This document shows positions 1 to 64,000 of a DNA stretch of 64,000 nucleotides, piece by piece; the stretch's first letter is position 1, and each line of letters starts with the position of its first letter. The stretch is from Siphonodentalium dalli. Lineage: Eukaryota > Mollusca > Scaphopoda > Gadilida > Siphonodentaliidae. A program made the position numbers and the translations under genes. The stretch covers positions 35,409,797 to 35,473,796 of the forward strand of contig CP136061.1 of NCBI GenBank assembly GCA_032622095.1, in the 5' to 3' direction. The notes under the pieces are model-generated. The model was given only the letters and a program-made list of their open reading frames with translations. It made no database searches and was not told the origin of the DNA.

Positions 1-3000
1 AAATGCTAATTGGCTGGAGCCACATGGTTTTACTACAGGAGAAACTTAAAGTTGGTCTATAAAACTAAGTTTCCACATTAACATTTCTACATTTATTGGA
101 AATGGATCCTACACAAAATCTCTGGAAATATTCCCCATATTTTCTTGAAAACACGGGAAAACATGTGACAAAGTATCACAAAATATTCATGAGGTCATGG
201 GAACTTTTCGAAAAGATAAATTTCTATTATTTCCATAAGAATTTTTATTCCACACTTGTTGAAGCGAGGCACATGTATCTATGTAATCCAAGCCTTTGAA
301 TACATATTGTTGTATACCACAAGGGGAATACAAGCTGCAACTACTTTGTGTTGACGTTGTTGCCAAAAGCGATGATGTCAACAATCTTCTCCAATAATTA
401 CCATTTTTTATAAGACTTAAATCACAATAAATGTAGTTATATTTAGTTATAGCATCAATTGTGGTCACATTCGTGGATAGAACATATGCGACCTCAAGAG
501 GTGTAGAATAAAAACAGAACACAACTTGCAGTATAATCTAGAATCGAGAATATTTTATCAAATGAGTTGCAGACGACGCATTGTCACATTTCACTCAAGC
601 ACCGCTTTCGTGAAATATATCCTTGCGCCGTCTGCAACTCATTTGATAAAATATTCTTGATTAAGATGCATGCTGTGTTCTCTCTATATAGTTCATATGT
701 CTGAACATGAGTAAAGTATTATATTTATCAGCCTATTTCAATCCGGCTAATTAAGTTGAAAATGTAAAAGTGGAAATATGCTGGAATCAGCCTTAACATT
801 AGCTGTGAAAAGAGAAGTCTATTTCATAATATTTAGAAATGAAACTGTGATCCTATCAAATAGTCTTTTTTTCAGTAGCATGCTTTCCTCCTACTCAATG
901 CATGCAACAGTACAAATACATTGTTTTTACTGTAAAATTAGGTCTCTAGCATGAGGTGAAACCTAGAATTAAAATGATAAGATCTGATAGTATCTAAAAC
1001 TGGTAAAGGTAACACAAATGTGAACGCTAAGTTAAAATGATAAGATCTGATAGTATCTAAAACTGGTAAAGGTAACACAAATGTGAACGCTAAGTTGCTA
1101 AAAAAGAGTGCACAAACAGAACAGAAATATAATTCAGACAGGTTGAGGAGCTATAGATATGCAAATAAGATTGAAGTTAAAATATGACTCGTACACATTT
1201 TGAGATTAATGCAAAGGCAATGATCAGTTAGACCAATATAAAATAGATGTGTGTTTCTGGTAATATGTCCAAAACAAAAATTGAGGCTGGCAGTTGATTT
1301 TGTTCACTTTATTTGATGTTTACATTATATTTTGATATGGTACATATATATAGCTAACTGACTTACATAATGAATCCCTAGGAGCAGTATTTGCACACAA
1401 ATGATAAAAAATAAGTAAATTTTAAGAACGGAATAATTTAAATGTCTATGTGAGGGGATAAGACTGAGAACGTCTCATGCTAAACACTCATAGACTTCTG
1501 TAAAATGTTCTTGAAGATGATCATTATCATTATTTTAACACTGATGAGATGTTTGAAAGAGTCTATTTTTAAATTTCTACTAAAAAGAAATGGTCATATG
1601 TGCCACGGTCATCTTCAATTTCATAATGCTACTGTATTCACACAACGTGTCTGTTTAAACAGCCAAGCAAATAATAAGTAAAATCACAACACACTACATG
1701 CTTACCATCCTTCCCTGTAGCTAATAAAACAAGATGCAGTGATAGTGGGTTAATAATGCATAAAATATAAGATACGCTATGAAATTAAAGGACACAAGGC
1801 ACTCGCAGTGAGTAAATGTGAAAAAAATTAAAAAGTCTGTAAAAACATCATCATTAAAGGGATCCAAGGCACTCGCAGTGGGTAAACGTGCCAAAAAAAT
1901 ATAAATGTCAGTAAAAACTTTCACCACTAAAAATAACTTGGAGAAATAGATAAACTTTGTTCTTATATTCATTATTGATAATAGTTGATACCATTCTTAT
2001 AGAAACAAAACAGTTTTGTTAACAAACGTCATTAATCATGTAGTAACTTCAAGTATTTTATTCCTCACATGAGTTTCTATTTTATATGGAATTTATCAAC
2101 CGAGTTCACTAAATTCGATTTGAGCCGAGGCTTATCGAGGCCCAAATAGAATTTAGTGGATGAGGTTGATAAATTATGTATAAAATAGAATGAGTTTGAG
2201 ATACCTTTTATCACATGATCAAATAAACGCGAAGCAACGCGAAGTATTCATTGAAAACAACAATCATAAACTTCAGCGATCGCAAGTCATTTAAATAATG
2301 GTGTGATGTCATCGCACGCGCTAATATTACACATGTGTCTTACCAATAATTATGAAGCTGGTTTTGTGGGTTAATTATGTGATAAATAAAAGTCTGTATA
2401 AACATCAGAACTACATGGAGAAATAGATCAACTTTTGTATAAGAAAACAATACTGTTACAGTGATTTGTCAACAAGCATCGCAAATAGTGTACAAAAGTT
2501 AAAAAATTGTAGTCTGAATATGATTTTTAGAATATTTCTCAATGCTTTTTGACCTTTATCCAATGTTTATGGTCCAGTTTTGATTAACCCTTTACCCAAC
2601 AAAACGGCCAAAAATGCCCAAATAAAGCTGCAACAGCCTAAATTATCTTGGGTCTGTCTCAATAAAACCATACAAATATGGATATCATTGGAACCGGCTC
2701 ATTGACCACATTGTGATGGTTACAGTTATGCCCTGTGCCAATGCATTCTCTTATATATGCGAGTCGACCATAGGTCGCCTCGCATATATAAGAGAATGCA
2801 TTGGCCTAAAAAAAAACTTTTTTTAACACTTTTTACCATTTTTTCTTACATTCTTTAACAATTTTATAATTTTTAATGTGTTAAGCCAATGCATTCTCTT
2901 ATATATGAGAGGCGACCTATGGTCGACTCGCATATATAAGAGAATGCATTGGCACAGGGCCGTTCTGTTGGGTAAAGGGTTAAACTTTGGTATGTTATTG

Positions 3001-6000
3001 GACTAATTGAACTTTTATCGGTAATTCCACTGTAACAATAACAATGGTTTTGATGTCCAAAATCTCATTATTGGACAGTTATCAACAAGAGGTGTGCACT
3101 CGGGTGCTAGCATACCCCACCATGGCAAATTCAACCCGCATTATCCGTAAACCCTAACTTGATAGCATCCACACAAAAAAAATCCCAAAATTTTCTAAGT
3201 CAAAATAAGTCGAAAATGAAGTGTAATGTTAGGAAATACAGTCCAAGCCAACCCTGACCCGCATCATGTAGAGAGGGTGTTGTGAGAAGCATGTATACCA
3301 AAAATTATTGAAATCAGTTCATATTTGTTAAAGTTATTAAGTCGGACAGAATTTTCTAAGTCAAAATAAGTCGAAAAGTAAGGCGTAACTTAAAAAAAGA
3401 AAGTCGGACCGCACCGCAATTAGCATCATGCGGAGAGGCGGTCCTAAGGAGATTGCATACAAAAAATTATTGAAATCGGTTCATAGTTGTTCGAGTTATG
3501 AGGTCGGACGGACGGACACACAGAGGGAGAAAGTGTGACGGACAGACGACTCGACGGACAGACGGACAGATGCAGTCAATCCAGTATACCCCCCATTTTC
3601 TTCAAAATTGGGGGTATAATAATGAAAATAAGAATAAGGTCTATCTATTTGTACATGTTATTGTTGATGATAGTTGTTTCACAGACTTTTATAAAAAAGT
3701 AAGTTATTTCACATAAACCAACTTCGAAGATCTTGAGTCCCTTTAAGCTTTCATGCTTTATGTCTCTTTAAATAGCAGACGAAAATCCTATATCGTATGT
3801 ACGTCTCTAGAACTCTCTATTAACATTATGTTCCGTATTAAAGGGAATCCCTCCATTTCATTGGAAAGTGGTGCAGACTACGCACAATTTCATTGGTTTA
3901 TGTCATAACAGATCACTTCACAGATCAGAGGTCAATGACGTGATGATAACTTTCCGATGCATTGTCAAGCTCAAATATTATTGGAAAACTGTACACAGAT
4001 GATATATCCATAATTTATTTTACTCAACGAAATATGTGAGACATCATCTTTGAGTTTTTATCAGTCAACGATATGCATGACTGATTATTCTTTCGCATCT
4101 TATTGTATTTATAACTATTTCTAAATACTACGATTCTCACAAACAATTACTATGCCAGGAATGCACTCCATATTTGGAAACAGTTTATTACGTCATGTTG
4201 GGAATGCTATGGACATATCTAGAGACGTACATCTGTTAGGATATTCGTCGGCTTTTCTAAGAGACTGGCTTTATGTATAACCATGTATGGCACCATAATT
4301 TCAGCCCAAATTATCTGAAAGGTACTCAATCCGATCAGACGGTCCCCATACCATCAAGGTACAACAACATTTCTTCAAAATAGTTATCAGAATCGATTAA
4401 TTGCAACAAAATAATGCTAAACACTGTCAACTATGGTATAAAATTTCCCAAAACTTGTTATTTGTCAACATTTTGTTCAACAAAATATGGCCGTATTATC
4501 CCTAAAGAATCACAAAATTTGACAGTATTACCAATTGATTATAGAGTTATCCATCTTCATCCGCAATTTTGTCCGAGACCCTCCATTTGACCATGAGACC
4601 CTCCATTCTGGGCCACATTACACATCTCGATAAATAACAAACTTCAATAATCGAATTCTGATCACTCTGAGCTTTGATGAGTGAGTTCCTCGACTCGAAT
4701 CAAATATTTTTTACCCCCAAAGCCAAAGAAATTGTAATTTAGGATCTGATCTGATTGAGTACCTTTAATTAAGATTTTATGAGTATACATACCAGTTATT
4801 ATATTCATAAAGCTAGCCCAAATTAGCATCAATCAAGCTTGTATGGGTATAGCATACATGTTATGAATCATAAAGTCAGCTCAACTTAAATCATAACAGC
4901 ATTCAAATCAGTATAGTTTAACTTATTTAATCAAAATGAGCAAATTTTAAATATATAACATTTCTAAACTAAATACTCATTGACGAATAGTTCCCTTAGG
5001 AAATGTTCAGATAATAAGTTCAACAAATGACCATAGACATGTTGAACTCAAGCCTGCAAATATCGTGTCTGTCATTTGCAGAATGAGGTCCTCAGAGGGT
5101 GAATTTAGTAACGCTATCCCGCACAGCGGGCTAGCATCACTAAATTCACCCTCTGGGAATCTCATTCTGCTTAGGCCCTCAACTGCTATGGTAGACCTAG
5201 GATCAGATTGAAGTTCCCCAGTTGAAGTTGGTGATGTTGACCCATTGCGCACCTCGATTATGCATTTTATCTGCTGCAAATTAGGGGATATAGAAACTTC
5301 CCAGAAGCGAAAACTAAAAAAAATGTTAATTTGATACTATAGATACTTCCCAGAAGATGAGGCCTAAGCAGAATGAAGTCTCCAGAGGGTAAATTTGGTG
5401 ATGTCAGCCCATTGTGCGGGATAGCATCACTAAATTCACCCTCTGGGGACCTCATTCTGCAAATGACAGGCACACTATTTGCAGGCTTGGTTGAACTTAT
5501 TATTACACCCACCAATGAATATGAATAATTCTACCCTTGTATTATCTGTTTTTCTGTCGTCTTCTTATATTGACCTGACTTCCCCTTTAGATTAAATTAA
5601 TTGGTGTGTTCTGAGTATCAAGTACCAAGCCTTGAAATAGTGTGCCTGTCATTTGCAGAATGAGGTCCCCAGAGGGTGAATTTAGTGATGCTACCCCACA
5701 TAGTGGTCTAGCATCACCAAATTCACCCTCTGGGAACCTCATTCTGCTGAGGTGTAAGCAGAATGAGGTCCCCAGAGGGTGAGTTTAGTGATGCTACCCT
5801 GCACAGCGGGCTAGGATTGTTTTTAGTTACATTTTCCTTTATGTTCAGTTTCTATATCCCCTAATTTTCAGAAGATTAAATGCATAATCGAGGTGACTAA
5901 TGGGTGAACATTACAAACTTCAACTGGGAAACTTGAATCTGATCCCAGGTCGCCCATAGTAGTTGAAACCGCAGCAGATTTAGGTTCCCAGAGGGTGAAT

Positions 6001-7962
6001 TTGGTGATGCTTGCCCACTGTGCGGGGTAGCATCACTAAATTCCCCCTCTAAGGACCTCATTCTGCAAATGACATACACACTATATCAAGGCTTGGTAAA
6101 ACTCATGGCCTAAGTAAGTATTAGTAAATATAATGGTAAGCCCTGATATACCACAACCAAGGCTTCATGCGTAATATACAAGGTGTAACAATCATCAAGT
6201 CTGTGCAAGCTATATCATGTAAAGGAATCACATATATTATCCATGCTTAACCCTCTCATGATGGGAGCTGCACAGATGCAGCATTAAAGATCCTGTGCCA
6301 GTACATTCTATTATATATGCGAGTCTCGCATATATAAGAGAATGCACTGGCTTACAAGGTCAAGGTAAATATTGTTAGGCCAATATCTTATATATGCGAG
6401 GCTCCCTATTGGAAACTTGCAAATGTAAGAGAATGCATTGGCACAGGGTTTTCGCAAAATTTCAGGACGCTCCAGTCATGGAAGGGTTAACATTCACAAA
6501 GCTAGCTCAGGTTTCTTCTTTTCGGGGCTTTATGCATAATGTAGAAGGTATCGAATTCTAATCGGGGCTTCATGCATAATGTAGAAGGTATTGAATTCTA
6601 ATCGGGGCTTCATGCATAATGCAGAAGGTATCGATTATAATCGGGGCTTCATGCATAATGCAGAAGGTATCGAATTCAAAATCCATAGACAAAACCAGCC
6701 AGTCAATGTGGGTCTATAAGCAATCCAACTACCATTTAAACTGAAAATTCACAAATTTCACTCACATAAATGAGATGATTTGGATAAATTTTCACCATAT
6801 CAGAAAGAGCATGACATTTATTGTTACAGCAGAGAAAACAGGAACCCTTTTATTATATGTGAAGTAATATTTTGTATAACTTCGATAAATCTTTGCATTA
6901 TATACACCACATTTTGATCCCCTGAATGAGACAAAAGAGAGCACTAAATTTTGCTATGCTTAATTTGGGGCTTGAAGATTGTGAGTCCCTTTGAGAGGAG
7001 GGCGGGTGATATGCTACTAAACTCACCTCTATGTTCTTCTGGTGTGAGGGATTTAGCAGGAACTGGAGAAGACGTAGTCGCAGTAGGTACATAGCCCTGA
7101 AGAAGAGGATCAGTATTTTAGTGTGCAGATAAAGATATTATACTAAAGACTTTGCGCCCTGCAAACATTCGTGATTTGATTCGATGTCGATATCGACACC
7201 GAATCGAACCTCAAATATTTTTGAATATCCAATTTATCCCAATCATTAATTTTCACAAGGATTGATTCACTTATATATTTAATGTCAGAATGCACACAAG
7301 AGACAAGCTGTCACAAAGGCCTAGTATTTTATGATCAATTGTTTAATTACTGGTTAATTACACTATCAGGATGGATATATAGATCTATATACATGTATAT
7401 GTGCCTTATTTTCTATTTTCGCAAATTGGTCAACTGCATGATTAAGTGCGAACTGCATAATTATTTAGTTTCAATACTAAAAATTATTTGATATGTATAT
7501 AAATTATACAACCAGAAATGTGCACATGCTATGCTATTTTCTTTCAAAATACTTGCACTGAAATTTCACTCGCCATCATAATTATTTGTGATAAACTTTA
7601 ATAGCCAACACTATGTACTGATGGCTAGCTAGTTCGATTTGAGATTCGATTCAATATCGACATCAGCCTTCTGATTCGGTATCAGATTTCAATTTTGTGG
7701 AAAATTGACGATATGCAGGCCCAAGATTATATTTTTTCTAAATTTCATTGACAATAAAAAATATATAAATCTATATCCATGTGTAGTTGCAGTTCATCTC
7801 TCATAAAAATACTAAATTTTTAAGAAAATGTTAATATCTGAAATGTGTAAAAGATGACATGTGGAAATATATTAATGTAATCAATCCTTGATAGTTGTGT
7901 AACTGCGAAAAAAGATGCATTTAGTAAAGTCATTTTGTCAACTAATGTATTTGTTTGGATCG

Positions 7963-7994
<32 letters not shown>

Positions 7995-10900
7995 TTTGAT
8001 AATTTCATACCTAATTAAATGATGTAATTCATTCTTTAAGAAGATCAGAGATATTAAGATATTAAACATCAGGTGACCATTAAACTACAGATCAGGTCAA
8101 ACTACAATTATTTTCTATTTACCTGCTCCTTCAGTCTTTCATGAGAACCTGTGGATCTTTTATCATCTGAATCAGATTCTTCACTCTGCCATAAAAATTA
8201 ACATGCAAATTAAACATGTTTTACGCAAGATTAAAGTCTAGCAAGGGAAGCCTAACTGTCTTAGTATAGAGTTTGTCGAGTTGAGTTCTCATAAGTTGCT
8301 TGTTAAGTATGATAACTTAGGTAATACACACCTTCTCAAAAGAAGTATCCCTCCCGACCACGTTACGACTGCGTTGGAGTAACGTTATAACCGCGTTGAT
8401 TGTAAAAACTCCAATGCGGTCGTAACATTACTCCAACGCGGTCGTGATTTTTTTTCTCAACACAGTCGAGGTAACCGTCAACGCAACATAACGCGGACGT
8501 ATGACCGTCAACGCAACAAACGCGGTCGCGATAACCGTCAACGTAACAAACGAGGTCGAGAGAATAGCTTATCAACTGTAATAATAATTATTGAATAACA
8601 TTGTAAACAAGAATATTCACCACAGTGCATTCTAACTTTGAGACATTAGCTCATTTTATTAAAAGATTTTCAATTGAAGAGAGAAAATGAACGATGGCCA
8701 CCAATTTTAGTTTTATACAATTTTCTGATAGGACACGGAACGAAAGGTTGTAATCAATCGAGACGGTGACATTTGGTTCACAATGGAACGTTGCCAATAT
8801 AATACAATGTTTTTGGCTTGGGTAATGCATGATTTATTGGTGATAATGTTTTACATTTACATTTAGAATTTTTCCGGGAAAAAAAATAATAAATAAATGC
8901 AGATCACATTGATCGCGCTGTACGAATTAATAGAGATGCAATTGACATTTCTAACAAACAAAAAACTTTGAGTTCACGTCGCAATGTACATGTACATGTA
9001 TTCTTTGAATATTTAATATTCAGCGTCACCTCCTAATACAGGTCAATAACCTGTACGCCAAGGGTCCGATGTCATTTGAAATCTTCGTGAGGGTACGCTA
9101 AAACACACATGTACATGTACACGCACGTGGGAAATCGACACATGCATACCGCGGATCAAAAGCCTGCTGCAAATGATTGACAGCAGTGTCAATGAAGTCA
9201 AATACAATAGGGGGCGTGTCTTCGGTAAATCGAAACATAATTCTCGATTGAACACGTGCTGTCATAACTTTGTCGGTTTTGATTGGCTAGTGGACAGCGT
9301 GAGTCACAATGAGGTCGTGTTATTTCCATGATGATGAAATAATGAAATCGTATTCAATGTACATGTAGCTTCGAAGAGATCTACATGTACGTTTCAGTAA
9401 TTGTCCGCTATTGTATAGACAAGGATATGATCAATATTAACTTTCTTTTTACCATAGTATATATAAGTTTAATAATTCAATTAAATTCTGTTTTTCTTAC
9501 CAGAATTAAATCACTGCAATTGAATTATTTATTTGTCTTCATCAAATATTTGAAAACAAAACATACATTTGAAGATCCAAGCGCGGTCCCACGCAGTCGA
9601 TACCAAATTAGACAAAATTGTATTTTTCTAGCATTCCGGGTTAACAGAAAACTTTAATATAGTCACCATCAATTATTATGTCACAGACATCGCAAAAACA
9701 CACAAAAGTGTCCACCGTTTTACCATCGATCTATATTTACATACGTTTATGGTTTTACATTGAATACGAGTACAAACTATCATAATTTAAACGCTCTTTA
9801 TTACATACCACGTTTCGGTGGAAGTATGGACGCTCTTTATTAGAAGCGATAATTGGAATTTTTTCAAGACTGACAAAAAATGAGTTAAATGTATTCTCTT
9901 GAAAGCCGATATATGGTCATCAAAACCTCATATATGTCAATTATAGAAACCTTTAGTTCATGGTATGATAGTTACGGTCGGAAATAAACGGCACACATTG
10001 TGCATAATAACCACATCAAGATAAACGTGCAATGATATATTTTACACACATATAAAATGGAACATTTTTTTTTATCATTTTATGATATTAATTTAAAAAT
10101 TAATACATGTATAATAAAATTAAAAGTTCCCTGTGCATTTTATCTTTTGCACGTTTATCTACAGTATTCTCTTAAATTTGTTATCATTTCTGTTGACAAA
10201 TACATCATAAAATATCAACAATTCAAATCAAACACAAGTCTACACATAATGGCTTACCCATTTGATTTTAAACGCCGATGTCGGACAAAATATATACGGT
10301 AATTCAATGTCCCTCTAAAAAAAAACAGACACACACACACCACCACAAGATAATTTTGTTGTAACTCCACCCATATTTGAAAATTGATCTTCTAATTGGT
10401 CAGATTCACATCCTGAACGGAGACTGACATACTGCTGCAGAGAAACGACAGACATCATGCAATACACTGATACATGCAAATTGTACATGTAAAATCACAA
10501 AAAAGTCTAACACAAGTCAAAAGCTGCAAATAAATTGCCTTATTTGGAACGAATGCGTAGATATGCGATTTTCGGTGAGTGATGAAATTACACTAAATTA
10601 GTCATAGGTGATCGTAAATAAAACAAAAATTGAATAGTATAAAACCAAATAACGCGATTCATCGTCTGTTTACTTTTCAGCGCGGTGATTGTAATCTTCA
10701 ACGTGTGTGCGTTGATCCTTAACACAACGCGTTTAACGTAAACGCGGTCTGCGTTAAACTTCAACGCAGTCTGCGTTGCGTTGACATTACAACCGCGTTA
10801 AGACTTATTTTGAGAAGGTGTGTAAGTATTTGGAATACTGGTACTATGTTTATAGTTTAATGGGTTTACTGATTTTGCTTGGGTTAAGCTCTTCATGTGT

Positions 10901-13900
10901 TTGTCTGCCTTTGTCACGATCAGCAATAGGTTGTTTTGTCTGAATAAGTGGGATGAGGTCTTGTACTGTTTCGTTTATATAGAGCAATTCCGGGTGTCTG
11001 GGTGGTGACCTTTAGGTTGATCTTGACCTTAGGTTGATCTTGACCTAGTTTTATTTGGTAAAGGTTACATGTACTTCTATTTTTGAGTAAAGGTTTCACT
11101 TTTATGTAAGTGCATGAGTTCACAACAACTAGAATTCGTGGAGAATTCACATTTAAAAGTTTGTTTGTGACGTCACAGTAGCTTAAAAGTAAATTTGAAA
11201 CTCTAACATTGCTCAAAGCAGGTATTTCAATACATTTTGTATCAAAATGGTATCAAAATTGCTAGAATACAACACCATTCTTTTATATAAGTTAAATAAA
11301 TTCTCGTTTGTTTATCACAAATATTCATGTTGGCATCTGCGCTGGGGCAGCATTAAAGATCTTGTGCCAGTACATTCTCTTATATATGCGAGTCTCCCAT
11401 AGGAAGTCTAAAGGACTTAATTGGTTAACTAAGAGTTAATTGGTGGTACGTCGACGAAGGAGCTGAACACTGATGACTTGAGCCTCTAATTATGTAGACC
11501 ACAACTGTGTTATACCGTTGATAAAGGCTGTGATGGCTGAAAGCTTCGGCAAAGAGTTTGTTACTTATTGTTCCTGTTATTAAGAGAAACATAACTCAGA
11601 ACTAAGGGTCATAACTCAGGTAAAAACAAGATGGCTACCAGCAGCATATTTTTTGTCGAAAATCATTCAGATTTGATAGCTCCCATCTACAGGTGATCCT
11701 AAACAAGGCTGTAAAGTTTCAAAACAACTCTCCAATAAATGTGGGCTACAGGGTGTGCTGATGGATTCATAATTGAAATTAGGAGGCTCCCATCTAGAGG
11801 TCACCCTGAATGTCCATATGAAGTTTGGTGATGATTGGATGAAAAATGTGACCTATAAGGTGTGCTAAAGGTTTAGTCATACAATGAGTAAAATCAAAGA
11901 TTGCCGAGTTTTTAATAAAATTCAGAAAAATGGTAGGGCACCCATCTAGAGGTCACCCCGAGGATCCGTATGGTTTGGTGATGATCGGATGAGGGATATG
12001 CTCTGTAGGGTGTGCTAAAGGATTTAGTGATGCAAAGAGTAAAATCCAAGATGGCTGGTGGAAGCCATGTTTTTCATCGAAAATCATTCAAATTCGATAG
12101 CTCCCATCCAGAGGTGATCCTAAATAAGCCTGTAAAGTTTCAAACAATTCTCCAATTGATATTGTTGTGCACAACAAACCCATATACCAAATATCAATTG
12201 ACGTTTGTTTGAGTTATCTTGCTAATGGTCTCGCCCAACCTCGCCATAACTGGAGTTTTTTTTTTTAAACTTGACTTTGATAATGAAGATACTTTGCAGA
12301 GAATATGAGGCCAAAGCAGAATGAGATCCCCAGAAGGTGAATTTAATTGTGCTAGCATTCTGTATGGGGTAGCATCACTAAATTCACCCTTTGGGGACCT
12401 CACTCTGCAAATGTCCGGCACCATATTTTCAGGCCTGTTCGTATGATTTTAACCCTTCATGACTGCAGCTTCCTGAAATTTTGGGAAAGTCACCCATAGG
12501 GAACCAGCCTCACATATATAAGAATACATTGGCCTAACAATATTGACCTTGTAAGCCAGTGAATTCTTGTATATATGCGAGGTTCCCTCACAATATAAGA
12601 GAATGCACAGGCACAGCTTAATTAATGCTGCACCAGCGCACCCCCTGTCCGGAATGGGTTAATGGTTTAGTAATGATACCAGATATTAGTCACTTACAAT
12701 CTGTTTAATTTCCGATAGATCCTCATCTCGTTTGAATGACACTCTTCGCTTTGGTCTCGGTGACGATTCAGAGTCAGAAACAGGCCACGAATCCTCTTCT
12801 AATGACGTGTCTGACTTGATGGATTTGGTCGAGGCTCTCTTCATTGGGTGCTTCGCTGGCGATTCCTGCCCAGTCTCCTCATTCCGTTTACCATCCTTTA
12901 GCACTGGGAGTTTAGTAGGGGACGACTCTGTTCGAAAGAAAACATACAATTTTAAAAGAAATTATTTCCTATGTGCGATTTAGCTTGATTTCTTGAGTTA
13001 ATATAAACGATAATTTCACTAGTAAATTATGTCACTTTAACTAGCATGTTTTGTATAAAAATTTATGTGTCATGGGTATAATGGTGGTATTATTAGGAAT
13101 TCTGGTAAATCATATGTTTATAGTGGAATATAATAAACTGAATAATCACTTGATTGAACTTGTGATGTGAAATAATTCATTCGAGGCAGGGATTATGTTG
13201 TAAAACACCTGAGTGCTCTCATGTTTGTACACGCCCCTGCCTCTCATTAATTATTTCATGTTACCAGTGCAATCAAGTGATTACTCTCTATATGGCAGCA
13301 GTAATGTTAACCCTTTACCCAACAGAACGGCCCTGTGCCAATGCATTCTCTTATATATGCGAGTCGACCATAGGTCACCTCGCATATATAAGAGAATGCA
13401 TTGGCTTAACACATATTAAAAATTATAAAATTGTCAAAGAATGTAGAAAAATATTATAAAAAATGTTAAAAAATGTAAGAAAAAATTATAAAATTGTTAA
13501 AGAATGTAAGAAAAAATGGTAAAAAGTGTTAAAAAAGATTTTTTTTAGGCCAATGCATTCTCTTATATATGCGAGGCGACCTATGGTCGACTCGCATATA
13601 TAAGAGAATGCATTGGCACAGGGCATAACGGTAACCTGAGCGCTCTCATGTTTGTACAACATCCCTGCCTCTCATTAATTATTTCAAGTCACAGTTCAAT
13701 AAAGTGATTATTCTCTATATAATCACATGTTGAAACTGCAATTTGCCTTCTTTCTATGACTGTTTTTTGTTTGCATCAAGAGACTAAGTTAGAGCTGTAT
13801 ATTTTTCCACTGTTGGTGTATGTCTTAAATTTCGCAACTCAGTAGACTCAATTTCATCCATATGGCGTTTTACACCCACATTAGGGTTACATATCTGGTT

Positions 13901-16900
13901 ACAAGCAAAAAATTGAATAAAAAAGCAAATCCTGATATTCCTGAACAGCAATAACTACGTACATTGTACATTTCTATATTGTAAATGTTTCAACCAAAGG
14001 CGATAATAAATCATCGGACATGGAAATTATGTCTTAGTGTCAATATATCCCAACAGATGAAAAAGGTTTTATAGGTTTGTTTGTCAAGGCTTGATAATAA
14101 GTCAGGGTATCGTCTAATGGATCCAAGCTTGTGTCAATGCTCTAGGGGGAGTCAGGACACATAGCCATGATAATAATTTAGTTTATAACCCTGTTAACAC
14201 TGAATAGCGTTCATGTTATTTACAATAATATGCATACACAGGGTGTATATTGTCCTTACTATTTACATTTCAAATCTTGGGATAATTTTTTCAAAGTTCA
14301 TAACATTAGTGGAATAGAATTTTCTACATGTCCCTATGGTATCAAGACTATAGTAATCTAATTATTCTAAACTGTTATTATACCATAGATGTAAAGCATA
14401 AAATGGAAAGTATAATAGATGAAAATAACAATTGAATTGCAGAGAGCTTATAAACATACAATGAGAACAAACCTCCAGCTCATAGGCAGAGCAGATTGTC
14501 TTAAAAAATTGGTACAACAATTAACCCTTTACCCAACAAACCGGCCAAAACTGGCCAAATAAAGCTTCAACAGCCTAAAATATCTTCGGTCTGTCTCAAT
14601 AGAACCATACAAATATGGATATCATTGGAACCGGCTCCTTGACCACATTGTGATAGTTACAGTTATGCCCTGTGCCAATGCATTCTCTTATATATGCGAG
14701 TCGACCATAGGTCGCCTCGCATATATAAGAGAATGCATTGGCCTAAAAAAAAACTTTTTTTACCATTTTTTCACAATTTTATAATTTTTAATGTGTTAAG
14801 CCAATGCATTATCTTATATATGCGAGGCGACCTATGGTCGACTCGCATATATAAGAGAATGCATTGGCACAGGGCCCTTCTGTTGGGTAAAGGGTTAAAA
14901 GAGGTTACTCACCAGAATCACTTTCAACAAATTTCGCCAAGTTAATCTTTGGACCACTCTAAAAATAAAATGAAAAAATTATATGAAATATCAGTTAATC
15001 ATTGGACCACGCTACATATGAAATAAAGAAACTAATTTAAATTTAAGTTAATCTATATTAGTTTTAATGAAATCTATATTACAAAAGAAAATGTTTTCTA
15101 CATAAGGTTTCCTTCATCTTTGCCAAGAGAAACATAGGTTAAGATAAACGCTGTTCTATGTTCAAAATTATGACAAGAGGGTAGAGATATCACCAAAATA
15201 TGTGTGTAGCAAATAACTACAACAGACGTTCAGATGCATTTACATATCTGTCAGTTTTGTTAAGTTTGTTGGAGTTTTTGTTTTATTCTTCTTTTTTCTT
15301 TCTTTTTTCGCTTTAAGTTTTATTTTCAATGCCACTATTTTTATAGTTGTGAGCATGAATAAACTGAAAACATTTCAAGAAATACAAATGTAATAACTAT
15401 GTTGTATGTCACAACTGAATGATCACCTGGTATAATCCTTTTGAATTCACAGTTGAGTAGGTCTTCTTAGAATCTGTCACATTTCCCCTCTTGTTAGGAG
15501 CAACAAATTTTGGTATTTTACTTTTTTTCGAGACATTTTCCTTAGCTTTTGAAGGATTTTGTATTAATTTTGATCTTACAAAAACAGGAATTAAAGAAAA
15601 TCCTAATTTTCCTTTCTGACTTCCATTTTTATCAGAATTCATCTTGAAACACTGTTCTAAGAATCAAGAAAACTCCCCTATCACTATCAGTAAAGGTGAC
15701 TGTGTAATAGTGCTTATTCACTAGATTTTCAGCATGTCTATATGTTACAATGCGGATATATGCTTTCAAGAACCATAGACTGGGTATTTTGAAGCTAAAT
15801 TAACAGGAGGGTACAGCTATCACCAAAACACCTGTGTAGTGTAACTCATCGAACTGATGTTCAGATACACTGCATAACTGCTTAATAGGATATAACTCCC
15901 ATTTAACATGTTCAAACATGTGATGTGACATGGAGATCATCTTATGAGTTTGGAAGAAGTAACACATATATTAATGTATCTGACAACTTATTTTGATCAG
16001 ATTGTACAACACCTTATATCATCTAATGACCAGTATTAGATATCTAGAATGACTATATATAATACAAACTAAATTACCACTGCTATCAAATTTAAATCTG
16101 AGCCATAAATTAGGATGGGATTTGTAGACAGCTATGCAGGTTTTATAAAGTGTTGGGCAAACAATAAGGAATCATTATGGATTTTTACAAGGCAGTATAG
16201 GGATTTCATGGATTATCGTGCCTTTAAGTATTTGAGAAAAGGAGCCAGTCCCTATAATGGGAAAAATGAATGCAAATGAGGTACATTTGTGATTTTCCAA
16301 ATAGTTTAACTATGCAAATATTTGCACTTTCATATATACCGTACTTGTGACCCAAGATGTCAGTAAAATAAAGGCAATATCCAATCAATTAATCGCTTCC
16401 AACTGACAAAACTTGCATAAAATTTAATGTATTCAGCCCCTGCTGCTACCTATGATAATCCATGAATCTGTATATATAAAAGAGAAGGTAGGATCTGTCT
16501 GTCTGTCTGTATGTATGTCTGTTCGTATTTTTCTTGCCGACCCCTGGACCGATTTCATCCAAATTAGTCGGGATACCCTGGCAACTGCATTAGTTTATCA
16601 TAATTATGATTTTAAAAATTTAATTAAATAAAAAAAAAAATTATTTTAAATTTCAATTGAGCAAGAAGCTCAAGCTGAAAAAAAATGATATATAAAAAAA
16701 AATAAAATTCAATTTTAACAATCAAAATGTGCTGACACAATTGATGCGCATTGTCAATAGCAGAGTGCTCTAATCAAAATTTGTGGATGATGCTGGTGAA
16801 TCAAAAACTGAAGTTAGCAGCTTATGACAAAGAGAATGTGACAAATATTCAACTTGAATTTACAACAAGAGACAACATTAACTATACATTCTTTGGACAA

Positions 16901-19900
16901 TAACTATGAATTATTTAAACAATAACTGCTCGATGTTGATGTGTATAAGCTGCCCATTTGGAGAAATAATGTGAGAGGGACTCTGCTTTAAGATATATCT
17001 ATTGAAACCGTTTGCAAAATTAACCATTGGGTGTACAATAAATTGGTATACAACATGTCAGTATTTAAAGATACAAAATCTGAATTAACGTTCCTAAATT
17101 ACTTTTTCTTTGCCTTCGGGGTTAAAAATATTTGATTTGAGTCTAGGAACCCACCCATCAAAGTTCAGAGTTATCAGATAGTGATTTTTTAAATCTGTTA
17201 TTTTTCACCACCAGGTATATTTGGCAGCCTAGAAAATATTCGACGAGCTGCCCGACATACTCTCAATATCAAATTGCATTGAACAAACTCTTGATATACA
17301 ACACATTTTGGAAAATTTTATATTAGAGTTGACAGTGGTTAGCATTATTTTTTGGCGTTTAATTGATTCTGATAACTAAAGCGTCTTTTGAAGAAATGTT
17401 GTTGTTGTTGGAATCTAATGATACGGGACAATCGAATAAGATTGTGTAACGTTAAAGCTATAACTATTTCAAGTCTACAATCCTGTTAATCTACAACACA
17501 TTTATTAAAACACAACTGGTGCTATGTCATTACAAAACGTGTCAAAATATATCACCAATACCATTTCTACTAATAAAGCTGAAATATAGTTAAAACAGAT
17601 AACACAAACAGAAATGTTAGAAATGTGAAGTTAAGAGACAGTGGCTATTATTGTATTCTATGAAAAATCAAAAAACATTGAACAGGGCCAGGAACCAACA
17701 TCACTAATATAATCTCAAAACAATCGCTTCAGATGATCGCATAGCTGCTATCTCGAATTCATGCAGTGGGTGAACTACGGTAATGCTCTAATTAATCGAC
17801 TCCTTAACCACAGCAGAATTATGGGTAACTTTTCAGGATTTAGTCGGAAATATGGCTTGTTGCCATTCATGGGAAAGCTCTCGCCGAGAGCTTTCCGATG
17901 AATGGCAACAAGCCATATTTTCGACTAAATCCTGAAAAGTTACCCATAATTCTGCTGTGGTTAAGGAGTCAATTAATTAGAGCATTACTGTAGATGAAAT
18001 TTGTTACACTAGTTATTGTACTTAATAGCGAAAAGGATTATGTGCATTTTACGAATATCTATTAAATGGTTGATGTATCTTTGATGGTCAAAATAGGAGC
18101 ACATTCCATACCCAATTTCCTTATAAATTTCAGTTATAAATATGACTTTTAACGATTACTGATTTCAGAATATGCATTGTGAATTTGCACAGTTCATGTA
18201 ATAGTTTATCATGTCAGACAAACGTATATACATGTTTTATACAAATTTACAATAAAAACTGCTTTGAGTTAGAGACTTTATTGGTGACGTAGGTTCTGCC
18301 TTGGGTTAGAGATTTGATTGGTTATGTCGGTTCATGACATTGTTGGAGTAATTTTTCTTCAAACATCAACACATCGATGATAACAATTTGCTAGTCCAGG
18401 ACTGCTGTCCATCTAGTTCCTATTTAACCCTTTCATAACTGGAGATGCGCTGGTGCAGCATTAAAGATCATGTGCCAGTGCTTTCTCTTATATATGCGAG
18501 TCTCCCATAGGGAGCCTCACATATATTAAGGGAATGCACTGGCTTACAATATCAAGGTAAATATTGTTAGGCCAATATATTATCTTATATATACGAGGCT
18601 CCCTATGGGAGACTCGCATATATAAGAGAATGCATTGGCACATGATTTTTGCACAATTTCAGGAGGCTCCAGCCATGGAAGGGTTAATGAACATTGAATT
18701 TCAACAACAGATTTATTTTGTTTTAAATTAACACGTCTACGGGATACACAACAAAGAGCAACCAATGAATAGAGTACCTTGAATTCATTGTCACTGTCAT
18801 CCTATTGGGTAGGAAAGATATATATTTAGCTCATTATCTTATGATAATAATAATAATAATAATAGATCCATAGTTTCAATGCACTTTACATAAATTATTA
18901 CCTGTCATAGGGTGCATGATGTCATTGTCACCCCCATCTTCCATCAAGGAAGCAACCCCAGCTTCAACAAATTTGTGCACATATCAAGGTTAACATACTG
19001 ACAAGATTTATCAACACCTGTACTCAGTACTCTTTTAACCCTTTACCCAACAGAACGGCCCTGTGCCAATGCATTCTCTTATATATGCGAGTCGACCATA
19101 GGTCGCCTCGCATATATAAGAGAATGCATTGGCTTAACACATATTAACGAGAGGCCGATCACGATCGGCAGATGTTAACCCATACCTTGGCGATAAAAAT
19201 TTAATATGATCGGATAAATGAGAGTTTTGGTGTTGAATTATAGAGTATACTGTTATGTACTATTATAGACAAATGAACATAACACAAATTATTGGAATTT
19301 ATGTGTCACTGGCATTTATATAAGAGAATGCACTGGTACAGGATCTGTAATGCTAAACCACCACAGCCAGCAAGCCCATGGGTTAAATGTGTAGGTGTGA
19401 CCTGGACATGGAATACTTGGGTTAAGAGAGTCCAATTTAAGTTTACAATAATAATGTGTCCTAGTATACAGATAAGCAACCTCACCACTGACCCATTAAT
19501 ATCAATTATATAGCAGAGCTGTCAAAATATCACAGGAATTGTTTATGTTGAACACTGACCTCTATTAAACCAATAACAATTATGATGATATCAGACCATC
19601 TGAAGATATAACTCTGCAGCAGAGATGTCTACTGTTAATATCATGTGATGTTTATTGTTGAATCTTTATTTTAAATTAGATACCATAGCCTTCTTTATCA
19701 GATTATTTGCACATTGGCATAAGAGACATCAGAAAATAATATAGCCTTATCAATAGCTAAGTTGTCCAAAGGCAATTGGTGAATTGGATTTAATGTTGCT
19801 CCAAACAGATTTACCAGTACATAACACAAGATTTTGGACCGATTTAATCAAATTTGGTGTGGTGATTCGGGGTACCCTTGGCAGAGTTATAATGGTGTTA

Positions 19901-22900
19901 GTTTTTCAAATTTGTTTAACTTAAAAACTTTTTAATTATTTAAAAAAATTAAAGGTCCACATTGGAAATCTTTTTATCAACTTTTATCATAATCATCAAT
20001 ATCTAAATGAAAAGAAATGACATTTTTTTTATTATTTAAATCGATTTTTTTCTTCCAATTTTTTTCTTCGAAAAAGGGTCATAACTCCTTTAAAATAAAT
20101 CGGATCAAACCCATATTCGAACTCGATCTGTATTTTGGGCTGTGAAACTAACAGACCAAATTTGGTTCCAATCAGATGAAAAATGTTCCGAGTTATGGCA
20201 GAATGCGTCAATTCTAAGTCGAAAAAGGGCCATAACTCTGTAACAAAAACTCGGATCAAACCCAAATTCGAACTCGATCCGTATTTTGGGCTGAGAAACC
20301 CATATACAAAATTTGGTTCCGATCGGATAGAAAATGTTAAGAGTTATCGCATTACTCGTAAAGTGTCTACGGACAGACAGACGGACGGACAGACGGACAG
20401 ACGGACAGACAGACGGACCAACGACGAGTGGTCAATCCGGGCAACGACACTATGTTTACCATACTATGGTATGGGTAAACATAAAAATGATAAAATTGTC
20501 AAAGAATGTAGAAAAATATTATAAAAAATGTAGGAAAAAATAATAAAATTGTTAAAGAATGTAAGAAAAAATGTTTAAAAAATATTTTTTTTAGGCCAAT
20601 GTATTCTCTTATATATGCGAGGCGACATATGGTAGACTCGCATATATAAGAGAATGCATTGGCACAGGGCATAACTGTAACCATCACAATGTGGTCAATG
20701 AGCCGGTTCCAATGATATCCATATTTGTATGGTTCTATGGAGACAGACCGAAGATAGTTTAGGCTGTTGAAGCTTTATTTGGTCGGTTTTGGCCGGTTTG
20801 TTGGGTAAAGGGTTAACACAAAGTGGTGCAAAGCAGTCATAGAACGAGGAACCTCACAAAAGGGTCACAACTTGACGAAAATTTTAACAGTGGACAATCC
20901 AACAATTGAAATTGATCAATTCGGCCAAGCCGTTGCTGTGTGAAACTCACATTAGACCAGCGGCGGGCTGCGAACTCTTCTCGATGTGTTGACAGCAAAG
21001 ACAAGTCCGACACGCTAACCACTGGACTATGGAGCTCCGCAAAATCAGTGTCAAGTAGAATTTTTTTATTAACTGTCCAAATGTGACTTGTCAAGGCATT
21101 ACAATCATCACAGTCTCCTTTTGCCTCTATTTGAAAATTACAAAAACTGTAACTCTTTCCATCCCAAAACCACTTCTTAAAGTTTGGACATATTTGCAAT
21201 TATAAAACAAAGCTTGAACTGCAGACAATTTTGATATTATGTGGTCAAGATATAAATACAATATACAATCCACTCCAAGTCTGGAAATAAGCATCCCGTC
21301 AAGGTCAATGACTGGCCGAAAATGCACAAATGACCAATACATGTTACAGTGTGCCTGTCATTACGACAGGGGCCGATTTATGATATACCATGTACAGGTC
21401 AAAATGCTAATTGGGTAGTGCGATTTTTAACTAATGAACGTGCTGTGTTCCTCAAGTTTTCATTTCACTTTCAAAACAATAAAGGAATTTGCTCAATTGA
21501 GTTCTTTCTTCAAATAAATAAATCGCACAAAATGGTAAATCATTCTAATAGTACGCACCACACGGTTACAATAACAAATCTCCATGAGTTTTGTGTTTTT
21601 CAGTGTTCAATTTTTGATGGAGTTTACCAATTACCGGGGCTCATTATATTTAAATTCTGTATTTGGGCACATTCATAGAAATATATCTATAATAGTTTAT
21701 TAACAAGAAAGTGGTGTGAACAAAATTAGAGGAAATTTACTTCATTTTTTTTGCAAAGTTTTATCAAATATTTGTATTATATTAGATTCCTGAATTGTCT
21801 CGTAACACATAGCATATATTTTTTGTGAAAATTTAATTGACAAACCAAATGTTGCCTTTCATTTTGACCGTCACAAAAATTTTAGTTATATTTTTGCTCT
21901 CAGGAGTTTAGAAGAAAGTTCCCCTTTCCATTTAGTGGTAACAACAATAACACGAACATTAACCTATTCCTCTTATTTATGAATGGTGCAAATGGACCAT
22001 TTTATTGTGGCTTATTATTGCAGTTTAAAATGGAAATATTGATCACATATCTCAATGAAAAACATTGGCAAAAACTCCTTTCTTCAAAGAAATTGAACAT
22101 GGAATGAATGAATATCACTTAATAAAAATCTCTAAAAAAGTATGATAGTTTTAAGCATGAATCATATAATATAATATAAGCAGTCCTGACCACAGGAGAA
22201 AGAAATAAAAACTAGGAAGACCCACCTTTTTCCTGTCATCTGCGAGACTGATATCTGTATCATCTCCCCAATCAGACATAACTTCCTTCCCGGGCGACAA
22301 ATCTCGACTCATCGACTCCTCTCCAGACTCATCATCTGTAAACCGACAAAAAAACACAATCAGTTTACACACACATGTAACCCTTTCTATACTAAATAAT
22401 CATTGATGAGTTGTTAGTTCCCTCAGGAAATGTTCAGATATTAAGTTGTTTGTTGAACTTATTATCTGAACATTTCCCACCAATTAACCCTTCCATTACT
22501 GATATGAAGCTTCCTGCAATTTTATGAAAACCCTGTGCAAATGCGTTCTCTTATATATGCGAGTCTCCAATAGGGAACCTTGCATATATTAGAGAATATA
22601 TTTGGCCTATCAATATTTACCTTGACAGCCAGTGCATTCTCATATATATTTGAGGTTCCCTATGGGAGACTCGCATATATAAGAGAATGCACTGGTACAG
22701 GATCTTTAATGCTGCAACCATGCAGCTCCCATCATGAATGGGTTAATATAAATCCTTTATAACTATATGGGAGAATCAATTTAATATAGAAAGGGTTAAT
22801 TTTGTATAAAATGTCTCAATAACAAATGAACAGATAATGGTTCTTTAAAAACAAAATGTTATCAAATCAGAATGCACTGAAATTTCAATTTGTGCAATAA

Positions 22901-25900
22901 TGTTTGAAATTCATACAAGATTATAACACTGATTTTTCATTTAGAGCGACACTAATCATAACTTTCACAATTTTAGATGAAAATAATTATAGCATATAGG
23001 CGAGCACTGTAAAACTAATTAATCTATTTCTGCAGATGCCTTGTCTCCTAGCAACTGTAAGCTCCTCCCACAAATGAGTAAGTGCGGAAACCTCAATTGG
23101 CTCCAGTATGAAAGTTTATTAAATCAAATACCAAGATCTGATACTCCTGTGAACTTTCCACCAATTATATCAACATTTGATTCATTTTCATCTATGAACA
23201 AGATCACCCATCGCTAGGGCGTGGTAAAATGCGCCCCTGGTAATTCCAACAAAGAGCTATAACTCTAGTAAAAATTGGCGGGCGGAACCCAAATTCGAAA
23301 TCGACCTGCATTCTCAGCTGGTAAACTCACTTACCAAATTTCATTCCATTCAGTTCCAACTTATTAAATTATCATCTGGAAACTTCGAACAAATTCTAAC
23401 AATGGGCTGCAAATCACTGCGTAATAGGCGGGCGGAACCAACAAACCAAATTTCATTCCATTCAGTTGAAACTATCTAAAGTTTATATCCGGAAACCAAA
23501 AGCAAAGGACGGATGGATGGACAATCATCCAATAACATAATACATCCCACTTTTTAAAAACGTGCATATAAAAATAAAAATAAAAACTCATTTAGTGGTA
23601 CAACAATTGAGTGCCATACAATTAATGGTTTATTTATATAAAGGAAAGCATTGCACAAACCACATGTTACACTTGCACATCTTATCATGGTCAATAATAG
23701 TTTGCCAGCAGAAATGATCTCATGAATATCAAATCTATACATTCACTTCATTCTAGACAAATACCAATGATAATCCCCAAAACAATGTTCAAGATTTGAT
23801 TTGATGCGAAATCATGCAAATGGTTCAAGTTGAAAAAAATCAATAATTTTTCTAACCCTCTCACACCGGGTGACCAAGATAAAGTGATGAATTACTCGTT
23901 ATGTTTTCTATAATCACCGACGACAAAAACAAATTGTTAATGTTGCTAAACTTTTGATGATGGTGGTTCGATTCGACGAGCGATTTGATGTGAAATCTTT
24001 CCTGGATTCAATTTGAGGTTAGATTCGACAAAAAAATTGTGATTTGCAGAAGCCTATTCTTTAAATTCCTGACAATTATTACTGTCCCTCTGAATATTTT
24101 ATTTTATTTTAATTATTTTAGTGAAAATATTAATATCTGCCGACAAGATAAATTTTAGCCCAAGTCCCCGAGTCAGCAGTTCCACATTGAATATGGGAGA
24201 AGATCTAGAAGAGTAAGAATTTCTGAAATATGTTTAATCTTATAGGACACCTACCATCTCCCATATCACTAGCTGGAGCACCGAAGCCACTGGCAAATTC
24301 TCCTCGTGGAGTGTTCACAGCACTAGGTGGACCCGATGTCGTTGTTCTCGGCGTGCTGGCTGTGCTAGCGAATCTCGTCCTCATACGATGATCATTGATG
24401 AGCTGACCACACCCAACATGTCCATGTACGACGGTCAAGTCTTCAGCTGCGTACCCTGTAGATAATGATAGTTGTCATTCGACAGTCAAGGGGTGCAGTG
24501 ACCAAAATTGTGTCCAACCATTTCTTCACTTAAGCCTCTCAATACTAAATACTCATTGCCAAGTAGTTCTCTCATGAAATGTTCCGATAATAAGTGCAAA
24601 AAAACGACCATATGTATTATCTGAACATTTCCCACCAATGAATATGAATCATTCTGCTATTGTATTATCTGTTTTTCTGTCTGTCGTCTGCTTTTATTAC
24701 CTGAACACTAATAAACAGTTCCAATGTGTACCTCTTGGAGAATCCATTTAGTATAGGAAGGGTTAAACGGACACAAGTTCCATGCAGAGTTCAGTCCCCT
24801 ACACAGGACTTACCGCTGACCGCAGCTACACGTAATGTGAAGAAATCACACATTTATTTATTTGAGACTTTTGTAGGTTACAATTCATTCTGCATTATTC
24901 TTAGAAACTGAACTGTCCGTATTCATTTGAAAATTGTCAAGATCAAGCCAGAATGAATTGTAACATACAAAACACCAATAAAGATACACATGCTGGCAGC
25001 GGTCAGACATAGCGTAGTGAGGGGACTGAACTCTGTTTTGCAGCTTGAAATGGACATGGCTCATTTGAACCTCCAAGTTATGTACACATAATTTGTGAGG
25101 CGGAATACGCAGTGGAATAGTTCTGACTGAACTCATCAATAATGAATATAGTAGTAAAATAAATGTCTTTCTTTCACAATTTTAGGTGGAGGAGACTTCA
25201 ATAAGTCTTTTCAAGACATATAAAGTGTGTTTATAAAAGTATTGCATGTATTTAGGAACATATTTTGAACCCAAAACTAGGCAAGAGTACAAGTCTTGAA
25301 ATGTGTCTGCCATTTGCAGCGGGATAGCATCACTAAATTCACCCTATGGGGATCTCATTCTGCTTAGGCTTCATCTTCTAGGAACAATCTATAGTCTGAA
25401 ATTAACATTGTTTTAGTTACTTTTTCCCTTCTGTATCCTCTAATTTGCAAAAGATAAAATACATAATCGAGGACCTCATCCTGCAAATGACAGACACACT
25501 ATTTCAAGGCTTGCAAGAGTGTGATGAAATCGAGAATTATTTGGTTTAGTTTGAGGCTCCAAACCATCTTCAAGCAAGAATAAACTCTCACTTAGGCTTC
25601 TTAAACCTTCTATGACTGGAGCTTCCTTAAATTTTGCGAAAACCCTGTGCCAATGTATTTTCTTATATATGCAAGTCTTCCTTAGGGAGCCTGGCATATA
25701 TATAAGAGAATTCATTGGCCTTGACCTTGACCTTGTAAGCTAGTGCATTCTCGTTTATATGCGAGGCTCCCTATGGGAGACTCGCATATATAAGAGAATG
25801 CACTGGCACATGATCTTTAATGCAGCACCAGCGCAGCTCCCGTCATGAAAGGGTTAATAGTAATTTTGATAAGCAATATAGCTTTAGAAATAGATTACAA

Positions 25901-28900
25901 AGACTTTACCTTGAGTGTCCTTAAGTTCAAGGTCAGGATTGAATTCAAGAAGAGCTCTGACAAGGTTAGCTGAACCGTCTTTACAAGCCATCATCAAAAC
26001 CGTGCTGAAAAACGTAAAGGACAAGGTTAGCTGAACCGTCTTTACAATTAAGCCATCATCAAAACCGTGCTGAAAAACGTTAAGGACAATGATAGCTGAA
26101 CCGTCTTTACACGCCATCATCAAAACTGTGCTGAAAAACATCAAGGACAAGGTTAGATGAACCGTCTTAACATGCCATCATCAAAACAGTGCTGAAAAAC
26201 ATAAATCAATCACAAGAGCTCCGACAAGGTTACATGTAGCTGAACTGTCTTTACACCATGCTGAAAAACATCGAGGACAAGGTTAGCTGAACCGTCTTTA
26301 CATGCCATCATCAAAACCGTGCTGAAAAACATAAATCAATCACAAGAGCTCCGACAATGTAGCTGAACTGTCTTTAAACGCCATCATCAAAACTGTGCTG
26401 AAAAACATCAAGGACAAGGTTAGCTGAACCGTCTTTACATGCCATCATCAAAACCGTGCTGAAAAACATAAATCAATCACAAGAGCTCCGACAATGTAGC
26501 TGAACTGTCTTTAAACGCCATCATCAAAACTGTGCTGAAAAACATCAAGGACAAGGTTAGCTGAACCGTCTTTACATGCCATCATCAAAACCGTGCTGAA
26601 AAACATAAATCAATCACAAGAGCTCCGACAAGGTTACATGTAGCTGAACTGTCTTTACACCATGCTGAAAAACATCGAGGACAAGGTTAGCTGAACCGTC
26701 TTTACATGCCATCATCAAAACCGTGCTGAAAAACATAAATCAATCACAAGAGCTCCGACAAGGTTACATGTAGCTGAACTGTCTTTACACCATGCTGAAA
26801 AACATCGAGGACAAGGTTAGCTGAACCGTCTTTACATGCCATCATCAAAACCGTGCTGAAAAACATAAATCAATCACAAGAGCTCCGACAAGGTTACATG
26901 TAGCTGAACTGTCTTTACACCATGCTGAAAAACATCGAGGACAAGGTTAGCTGAACCGTCTTTACATGCCATCATCAAAACCGTGCTGAAAAACATCGAG
27001 GACAAGGTTAGCTGAACCGTCTTTACATGCCATCATCAAAACCGTGCTGAAAAACAAAATGACGATCACCTCTAAGAATGCATAGTATTGACCTAGGTTT
27101 TGTAACCCATTCAAAATTGTGAAATCTCCTGCTCCAGATTCTATATCTGATTTTGAATCTGTGGAATAGTGCCGAATCACAGGTCCCTAATTAAAAGCCA
27201 ACACAAGAAAACTATGCGTTATAATATTTTTATATATGCCCTTATGCGCCTAAATATTAGGGATGTGGCGATGTCCCAATAGTGGCCAAAGTGGTAACTT
27301 AAATTTTTTTAACACATTTTATCGAAAGATATAACTTATTACCACTACACTCAAAATACATGTATCCATGTACCGAATGCATGACACTGGGAGATAGGGC
27401 CCTGCAAATCGGCATGTTTCTGCAGATTCAAAATTCAATATACAAATGGTGAGCCAATATCGACATCGAATCAAATCAGCAAGCCCTTTAACCCTTTACC
27501 CAACAGAAGGGCCCTGTGCCAATGCATTCTCTTATATATGCGAATCGACCATAGGTCGCCTCGCATATATAAGAGAATGCATTGCTTAACACATTAAAAA
27601 TTATAAAATTGTTAAAGAATGTAAGAAAAAATGGTAAAAAGTGTTAAAAAAAGATTTTTTTTAGGCCAATGCATTCTCTTATATATGCGAGGCGACCTAT
27701 GGTCGACTCGCATATATAAGAGAATGCATTGGCACAGGGCATAACTGTAACTATCACAATGTGGTCAAGGAGCCAGTTCCAATGATATCCATATTTGTAT
27801 GGTTCTATTGAGACAGACCCAAGATAATTTAGACTGTTGAAGCTTTATTTGGCCGGTTTTGGCCGTTTTGTTGGGTAAAGGGTTAATGGATGTTTATGAT
27901 TTTTATTTCTCAGACTGACTTTTAACTACAGATGTATTTTGAGCATCTTTTTAGGATTCGCGTATCTCATCGGTTCAGTCATTTTAACCTTCACGTATTT
28001 CTTATCCAATCTGTTTTTATTGTATATATACTTTTATCTGCTCTTTTATGTAACAGCGCCTTTTATGAACACAATTCTGTTGTGGGTTAGGTGCTATACA
28101 AATTTTAATAATAATAATAATAATAATAACAATAATAATAATAATAATAACAATAATAATAATAACAATAATAATAATAATAACAATAATAATAATAACA
28201 AGAGGTGTGCACTCGAGTGCTAGCATACCCCCACTGTGGCAAATTCAACCCGCATTATCTGTAAACCCAACAAAAAAGATTTTTAACTTTAAAGAAAAAT
28301 TCGGTCAAAATAAGTCGAAAATGAGGCGTAACTAAAAGTCGGACCGAACCGCAATTAGCATCATGCGGAGAGGCAGTCCTAAGGAGATTGCATACAAAAA
28401 ATTATTGAAATCGGTTCATAGTTGTTTGAGTTATGAGGTCGGACGGACGGATGGACGGACCGACGGAAGGACGGTTGCACGGAGGGAGAAAGCGTGACGG
28501 ACGGACGGACGCAGTCAATCCAGTATACCCCCCATTTTCTTCGAAAGTGGGGGTATAATAATGTAAGTGTACACCCACAATTTTGATGCAGTTTGCAAAA
28601 ATTGGGCACAAACAGATCTATAACCATTCCAACAACACAATTAAAATCATAAAATACTAGCTCTTTTGGACAGTTTGTCCCTTATATAATCCTTTTGAAG
28701 GTATACCTATTATGTTAACCAACCTCTAATAATACTATATCAGCATATTACGATAAATATCGTGGATACGTCACTCCTATATTTCATCATTATCATGAGC
28801 AAACTGTCCAACATAGCGACAATGATATTCAAATCGGGGATCCAATTCTGTGTCAACACCAAAACAAAATGGCGGAATCGACATCAAATTGAATCTCAAA

Positions 28901-31900
28901 TATTTGCAGGGCCCTACTGGGAGATCTCTTTGTCATGCTCCGTGTCTGAAGAATAGAGTAGGTTGCCACAATGGATGACATATTAGTATACAACTAACCT
29001 GCCATTTTTGTCTTGTCGGTTAATATCTCCCCCTTCTTGCAGGAGTATTCGACATATGTCTTCTCTCCTGTCTCGAACCGAAATGTGAAGGGGTGAAACA
29101 CCGATCTGCAAAATAACAACAAAGAACTGTTAGTTATCAGACTAAAATTCAGTGGATGATGTAAAGCAGTTTTTGGTCGCCGAATCAACGCTATTGTTTC
29201 AAATTAGTTATTCAATTTATTTATGAGCAATAATAAATTGAAATTCTCCATTTACTATTTTACACCTACTAGTATAACAAGATTAGATAACATTTGTTGG
29301 AGTTATTGCACTTATGTCAACAAATGGAGACCCGGAAAACAACCTAGGATGCATAACACCTGAAATAAAATTCGACCAGGACTGGTTTTCAAACTGAGTA
29401 ACAGATATCTTAATTCTCACCTTGTTGCCATGGTTGAGGTTAGCACCGGCCTGTATGAGCTGAGACATGATGTATGTGTGACCGTCAGCCACAGCGTAGT
29501 GCATACTAGAGTTACCTTCCCTGTCTGCAGCATCTACGTCAACTCGTCGATCGATCAATAAAGCAACACACTCTTCGTTGCGACATTCTACAGCCTAAAA
29601 AAACAATTAAAAAATATATGATCGTAACAAGAGGTTGGATGGACCACAGGTGCTGGCATACCATCACGGGCAGTGCCAGAGTGAAACATGGTCAGGGCGG
29701 AACCCAAATTTAGAAACAAAGGAGAATAACTCTAAAAGGGAAAATATCAACATCGTCAACATCGCATTGAAAGCCCTTGTGAATTTAAACTCCGATCCAT
29801 ACCAAATTTCGTTAAGATCCTATAATCCACAGCTAATATACAGTAATGCTCTAATTAATCGACCTCTTAACCAAAGCAGAATTATGGGTAACTTTTCAGG
29901 ATTTAGTCGGAAATATGGCTTGTTGCCATTCATCGGAAAGCTCTCCCCGAGAGCTTTCCGATGAATGGCAACAAGCCATATTTCCGACTAAATCCTGAAA
30001 AGTTACCCATAATTCTGCTTTGGTTAAGAGGTCGATTAATTAGAGCATTACTGTACTCAGGCGGACAGACAGAAAACCATTATTTTCAGATAAACAATGA
30101 AGCATAACTCTAGAACAGAAACAGCCAAAAATGTCATTGAACACTCTTTTGCGAGCACTCAAAAAGCTCCACAACAAATTTCAATGAGATCCAATAAACC
30201 ATGGGTGGGATGTACATGTACATGTGCGCAGCAAGACAGAAAACCATTATTTCCAGATAAACAAAGAAGGATAACTCTAAAATGGGAAACACAAAATCCA
30301 TTGGGCCTCTAAAATTAAAGCACTCCTGATTCCATTCAGATCTGATATCCCAAGGCCCAGATCTATGGACAGACAATACCACTTATTTTATCCCGAAAAG
30401 TGGGGAGTATAAAAATATATTTAACCCTTTGAGTGCCAGGTCCGATTTTTGTATCAACCCATGCATTGGCTTAACATTTTTTTTTTTTTTTTTTTTTTTT
30501 TTACAGTTGATGAGATCGGCCCCTGGCACTCAAAGGGTTAAAGCATTCTGATGAGCTCTAGAAGTCTCACAAACCAATCTCCCATAGAAATTCTGCTTTT
30601 TGTAACATAGTGATTGTTACGTAATGAGTGATAGGAATATATTTAAAAACAAGAATTTGCACCTTGTAGATAGCATGGTGCCAAATTTAAACATGGGCAG
30701 GACAAATCCCAAATTGAAAACAAGAGCTGGGCTATTGCCCAATGTATACCGTACATATACCCCCCATGTGTCATACTGCCTATTGTGGGGCTGTGGGCAT
30801 ACCTATAACCTATGGCTGAGATACATGTACATGTACTCAGGCGAGACCCATAAATCAACATTTTCAGAAAAAAAAACGATGAATAACTATAGAAAGGAAA
30901 ACCACTCAATTGAATGTCTTCAAAATAGTAATATCCATAGTATTCCATACCAATTTTCATTAACATCCAACAACCTATGGTTGAGATATCTGCTTGGACA
31001 GACAAAAAAAAAACATTTCCAGATAAACAAAAATGAATAACTGTAGGAAAACCCGAACAAAATGATTGACCACTCAATGAATCATTGAATGTGCTCATAA
31101 TAGAGAACATCCATACGATATTCATTGAGATCCGACAAGTGGCAACAACCGGTGGTTGAGATATCTGCCCGGATGGACGAACGAACGGAGGATCGGATGC
31201 ATGTAATCCAGTATACCCACCATTTCCTTCTGACATGGGGGGGGGGGGGGGGTATAATAAACAAAGAAGGAAAACTCTAGAATGGAAATTGGAAACAAAG
31301 TCATTGGGCACTCTTTTGAAAGCAGTCATGATAGTGAAAGTCCACACCAAATTAAGTTTAGGCATCAACTGCTATGGGAGACCTAGGATCATATTGAAGT
31401 TCCCCAGTTGAAGTTGGTCACTTCGATTATCCATTTTATTGTCTGCAAATTAGGGGATATAGAAATTGAAGAGAAGGGAAAAAATAACTAAAAACAATGT
31501 TAATTTGAGACAATAGATACTTTCCAGAAATGAGGCCTAAGCAGAACGAGGTCCCCACAGGGTGAACTTGGTGAATGGTGATGCTAGCCTGCTGTGTGGG
31601 AAAGCGTCACTAAATTCACCCTCTGGGGACCTCATTCTGCAAATGACAGACACATTATTTGCATGTAAAACAACACATTTGAAATGAAAAGCGTCACCTG
31701 AAAGACACTACCTTGTTTGATATTGAATTCTCTATTCATTTATTTAATGTCATTTTGATATTTTAGCAGGACAGCAATAACTAGAGATGGGCTTGTCCCA
31801 GATGGGACTAAGTAATACCCCCGTATTCAAAATGTTATTTGAGTGAAGTAGCCATTACCATATATTGGGCACTGAAATTATGTCAACAGGTATCCCTAAC

Positions 31901-34900
31901 CCTAAACCCCCTAACCCTAACCCCTAAACATAATCATAACTTCACAAAAAAAAGTCGGACAGACTTCATAATCGCAGGTGCACAGGTTCCCATGTTACTA
32001 AATATCAGTGCCAAGATTAAAAAACATTGACCTAACTAGAGGTGTGACTGTCCCAATGGGACTACGGATACCCCCCTGTTTTTAAAATACTAAGATGTTT
32101 CACATGTCAGTAAACGTTTAGTTAAAATAATAAAATAACAGTTCCCATTGCAGGTGTAACCCTAATCTTAAACCTATTGACCGAAAAATGTAGGAATAAA
32201 AGCTTGGACAAAAATATGTATGTTGCGAAAAAAATTCTAAGTCGAAAAAGGGGAATAACTCCACCAAAAAATATCGGACAGACGTCATAATCGCAGGTGC
32301 ACAAGTTCCCATGGTACTAAATATCTGTGCCACGTTTTAAAAAAATTGACCGAAAAATGTAGGAATAAAAGCTCGGACAAAAGTATACATGTTGCGAAAA
32401 AGGGGGGTAAACTCCACGAAAAAAAGTCCGACAGACGTCATAATCGCAGGTGCACAGGTTCCCATGGTGGTTGATGTCTGTGCCAAGTTTCACGACAATT
32501 GATCAAAAAACAACTGAGAAAAACTCCGGACAAATTTGTGTCCACGGACGCACGACCGACGGACGGACAAGCTGACTCCAGTATAACCCCCTAACTTCGT
32601 TGCGGGTGGTATAATAATTTGTTAATTTACACAAAATTACATTCTTCAGTATATACATGTACTATGTCACATTTGGTTTTCACTATTTTTTTAGTGGAAA
32701 AAAAGCCAAAAATCATGTAAATTAGATTTTGAATGTTGTTGTTGAAATTAGAGGTTTGGAGCACTGATACTGGTAGGTACTGGTACATGTACATGATATG
32801 TTTCTTTCAATTTGCTCAAAGACCTAAGATACACCTCCCACTGAGGCCAAACTTCATGACATGTTGCACAATTAAATATTAATAACCTGTACAAAGACAA
32901 CAATAACCATACAAAGGGGAGCTTGTTTTTCATCATTCCACCTGATTCCACACTGATTAATTATTAATTATAGTATACAGGTGTGTTATAATACCTGGCC
33001 TAATTAGATTACCAGGTAACAGGGAATTTCTTATTGATTTTCTCTGGTGAGATATCAGTCTTTACATCAAATTATAACGCCAATCTTAGATCTGTGTTTG
33101 GGCGGCAAGAAATAAAAGATCAGGTTGTGACTTGTTAAGAATTGGATGAATCAACCTAAGTTGGATCATTTTAACAGTAACTGCATTACTACAACAAATC
33201 AATGTGTGAAATTTACTCTCAAATGAAGACATCAGATCATAAGCTTTTCCCACATTAGTATTAATGTTAGTAATATTGGTATTGTATTGGTAATGATATC
33301 AGTAGTCATTGAAATTGTTTTGAAAGGCACATATTACATTTGCAACTTCAATTAATTATTTTTGAAGATATGAGTATGTGTGAGTTGAAGGATGGGAGAC
33401 ATACACTGTACATTATAACAAATTTGATATTCATGAAATTCCATCCTCAATTTGTAGTTAAGGTCAATTCATCACCAACAAAATTTCAACTCATAATCAC
33501 CTATCAAATGTGCTTAATGCATTTATAGGATCCTGCAAAAAGTTCATTGTTAAATTCATTATTTGATTCGGTTCCAACATATAAAACAAATTTGGTTTAA
33601 AATTTATAGTTCGAAAGTGTTTGAATATACCGAAATTTTGTCAACTGCTACAAGTATGATTTTTTTTTTCTTCTATCAATCACTGTTAAAATCTTGAATA
33701 AAATTTGCCTGATACAGATGGAAAACAATTGCAGGTTACGTGAAATCGTGAATTGCGAAAGTATTTGCTTGAGCGCTAGTTAATATGTTAACTATAAAGT
33801 ATTAGTCAGAACAAGTCCAGGCACCGACTGAACAATCAACATTAGTCGAAACGTTATGTGACATGCACTCAGCATGGCATATAACATGTATAGTCAGGCC
33901 AAAAAAAAAAGATGCTATGTTTCCGTACATCGACCGACCCTAAAAATAACCTGCCGACCCTAATCTTTTTATTGATATTTTGAGAAAAAGTCAAAATTTT
34001 CTTAAAACTTTTTTTCACTGTTTTTACCACTAATGCTCATAAATATTGATGAACATTAGTGTGCAAAACACATGGTTTCTAACATATGCCTGTGAAAAGT
34101 GACCATGAAGTGACAGTTGTCTCAAAAGCCCCAGGTGTGTGATGGGTTGTTGATGGATGGGCATTAATTTTTCAATTTTAATTTCATGAGAGTGGATCTC
34201 ATGTCTGCTTTACCTGTATGCCTTGCTTGGGACTTATGGAACATACTCATGGTTTCCAAATAAACATGCACGCACATTTATTATTTTCTTGGGAAATTTC
34301 CTCCCTGCACAGTGCTTATTTGAGTCTGCAAGTTTATTAATTTTCAGGCTATGAAAATTGAAATCAGCACAAACTCAAGATTTCTATATGATTCTGATAC
34401 CAAATTGATGAGCTTATAACTTTATGCATGTACATATTCAAATATATGGCATACATGTGAACATTTAAATATTGAATAAAACACTACATGACACATACTA
34501 TGTTGATTCCTATGCTTGATCTACATGTACTATAAATTTTTTAACTATAGTTGATGTTTTGCTCAGTTTCCACTGTGCTATTATTAACTTTCAATGGAAT
34601 TTTTCCCCTGCACTATTATTTGGGCCTGCACTTTTATTTGGAGCCCGAGAGTACCGGTAGGAGCACTATCAACAGACATGGTGTGTGTATCTGTATATAT
34701 ACATGTATAGAGGTTATCACTACATATGTTAGGGGTACAGCTACTGTTTTCAAAAACCAGGCATGCTTGGTTGGGTGTACTGGCTACCTCAAGACAATAG
34801 GATGTAGTCGTCACAATACAAGTAAGGTATAATGGCGGTATTATAGGGTAAAATTCTTATAAAAGTTAGTGACATCAATTTCGTACCAAGTTTATAGCCA

Positions 34901-37900
34901 AATTTATGAAAATGTGGTATGTGACTAATAAATGACATACTTAAGCATGAAGTAAGTTTGATCTTTCATCAATCTTAATGTCTATTTCCACTGTGTTTAT
35001 CAAGTAATACTTTCCCCACAACACAAGTTGGCATTTTATGTCACTTCGGTCGAGGTAATTCAATATTTCTGCAGCTGGATAAAAAATATCAAAATAAAAT
35101 AAAAAAATAAAATTTCCCTACCAACCAACCCTAATTTTTTCACTCCGTTATCGGAAACATACAATCTTTTGTTTTTGGCCTCATCAATCTGCAACTGATG
35201 ATGGTCTTATCAAAACATTTTGGCATCTTTTTAACTCATTGGGAGTAATTTTCTAAAATTTATAAATTCTACTTTTGGCATTAAATGAATCTTGTTTTGT
35301 GGGGTACGTTCTAAAACTATTTTCAAAATTCCAATAAACCGCTCCAAAATCCAACCTACACCTCACAATTCATGTCATCAGAACGAGGAGCAATTTGTTT
35401 TTGAGAAATTGGGACCTTGGTCATCATCACATTTAGCCTCGAATCTTCTTTAATATGCCTAGCAGACAACCTCCCCTTTCTTTTGACATCCATACATTTG
35501 TGCACCACCTTCATTATGTGGGGAAATTATATGACAGATAGGTTGTAAGCCATTATTTCTTTCACTATACTTATGTTGACAAACGGAATGGCCGTAAGGT
35601 CTGTCAGCCAGTGCTCCATTCTGACTTGTTAATGTCATTCTGGAGGGCTAGGTGTGATTTTCGTTGACCCGGGCAGATGTGTTACCTTGTCAGGCACCCA
35701 CTTACCTGTATTGGTTTAATTTGGTTAACCTATAAAACAGAACAATCAACATTAGTCTTTGTCGAACAGGGATAATATATAAAGATGAGATGTAATTTGG
35801 GGGGATACCACAAGCGTTCCAAGAAATGAAAAGTTATTTCATAGAAGAATTTGAGATACCCCAGCCCTCATAATTGACTACACCAATCAGCCATGCCAAA
35901 GCCATTTGCTGGAGAAAACTGGGACATGGCAAAGGATTGCCGTAGCAGATTGCTGAAGCCAAAAAATCTCAATTAAAAGGGCTGGATCCCCTGACCATTA
36001 AATTGCTGTTTCCTAACAGATCTTCAACCTTATAAATTTGAGAAAAGGAATTTTATTCTGTTTATTTGGGGATTATATATTTTAATATTACCTTGAGAAG
36101 AGGCGTTTTATTCTCGTTATCACCGATATTTGCCTTGGCCCTCCATTCCAGCAACTCCTGTACAACATCAGCATGGCCACGAACGCATGCCAAATGTAGT
36201 GGGGTTCTGAAAGAAATGCAAAGACTAAGGTGTGCTTCCCAGACAACACAGCAATAACAAACTATTATGCAGGCCTCAAAATTAGCTAGAGCAAAAGACA
36301 ATGCCATAGAAACAACCACAGTAAAATGTCAATTTCCATGTCTGATCATGAAACTTATTTTAATGACAAGTTACATTAATTTCCAAGAAAATACCATTCC
36401 CAATATTTGTTTATTCACTGTCCAGATAGTTTATTGTTCCAAAATTAATAATATTTGTTGCTCCAGAGTCTACTTCAATTTTTTAATTCAATTTCTGGTG
36501 ATAAATTATAATCTTCTGTTGACTGGTGACTCTACTTCAAAATAACAAGGAAATGCATGTAGATGTACAAATTTCAGGGAAGATACATATGTACAATGTG
36601 ATAACACCTGTGTAACCACTTGCGGTCAAATTACGAACATATAATTGATAATCGAATATATAAGTTACCCAGTCATCAAAACTGGCCACAGTAATAAGCA
36701 ATGCCGTGGGAAATTCCGTGACAACATGTGGAATCTAACATGCCACAGCATCAAATTTGCAGCGGGACATTTTTGCTAATTTCGAGGGTTGAGATACCAG
36801 TAGTTATTTTGTAATGTTCAAGCAGTACGTTACACTGTGAAATCATGTTATTAATGATGATTATCCGTCATATTACAGTAAAGTTTTTATTTGAACAGTA
36901 TTCTCACAAGGAAAAAAGTGCCGCATAAGGTTATTGCAGCCATTTATGATGCCATTGGGGAAAAATGTATGCTTAACTTATCACTTACATGTATAATTGA
37001 CATAATTAAATGAAATATTGGGATAGTTATACTGAAATCAATCACCTGGAGAACTAGGTGTGACTGTCCCAATGGGACTACGGATACCCCCCTGTTTATG
37101 TTTCACATGTCAGTAAACATTTAGTTAAATTTAATAAAAATAACAGTTCCCATTGCAGGTGTACAACCATATCCCTAATCTTAAACCTATAGACCGAAAA
37201 ATGTAGGAATAAAAGCTTGGACAAAATTATGCATGTTGCGAAATAATTTCTAAGTCAATAAAGGGGAATAACTCCACAAAACAAAGTCGGTCAGACATCA
37301 TAATTGCAGATGCACAGGTTCCCATGGTGGTTGATGCCTGTGCCAAGTTTCACGGATATTGATCGAAAAACGACTGAGAAAAACTCCGGACAAATTTGTG
37401 TCCACGGACGGACGACAGACAAGCTGACTCCAGTATTAGTGTGGTCGTGGTACGCAAAAAAAAGTGGTTGACCCAGAAGAAATTGGTAAAGAAGCGATCT
37501 CGGTGTCATTCAACGCGGGAGAATCTCTGCTACAACATATCCAAAATCCGCTTTGGGCAAAATCCAGGATCCAAGATGGCGTCCAACATGGCCGCCTTTA
37601 GTCAAAAGAGATTCTGACTGAGATTAATTCGACATAATGAGAACAAATGTTGCCATATTTATACAAATGTAAACATTTTTGCAAAGGTAACGTATTATGC
37701 CACATATCTATAGAAAGAATGGAACCCCTCGCCCCAGATGGCTGCCAAAATGGCGGCCTAAACTCGAAAATTTGAAGTTTTTGCCTAATATCTTAAAGAT
37801 CAATTCATGTTGTTTGATAATGGTTCAGACTGGCGACATTGATTAGGCTTATTCATGTTAATTCATCATTGGAGCAATGAAAGATACCATAAATGGGGTC

Positions 37901-40900
37901 CCAGACTCATCTACACCCTCAAAAATTTGATTTTACAGAACGCGGTATAAAATTCCAAAAAAATTGCCATTGGGATTCCAGTCATATATCAACAAGAAAT
38001 GGACAGAACTGTACAATGTAAGTTGGGCATACCATTATCTATAAATACTCCAATTCAATGAAACCAAATTGGCGCTTTGTCTTAAAATGGCTGCCAAAAT
38101 GGCGGTCAAAATATGGAAAATGGCAGATATTTAGAATGGTCGTCAGAGGGTTAGACCCAGAAGGAATTGGTAAAGAAGCGGTTTTGTTGTCATTCGACGC
38201 GGGAGAATCTCGTGTATAACATATCCAAAATCCGCTAAAATCCGATTTGGGGAAAATACAGAATTCAAGATGGCGTCCAACATGGTCGCCAATAATAATG
38301 AAAATGGCAAATATGTAGTTATTCACGAAAACCAATTCGACAAAACGCCAATTCGGCACCAATACACATCATTGATTGAAATCAATGTTTTTTGTGGGTA
38401 TGAGTAGCCAATCACGATTCAAAATGCTAAGATGGCTACCAAAATGGCCACCAAAAATTGTCGAAATTTAAGTTCTGCTCAGAGGAAAGCCGAAACAACA
38501 CTTCGGTTGTGAGCTAACGATGACAGACCTATTAAACATGTTGCCAATAATCTACTACCACAATCAGTTCAGCCCGAAATGTTCCAACTAAGCAGTATCT
38601 ACTGCAGGATCCAACACGATGTCCACTTATTACGAGGGACTATCTGGAAATTAATTATAAAGAAATTAAATTGCTACGAATCTGGATTATTTGAAAACAG
38701 TGTCAATATTTCTACTTATAACGACTATTCGGAACATCAAATATATGGGCATCGGTGGTCTAGTCCGGAAGCATCAGGCTCTAATGGGTTTTCCAGTGCT
38801 GGCGAAATGAAAAGGACAGGAAGGAAAAGCGAATAATCTGGGGTTTACTTAATTGGTGGGCAAGTTGGTTATCGGAGCTGGGGAGTTTCAAAGTAAAATT
38901 ATTTTCTTCAATATCAAGAGGAAAAATGAAAATTCGCACGTACATTGTATACCCTTCACACTCCATGTGACAATTCCGTGTCATGCGATTGTGGGTATAT
39001 ACATGTGGATAGAAACATTCTAGTAAATATATAGACGCACCGATATCTTTTACACATTTAGTGAATTTCATCAATGATATGTAGACACAATGTGCGCCAC
39101 GGCTGGATCTGACCCGTAGGCTTACAGGTATCAACCATTTAGCTTGATGAACTGGTATTTCAAGGTTGTCATTGGATAGAAATGCCACACGAACATGGTG
39201 ATTAACAACATGTTTGTCTAAGAAATGTGGACAATGAACATGTTATTTTCCAGATGCTAGACAATCAAACTGCCACATAAGGCGTTCATCCATGCTCATC
39301 AGAGCACGAAATATGTGCAAATTAATGACACGAAAACTATTTCATGCGGACGACGTACTCTAGACCTAAATCCAACGCCATTTCCTATTAACTTTTATTG
39401 TTTGTACGGACGGTTTCGAGGTTTGAAAATCCCGCTTGTCCAAGAAAACCTCCACATACTTACGGAGTCGATGTGTAAACAATGTATGGGGATAGTTTCT
39501 TCATACATATATGTATTTGGCACACGTATTTTCTAGAACATAAGAGATCACCATTTACCGGAGAGTTGATATCTGGGAAGAGATCAGAGTAAAACTACTT
39601 TTCTTACATGTCGAAATGGGGAATCCATGGGCTACATTTAGTTCCAGCTTGAAACTTGAAAATGATGGCCGAGCCCGAATAGTTAATATTTTGTCGCATC
39701 AGTGCTATAATGTAACCCACATTTTCAACTTTCCGAGAAAATGAAGGTTGATGTTTTTAGACAACATTTCTCCTAATGTTGACAAAGCATGACGTATTGT
39801 TGTATTTATCCCAATGAAAACTGACATTAGCTGTTTATTGAACCACATATTGTTTTCTGTTTACTCCCTCGTTTTCTTTTAAAAAGCAATAGCTTGTTTG
39901 GAGATATGACATTTTGCATATGCCAGCGACGATTCGTTTCCGTGCTATAATGAAGTTGTGCTAATAAATGCAGATTAAGCTAAATATGGTGGCAATCGCA
40001 TGTGTCTATGAACTAAAAAGTGCCTATTCTGCACTATGAAAATTCACCCATGTGCATCATCATACAGAAATGTGTGGAACAATCACAAAATTTAAATCAC
40101 CAAATGATCACGTGACATGGAGATACTACCATATAGCACACATTTTAGAATTCACAAACACAAAACAGAAGTCACGTTGACAACCTGAAGCGTCCGATTG
40201 GCTGCTATTGGACATACGACCTCATAGCACGAATAATTGTAAAGATCGCTGGAGATACGACATTTACTTCACTGGTTTGTGCGAATATTTGTTAACCAAT
40301 GCAAAGACAGTTTGGCCCATCAGATTGGATTTTTTCTCACGATTCGAATGGTATCAAATACTCATTTCCCGCCATAATGGAGTTACGACATTATAGCACT
40401 GATGCGTCGAGATTTTGTCAACCCGCGGGAAGCCACCAAAAGATTGAAAATAAATAGTTTTGATGTATATGAGCCACATACATGTATATTAGCCAACTAT
40501 CAACTGCATCCACCACTCACAACTTCCATTATGTGATAAGCTGGGCAGAGTCTACCATTTTCGTTTTGGAAGCCATATTAAATAAAATTTATTGTTTCTT
40601 TTGGTCTATTTGAGATGGAATGTTCACAAATAAAAGAAACGATCAATTATTTTGTAGACAAGATCTGCTCATCCCTAAATATCAAATGTGACCAGAACCC
40701 CAAAGTCGATTTTGGTTAAATTTCATACCGCATTCGTTATAACTTATTAGTGAAGGACCGGAGTAAACTATGATCTAATCTATTAGACATGTCATTGCTG
40801 TAATGATCAGTTGACACGCTCATTGAAAGAATATACCCATTGTTACCCAGTTCAGAGAGCAACAAGTGATAAACAGAAGTGATAGAAAATAGTATTTTTC

Positions 40901-43900
40901 ACATCGGGTGGCCATTTTGGCAGCCATTTTTTGGTACTGATTTTAAAGTTTTTACATAGAGCTAGCATAATGGCATCATAAAGAGGTATACATTCGTATT
41001 TATTTAGTCAATTTTATTCATCAACCACTACTTATAATGGATTGAATGACACTGTGATCAATATCCGCCATTTTCCATATTTTGACCGCCATTTTGGCAA
41101 CCATTTTAAGACAAAGCGCCAATTTGGGTTTCATTGAATTGGAGTATTTATAGATATTGGTATGCCCAACTTACATTGTACAGTTCTGTCCATTTCTTGT
41201 TGATATATGACTGTAATCACAATGGCGAGTTTTGTGGAATTTTATACCGCGTTCTGTAAAATCAAATTTTTGAGGGTGTAGATGAGTCTGGGACCCCATT
41301 TATGGTATCTTTCATTGATCCAATGCTGAATCAACATGAATAAGCCTAATCAAAAGTCGCCAGTCTGAACCATTATCAAACAACAGAAATTGATCTTTAA
41401 GATATTAGGCAAAAACTTCAAATGTTCGAGTTTAGGCTGCCATTTTGGCGGCCATCTGGGACGAGGGGTTCCATTTTTGCCATAAACAGGTGGCACAATA
41501 TTTTACCTTTGCAAAAATGTATACATTTGTATACATATGACAACATTTGTTCTCACTATTATCGAATTAATCTCAGTCAGAGTATCTTTTGACTAACGGC
41601 AGCCGTGTTGGACACCATCTTGGATCCTGAATTTTGCCCAAAGCGGATTTTAGCGGATTTTGGATATGTTATACACGAGATTCTCCCGCGTCGAATGACA
41701 CCAAAACCGCTTCTTTACCAATTTCTTCTGGGTCTAACCCTCCTACGACCACACTATATACCCCCCCCCCCTAACTTCGTTGCGGGGGGTATAAAAAATA
41801 GGGTACTATTGGCATCGTGAATATTCAGCATGTACGGTATGTATCCCTGTGTTTTAATAACTTCTTATATTGCATCTCTGTAATACAGACTGTGGATAAA
41901 TGAGCTTGATACAAATGGGGGAAATGTTGTGGTAGCTTAATATAAGTCCTACAGAGTGCCTATCGTCTGCTCATATTATCAGAACATCCCTAGAAATGAA
42001 GAACAGACCATTCCAATACGTACATGTAAATGTACATGTACATATACATGTAATTAGTCACTTTTCACACATTACACTGTGTTAATCCAGCCCCATACAA
42101 CTGGAATGTTTATAGGGCTCATGTATTTTGCTCACAAATAGTCAATACGGAGAGACATGTTATTCAAATACATAACAAGAACATTTGTAAAAAGAGGGGA
42201 GGCCGGATTGCAAGAAACGCAGGTCATTTTATTTATTTTTTGAATAATACATGTACCGCTATTCTCAAAGTAATTGACCAGAAAAACGGGGTGATACCCC
42301 GGTCATGACCGCGGTGATACCGGTAATAAACGGTAGCGGTATCGAGACGGTCATGGCGTGGAGTTACGGTATTGGGCGATAATGATACCGTGGTCTTTTA
42401 GCGGGCACCGCATTAATTTTGTTGAATACCGCGGTGATTTTCATGGAACTCTTTTAGGGGAGGTATTTACTCACACATACTAGTACTTGTTCGCGTTAAC
42501 AAGCGGTATCAGTACCGCGGTATTGGAGGATACCATGGTATAGTACCGCCATATTAACGGGGTGACACCACGTTATTGGTGGTCAATTACTTTAAGTATA
42601 GCGGTAGTTTATCTTGCAATTAGATTCTTTGTCCTAACATAATGTACATGCAGAAAAGACTAGGCGATTTGTTTCTAAAACGTTTACAATTACATGTGCA
42701 AGTGTCATAAGTTATTTCTATTCGATTTACCGGTACAGCATCTGACATTCCGTATACATAATGTCATTTTAAACCAACTGATAAATTTCTGGTGGTAATG
42801 GCGAAAACAGCAATGGTTTGATGCAACGCATTCATGTACCGGTATGTACAAAATGTCCTATTTTGACAAAGTGAATTGTTAATGACGTAATACTTTGCAG
42901 TGATGCGCAATGACATCAACTGTGCAGTGTACTATTTCATACACTAAATGACATGTTCTTCTGTTAAAGTACCTTTTAATCTATATTCTGTAGTATGAGT
43001 TGTAAGATAAATTGGTTATCATTACCCTGTAGGTTCCCAAGATTGGCAGTTAACCCTTTACCCAACAAACCGGCCAAAAACGCCCAAATAAAGCTTCAAC
43101 AGCTTAAAATATATTCGGTCTGTCTCAAGAACACCATACAAATATGGATATCATTGGAACCGGCTCATTGACCACATTGTGATGGTTACAGTTATGCCCT
43201 GTGCCAATGCATTCTCTTATATATGCGAGTCGACCATAGGTTGCCTCGCATATATAAGAGAATCCATTCTTTAACAATTTTATAATTTTTAATGTGTTAA
43301 GCCAATGCATTCTCTTATATATGCGAGGCGACCTATGGTCGACTCGCATATATAAGAGAATGCATTGGCACAGGGCCGTTCTGTTGGGTAAAGGGTTAAG
43401 TCTCTCTACCTTCTCTGGGCCCTCTATCGAGTGCTCAGAGAAGGTAGCTCGACTTGAATACAGATCTCGGAAACCTACATGTACATGTACATGGTGCTGG
43501 TATTAAACCTATACAATGTATATCTATGATATATTTGGTCTATGATAGCTCGTTCGAGCTATAAAAAGTTTAAACAAAGTACTAAATTTGGGTCTTGATT
43601 ACTTGCGCATATACCGGGTATGGTTATACAAAATTAGGTGTTGACGGAAAGGGAAAGGAGAACATTCCATGCTAGGAATATCCGTTATGATGGAAGGCCT
43701 TCAGAAGACATGATGTTTGAAGTGGGAACGGGACTACCCACCTGTGACCGAACCCGCCCATCTGCTATTTCCAGACAGGTTCGCTCAGAATTGTTCATAC
43801 TGGTAGTTATATGTTCTTTGTTGATATATTATTAAACTTTTTGAACAATAAAACATGTGATTATTCATTTATAATGTCAATATGTGGACTGGAGTAAACA

Positions 43901-46900
43901 ATCGTTCAAACTTTATACATTATTATCGTTCATAAACTTTGAACTCATTATATTATATTTGTATAAAAGTCAGTTTTTACATTGCTGTTGTGCCAAAAAA
44001 AGGTGGGTAAGTAGACCGGTGGGCAAATTTTGTAAATATTTTTTTTCTTTGTTGACGTCAATTTCATCTTCTTCACAAGAGTTTATGACCTTTTAAATTT
44101 CCAACAGAGCTGAGACTTATGATTTTTATGTACAATTCAATATATAAATATATATTAAACAAGATAACTTGTATTTCAGCCTAAATGATTACTTTTCAGA
44201 ATAGCAATTTTCCTATAGTGCTTACATGTGGCATCTTATTTAATAACAATGATTTGCGTATATTCCCCTTCCTATATTCAATCCTCTTATATCAGTATCA
44301 TGAATTTATGTACAGTACAAGAAAGGTAGGGGTGGGCAACCAGGGATTCAAAAAAAAATATATGGCTATTCCAGGAATATCGGGATGATGTTTAATACCC
44401 CCTATACAGCAAAAACAATTCCCGGAATACCCACCATTATCCAAGTCAGAATTACCTCCTTTTGTCAGTTTTTGTAGGAAAAAATCCATCCTACATGAAT
44501 GGATAAACAAAATGAAGAGTGTTTAAGATAGCATAAATACATGTATATGTGTGGTGTTCTTGTATTAAATGATATTTTTATTAAATAAAAATCCCATTTT
44601 ATTTAATATCATTTAATTCAGTAGAATTACCATTTGCACACAAAATAATATAAACATGGTAATTTGACATTGAAAGTAAGATTCTGGGAATCCCTATCAG
44701 ATTCTGGGAATTCTACATTTACGTGTATCTCTAGTCTAATTATGCAAGGTTACAGAAGGTATTTTGTATTCATAAAAAGACATTTATTCGTGAATAAAAC
44801 AAGGTAAATGCGCTAAATATTTACCCAATTTATGAAAGCATAGCTCAGAAAACTGAGCATGTGGCACTTTTTCAAAATGTATATACCGCCATCTTGAATT
44901 TGATCTGGCACCATCTTGGAAACGTCATTGTAATTAAATTTAAACTGAAAATATCTATTTTCATATTCTCAGCAAAACGTCATACATTGACATCCTATGC
45001 GGAAGTCCTCTCGGTTGATGTCAAAAAAGTATATCGACCGGGAAACAAAATGCAGTCGGGACCAAAATTAATGAGTCGGTCGGGTTACCGGAACTTTTGT
45101 TTTTTTGGCCTTGTTATTATTGCATGTACATGTAATAGTGTCACATTAGTGTGTGTCATTTAATATTGTTTAACTGTTTTATCAAATAGAAATCAATAAA
45201 GTCTATCATAGATCACAGCCTAATAACACTTATGATAATCCCTTCATACACCCCCTAATTAACAATTATGAATTTTAGACAGGCTTGTTCACCACGGGCG
45301 CATTCATATGGCAGGCCGTTTTCACATTTATTAATAATTGGACTTAAATGTAATTACAATTGTGCCTAAGCGCAATTCACTGGACTTAATCGCAATTCAA
45401 TTACGCTTAAACACAGTCCAATTGTGCTTGAGTGCAATTACTTACCAGTACACATATTCTCAAAATAAGTGTCCCTTTTAATGCGGTCTCAGTCGTTAAC
45501 AATGCGGTCGTGGCGTTGATAACATGTTGAGTGTATGTTAGGACTGCGTTGAAGTTTAACACAGACCGCGTTGAAGTTTAACGCTTTGCTCGGGAGTCAA
45601 CGAGGTCGTGTAATGTCAGCACTAAATTGCATTAGTCTATTTTGTAGTATCTTTTAATTTTGTTTTATTTACGTTCACATTGAATAATTCCATGTTATTT
45701 TCCAACTCCTGGTCTTCGTTCGGACGCCGTTCAAAATGATGTTGGAAAAATATCAAAGACGACACAATAAATAAGCCCTTTAAGGGAAATAAGTCGTCCT
45801 ATTCCCGGTTGATGATATATAAATACTAATGAGGAAGCTTTGGAATGCCCAGACATGACAGAGAATCGACAACATATTAGCATCACAGCCCTAATTAAAT
45901 GTCTGACAAACTATCAAAGGATGACACACCTGTGCATTGTAAGGAAGAAATTCGAAACGTCAATCTATTTTCGAGACGCCCCCTTGTGCGCAACAGAGAT
46001 TGAACATTCAAACCAACACTCCAAATTGGCTGTAATGTCAATCAATACAGAATACAAGCTGATAGGAGGAGCAATCTTCATCAAATCGCTGCACTGTAAT
46101 ATAATATCTTGCCCAGAAAGCTGCGAATGCAGAACATCCTTTGATCTAAATTTAATAATAACTTCAAAAGACGAGAAAATGTCACAATGTAAGCGCATGG
46201 TCAAACAGAGGTAACGAAGGTTCACAATGGGGACGTTATGGCTTTTCATGCTTTATGCATATATATAATTATGCCGACAAAAGGCTAATTAAAGTCAGAA
46301 TAATCAAGTCGTGGTATTCTTCAGAGTAAACAACAAATCGTGTTCATTTTACAATTATTGTTGTTTTTATATAATATATGGTATGCGTGGTATGAATAAC
46401 GAACATGTGTGTGAAAATTTTAAAACGACTGGAAAATTTCTCTTTTTTTCATGGCGTTTATTCATCAAGTATATGAACGCTCTTTATTGTTACATGCTAT
46501 AGAAAACAGTTTCAGCCGATGTGAAAATTATTGACAATTATCTGTTACTACATTGTACGTACATGCAAGTTTCCTTTCCGCATATTTCATGCAGCCGTTG
46601 ACCTCATGACAATGAACATGTTTTGTCATTTGATCATACAAAAAGGGCCGGGGGTCTCGATCGGATATTGCGTGTAACACGTACAATACAGAATAACAAC
46701 GATGTCAGGATAGGAGTCGGAAACATTATGTTATAATATGTTACATATAAATGCACTAGTTTAATCATTTAGATAATATAAAAAATGTGACACTATAAGG
46801 CAAACAAAATAACATGTGTTTCCGATTTGTTGACCTACATGTAAAACTCCAGGTAGATATGTACATGTATGTTGACCTAAAACTCCAGGTAGATATGTAC

Positions 46901-49689
46901 ATATATGTCGGAATTTTCATAGATATACATGTATACTGCTAGCATAAAGTGTGCTGATTTTATAACATAACAGTTAATTACCAGTATCTGAGCGTCATTC
47001 TTGTAATGGAAATGTAATTTTATTATCATATACATGTAATTCGGCAGAAATCCAAATGTCACACAAAACATGTAAACAGGGCGAATTTACATTGGAACTG
47101 AAAGTGGAAATGAAAGTAAGTTTCTGGGATCTTACGTATGAGGTAGCTCTGTGTGACATGCCCTGTCACAAGGTCCGGTTCCATGGTTATACTTAGCTTT
47201 CCATATATGGAATTTACGAATAATTCAAAAGCTCCATACCCCGCCGGACAAAACAAGTGTCCATTGGCACCGCGGTGTATTTGAAGTTCGGTCGCGGTGT
47301 CAGAGTTTGTAACTGCAGTTGAGCACCGCGGCCGAACGGCAAGTACACTGCTGCCGAGCGGCAAGTACACCATGGCCGAAAGGCAACTACAACGCGGCCG
47401 AATGGCATGTACATCGTGGTTAGATTTCGGGTTTGTATCATCTTTTTTCAGTTTAATGAACGTACACCGCGACAACTACACCATGGCCGAATGGCAAGTA
47501 CACCGCAGCCCAACTGTTGTTAGCCGGTGGAGCCGCAGTGTAGTTGCATTTCGGCCGTGGTGGCAACGCTAACCGCACCGCGGTTAAGTGGACACTTGTT
47601 TTGTCCAGCAGGGTATATGGAAATGCTACCGTACTCCCAAATTTTTACCTGTAGCACTAAAACCACGGAATCGGGGCTGGATGAATCAATGAAACCACCG
47701 AACCAGACCTGGTGGATCAAATATGGGAGCGAGTTAGTTACAGGGCATATTACGCAATGTTACAGAAAATAGGTCCCGAATAAATCAATGTTTACATGTA
47801 CCGTAATTGTTTTATAATCACAATGACATTTGTTCGTGAATAAAACAACGCGTACCGGTACATGCATATAAATCCAAAATCGTGAAGTACAATATCGAGC
47901 ATGTGGTCGCCTTTTCTAGTAGTTTTTAGCATGCTGTCCCTAAGCTACTTGACCGAATTGAAATTACAGTAGGACCTCAACCAAATAAGGACAATCTTAC
48001 TCAAAATAAAATGAAACTATGGCCTGTTTCTTAATAAACTACTTTTTATTGCATTTTATAAGCCAACAAGACAGATAACAAAATCGCAGTTATATGACAA
48101 TATATCTGGCCGTCATATCGCTCCGTAGACAAAACATGCCTGTCAGGCCATCATAAAGACGTCCCGAATTATCGTTGTTCCAAGGCACCGTTCCATTTTG
48201 TTTACAACCACCTACACTGTGTTATATTTCGCTGGCGGTTATCTCGACCGCATTTTGTTGCATTGACGGTTACCTCCACCGCGTTGAAAATTACTACCGC
48301 ATTGGAGTAACGTTACGACAGTGTTGTGTTAACACTAAAACCGCGTTGATTGTAATTTTTCAATGCAGTCTCAATGCGGTTCTAACGTGGTCGATATTTT
48401 GAGAATATGTGTACCTCTGTACCTCTGTGCTTTATATAAATGAATAGCGCTTAAGGCTTCCTGAAGTGCAATACTAAGCCATAACAAGCGTTTTGTGTAT
48501 GACAATTCAACGCGTATATATAAAGTGCAATTGAAATTACAGAGTTTTTAAATTCGCTAGTGCAATTGCTGCCCACATAATGTTAATAGGCAAGCGCTAA
48601 AAGTGCAATAGAATTGCCCTAAAACTGCCATTTAATTGTGATTAAGCGCAATTGGATTACATTTGTGTAAAACAGTTAATTTTACTTAAGTGCAATTAAT
48701 TCAATTGTGCTTAAGTTAAGTCAATTATTTAATAAATGTGAAAACGGGCCTCCAATAAGTTCGCCTGCAGCGAAATGGGAAGGAGGTCATGGACCGTTTG
48801 GTGTAAACAGTATTTATTCCATATTATTCGTATATTACAAAAAAACAAGTCAAAGATTAACAGTGATGATATGAAGGGGATTTGACAACAAGCTTTAAGC
48901 TTTTGGGAGTCGTTTCCGAAATGGACCGTTTGAAATATGACTTATAAATTAGTGTTATTATTAAAACGCCAAAGATGCATAATTTAGCTAATTGCATTAG
49001 CACCCCCAATTATCACCATTTGTGCCAAATTGTGAGCAGTAATAATTACAATACAATTAAGTCAATCTGCAATTAATTTATTAAAAAATTTGTGGAAACA
49101 TGAAATTTTCGCCTTCTATTTTCCAGCCCTCTTAATTCGGATTGTTTTGCTTCAGCAATCCGCTACGGCAACAGTATGCCGTGGTCCAGTTTGCTTCAGC
49201 AATGGTGATTGCCGTAACCAATTATGAAGGCTGTTTTTCAGACGACAGATGTTTTCGGATGCACAAATATGTGCAATTTTTAATAGCTCATTTGGAATCT
49301 GTCACATTCTGTGCTTGACCTGTTGATCAACTTAGTGATGTGTTACTGTTAGTGTAACTTACTTACTTTAATACTTAGTTAGATAACTTAGAACTTAGAC
49401 AACTTTCTATTCTAAGTTCTATTTCTAGGATTAGAACTGGTAAGATTAAGAAGTACCTGTTTTCTTTGTCCAGTGGGCTGTGGTCTTTCTTCGCAAGTTG
49501 CTTCACTTTGAGAATATCGCCATTCCAAGCAGCTTTGTGAAGTTTGCTGAGATCTTTGTCGCGTATTTCGTAGCCTGTCATAGAAAAACTCGCGTTCGAC
49601 GCCGCAGGCGATCGTCCCACTTTCGGAGACGCATCACCAGGCGATGATTTCGACGACTTTTTGCCGATGCCTTTGAAAAATTTCTTCAT
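1..49689 (-). CDS. ANKRD26: ANKRD26-like ankyrin-repeat gene, 5' part (3' end off window)
   Basis: Twelve exons join in phase on the minus strand: 49457-49689, 36092-36206, 29421-29594, 28999-29105, 25910-26004, 24255-24455, 22226-22335, 15427-15651, 14913-14958, 12698-12927, 8123-8185 and 7027-7096 (1669 nt, about 556 codons). The protein has a Lys/Ser/Gly-rich N-terminus, about six ankyrin repeats (residues ~45-240), then a long acidic and Ser-rich linker. Repeat order, the KTPLLKAVECRNEECVALL block and the linker pieces (DSWPVSD, PKINLAKFVES) resemble vertebrate ANKRD26/POTE/CCDC144 proteins. In vertebrates ANKRD26 is a centriolar distal-appendage protein; function here is inferred only from similarity. 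The family's C-terminal coiled coils are missing, so the gene must continue left of position 1. ANKRD18 or ANKRD7-type naming is possible, since these share the ankyrin block. Confidence 0.82.
542..662. repeat. Hairpin MITE, ~34-bp arms
   Basis: The arms are near-perfect inverted copies around AATATTTTATCAAATGAG and CTCATTTGATAAAATATT, separated by about 50 bp. No coding content. The 541 bases to the left and the stretch 663-960 show no gene or clear repeat. Confidence 0.7.
969..1095. repeat. 63-bp tandem duplication (2 copies)
   Basis: The segment beginning TTAAAATGATAAGATCTGAT is repeated with almost no change. Bases 1096-1700 contain no recognisable gene. Confidence 0.85.
1706..1720 (-). 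CDS. Candidate 15-nt microexon (weak)
   Basis: TTGTTTTATTAG precedes CTACAGGGAAGGATG, followed by donor GTAAGC. Phase 1 in and phase 1 out fit exon 12 (would read ATGKD). Chance occurrence of such short signals is likely; listed only because phase and both splice sites fit. Confidence 0.2.
1783..1925. repeat. ~72-bp diverged tandem duplication
   Basis: Two copies share CAAGGCACTCGCAGTG and a following GTAAAAAC segment. Divergence suggests an old duplication. Confidence 0.6.
2070..2203. repeat. Inverted-repeat MITE
   Basis: The left arm, GAGTTTCTATTTTATATGGA through CACTAAATTC, is mirrored by GAATTTAGTGGATGAGGT through AAAATAGAATGAG. The central loop is about 35 bp. Confidence 0.65.
2584..2983. 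mobile_element. TTAA-flanked twin-hairpin MITE, type I (full copy)
   Basis: TTAA at both ends, termini CCCTTTACCCAAC and GTTGGGTAAAGGG, so piggyBac-like by target and end. Inside, two copies of a ~70-bp palindrome (TGCCAATGCATTCTCTTATA arm) lie in opposite order around an A/T-rich spacer. No transposase. Other type I copies: 13307, 14521, 19035, 27488, 43050, 52854 and 63929. Confidence 0.85.
3089..3622. repeat. ACGGAC-tailed dispersed repeat, copy 1
   Basis: Starts AAGAGGTGTGCACTCGGGTG, holds two internal copies of an AAGTCGAAAA-containing unit, then degenerate GGACGGAC repeats and a palindromic end ATACCCCCC...GGGGGTATAATAA. A closely related copy lies at 28199-28562. No ORF. Confidence 0.75.
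3778..4248. mobile_element. Non-autonomous TIR element, ~34-bp TIRs
   Basis: The left GACGAAAATCCTATATCG through GTACGTCTCTAGA matches, inverted, TCTAGAGACGTACATCTG through ATATTCGTC at the right. The interior is AT-rich with no ORF. Confidence 0.65.
4315..4770. mobile_element. GGTACTCAATCCGAT-family MITE, copy 1
   Basis: The ends are AAAGGTACTCAATCCGATC and the inverted GATTGAGTACCTTT. The interior has a conserved line, GTTATCCATCTTCATCCGCA, and TTTTTTACCCCCAAAGCCAA. Related copies at 17075, 51381, 53132 (split), 58262 and 61893. Confidence 0.75.
5049..5489. mobile_element. hAT-like twin-hairpin MITE with 8-bp target duplication
   Basis: GTTGAACT flanks both sides (5041-5048, 5490-5497). 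Ends are CAAGCCTGC and GCAGGCTTG. Two hairpins, each built from GAATGAGGTCC...GAGGGTGAATTTAGT and its inverse, frame a ~150-bp spacer. It sits inside an older repeat resembling the TTAA type IV family (about 4964-5570). 8-bp duplications and CA-starting ends fit hAT elements. Confidence 0.8.
5623..6098. mobile_element. hAT-like twin-hairpin MITE, second copy
   Basis: Termini CCAAGCCTTGAAATAGTGTG and the inverse ending CAAGGCTTGG. Same two hairpins as 5049-5489, with one extra half-hairpin at 5755-5815. Flanks do not give a clear 8-bp duplication. Partial relatives: 12296-12436 and 31330-31660. Confidence 0.75.
6247..6490. mobile_element. TTAA MITE, type II
   Basis: TTAA-CCCTCTCATGATGGGAGC at left and CATGGAAGGGTTAA at right. 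Twin palindromes of the same core as type I but with the loop version TCTCCCATAGGGAGC or decayed forms. Other type II copies: 12449, 18424, 22484, 25600. Confidence 0.8.
6523..6680. repeat. ~40-bp tandem repeat, 4 units
   Basis: Four units beginning CGGGGCTTCATGCATAATG with few differences. It lies about 350 bp beyond exon 12 on the gene strand. 6681-7026 has no other feature. Confidence 0.9.
7027..7096 (-). CDS. ANKRD26: Exon 12: GYVPTATTSSPVPAKSLTPE
   Basis: A good polypyrimidine acceptor (CTCTTCTTCAG) and donor AGAG|GTGAGT frame 70 nt, phase 0 in and phase 1 out. It encodes a Thr/Ser/Pro stretch ending LTPEEHR. This is the last exon I can place with reasonable confidence. Downstream exons, including the expected coiled coil, are not recognisable in 1-7026. 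Confidence 0.74.
7962..7994. repeat. (AAT)n microsatellite
   Basis: About eleven ATA triplets. The surrounding 7100-8120 intron shows diverged GATTCGATT-type repeat remnants (7170-7210 and 7630-7700) and nothing coding. Confidence 0.9.
8123..8185 (-). CDS. ANKRD26: Exon 11: SEESDSDDKRSTGSHERLKEQ
   Basis: Twenty-one codons sit between acceptor TTTTTATGGCAG and donor CAG|GTAAAT, both phase 0. Acidic/Ser-rich composition continues that of exon 10. Because it is short, support rests on splice signals, phase and composition. Confidence 0.7.
8323..10824. mobile_element. 2.5-kb TA-flanked element with CpG-rich subterminal arrays
   Basis: Ends TACACACCTTCTCAAAA and TTTTGAGAAGGTGTGTA, flanked by TA. 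Each subterminal region carries many AACGCGGTC/TTGACGGTTA-like motifs (8345-8570; 10680-10800), CpG-rich in AT-rich DNA. The 2-kb interior has no convincing ORF. Its right end, inverted, resembles the left end of 45449-48413 (TTTTGTTTTATTTACG). Confidence 0.7.
11615..12180. repeat. Degenerate dispersed repeat with internal duplication
   Basis: AAGATGGCT...CATATTTTT.GTCGAAAATCATTCA and ATAGCTCCCATC.A.AGGTGATCCTAAA occur at 11630 and 12050. GAGGTCACCC...GTTTGGTGATGAT occurs twice between. No coding frame. 10825-11340 to its left has no recognisable gene. Confidence 0.6.
12296..12436. mobile_element. Single-hairpin relative of the hAT-like MITE
   Basis: GCAGAATGAGATCCCCAGAA through TTGGGGACCTCACTCTGCAA forms one hairpin of the family seen at 5049. 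Probably a partial or internally deleted copy. Confidence 0.6.
12449..12662. mobile_element. TTAA MITE, type II
   Basis: TTAACCCTTCATGACTGCAG to GGAATGGGTTAA. It ends only 35 bp from exon 10's donor on the gene strand. Twin hairpin partly decayed. Confidence 0.75.
12698..12927 (-). CDS. ANKRD26: Exon 10: charged linker with DSWPVSD
   Basis: The acceptor TTTCGAACAG completes Glu and reads SSPTKLPVLKDGKRNEETGQ, then a Lys/Ser segment, EEDSWPVSDSESSPRPKRRV and SFKRDEDLSEIKQI. The donor ATT|GTAAGT is phase 0. The PRPKRRVSF basic patch could be a phosphorylation or nuclear-localisation-type motif (inference). DSWP.SD matches the vertebrate ANKRD26 linker. Confidence 0.9.
13130..13715. repeat. Inverted and direct repeat cluster split by a MITE
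   Basis: AATCACTTGATTGAACTTGTG (13143) is inverted at 13265-13285, and ACCTGAG.GCTCTCATGTTTG recurs directly at 13208 and 13634. The type I MITE at 13307-13632 lies between the direct copies. Confidence 0.6.
13307..13632. mobile_element. TTAA twin-hairpin MITE type I, right end missing
   Basis: Left TTAACCCTTTACCCAAC is intact. Both hairpins and the A/T-rich spacer (with an extra duplicated spacer unit) are present, but the right terminus is lost after CAGGGCATAACGGTAACC. 13720-14510 is featureless AT-rich intron. Confidence 0.8.
14521..14898. mobile_element. TTAA twin-hairpin MITE, type I (full copy)
   Basis: TTAA-CCCTTTACCCAAC to GTTGGGTAAAGGG-TTAA. Same layout as 2584-2983 with a shorter spacer. 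Lies immediately beyond exon 9's donor. Confidence 0.85.
14913..14958 (-). CDS. ANKRD26: Exon 9: short linker exon (PKINLAKFVESDS)
   Basis: The acceptor TTTATTTTTAG leads to SGPKINLAKFVESDS and donor TCTG|GTGAGT, phase 1. PKINLAKF resembles the PKPSLAKLM block at the equivalent linker position of vertebrate ANKRD26, which supports a 46-nt exon despite its size. It sits 15 nt from a TTAA-flanked twin-hairpin MITE (14521-14898), so the insertion stopped just short of the donor. Confidence 0.78.
15427..15651 (-). CDS. ANKRD26: Exon 8 (probable): Lys/Ser-rich linker, possibly a cassette
   Basis: A 75-codon open stretch, MNSDKNGSQKGKLGFSLIP onward, Lys/Ser/Asn rich, ends KGLYQ at donor CAG|GTGATC (phase 0). 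The phase-0 acceptor AGAACAG at 15652-15653 fits exon 7. A stronger-looking TTCTTAG 5 nt further upstream would break the frame. Both ends are phase 0 and exon 7 also joins exon 9 in frame, so this may be a skipped cassette. A stop-free stretch this long at a fitting position is suggestive but not decisive. Confidence 0.5.
15660..17070. other. Intron 7, repeat-poor stretch
   Basis: No exon recognised. 16470-16640 has a CTGTCTGTCTGTATGTATG tract followed by CCCTGGACCGATTTCATCCA, a dispersed-repeat start whose relative appears near 19835 (GACCGATTTAATCAAATTTG). Confidence 0.4.
17075..17455. mobile_element. GGTACTC-family MITE, decayed copy
   Basis: Shares TTCGGGGTTAAAAATATTTG and TTGTTGTTGTTGGAATCTAA with the copies at 51381 and 58262. 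Ends are degraded. Confidence 0.6.
17776..17992. mobile_element. Palindromic TA-flanked MITE (mariner-like)
   Basis: TA flanks. Almost the whole ~215 bp is one palindrome from GTAATGCTCTAATTAATCGA to its inverse, with centre GAAAGCTCTCGCCGAGAGC. Copies at 29839 and 63243. TA target fits Tc1/mariner. No coding capacity. Confidence 0.85.
18424..18687. mobile_element. TTAA MITE, type II (full copy)
   Basis: TTAACCCTTTCATAACTGGAG to CCAGCCATGGAAGGGTTAA. Two hairpins with the TCTCCCATAGGGAGC loop version around TCAAGGTAAATATTGTTAGG. Just right of it, 18842-18865 is a short (ATA)n tract. Confidence 0.85.
19035..20816. mobile_element. Type I TTAA MITE split by a 1.3-kb insertion
   Basis: The left half (19035-~19148) and right half (~20480-20816) together make one normal type I element. 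The left half ends CACATATTAA and the right resumes AAATGATAAAATTGTCAAAG, which are adjacent in the copy at 13307. TTAA occurs at both outer ends. Confidence 0.75.
19150..20478. mobile_element. Insertion within the split type I MITE
   Basis: Ends carry a weak inverted match, GTTAACCCATACC near the left and GGTATGGGTAAAC at the right. It contains a ~165-bp direct duplication (20060 and 20225, sharing TCGAACTCGATC.GTATTTTGG) followed by degenerate ACGGACAG repeats. No coding frame recognised. Confidence 0.55.
20865..21045 (-). repeat. tRNA-derived SINE-like segment
   Basis: On the minus strand, TAGTCCAGTGG (21019-21029) fits a pol III A box and GAGTTCGCAGCCC (20965-20977) resembles a B box about 50 nt downstream. 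GTTAGCGTGTCGGACTTG is tRNA-like but the region cannot fold as a complete tRNA. 21050-22200 to the right holds nothing recognised. Confidence 0.45.
22226..22335 (-). CDS. ANKRD26: Exon 7: acidic linker
   Basis: The acceptor GGTTTACAG gives DDESGEESMSRDLSPGKEVM, then SDWGDDTDISLADDRKK. The donor AAAAAG|GTGGGT is phase 0. The exon is strongly acidic and Ser-rich with a possible SP phosphosite. It resembles the SED.SW..SDDEDL part of vertebrate ANKRD26 linkers. Confidence 0.88.
22377..22799. mobile_element. TTAA MITE type IV, hosting a type II MITE
   Basis: Left end AACCCTTTCTATACTAAATA, right TTTAATATAGAAAGGGTTAA. A complete type II element with its own TTAA ends sits inside at 22484-22746. Another type IV copy is at 24530-24766. 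Confidence 0.75.
22484..22746. mobile_element. TTAA MITE type II nested in type IV
   Basis: TTAACCCTTCCATTACTG to CATCATGAATGGGTTAA. Twin hairpins with the CTCCCATAGGGA-type loop. Inserted in the TTAA of the host at CACCAATTAA. Confidence 0.8.
23215..23530. repeat. Degenerate GGCGGGCGGAACC dispersed repeat
   Basis: GGCGGGCGGAACC and CCAAATTTCATTCCATTCAG each occur twice, giving a diverged tandem pair ending in a GGACGGATGGATGG tract. No gene. 23540-24250 is AT-rich intron without recognised features. Confidence 0.55.
24255..24455 (-). CDS. ANKRD26: Exon 6: end of ankyrin block and Ser/Thr/Pro linker
   Basis: The acceptor TTATCTACAG opens GYAAEDLTVVHGHVGCGQLI, the last partial ankyrin unit (a GY/TA..LA.. 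start with a late helix). A low-complexity linker rich in Thr, Ser, Pro and Ala follows (TASTPRTTTSGPPS). The donor GATG|GTAGGT is phase 1. This marks the change from folded repeats to a disordered linker. Confidence 0.9.
24530..24766. mobile_element. TTAA MITE, type IV
   Basis: TTAAGCCTCTCAATACTAAA to TTTAGTATAGGAAGGGTTAA. Interior inverted pair AGTAGTTCTC.. and ATTATCTGAACATTTCCCAC resembles the sequence around 4964-5570. It begins 75 bp from exon 6's acceptor. Confidence 0.7.
25290..25513. mobile_element. hAT-like MITE with ~8-bp duplication
   Basis: CAAGAGTA precedes and CAAGAGTG follows (7 of 8 match). Ends CAAGTCTTG and CAAGGCTTG. One hairpin lost, spacer kept. Supports the 8-bp target size seen at 5049. 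Confidence 0.7.
25600..25857. mobile_element. TTAA MITE, type II
   Basis: TTAAACCTTCTATGACTGG to CCGTCATGAAAGGGTTAA. Twin hairpins present. Ends 53 bp before exon 5's donor. Confidence 0.8.
25910..26004 (-). CDS. ANKRD26: Exon 5: ankyrin repeat, source of the intron-4 tandem array
   Basis: The acceptor TACGTTTTTCAG leads to C-ACG (Ser completed, then Thr), giving TVLMMACKDGSANLVRALL and EFNPDLELKDTQ. The donor CAAG|GTAAAG is phase 1. The TVLMMACKDGS motif fits an ankyrin helix pair. The acceptor and the first ~45 nt of this exon are repeated 16 more times directly upstream. This copy alone has the full exon and donor, so it is taken as the functional one. Confidence 0.93.
25910..26130 (-). 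CDS. ANKRD26: Possible alternative long exon 5 using an upstream array acceptor
   Basis: The third array unit has its own acceptor (TGTTTTTCAG, exon start 26130). Splicing there gives a 221-nt exon ending at the same donor. It adds 126 nt (42 codons) with no stop and keeps the frame. The extra stretch reads TVLMMACKDGSAIIVLNVFQ, then a frame-shifted copy, then enters normal exon 5. The acceptor of the second unit (26069) would shift frame. Use of 26130 is inference and needs transcript reads. Confidence 0.25.
25960..27056 (-). repeat. 17-unit tandem array of exon-5 start plus splice acceptor
   Basis: Seventeen units each contain GCTGAAAAAC on the plus strand, i.e. a GTTTTTCAGC acceptor on the gene strand. 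The first unit is exon 5 itself. Units come as about 60-65 bp forms, a 77-bp form carrying TAAATCAATCACAAGAGCTC and a 53-bp form with GGTTACATGTAGCTGAACTG. From about 26600 the 77+53 pair forms an exact 130-bp higher-order repeat (starts 26681, 26811, 26941). Near identity of these copies implies recent expansion. Confidence 0.93.
27488..27886. mobile_element. TTAA twin-hairpin MITE, type I (full copy)
   Basis: TTAACCCTTTACCCAACAG to GTTGGGTAAAGGGTTAA, inverted relative to 2584. It has the same conserved arm ATGATATCCATATTTGTATG next to hairpin 2. 27060-27480 has no feature except the array edge. Confidence 0.85.
28110..28200. repeat. (AAT/AAC)n microsatellite, ~90 bp
   Basis: Triplet run of AAT with AAC interruptions, directly before the ACGGAC-tailed repeat at 28199. 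Confidence 0.95.
28199..28562. repeat. ACGGAC-tailed dispersed repeat, copy 2
   Basis: AAGAGGTGTGCACTCGAGTG to GGGGGTATAATAATG. It lacks one of the two internal units of 3089-3622, so that copy or this one changed by unequal exchange. Confidence 0.75.
28999..29105 (-). CDS. ANKRD26: Exon 4: ankyrin repeat (SPLHISVRDRREDICRILL)
   Basis: The acceptor TTTTGCAG leads into IGVSPLHISVRDRREDI and ends GGDINRQDKNG plus AG. The donor AG|GTTAGT is phase 2 and exon 5 completes Ser. Intron 3 is only 315 nt, the shortest in the gene. Confidence 0.94.
29421..29594 (-). CDS. ANKRD26: Exon 3: two ankyrin repeats
   Basis: The acceptor is a T-rich tract ending TTTTAG. The exon reads AVECRNEECVALLIDRRVDV, then NSSMHYAVADGHTYIMSQLI and a turn ANLNHGNK. 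The donor AACAAG|GTGAGA is phase 0. This is the best-conserved part against vertebrate ANKRD26, which reads KAVQCQEE.CA.ILL at the same place. It is 58 codons with no stop and both ends phase 0. Confidence 0.95.
29839..30055. mobile_element. Palindromic TA-flanked MITE (mariner-like)
   Basis: CAGTAATGCTCTAATTAATC to the inverse, TA at both ends. The flank GCTAATA|TA...TA|CTCAGGCGGACAG rejoins to match neighbouring repeat units (TACTCAGGCG at 30835), confirming insertion. Confidence 0.88.
30421..30541. mobile_element. TTAA MITE type III with (T)26 core
   Basis: TTAACCCTTTGAGTGCCAGG and the inverse CCTGGCACTCAAAGGGTTAA. Between them lie ATGCATTGGCTTAACA, shared with type I, and a run of 26 T. 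Confidence 0.8.
31330..31660. mobile_element. Partial hAT-like twin-hairpin MITE
   Basis: Contains the spacer ACTGCTATGGGAGACCTAGG and one hairpin GAGGTCCCCACAGGGTGAAC... as at 5049-5489. The left hairpin is missing. Confidence 0.65.
31780..32615. repeat. TGGGACTACGGATACCCCC dispersed repeat, two units
   Basis: Units starting near 31785 and 32038 share GACTGTCCCAATGGGACTAC-type starts and GTCGGACAGAC.TCATAATCG. The end reads CTCCAGTATAACCCCCTAAC and TTGCGGGTGGTATAATAA. A third copy hosts the 4.3-kb element at 37437. CCCTAA runs at 31893-31930 are an expansion of its CCCTAATCTTAAACC. Confidence 0.7.
33897..35180. mobile_element. 1.3-kb TIR element (GGCCAAAAA ends)
   Basis: The left GGCCAAAAAAAAAAGATGCT with ATGTTTCCG is inverted at the right as CGGAAACATACAATCTTTTG and TTTTTGGCC. 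TCA occurs next to both ends. A possible right-end relative lies at 45070-45110. No ORF of note. 32640-33890 is repeat-poor intron. Confidence 0.6.
36092..36206 (-). CDS. ANKRD26: Exon 2: ankyrin repeat (TPLHLACVRGH)
   Basis: The acceptor TTTCTTTCAG is followed by A and TPLHLACVRGHADVVQELL, a canonical ankyrin TPLHLA consensus, then ANIGDNENKTPLLK, which opens the next repeat. The donor AAG|GTAATA is phase 0. The 115-nt length restores the phase left by exon 1. Intron 1 upstream is about 13.25 kb and holds most of the nested transposons described here. Confidence 0.94.
37045..41793. repeat. Host copy of the TGGGACTACGGATACCCCC repeat
   Basis: The left part (37045-37436) and right tail (41757-41793, ACCCCCCC..CTAACTTCGTTGCGG) form one repeat unit like 32038-32615, split by the long inverted-repeat element. 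35190-36090 and 36210-37040 nearby have no repeats I recognise. Confidence 0.75.
37437..41756. mobile_element. 4.3-kb element with ~695-bp inverted arms rich in YY1-like doublets
   Basis: Left arm 37437-38133 is the inverse of 41065-41756. Ends TAGTGTGGTCGT and ACGACCACACTA. TAT lies on both sides; removing the element restores CTCCAGTATACCCCCC as in 32570. A second partial arm copy follows at 38134-38300. The 2.6-kb interior has only doubtful frames (for example minus strand 38781-39188, 135 codons, unrecognised). ATGGCNNCCAAAATGGCNNCC doublets recur throughout the arms. Confidence 0.82.
42254..42606. mobile_element. TA-flanked MITE with ACCGCGGTA subterminal motifs
   Basis: TA-CCGCTATTCTCAAAGTAATT at left, inverse at right ending TATAGCGG-TA. 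Many GGTATC/ACCGCGGTA motifs sit inside each end. The TATTCTCAAA core is shared with the ends of 45449-48413. Confidence 0.75.
43050..43399. mobile_element. TTAA twin-hairpin MITE type I with internal deletion
   Basis: Both TTAA ends intact. The first hairpin's second arm runs from AGAATCCATTC straight into TTTAACAATTTTATAA, so the A-rich start of the spacer is deleted. 43400-45310 otherwise shows no gene. Confidence 0.83.
45449..48413. mobile_element. 3-kb TA-flanked element nested in the outer element
   Basis: TA-CACATATTCTCAAAATAAG to TATTTTGAGAATATGTG-TA. Subterminal AATGCGGTC/ACCGCGTTG arrays at 45480-45620 and 48225-48400. Same family as 8323-10824. A 124-codon frame on the plus strand at 45840-46214 has no recognised relatives and is AT-biased, so I do not call it a gene. 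Confidence 0.75.
47237..47615. mobile_element. GC-rich TA-flanked MITE, third nesting level
   Basis: TA-CCCCGCCGGACAAAACAAGT through inverse ending TTTTGTCCAGCAGGG-TA. The interior holds at least six ~20-bp units like GCGGCCGAACGGCAAGTACA, very CpG-rich for this DNA. Confidence 0.8.
49457..49689 (-). CDS. ANKRD26: Exon 1: start codon, basic N-terminus, first ankyrin helices
   Basis: Starts MKKFFKGIGKKSSKSSPG, the short Lys/Phe/Gly-rich start typical of ANKRD26-type proteins. A Ser/Pro/Ala stretch follows, then YEIRDKDLSKLHKAAWNGD, matching the family's YxIRDKDLxKxHKAA block that opens ankyrin repeat 1. The donor is AACAG|GTACTT, leaving phase 2 (AG). Exon 2 supplies A to complete Arg. No in-frame ATG lies upstream before the likely promoter, so this start is preferred. 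Confidence 0.92.
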
Positions 49690-49800
49690 CGTCCGATAAT
49701 CACATAAAAACAGCTAAATCCTATTTTAATTAATCAAATTCGTCACCGAAATGTCGCCATGTTCAAACAAGCGTCTTGGCGATAGGGCGTGCTCGATTTC
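49690..49800 (-). promoter_or_regulatory. Likely 5' UTR/core promoter of the ANKRD26-like gene
   Basis: About 70 nt upstream of the start codon the minus strand reads GAACATGGCGAC (49753-49764), close to the YY1 motif AANATGGCGGC often found at metazoan transcription starts. No TATA box is seen here. Local CpG content is higher than in the surrounding AT-rich DNA. The real start site is not visible. Confidence 0.45.
49743..49760 (-). other. Upstream ORF (MATFR stop) in presumed 5' UTR
   Basis: ATGGCGACATTTCGGTGA overlaps the YY1-like motif and ends 53 nt before the main ATG. If transcription starts upstream of it, it could damp translation. If the YY1 motif marks the start site itself, it may not be in the mRNA. 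Confidence 0.3.
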
Positions 49801-50293
49801 GTTTTCGAATCACGCGGAGTGAAATGTGCAACGGAACCGGTGGTCTATAAGTAAGAAGAATGAAAATATGTTCCGGATCTATGGGAAAATGGCCTCCCGA
49901 TGAAGATCTAGATATCGATTTTCTACATTTTTGTCACATTTGCCACATTGCTGGATCAGAATGGATGGATACATAATTTGTTCATTACTTCATGTGTGCG
50001 GGAACAAATAATATTTTTTATTCAAATGATCATGTTAGGATCACATTGAAATATCCCTTTAAATCAGTTCTTGAAAGCCACAGAGCTCGGCTTATAGAGG
50101 GTATCACCCCCTTCCCCTGAATCCCGAATACGAGTTAATTTTGGGGGGTGAATCCTGGATACCAGTTAATTTTGGGGGGTAAATCCTGAATACATGTTAT
50201 ACGAGATCGTGTTTCAGTAAGCTTAGAGTAAGCAATCATAAGTTGCAGGTAGAGGTTGGGCGACACGCTCAGCCAAAAATACCTTACGAGAAA

Positions 50294-51064
50294 GGGTCCG
50301 TGACTACCCGCCCCCGAGACAACCCGCCCCCTTTCACTCTGAGACAACCCGCCCCCGGACAACCCGTCCCCAAAAATCAATTAGCGGTAATCAGTGGCTA
50401 ATTAGGAGGGCTGAGGGGATTTTTATTTGATATTTAACAACATGGACAACAATAAATACACATGTAATATAATATATCTTATGAACACAAAAATGCATCA
50501 ACGATAATATGTTTATTTATTACGAAGTTTAATGAACGAAATTTAAAAACGGAATGAATGAATATGAACGAAGATTAAAAATAAGTTTAACAAACGAACA
50601 ATGATTAATTTGGGGCTGACGGATGAAGTTGTGCAATGGACCCTTCTGACCATAAGTATGCCGTCTCAAGGCCGACGGTTTATGTGTGTCTCTTCACGGC
50701 CTGCGTCCAATGGAAGCAGCATCTGTATCTGGAAATATATACTTCCTTCACAGCTTTCCACTGTTATAATGAACCATTTGCATCAATTGTTTTTTTTTGA
50801 AAGCACCCCTTTTAATTAGTCTTCACTTACCCTATGTGCCGTTCAGTTGTCAAAACATCGTGTCATTTTTTATCCCAGTCCAGGCATTGACATAATTAAT
50901 GAATAAACACATGTTTTGTTGATCAAAATCTGTAATAATATATCATAAAAGAATATAATCACTCTTAAAAATTTCGGGACAACCCGCCCTCATTTATCGG
51001 GACAACCCGCCCCCAAAATAGCATAGGGGCGGGTTGTCTCGGGGGCGGGTATAGTCCCGTTCCC
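50294..51064. mobile_element. hAT-like MITE inserted in the LINE remnant
   Basis: ACGAGAAA is duplicated on both sides (50286-50293; 51065-51072). Left end GGGTCCGTGACTACCCGCCC, right inverse CGGGTATAGTCCCGTTCCC. Several GACAACCCGCCCC units at each end. Removing it and one duplicate joins the LINE frame without a shift. Confidence 0.88.
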
Positions 51065-51380
51065 ACGAGAAACGCATATGTAAAAAATGTGAAGCAAATG
51101 AAATTGAAACGGAAGAACACTTTATAATGAGATGTGAAAAACATAACCATTTGCGGAAGAGATTTTTCACTGAAATATAAGTTCACCAACCAATTTTCGT
51201 AAACTTTGATGAAATAGAAAAGTTCATATTCCTCATGAAGGCTGAACACCCGAGCATATGCAATCTGATCTGTAACATGGTTCGGCAGTTTTCCGCAAAT
51301 AAATGAGAATATAGTGTTGTGTTACAAATACATGTTATATATATATTTTATTTTATATGAAATTGTCTTGACTTGTGTTT

Positions 51381-51865
51381 AAAGGTACTCAACCCGATAA
51401 AACTCCTCTCAATTACTATTTCAATGGCTTCGGGGGTCAAAAATATTTGATTGGAGTCGAGGAAGTCACCCATCAAAGCTCAGATTTGTTAGATATCGAT
51501 TTTAGAAATCTATTATTTTTCATTATCGGGAATTGTTTCTGGCCCAGAAGACAGTAAAAAATTCGTTGTTATTACCCACTTGATCATAGAGTTATCCATC
51601 CTTGTCTGTTTGAATATAATTTTGGCGTAAAATCTCGAGCATGTTACCAAATTGACGGCAGTTATTGGTACTCATCTCGAGAACATAAGAATTTTCAAAA
51701 ATCAATATCTAATAACTCTGAGCTTTGTTTGATGGGTTCCTCGACTCGAATCAAATAGTTTTTACCCCCAAAGCCAAAGAAATAGTAATATAGGACCCTC
51801 TGATCGGATTGTTGTTGTTGGAATCTGTTGAGATGGGGACCCACTTTACGGGTTGAGTACCTTTA
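51381..51865. mobile_element. GGTACTC-family MITE in the LINE 3' UTR
   Basis: AAAGGTACTCAACCCGATA to CGGGTTGAGTACCTTT, TTT/AAA at the borders. One of the best-preserved copies of this family. Confidence 0.8.
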
Positions 51866-52853
51866 AATTATCTGTATTATGACAACTGCCCCGCGTGGGT
51901 GTATTATATATGTCAATAAAATGTTATGTTATGTTATGTTATGTTAAGAAATAATTTGCGATATAAATGACATACAAATTGACTGTTTTAATATCAGACA
52001 GATACAAGTAATAGACACATTATGATGCCGGTCGCGTTATGAGGCCGTTATGATACGATTAATGATACTTTATGATGGCATGGTGGTCGAATATGCCCAA
52101 GAAGCTATTCTACCCACTCATTCATACAGATAACTAGCACAAAATATTACTTTGCGCCATCAAAACCTGCGTCCAAGATGTTTTGCTTGAATCCGAATAC
52201 CAGTTAATTCGGGGGTATGAATCCCGCGTACGGCTTCAAAACACCCTGAATTCCGCGTACCGAAAGGGGTGTGGTGATACCCTTCTTATAGACTACATAC
52301 AAGCACTCTGTACATAATTTTACTATATAACGCACCAGATAAACCATGCCTGGAATTTGGCTTGTAAGTAAAACGCGCTCCGCTGCATAGCCTGCTGTGT
52401 GACCTGCATGTCACATGCATGCACCCACCCACATTGTCTCACTAACGGACATTATGCGCCTGTTTAACGACATTGTAGTATACAAGAGAACAATTTAGAA
52501 TTTCCCCCGATTTACCATCGCTCGGAAAATTACCAAATTGAGTCGAGCATATATAATTGCGCAGTGGTATTGAAGTTGGCACGGATGGATCGGTGAGGGT
52601 TCCTCTTTCAAATAATACCGTCACACAACGCCACTCTAGTCTCAACTCCATTTATATATGTAGCATTTAATTAATTATTTTTTTTAAACACCAAATATGG
52701 TCTCCGAAGTTGAAAATAATGCTCTTTATTTCTACCATATCAGGAATAGACTACTTTTACATTTTTATTTTTACATTTAAAGAATTTCTCTTATAAGAGG
52801 CCATTGAGGCACATGACACGAGTTTGCTGTTGTATGAGAACTACATGTGACAA

Positions 52854-53131
52854 TTAACCATTTACCCAACAGAAGGGCCCTGTGCCAATGCATTCTCTTA
52901 TATATGCGAGTCGACCATAGGTCGCCTCGCATATATAAGAGAATGCATTGGCTTAACACATTAAAAAGTATAAAATTGTTAAAGAATGTAAGAAAAAATG
53001 GTAATGGTCGACTCGCATATATAAGAGAATGCAATGGCACAGGGCATAACTGTAACCATCACAATGTGGTCAATGAGCCGGTTCCAATGATATCCATATT
53101 TGTATGGTTTTATTGAGACAGACCCAAGATA
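52854..53131. mobile_element. TTAA twin-hairpin MITE type I, truncated and internally deleted
   Basis: Left TTAACCATTTACCCAACAG. The spacer joins directly into the end of hairpin 2 (GGTAATGGTCGACTCGCA). The right terminus is lost at GACCCAAGATA where a GGTACTC-family MITE begins. Confidence 0.75.
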
Positions 53132-54500
53132 CAAAGGTACTTAATCCGATTCGATGGTCCCCATATAATCATATTCCAACAACAACACAAATTTTGGAAA
53201 TCCCGCTTCAGTTATCAGAATCGATCAATTGCCCAATAATGCTATAACCACCGTCAACTATAGTCCAAGTCTTCTTGTACTAAAACCAGCTAAGATATTG
53301 GGATGGCGATGCTGGCGTTTAGTCCAAGACCGCCCTATATGCTCGCTTATGACACGGCTTAAGCGTTAGTGACCCGCTCAAATAAAACCACAATTATATG
53401 AAATAAAATATCACAATTGCGACAATAAACGGATATTTTCCGCAGAAGACATGCTATTTTATCTGAAACCCACATCAGTTGTGAATTTAAAACGGTAATT
53501 TAATGTGAAAAGAAACATTTGCCGCAGTGTTTACATATTTTTAAAAGTATGCGAACTCAGTTGACCTTGCGAACTGCGTTCGGCATTTTCCGGTGAAAAT
53601 ATTCCGTAGATTTTCAATCAACCACGCACGATGAATTCTCCATTGTAATCGTAATTATACGTGACAATAAATAAATAAATACATAGATTAAATACATATT
53701 GAAGATATAAATGTAATACATTACATAAATTACGGGAATTATAACCATCTCACAGTTTAAAACAGTGTAAACACAATGAGCATTAGAATATCATGGGGGC
53801 CGCCATTTTGTTTGTATCGAAATTCGTCTCGGCCAAAACAAACACCGGACAATGCCGAAGTTCTTCGGAACCTGAGTTCGGCTTTCAGTTAAGTAAACAA
53901 ACAGAAAAAACAACGATGTTTATGGCAATCAACCGGAATATTCTATGTGTAATTTAACATTAAAGTTAGATTATTATACACCATTCTGACCATAAGATGT
54001 AAGCCTTTCCGATGTATATAGCATCATGTATTGATTTGCTAGGTAAATCGAGTAAAATACACCACAGATTCCCGCCACAGATCGTGGGCGTAAGTCGTGT
54101 GGTAGGATTGGTATGCAAGCGGGCTTGGACTAAACGCCAGCATCGCCATCCCAATATCTTAGCTGGTTTTAGTACAAGAAGACTTGGACTACGTCAACTA
54201 TAGTATAAAATTGCCCAAAACGTGTTATTTATCAACATTTTGTTCAACGAAATATGGCCGGATTTTCACATTTCAAAGCCACTTTATTTTAGAGTTATCC
54301 ATCTTCGTCCGCAATTTTGTCCGAGACCGTCGGCTTGACGATTTCTTTTCCAGGCCACAAATAATTACACATAGATCTCGAGAAACAAAATTAAAAATCG
54401 ATATCTGATCACTCTGATGGGTGGGTTCGTCGACTCGAATCAAATATTTTTTACCCCGAAGCCAAAGAAGGGAACAATTGCTAATTTGGATAATTCATTT
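53132..54500. mobile_element. GGTACTC-family MITE split by a 932-bp element
   Basis: The left part (53132-53259) reaches CGTCAACTA and the right part resumes CGTCAACTATAGTATAAAAT at 54192, continuous in other copies. Its right end is decayed near 54480. Confidence 0.75.
53260..54191. mobile_element. Mutator-like long-TIR element, 9-bp target duplication
   Basis: CGTCAACTA flanks it at 53251-53259 and 54192-54200. TIRs of ~75 bp begin TAGTCCAAGTCTTCTTGTAC. The interior has GGGGGCCGCCATTTTG and no long ORF. 9-bp duplications with long TIRs are the usual signature of Mutator-type elements. Confidence 0.82.
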
Positions 54501-54825
54501 GGACAAACTTTTCAAAAAGATTTGACGGCCCGGCGTGAACGCTGCAAGCCCATCGCTCACAAATGTGCATGTGTGGTGGCCGTAACTTATAGCGCATATA
54601 CGGACCATGTATAAATATACGCATGGAGTAAAATCGCTCAGGCTGGCTATAATATAATTATTACGCCACACCGTGGTGTTGCTTGGTACGCAGATTTTCA
54701 TATTCTGTGGTCGATCGATAATCTACTGGGCGACTGTATTATTATGGTTACCGATAGAGTCACGATAGTACAACAAAGATTAGCACATGTGTTTACGTCA
54801 CCGGTGTACTTGTGGGGGCATGTTT

Positions 54826-55480
54826 CTATTATGAAGGTTCGCTATCCCGAAGGTCCGCTATTCCGAAGGTTCTCTATTCCGAAGGTTTTTGTTATTTTTA
54901 GGTTAATTCTATATTCTAAAGTATTGAGACTAATTTGAGAGGGTTCATTATCACAAAGATTCTTTTTACGGAGTGTGCGCTCACATCCGAACTGATCCTG
55001 CGCGCATACCGATACAGATACAGGAGGAAATAACTTAAATTAGAACATTAAATGTGATTTTGTTTTGTTTTCGCGGGTTTTCTTGAGATTTAATGTCATT
55101 ACGTGGGCCCATACTTTTGAATTCTTGGCATATAATATGAATGTTGTGGTATATTGTGGACCCTCCCGCATTGGGACATGACACAGGTACAGTTGACTTA
55201 AGTGATGTTCTGTGTGGGCTCCAATTTGGAGTTCAATATTTTAAGGGCCAAATTTAGGATTTTATGGGCCCATACCTTTGAACTCTGGGCATATAATATG
55301 AATATTGGGGGCATGTCTCTATTCCGAAGGTTCACTATCCAGAATGTCCACTATTCCGAAATTTCTCTGAATGTTCGCTATTCCGAAGGTTCACCAATTA
55401 GAAGGTTCGTTATTCCGAAGGTTCTGTATTCCGAAGGTTTTTGTTATTTTAATTCTATATTCTAAAGTATTGGGAGGGTT
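54826..55480. repeat. TATTCCGAAGGTTC direct repeats
   Basis: A dozen or so 14-16 bp units CTATTCCGAAGGTT in two clusters (54835-54890, 55315-55440), each followed by TTGTTATTTT...AATTCTATATTCTAAAG. The two clusters are ends of a ~480-bp direct duplication. Confidence 0.8.
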
Positions 55481-56048
55481 CATTATCACGAAGATTCTTT
55501 TTATGAAGGAAATAACTTAAAACATTAAATGTGATTTTGTTTTGTTTTCGCGGGTTTTCTTGAGTTTAATGTCATTACGTATGACTTTATTTCTCATTAA
55601 ATATTCACGCCAAGCAGCCCACACAATTGCTATGTTTCCATGCGATTTAATGTCACTACGTGTGACCTAATATCTCAATAATCTGAGGCAAGAGTACGCC
55701 TGCTAAAGGCGAATTATAACAGTGGGGCTATAACGCTCAATGAATACTGGAACTATAACAAACTGCGCAGCAGAATATCGCTGATTAAACGAGTATGAGA
55801 TGAGCCTAACTGCAATTGTGACTTTGTTTAAAGGCCCACTTAATTTTCGAGTCATTCATTTTTGTTATAGTATATACGGTTTTAATAACAATTTATGCCA
55901 TAAAATTTGAATAAATTACTATAATTCATCACCATTTGAAACGCAGAATCCTTCTATCTCCTAGTTTGAAACACCTTTAAAATACCGCGACAAGTCGTGC
56001 GTCGTATATCTAGCAATTAGCAACTAACATGTCCTTTTCGGCTTTCCA

Positions 56049-56585
56049 TAGATTTCAACGTAATTTGATACTTAAGGGTATTTGTGTCCGGGAAGTGTTT
56101 TGGACGGGTCAAATCGTGAGCCCGACCCGACCTTGACCTTTAAAACTGTCAATGCAAGGTCAATTTGGGTAAAACGGACAAATTTCGTCGAAATTTGATA
56201 CCTATGGATACTTTTGTCCGGGGAGTGTTTTGAACGGGTCAAATCGTGACATCGGCGTGACCTTGACCTTCAATGTGGTCAATCAAAGGTCAAATCGGGT
56301 AAAACGGACAAATTTCGTCGAAATTTGATACCTATGGATACTTTTGTCGGGGGAGTGTTTTGGACGGGTCAAATCATGACTCCGACCTTACCTTGACCTT
56401 CAAAATTGTTAATTAAAGGTCAAGTGGGGTAAAACGGACGGATTTCGACGAAATTTGATACCTAGTGGTACTTTTCTCCGGGTGGGGGTGTTTTCGACGG
56501 GTCAAATCATGACCCTGACCTGACCTTGACTTTCGAAATAGTCAATTGAAGGTCAAATCGCGCCTTTCGCCGGAAATCAGATGGG
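56049..56585. repeat. Four ~120-130 bp tandem units with TGACCTTGACCTT
   Basis: Units share GACGGGTCAAATC, TGACCTTGACCTT, AAGGTCAA, GGGTAAAACGGAC and CGAAATTTGATACCTA (starts near 56072, 56192, 56322, 56452). Each carries at least three AGGTCA-type half-sites. Confidence 0.9.
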
Positions 56586-57499
56586 AAACATCCCGGACGA
56601 AGTCGGGCCCATCAGCTTGTGTAATAAAGAAGACAGTTTGAAGAAAGTAATGTATAACACGAGAAACGGGAAAACTTGAAATATAGAAGTATGCAAATTT
56701 CCCAGATAAAATTTGAAAGCTAGTTTATAGAATAATTGTATTATAATTTATATTTATGGCTAATAATATGATTTTGGTGGCGTTACCATTTCTGACTATG
56801 GTTTTCTTGTATTGTCTGCAGTAGGCTATATAGTTGTCGCCTGGACGCCTATTCAATTATTTACCCATGCAGCTGTGGTCTGGACAGCTATTCCATTATA
56901 TTTACCCAGTGTGTAGATCCATATACATCATTATATAGTCATTGTCACGAAGAACATGAGAAGGAATATTCATGGGGGCCATAATGAAAGCTTAATCGAG
57001 TACATTATTTATCCAGGTACAATTTCGCCGACATGATGACATTGCTTTCATTAAAACAAGACATGATATAAAGGGCGCATCTGCATAGTTATACGGACAG
57101 GTTTAATTTTAATACGTGATAGCCAACCGACGTTTTTTTTAAAGTCTTTACTGGTATTCTTGGGGATCGGAGCAAAAATAAGAGGTAAGGCCCGCGCGCG
57201 ACAATTTATCGCACAAATTTCGTTCTTTATGTGGGGAAATAACGACAATATGTATGAACGGCATCGATACGTCAAGATATATAAATAATGTACATACTAT
57301 ATATATCTATAGCTATTAGCTTCAGAAATCTTCGCAGAAAAGAGTATATGCATTTTGAATATAAGATATATAGGACCAAGTCAATTATATATAAGGTCGA
57401 ACAAAGAAACAAGTTGCAGATGCTAACGATGATTATAATTCTTTGATGCCACATGTAATGATGATGATTATCGTGATGACGATGATGTTGATGTTCGAT

Positions 57500-57778
57500 C
57501 GGTCCAGAAACACGCCTATATATATGAGCGGGATCAAAGTAGGCCTACATATATACCAAACTCGAATCGGATCGGTCGCGGTCCATAAACATGCCTATAT
57601 ATAAGTGTATGTGAGAGAGGTCAAGGTCAATGTCAATGACACGGTCGCATGTTAAATTAGACCCGCCCATATTGTCCCCGTGGTCAAAGTAGACCTGCAT
57701 ACCAGATTCGAGTCGGATCGGTCGAGCAGTTTTCGAGTCTATAACACATACACAAACACACCACCCCTCCCCCTCACC

Positions 57779-57859
<81 letters not shown>

Positions 57860-57900
57860 GGACAGACCGACAGACAGAAGTTCCAAAATATATGATAGAT
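57500..57900. repeat. Duplicated repeat ending in a (CA)n microsatellite
   Basis: GTCAAAGTAG.CCTGCATA.. and TCGGATCGGTCG occur twice (about 57535-57575 and 57680-57725). A (CA)n run at 57780-57857 and GACAGACCGACAGACAG follow. 56590-57490 and 57900-58250 hold nothing recognised. Confidence 0.75.
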
Positions 57901-58261
57901 GATGATCGATGTTGGCTGAAATTTATTGTTGTATTTCCATTCGGACTCTGTCTTAATATATTGGGTGATTAGTATATATATGGGCATGCCGATTCGCTCG
58001 AACGGTTCTCGCGATTCGCGTTTGGCTGACGAAAAACGCCCCAGAGGTCATAGGTCGAGGAGTCCAGAATGAAAAAATCTCTATCTCTAAAGAGTGCACG
58101 TGTTCTGATATTACATTAATGTAGTTTTTGGTTGATATGAGTATTTCTACCCATGGACCGCGTACTGAACGTGGTTTTAAACGATATAATATGTTCTTTT
58201 ATTGAATATAGCTTTGGATCACTAAAATAACATCCAACTAAAATAACATCCAGTTTGTAAT

Positions 58262-58712
58262 TAAGGATGTATAATCCGAATTAACTCTCGCAAATTACTA
58301 TTTCCTTGGCTTCGGGGGTAAAAAATATTTGATTCGATTCGAGAAATCCACCCATCAAAACTCAGTGATCAGATATCGATGTTTGAAATCTATTATATTT
58401 TACCACGGATAATTTTATGTGGCCCAGTAAACAGTCGACGAGAAATCGGTCTCGGACCAAATTGCGGATGAAGATGGATAACTCTAAAATCACGTGGCTT
58501 TTTTATGTCAGATATTTGACAAACTGGTAAAATTTCGTTGAACAAAATGTTGATAAATAACAGGTTTTGTGCAATTTTATACTAAAGTTGACTGTGGTTT
58601 GCATTAGTTTTGTGCAATTACTCGATTTGATAACTAAAGCGGCATTTCCAAAAATGTTGTTGTTGTTGGAATCTGATGATATGAGGACCATCGAATCGGA
58701 TTGAGTACCAAT
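58262..58712. mobile_element. GGTACTC-family MITE, copy 5
   Basis: Right end ATCGGATTGAGTACC clear, left decayed. Contains the conserved AAATTGCGGATGAAGATGGA. Confidence 0.7.
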
Positions 58713-58793
58713 AACCAATTATTCATTGTGGTTTTCTGAAGTTGATAAAACGAGCTCATATGAATTAGAATTGATTAGCATTGGATTATCATA

Positions 58794-58821
58794 CCCCCCC
58801 CCCCCCCCCCCCCCCCCCCCC
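58794..58821. repeat. C28 homopolymer
   Basis: Twenty-eight C in a row. On the other strand a G28 tract that could form stacked quadruplexes. Length in an assembly may be unreliable. Confidence 0.9.
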
Positions 58822-58894
58822 GCCCACTGCAATGGCTTTCTGACGACGAGAAAGAACAACAATCTCAGAGAGGATATTACCATAGATGAAGGAA

Positions 58895-59070
58895 GGATAG
58901 ATACGTCACTCGACGTCATTTGATGGGCCAATCGGTAACGCACTCCGATTCTGTCCGCCATTGCTAAAGGTAGTTCAACTCCGATTGTTCTAATCAAAAC
59001 AGTGCTTTCTCGTCGCAATAAAAAGAGAAAACTCTGGCGTCTATTGCAGCTGAATTAAGTGTACACCAAC
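58895..59070 (+). promoter_or_regulatory. Candidate promoter (CRE, CCAAT, YY1-like)
   Basis: TACGTCACTCGACGTCA holds two CRE-like TGACGT cores. GGGCCAATCGG is a CCAAT box and GTCCGCCATTGC a YY1-like site. They sit 100-175 bp before the ATG of a short spliced frame. Confidence 0.4.
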
Positions 59071-59074
59071 TGTC

Positions 59075-60010
59075 ATGAATTATCAGAATCTCACGTTTCC
59101 AAGGGTGTCCGTTGGGGAGTCAGAAAGGTGAGTTTTTATGCCGTTTGAGACAATTTTTGTAATACTAATAAACAACACGACATTCTGTATTCTATTTTTG
59201 TCATTTTCACCTGGATGAAGACTGAAGTTATGTTAGTAACGACTTTCAAAATGAAATTAATTTAATAGATCTCACCATTCATGATTGCATTGGTAATTTG
59301 AATATCATGTATACCGGGTACCGACCCAAGAGTGTTTTACGGAAGAAATATTTCAATGACAGCTGTCATATTTCAAGAATTCCATGTGACTGCCAGGTGT
59401 GATCCGGTGTACTACAGCAATAATTTTGAAATGAACAGTCAAAACAATTCACCAATTTGGCAGTTTACATGTCCTACTCCTAGATTCTAATTGTAGTGAT
59501 CATACTATTCATAGTTTGACTTGTTTTCATGTCCACTTTTTGAAATATATAACATTTGTTGATAAACATATTTTTCATATAAATGATAATCATAATTCAT
59601 GTGTCTTTTGATCATTAGACTCACATAGTATACTCACATTCATAATGTTAATAAATGACACTGAGACTGCGTGGGCATTAATTATAATGTATACAAGTAC
59701 TGGTCAGCTATGTTGAAATATATCATTAGCCTTATTTATTATTATATTTATAGCAATAGCATTATTTTTGTATAATTTATACTGCTATCATAAAGAGCCT
59801 AAGAGGTATGAACAACTGAATATTACATGGTTTGCCAATGTAGGCACTGGTGAGTGGTGTGTACTGCATGGGAAATATCCCAATATAACATATTTCATAC
59901 CTGTAACCTGTAAATTATTTATAAATTAAAATTAAATGCTTCGAATTCTGTATTATTTCAGGAAGTGGACAGATCTATACCGTATGCCAATGCCAATGGC
60001 AACACCTTAA
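59075..60010 (+). CDS. Candidate spliced small ORF (33 codons)
   Basis: ATG at 59075 opens MNYQNLTFPRVSVGESER to donor AAAG|GTGAGT (59127). The acceptor TATTATTTCAG at 59961 continues in phase as KWTDLYRMPMPMATP then TAA at 60008. An in-frame stop lies upstream of the ATG. I recognise no family. It could be a small peptide, a non-coding transcript or a gene fragment. The splice signals and promoter-like motifs are the only support. Confidence 0.28.
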
Positions 60011-61079
60011 TGATATTGGTGGGTCACAAAGTGATGTGTGCAACATGCATGAGCCGAAAATAATCCAGATGAGACAAAATGAGATGCAGAATGCAAGGAT
60101 GTGTTCAAGATAAAGAAGGAATTGAACTATACTTGTGCGAAAATCCTGGATAAAAAGTAGCTGATGTCTTAGTTATTGACTGTCAAGGAAAGAGCCACAA
60201 ATGATACACATTTATAAGTTCATCATTAAATTAATTATAGATTTCAAACATTGTCTCTCCATCACATGGTACTTATCCATACGAATTAAGGCAACACCCA
60301 GGTTCATTTGCAGATTGTGTGTCCCTCCAGTCTGAAAAAAGTATCCTCCAGGCTAGTAGCTCCCAATAGCATGCATGATCCCATTCAGCTTTAGTAACTG
60401 TAATTCTCCAATGTAAATGGACTATAAGTATGTTATCTTACTAGTATATTTTACAAATTGTACCATAATCATTAACTATTTTATTACTGTATGGAGTATC
60501 TCGCTCAGTTTTAAAGTACCGGTAGCCTATACAATTAACTGTTCTTCGTTGATATCTATTTTAATATCATGGTGGACAGAGATACCCTTTATATTCATGT
60601 TTAGGTTAATTCATATAATAAGACCACATACACACTGGCACATGTTTGTTGAAACACCCTACTATGACCCAAATATACAAAAGAATCATGGAACTCAAAT
60701 AAATAATCATTGGTTATTCATTTATGTATATAAACATGATATATATGTCTGTTTTTATAAGATGAAATTAATTACTATGAGACATTAAAGGACATGTTTA
60801 TAATACTCGTATATGTTAGAATACAAGACAGAATGAGGTGCAGTGGTCCTGTGACATTTATTTAATTTTACGGGAAATTATTTTATTTTTTATATATATA
60901 CCGGTATATATAAAAGTTAAAAAGTTCCCGGTTGAATCGGGCTAGTGATTCAACTGTGGAGGACATGAGACTCATATATGTCCATTGATTAATTTCATCA
61001 ACGTACGTGTGTACGTTTATGAGAAAAATCACTCTGAATTATGTGCTTCAGTATACCTCCAATACTTACATGTGCGCCA

Positions 61080-61225
61080 GCTGATCTAGGAAAACTACAA
61101 AACTAAATCCCCACTACACGTAAGAAATCAGATCATCTAATACTTGCACAGGTTGCACTAGCTGATCGAGGAAAATTACGAAACTAAATCCCCACAACAC
61201 GTAAGAAATCAGAGTAAATAAACCT
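61080..61225. repeat. ~85-bp diverged tandem pair
   Basis: GCTGATC.AGGAAAA.TAC.AAACTAAATCCCCAC and ACGTAAGAAATCAGA occur twice. A minus-strand frame across them (61114-61305) has a hydrophobic stretch but is made partly of the repeat, so it is not called. 60020-61070 has no recognised feature. Confidence 0.7.
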
Positions 61226-61892
61226 GGACGCAAAATACGCACAACTTGCCACAAGAGAGTTTGATTTAGCGCAGTAATTGACGTCGAATTACGGACACTT
61301 TCCATTCCAGAAAATGCATATCACGGACCAAATCGTATTTAGTGGCATTAATTAAATGTCACATTGAAAGCATTATGATTAAAAGTTAATATAAAGTACT
61401 TTATTACGAGTATTTCTTCACAACCGTACACGAACCCTATGTAAATATAACGTAAAATTATCTCCCCCTACTTTTCTGAACTACCTTAACGCTTGAGGGC
61501 CAAAGCAATGGCGACGTCCAGTAGCGTTACAGATTGATAACCATGAGTGCGACGTCTATCCTATTTTTAGTCTATGATATTACTTTCTTGGGGATAAATT
61601 TACAGCCACCGGCAGATATTCGGTGCGTTCGAATAGTTCCTCCAACTGTCCCAGAGCAAATGTGGGCGTGCCAACACCGGTGTTCCTAAAAAGCCGAGAA
61701 AAGCGGGCCACACAAAATATTTGCTCTGAAGTTGAACAGCTCTGAATACTATTTCTGATACTGATAAATCTACTCTTTTATCTATTGTAAGTCATTTCTT
61801 TATTTGCTTACCTTACCTTATTTCTATTTTATTATAGTGTTTATTGTTTATAATATGTGTTCAGGGGTTATATTTTACTGTTTTTGAAATTT

Positions 61893-62265
61893 AAAGATAC
61901 TCAGTCCGTTTGATGGTCCCCATATAATCAGATTCCAACAACAACAACAACAACAACAACAACATTTTTAGAAATGCCGCTTCAGTTATCAGAACCGATT
62001 AATTTCACAAAAATAATGCTACTGTCAACTATAGTATAAAATTACCCGAAACCTTCAAACGTATTATTTATCAACATGCTGTTCGACGAAATTTGGCCTT
62101 ATTATCAACACAAAGCCTCTTGATTTTAGAGTTATCCTTCTTCTTCCGCAATTTGGTCCAAGACCGTTGGCTTGTCAACTTTTTACTGGGCCACTATAAG
62201 TCTCAATGGTGAAAAATAATCAGATTTCAAATCTCGATATCCAATAACTCTTGAGCAGTTGTTGA
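61893..62265. mobile_element. GGTACTC-family MITE, right end lost
   Basis: Starts AAAGATACTCAGTCCGTTTG, contains an (AAC)n run and the conserved GTTATCCTTCTTCTTCCGCA. Breaks off after CCAATAACTCTTGAG. Confidence 0.65.
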
Positions 62266-62799
62266 GCTAGCTCACATGTGTCCTGCATGCAGACAGTGAC
62301 ATAGCTTTTATATTCAACAGAATGACAATAAAATATTATTTGAAATATCAACATACATGAAGACAGAAAACTATTTAATTTTGATCAGATAAAAAATATA
62401 TCCATTCTGAAATTTAAGCTATAATTATTTGAGCCTGATTATAATTTCTGAAGGGTTTTGGTCAAAATTACCTACGCAATGAAGATTGGGCAGTTCATTC
62501 TGAAATTGAGTAGGTCAAAATAGTAGGAAGCTATAAGCAATATTTTAAATATAAATTTGTGACTTTATATGTGTTTTTTGCAGCATAAACTTTCATAACT
62601 TTCTTATAAGACTGATAGGAAGACAACATTATAACATGGATCACATGCAGTCATGAGTCATGACAGTGGTCAATTGGTCATAGTAACAAGTAATGCATAC
62701 CAGACCTATCTGTTATAGGCTTATACCTAAAAAAATTATTTCCATTTTTTTGCAGATCATTGTTCAGTCTTATTATATCAGAGGAAAACACTTCGGTCA

Positions 62800-63600
62800 T
62801 GTTGTCCCAACACCAAATAAGTTGACAATGTCCTTGACCTATTAGGCTTTTAATCAGGCTTGTAATTGTTCATACTTTTAAGTGTAGTGCCTGAAAAAAG
62901 CTTATTATCTAGACTAAGTAGTACCTGCTAGTATTAAATTATGTCTTGTATGTGCCTTTATGCTTTATTTCTTATTAAAGAGATAGGTTCTGCCCCTAGA
63001 TCATTCCATTAATTGCTAGGTCCATGCACATGGTGATGATCGATACAACAACTGTGTACATCATCGTGTTGTCCAACATGGAATCAATCGACAATGTCCT
63101 TGACCTATTAGGCTTTTAATCAGGCTTGTAATTGCAAGTGTAGTGCCTGGAAAAGCTTATTATCTAGACTAAGTTGTACCTGCTACTATTACATTACGTC
63201 TTGTATGTGCCTTTTTGCTTTATTTATGGTTAAAGATCGAGGTACAGTAATGCTCTAAGTAATCGACTTCTTAACCACAGCAGAATTATGGGTAACTTTT
63301 CAGGATTTAGTCGGAATTATGGCTTGTTGCCATTCATCAGAAAGCACACGGGGAGAGCTTTCCGATGAATGGCAACAAGCCATATTTCCGACTAAATCCT
63401 GAAAAGTTACCCATAATTCTGCTGTGGTAACAAGTCGATTACTTAGAGCATTACTGTATACATCCGCTAGATCTTTCCATAAATTGCTCCAACTAACCTG
63501 GGTATAGTTACATTTGGAATGTGAACCCCATTCTGTTATATGCTTCCAATGTTCGTGCACATGGTGATAATACAACAAGTGTGTACGTGTCACTAATAAA
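62800..63600. repeat. ~263-bp tandem duplication, third partial unit split by a MITE
   Basis: GTCCTTGACCTATTAGGCTT and TTATCTAGACTAAGT occur at 62830 and 63091. GCACATGGTGAT..T..ATACAAC occurs at 63028 and 63556. The second unit is interrupted by the palindromic MITE at 63243. Confidence 0.8.
63243..63458. mobile_element. Palindromic TA-flanked MITE (mariner-like)
   Basis: CAGTAATGCTCTAAGTAATC to inverse, TA both sides. Compared with the intact tandem unit at 62980-63015, it interrupts the stretch between TTAAAGA and CTAGATC.TTCCAT.AATTGCT. Confidence 0.87.
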
Positions 63601-63928
63601 ATACTAAATGTGTCATGACTTATACATGATGTATGTACATAATTATAATGCAGTCCAGTTCCAACATTCTAATAACCATTCTGAACCCACATACTCCCTT
63701 GAGTTTGAATTTTGTATATAAGCTCTTTTTCTCTAACCATACCCCCTCCCCTTATAATGCATGGTCAAATTTGTCAAATTCTTCGGTAGAACATTTGCAG
63801 GAAGGAAAATTACATGAGATACGTACATTATAAGCTTATTGGTAAGAAAAGTTAAATGGATAATACATGTACTAATTTTGAACATATGTGACCCGCCATA
63901 TCAAATCCAGTCGTAAGTCGGGATTTTT

Positions 63929-64000
63929 TTACCCTGTGCCAATGCATTCTCTTATATATGCGAGTCGACCATAGGTCGCCTCGCATATATAAGAGAATGC
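63929..64000. mobile_element. TTAA twin-hairpin MITE type I, cut by window edge
   Basis: CCCTGTGCCAATGCATTCTC and most of hairpin 1 with the GTCGACCATAGGTCGCC loop. The outer left terminus is missing or diverged (TTTTTTTACCCTG). Confidence 0.75.

Follow-up and report, generated by a model that had tools for sequence, protein, structure and literature searches.

The minus strand of the analyzed 64-kb window (the whole stretch of 64,000 nucleotides) carries an ankyrin gene. Exons 1-5 were placed by exon joining and translation within this window, and all four joins were in frame (Table 1). This placement confirmed two statements of the first-pass annotation: the donor at 28998 and the position of the array-associated exon as the fifth exon. 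The 241-aa product of exons 1-5 matched the Pfam families Ank_2 (3e-37) and Ank (1.9e-33); the exon-1 and exon-4 stretches taken singly matched no Pfam family. Comparison with solved ankyrins gave a best whole-sequence E value of 1.3e-98 (nine stretches summed) and a best single stretch of 3.6e-18. The ankyrin repeats are continuous across the exon joins when exon 5 is entered via acceptor 17. The gene may be ANKRD26-like, and its host would seem to be an animal, perhaps a mollusc. No exon 6 was found downstream of exon 5 in a motif scan of low sensitivity, which recovered exons 1, 2 and 4 but neither exon 3 nor exon 5; the exon-5 donor call therefore rests on CAAG/GTAAAG and on the end of the ankyrin match. 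An open stretch on the minus strand at 12686-12961, charged and serine-rich, may be a later exon of the gene; it had no Pfam match at E ≤1.

Intron 4 is ~3 kb long. It contains a TAA microsatellite of 31 copies at 28106-28198. A palindromic element with arms TCTCTTATATATGCGA / TCGCATATATAAGAGA, presumably of the foldback or MITE type, has 34 exact arm matches in the 64 kb, four of them within intron 4; example sites are 27528-27724 and 43213-43360. Intron 2 contains a telomere-like short repeat, CCCTAACCCTAAACC, in 2.1 copies at 31894-31924.

Table 1. Positions of the ankyrin gene exons, splice sites and acceptor array in the window.
Feature	Position	Strand	Description
Exon 1	49689-49457	minus	233 nt; start MKKFFKGIGKK
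Exon 2	36206-36092	minus	115 nt, ankyrin
Exon 3	29594-29421	minus	174 nt, ankyrin
Exon 4	29105-28999	minus	107 nt, ankyrin
Exon-4 GT donor	28997-28998	minus	partner of all 17 acceptors
Acceptor array	25960-27056	minus	16 tandem copies of intron 3′ tail plus exon-5 start, adjoining the real exon start
Acceptors 1-14	26192-27055	minus	decoys; 14 of 14 lead to a stop
Acceptor 15	26131-26139	minus	sole decoy with an open in-frame exon: 221 nt, +126 nt, +42 aa; CTAAC 22 nt upstream
Acceptor 16	26070-26078	minus	decoy leading to a stop
CTAAC match for acceptor 17	26026-26030	minus	within exon-derived sequence of unit 16; branch A 22 nt ahead of the G in AG
Acceptor 17 (GTTTTTCAG)	26005-26013	minus	keeps the ankyrin frame at normal length, 95-nt exon
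Exon 5	26004-25910	minus	95 nt, ankyrin repeat STVLMMACKDGSANLVRALLEFNPDLELKDTQ
Exon-5 donor	25904-25909	minus	CAAG/GTAAAG
AG ends, acceptors 1-9	27047, 26986, 26925, 26856, 26795, 26726, 26665, 26596, 26535	minus	
AG ends, acceptors 10-17	26459, 26398, 26322, 26261, 26192, 26131, 26070, 26005	minus	

Scanning of positions 25880-27200 revealed 17 exact GTTTTTCAG acceptors at 26005-27055, the last of which is the real one. All minus-strand occurrences of GTTTTTCAG in the window lie in this array; the plus strand has 2. Tandem Repeats Finder (TRF) reported a 61-bp period with 17.0 copies at 25959-27063 and a higher-order 130-bp period at 26129-26996. The splice site GTTTTTCAG is thus present in 17 of 17 copies of a tandem repeat that adjoins exon 5. 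The array described by the first-pass annotation is real and lies in the orientation of the gene, on the gene's own strand beside exon 5; its "17-fold" amplification is correct as a count of acceptors, the real one and 16 additional ones.

The acceptors are spaced 61, 65, 69 or 76 nt apart, and the units tile with zero leftover. The 16 intervals comprise seven distinct sequences, which run 5′ to 3′ in the gene as A A B A B A B C D C D A B E F G, followed by the real exon (A, C, E and F, 61 bp; G, 65 bp; B, 69 bp; D, 76 bp). Every unit has an intronic tail ending in GTTTTTCAG; the exon copy in A units is CACGGTTTTGATGATGGCATGTAAAGACGGTTCAGCTAACCTTGTC, and B and D units extend further into the exon (GGAGCTCTT, versus AGAGCTCTT in exon 5). 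The annotation had also assigned an acceptor and the exon-5 start to each unit. The acceptor is found in all of them, but ~14 nt of the exon start is absent from the four B units and kept in 12 of 16 units. Three contiguous A+B blocks of 130 bp are identical, as had been claimed, a pattern in line with recent growth; a fourth identical block is formed by units 12-13, and the two C+D blocks (137 bp) are likewise identical. Units E, F and G, nearest the real exon, occur once each, whereas the distal units form the identical blocks. This unit order would fit older copies beside the exon and a recent expansion away from it.

The four identical A+B blocks and two identical C+D blocks would also fit a partial assembly artefact, in which the real array is shorter and the higher-order blocks were miscounted. 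However, the array contains seven distinct unit sequences and is therefore not one unit copied in assembly; indels also separate B, D and G. We consider such an artefact improbable, with the reservation that the count of identical 130/137-bp blocks is not secure. A dispersed repeat or transposon was rejected as the source: with the array as blastn query, a single 14-nt match (E 0.52) was found elsewhere in the window, so that local duplication is favored within this window. A second tandem array at 56062-56560 (130-bp period, 3.8 copies) had no blastn match to the acceptor array. A search for prokaryotic or viral occurrences of the exact unit patterns gave 0 matches in viral_contigs and genome_contigs, collections in which the animal's own genome is possibly absent and which are uninformative on animals.

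Pyrimidine-rich AGs occur at 16.3 per kb in the array, versus 2.8 per kb on the rest of the minus strand. In 300 single-base shuffles of the array, such AGs numbered 5.4 on average and 14 at most, versus 17 observed. The RNA fold of the array was no better than that of shuffled sequences (391 nt, z 0.00; equal or greater stability in 48 of 100 shuffles); thus, no structural role is indicated for the array RNA.

Translation was followed from each acceptor as far as the exon-5 donor, in the phase that exon 4 sets. Decoy exons ranged from 160 nt (acceptor 16) to 1137 nt (acceptor 1), and 15 of the 16 decoys met a stop after 3-37 residues. The earlier statement that most upstream choices would create long, frame-shifted or stopped exons was borne out to that extent; it overlooked acceptor 15, which remains open and in frame and may give a minor isoform with 42 extra residues. 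The suggestion that only the "donor-proximal acceptor" works is correct only if the exon-5 donor was meant; across intron 4, no acceptor lies farther from donor 28998 than the productive one.

The acceptors differ in their branch-point matches. The branch-point consensus is UACUAAC. We applied a crude filter that required at least 5 of 7 matches to this consensus, a branch A 13-45 nt upstream, and no intervening AG. Nine of the 17 acceptors passed (2, 3, 5, 7, 9, 11, 13, 15 and 17); these, the real one among them, are branch point-pyrimidine-AG modules. Weaker matches were found at the other eight: acceptor 1, which has native intron upstream; acceptors 4, 6, 8, 10, 12 and 14, preceded by B or D; and acceptor 16, preceded by unit F, in which CTAAC is changed to CTATC. 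The layout of one donor facing 17 near-identical acceptors, as annotated, is correct, but the acceptors are unequal, since CTAAC lies 22 nt upstream in 9 of 17 and weaker matches in 8. The origin of the stronger match is the exon itself. The exon codons GCT-AAC contain CUAAC, and because this lies in the exon start, nine of the 16 duplicates (units A, C, E and G) carry a branch-point match together with a pyrimidine tract and AG, with 22 nt from the branch A of CTAAC to the G of the AG that follows. The best-scoring branch point of the real acceptor sits in such a duplicated exon fragment, and would presumably be the one used.

When intron 4 and exon 5 were examined as a whole (148 AGs, first 60 nt skipped), 20 AGs passed the pyrimidine filter, of which the array accounts for 17; adding the branch-point filter left 10, all but one of them (9) in the array. 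Across the entire minus strand, 193 AGs passed the pyrimidine filter and 50 passed both (array share, 17 and 9). Control counts were 135 pyrimidine-rich AGs on the plus strand (34 with a strong branch point) and 176 on the minus strand outside the array (41). The exon-4 acceptor of the gene has AACTAAC upstream and a branch-point score of 6. The real acceptors of exons 2 and 3 passed the pyrimidine step and had branch-point scores of just 3 and 4 of 7; the score therefore does not decide use, and a low score does not mean a dead site.

We infer that the array most probably arose by recent, neutral, local tandem duplication, and that it is tolerated because exon definition favors the acceptor nearest the exon-5 donor. 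The unit pattern suggests that a segment spanning the intron-4/exon-5 junction was duplicated in tandem and then expanded, as 61-76-bp units and as 130/137-bp blocks, by unequal exchange or slippage. The real acceptor would use the branch point in the copy before acceptor 17. Given the 3-kb upstream intron, exon 5 would be recognized as a pair of 3′ and 5′ splice sites, and the winning acceptor would be the one that lies 95 nt from the exon-5 donor. Decoy products would presumably be rare and removed by nonsense-mediated decay. PMC9225289 states that 3′ splice sites at least 20 nt apart are typically each defined by their own tract and branch point. It also describes an exon-centric rule of proximity that operates under exon definition, a mode that starts when flanking introns exceed 200-250 nt. 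Because intron 4 is ~3 kb, exon definition can be expected to operate here, and acceptor 17 should prevail. The same source reports an overall preference for the upstream 3′ splice site, a preference that is significantly reduced with long flanking introns. This general preference is the main evidence against tolerance; under an intron-centric rule, an upstream decoy should win.

Conservation among the copies bears on the neutrality of the array. When the copies were aligned on the acceptor motif, 11 adjoining columns across the acceptor were invariant in 17 of 17 copies, whereas 68 of 95 columns varied. An invariant run of that length was found in 1 of 20,000 column shuffles with all 17 copies and in 2 of 20,000 with the 16 decoys alone. 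The copies are non-independent (10 of 17 stretches are distinct), and gap columns inflate variability. Because of the motif-anchored alignment, the shared stretches and the variable columns added by gaps, these invariant columns are only a hint of possible selection on the acceptors, one that would count against neutrality.

A rival reading is a splicing brake, in which several acceptor modules bind U2AF and U2 snRNP together and slow or block the removal of intron 4, the number of units setting the output. Nine modules have a strong branch-point match. In PMC5389562, duplication of the strong 3′ splice site of a globin substrate led to double occupancy and poor splicing, and splicing of this globin 2x3′ss substrate rose several-fold with a competitor oligonucleotide. 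If this double-occupancy effect applied here, 9 to 17 modules could hold back the gene. However, that result was obtained in vitro with a two-site substrate, the ankyrin array is known from its sequence, and selection should act to remove a strong brake from a gene that is needed. We prefer tolerance to a brake, which we regard as unlikely; tolerance is also a simpler reading than the tuning of splicing that the first-pass annotation gave as one option. A step beyond the brake, and a little less likely still, is a natural splicing rheostat, in which an array able to expand would consist of complete 3′ splice-site modules, thanks to a branch point spelled by chance in the exon codons. The number of units would set productive splicing, and acceptor 15 would offer the isoform with 42 additional residues.

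The units also contain donor-like motifs. All 16 units carry GTTTTTCAG, and 13 of them also carry GTAAAG, so that the array could be read as a series of potential mini-introns and short exons, an intron gain in progress as in gain by tandem duplication. The distance from a unit GTAAAG to the next acceptor is 41 or 63 nt, and an exon that ran from an acceptor up to the following GTAAAG would measure 6, 20 or 24 nt, or, in the case of units E and D, 81 or 96 nt. Against this, an animal intron of 41 nt would be very short. The GTAAAG copies in the units all have T at -1, whereas the real exon-5 donor, also GTAAAG, has G, and the array sits within an existing intron. A precedent is the intron of potato RdRp, which, according to PMC4974935, arose via duplication of the 3′ side of an intron and the 5′ side of an exon, a cryptic exonic GTAAG serving as donor. 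We judge intron gain to be very improbable here.

Tolerated duplication remains our preferred explanation, and the locus provides a natural test case for splice-site choice: near-identical 3′ splice sites at 61-76-nt steps face one donor, and only one or two of them would be productive. About half of the acceptors have a strong and half a weak branch-point match; junction counts would tell apart the upstream-first, exon-proximity and mutual-inhibition rules. The array also illustrates that a duplicated exon piece can turn codons into a branch-point match.

Tandem-repeat units carry alternative splice sites of the gene in human IFI6 (6-16), as far as the available excerpts describe it, as they do in the ankyrin array; IFI6 multiplies donors, in a repeat unit that is reportedly 12 bp, whereas the ankyrin array multiplies acceptors in 61-76-bp units. 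The IFI6 minisatellite gives rise to multiple splice donors (Turri et al. 1995, as cited in excerpts of PMC3618361 and PMC4526556), and two downstream repeat units are used as donors (PMC4526556). PMC4974935 contains further parallels. The duplicated segment in potato RdRp consists, like our unit, of the 3′ part of an intron and the 5′ part of the next exon. In fission-yeast SPOG_01682 (cited there), a 24-bp exonic AGGT segment is repeated several times in tandem and an intron spans four of the duplicates; the duplicated region of vertebrate ATP2A1 (cited there) includes a tract and branch point. Together with IFI6, these cases are the nearest precedents, and a branch point derived from duplicated exon sequence is thus not new in itself. 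The use of IFI6 units is reported in transcripts, and the potato, fission-yeast and ATP2A1 duplications made new spliced introns, whereas here 16 extra copies inside an old intron are observed as genomic sequence. Narrow queries, with partial coverage of the literature on tandem repeats and duplications at acceptors, returned no counterpart of the acceptor array, which is a weak absence; the papers that came up, judged from excerpts, concerned MUC1, Drosophila introns from sliding or tandem duplication (PMC2891723) and amphioxus globins (PMC3087553). An expanded acceptor-side array, with 17 sites facing one donor within an existing intron, was not seen elsewhere in these queries and may be new. 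It also resembles laboratory substrates in which like 3′ splice sites compete for one donor (GloC-2x3′ss, PMC5389562; Reed and Maniatis, cited in PMC9225289). The PMC5389562 substrate has two engineered sites, whereas the ankyrin array has 17 natural ones.
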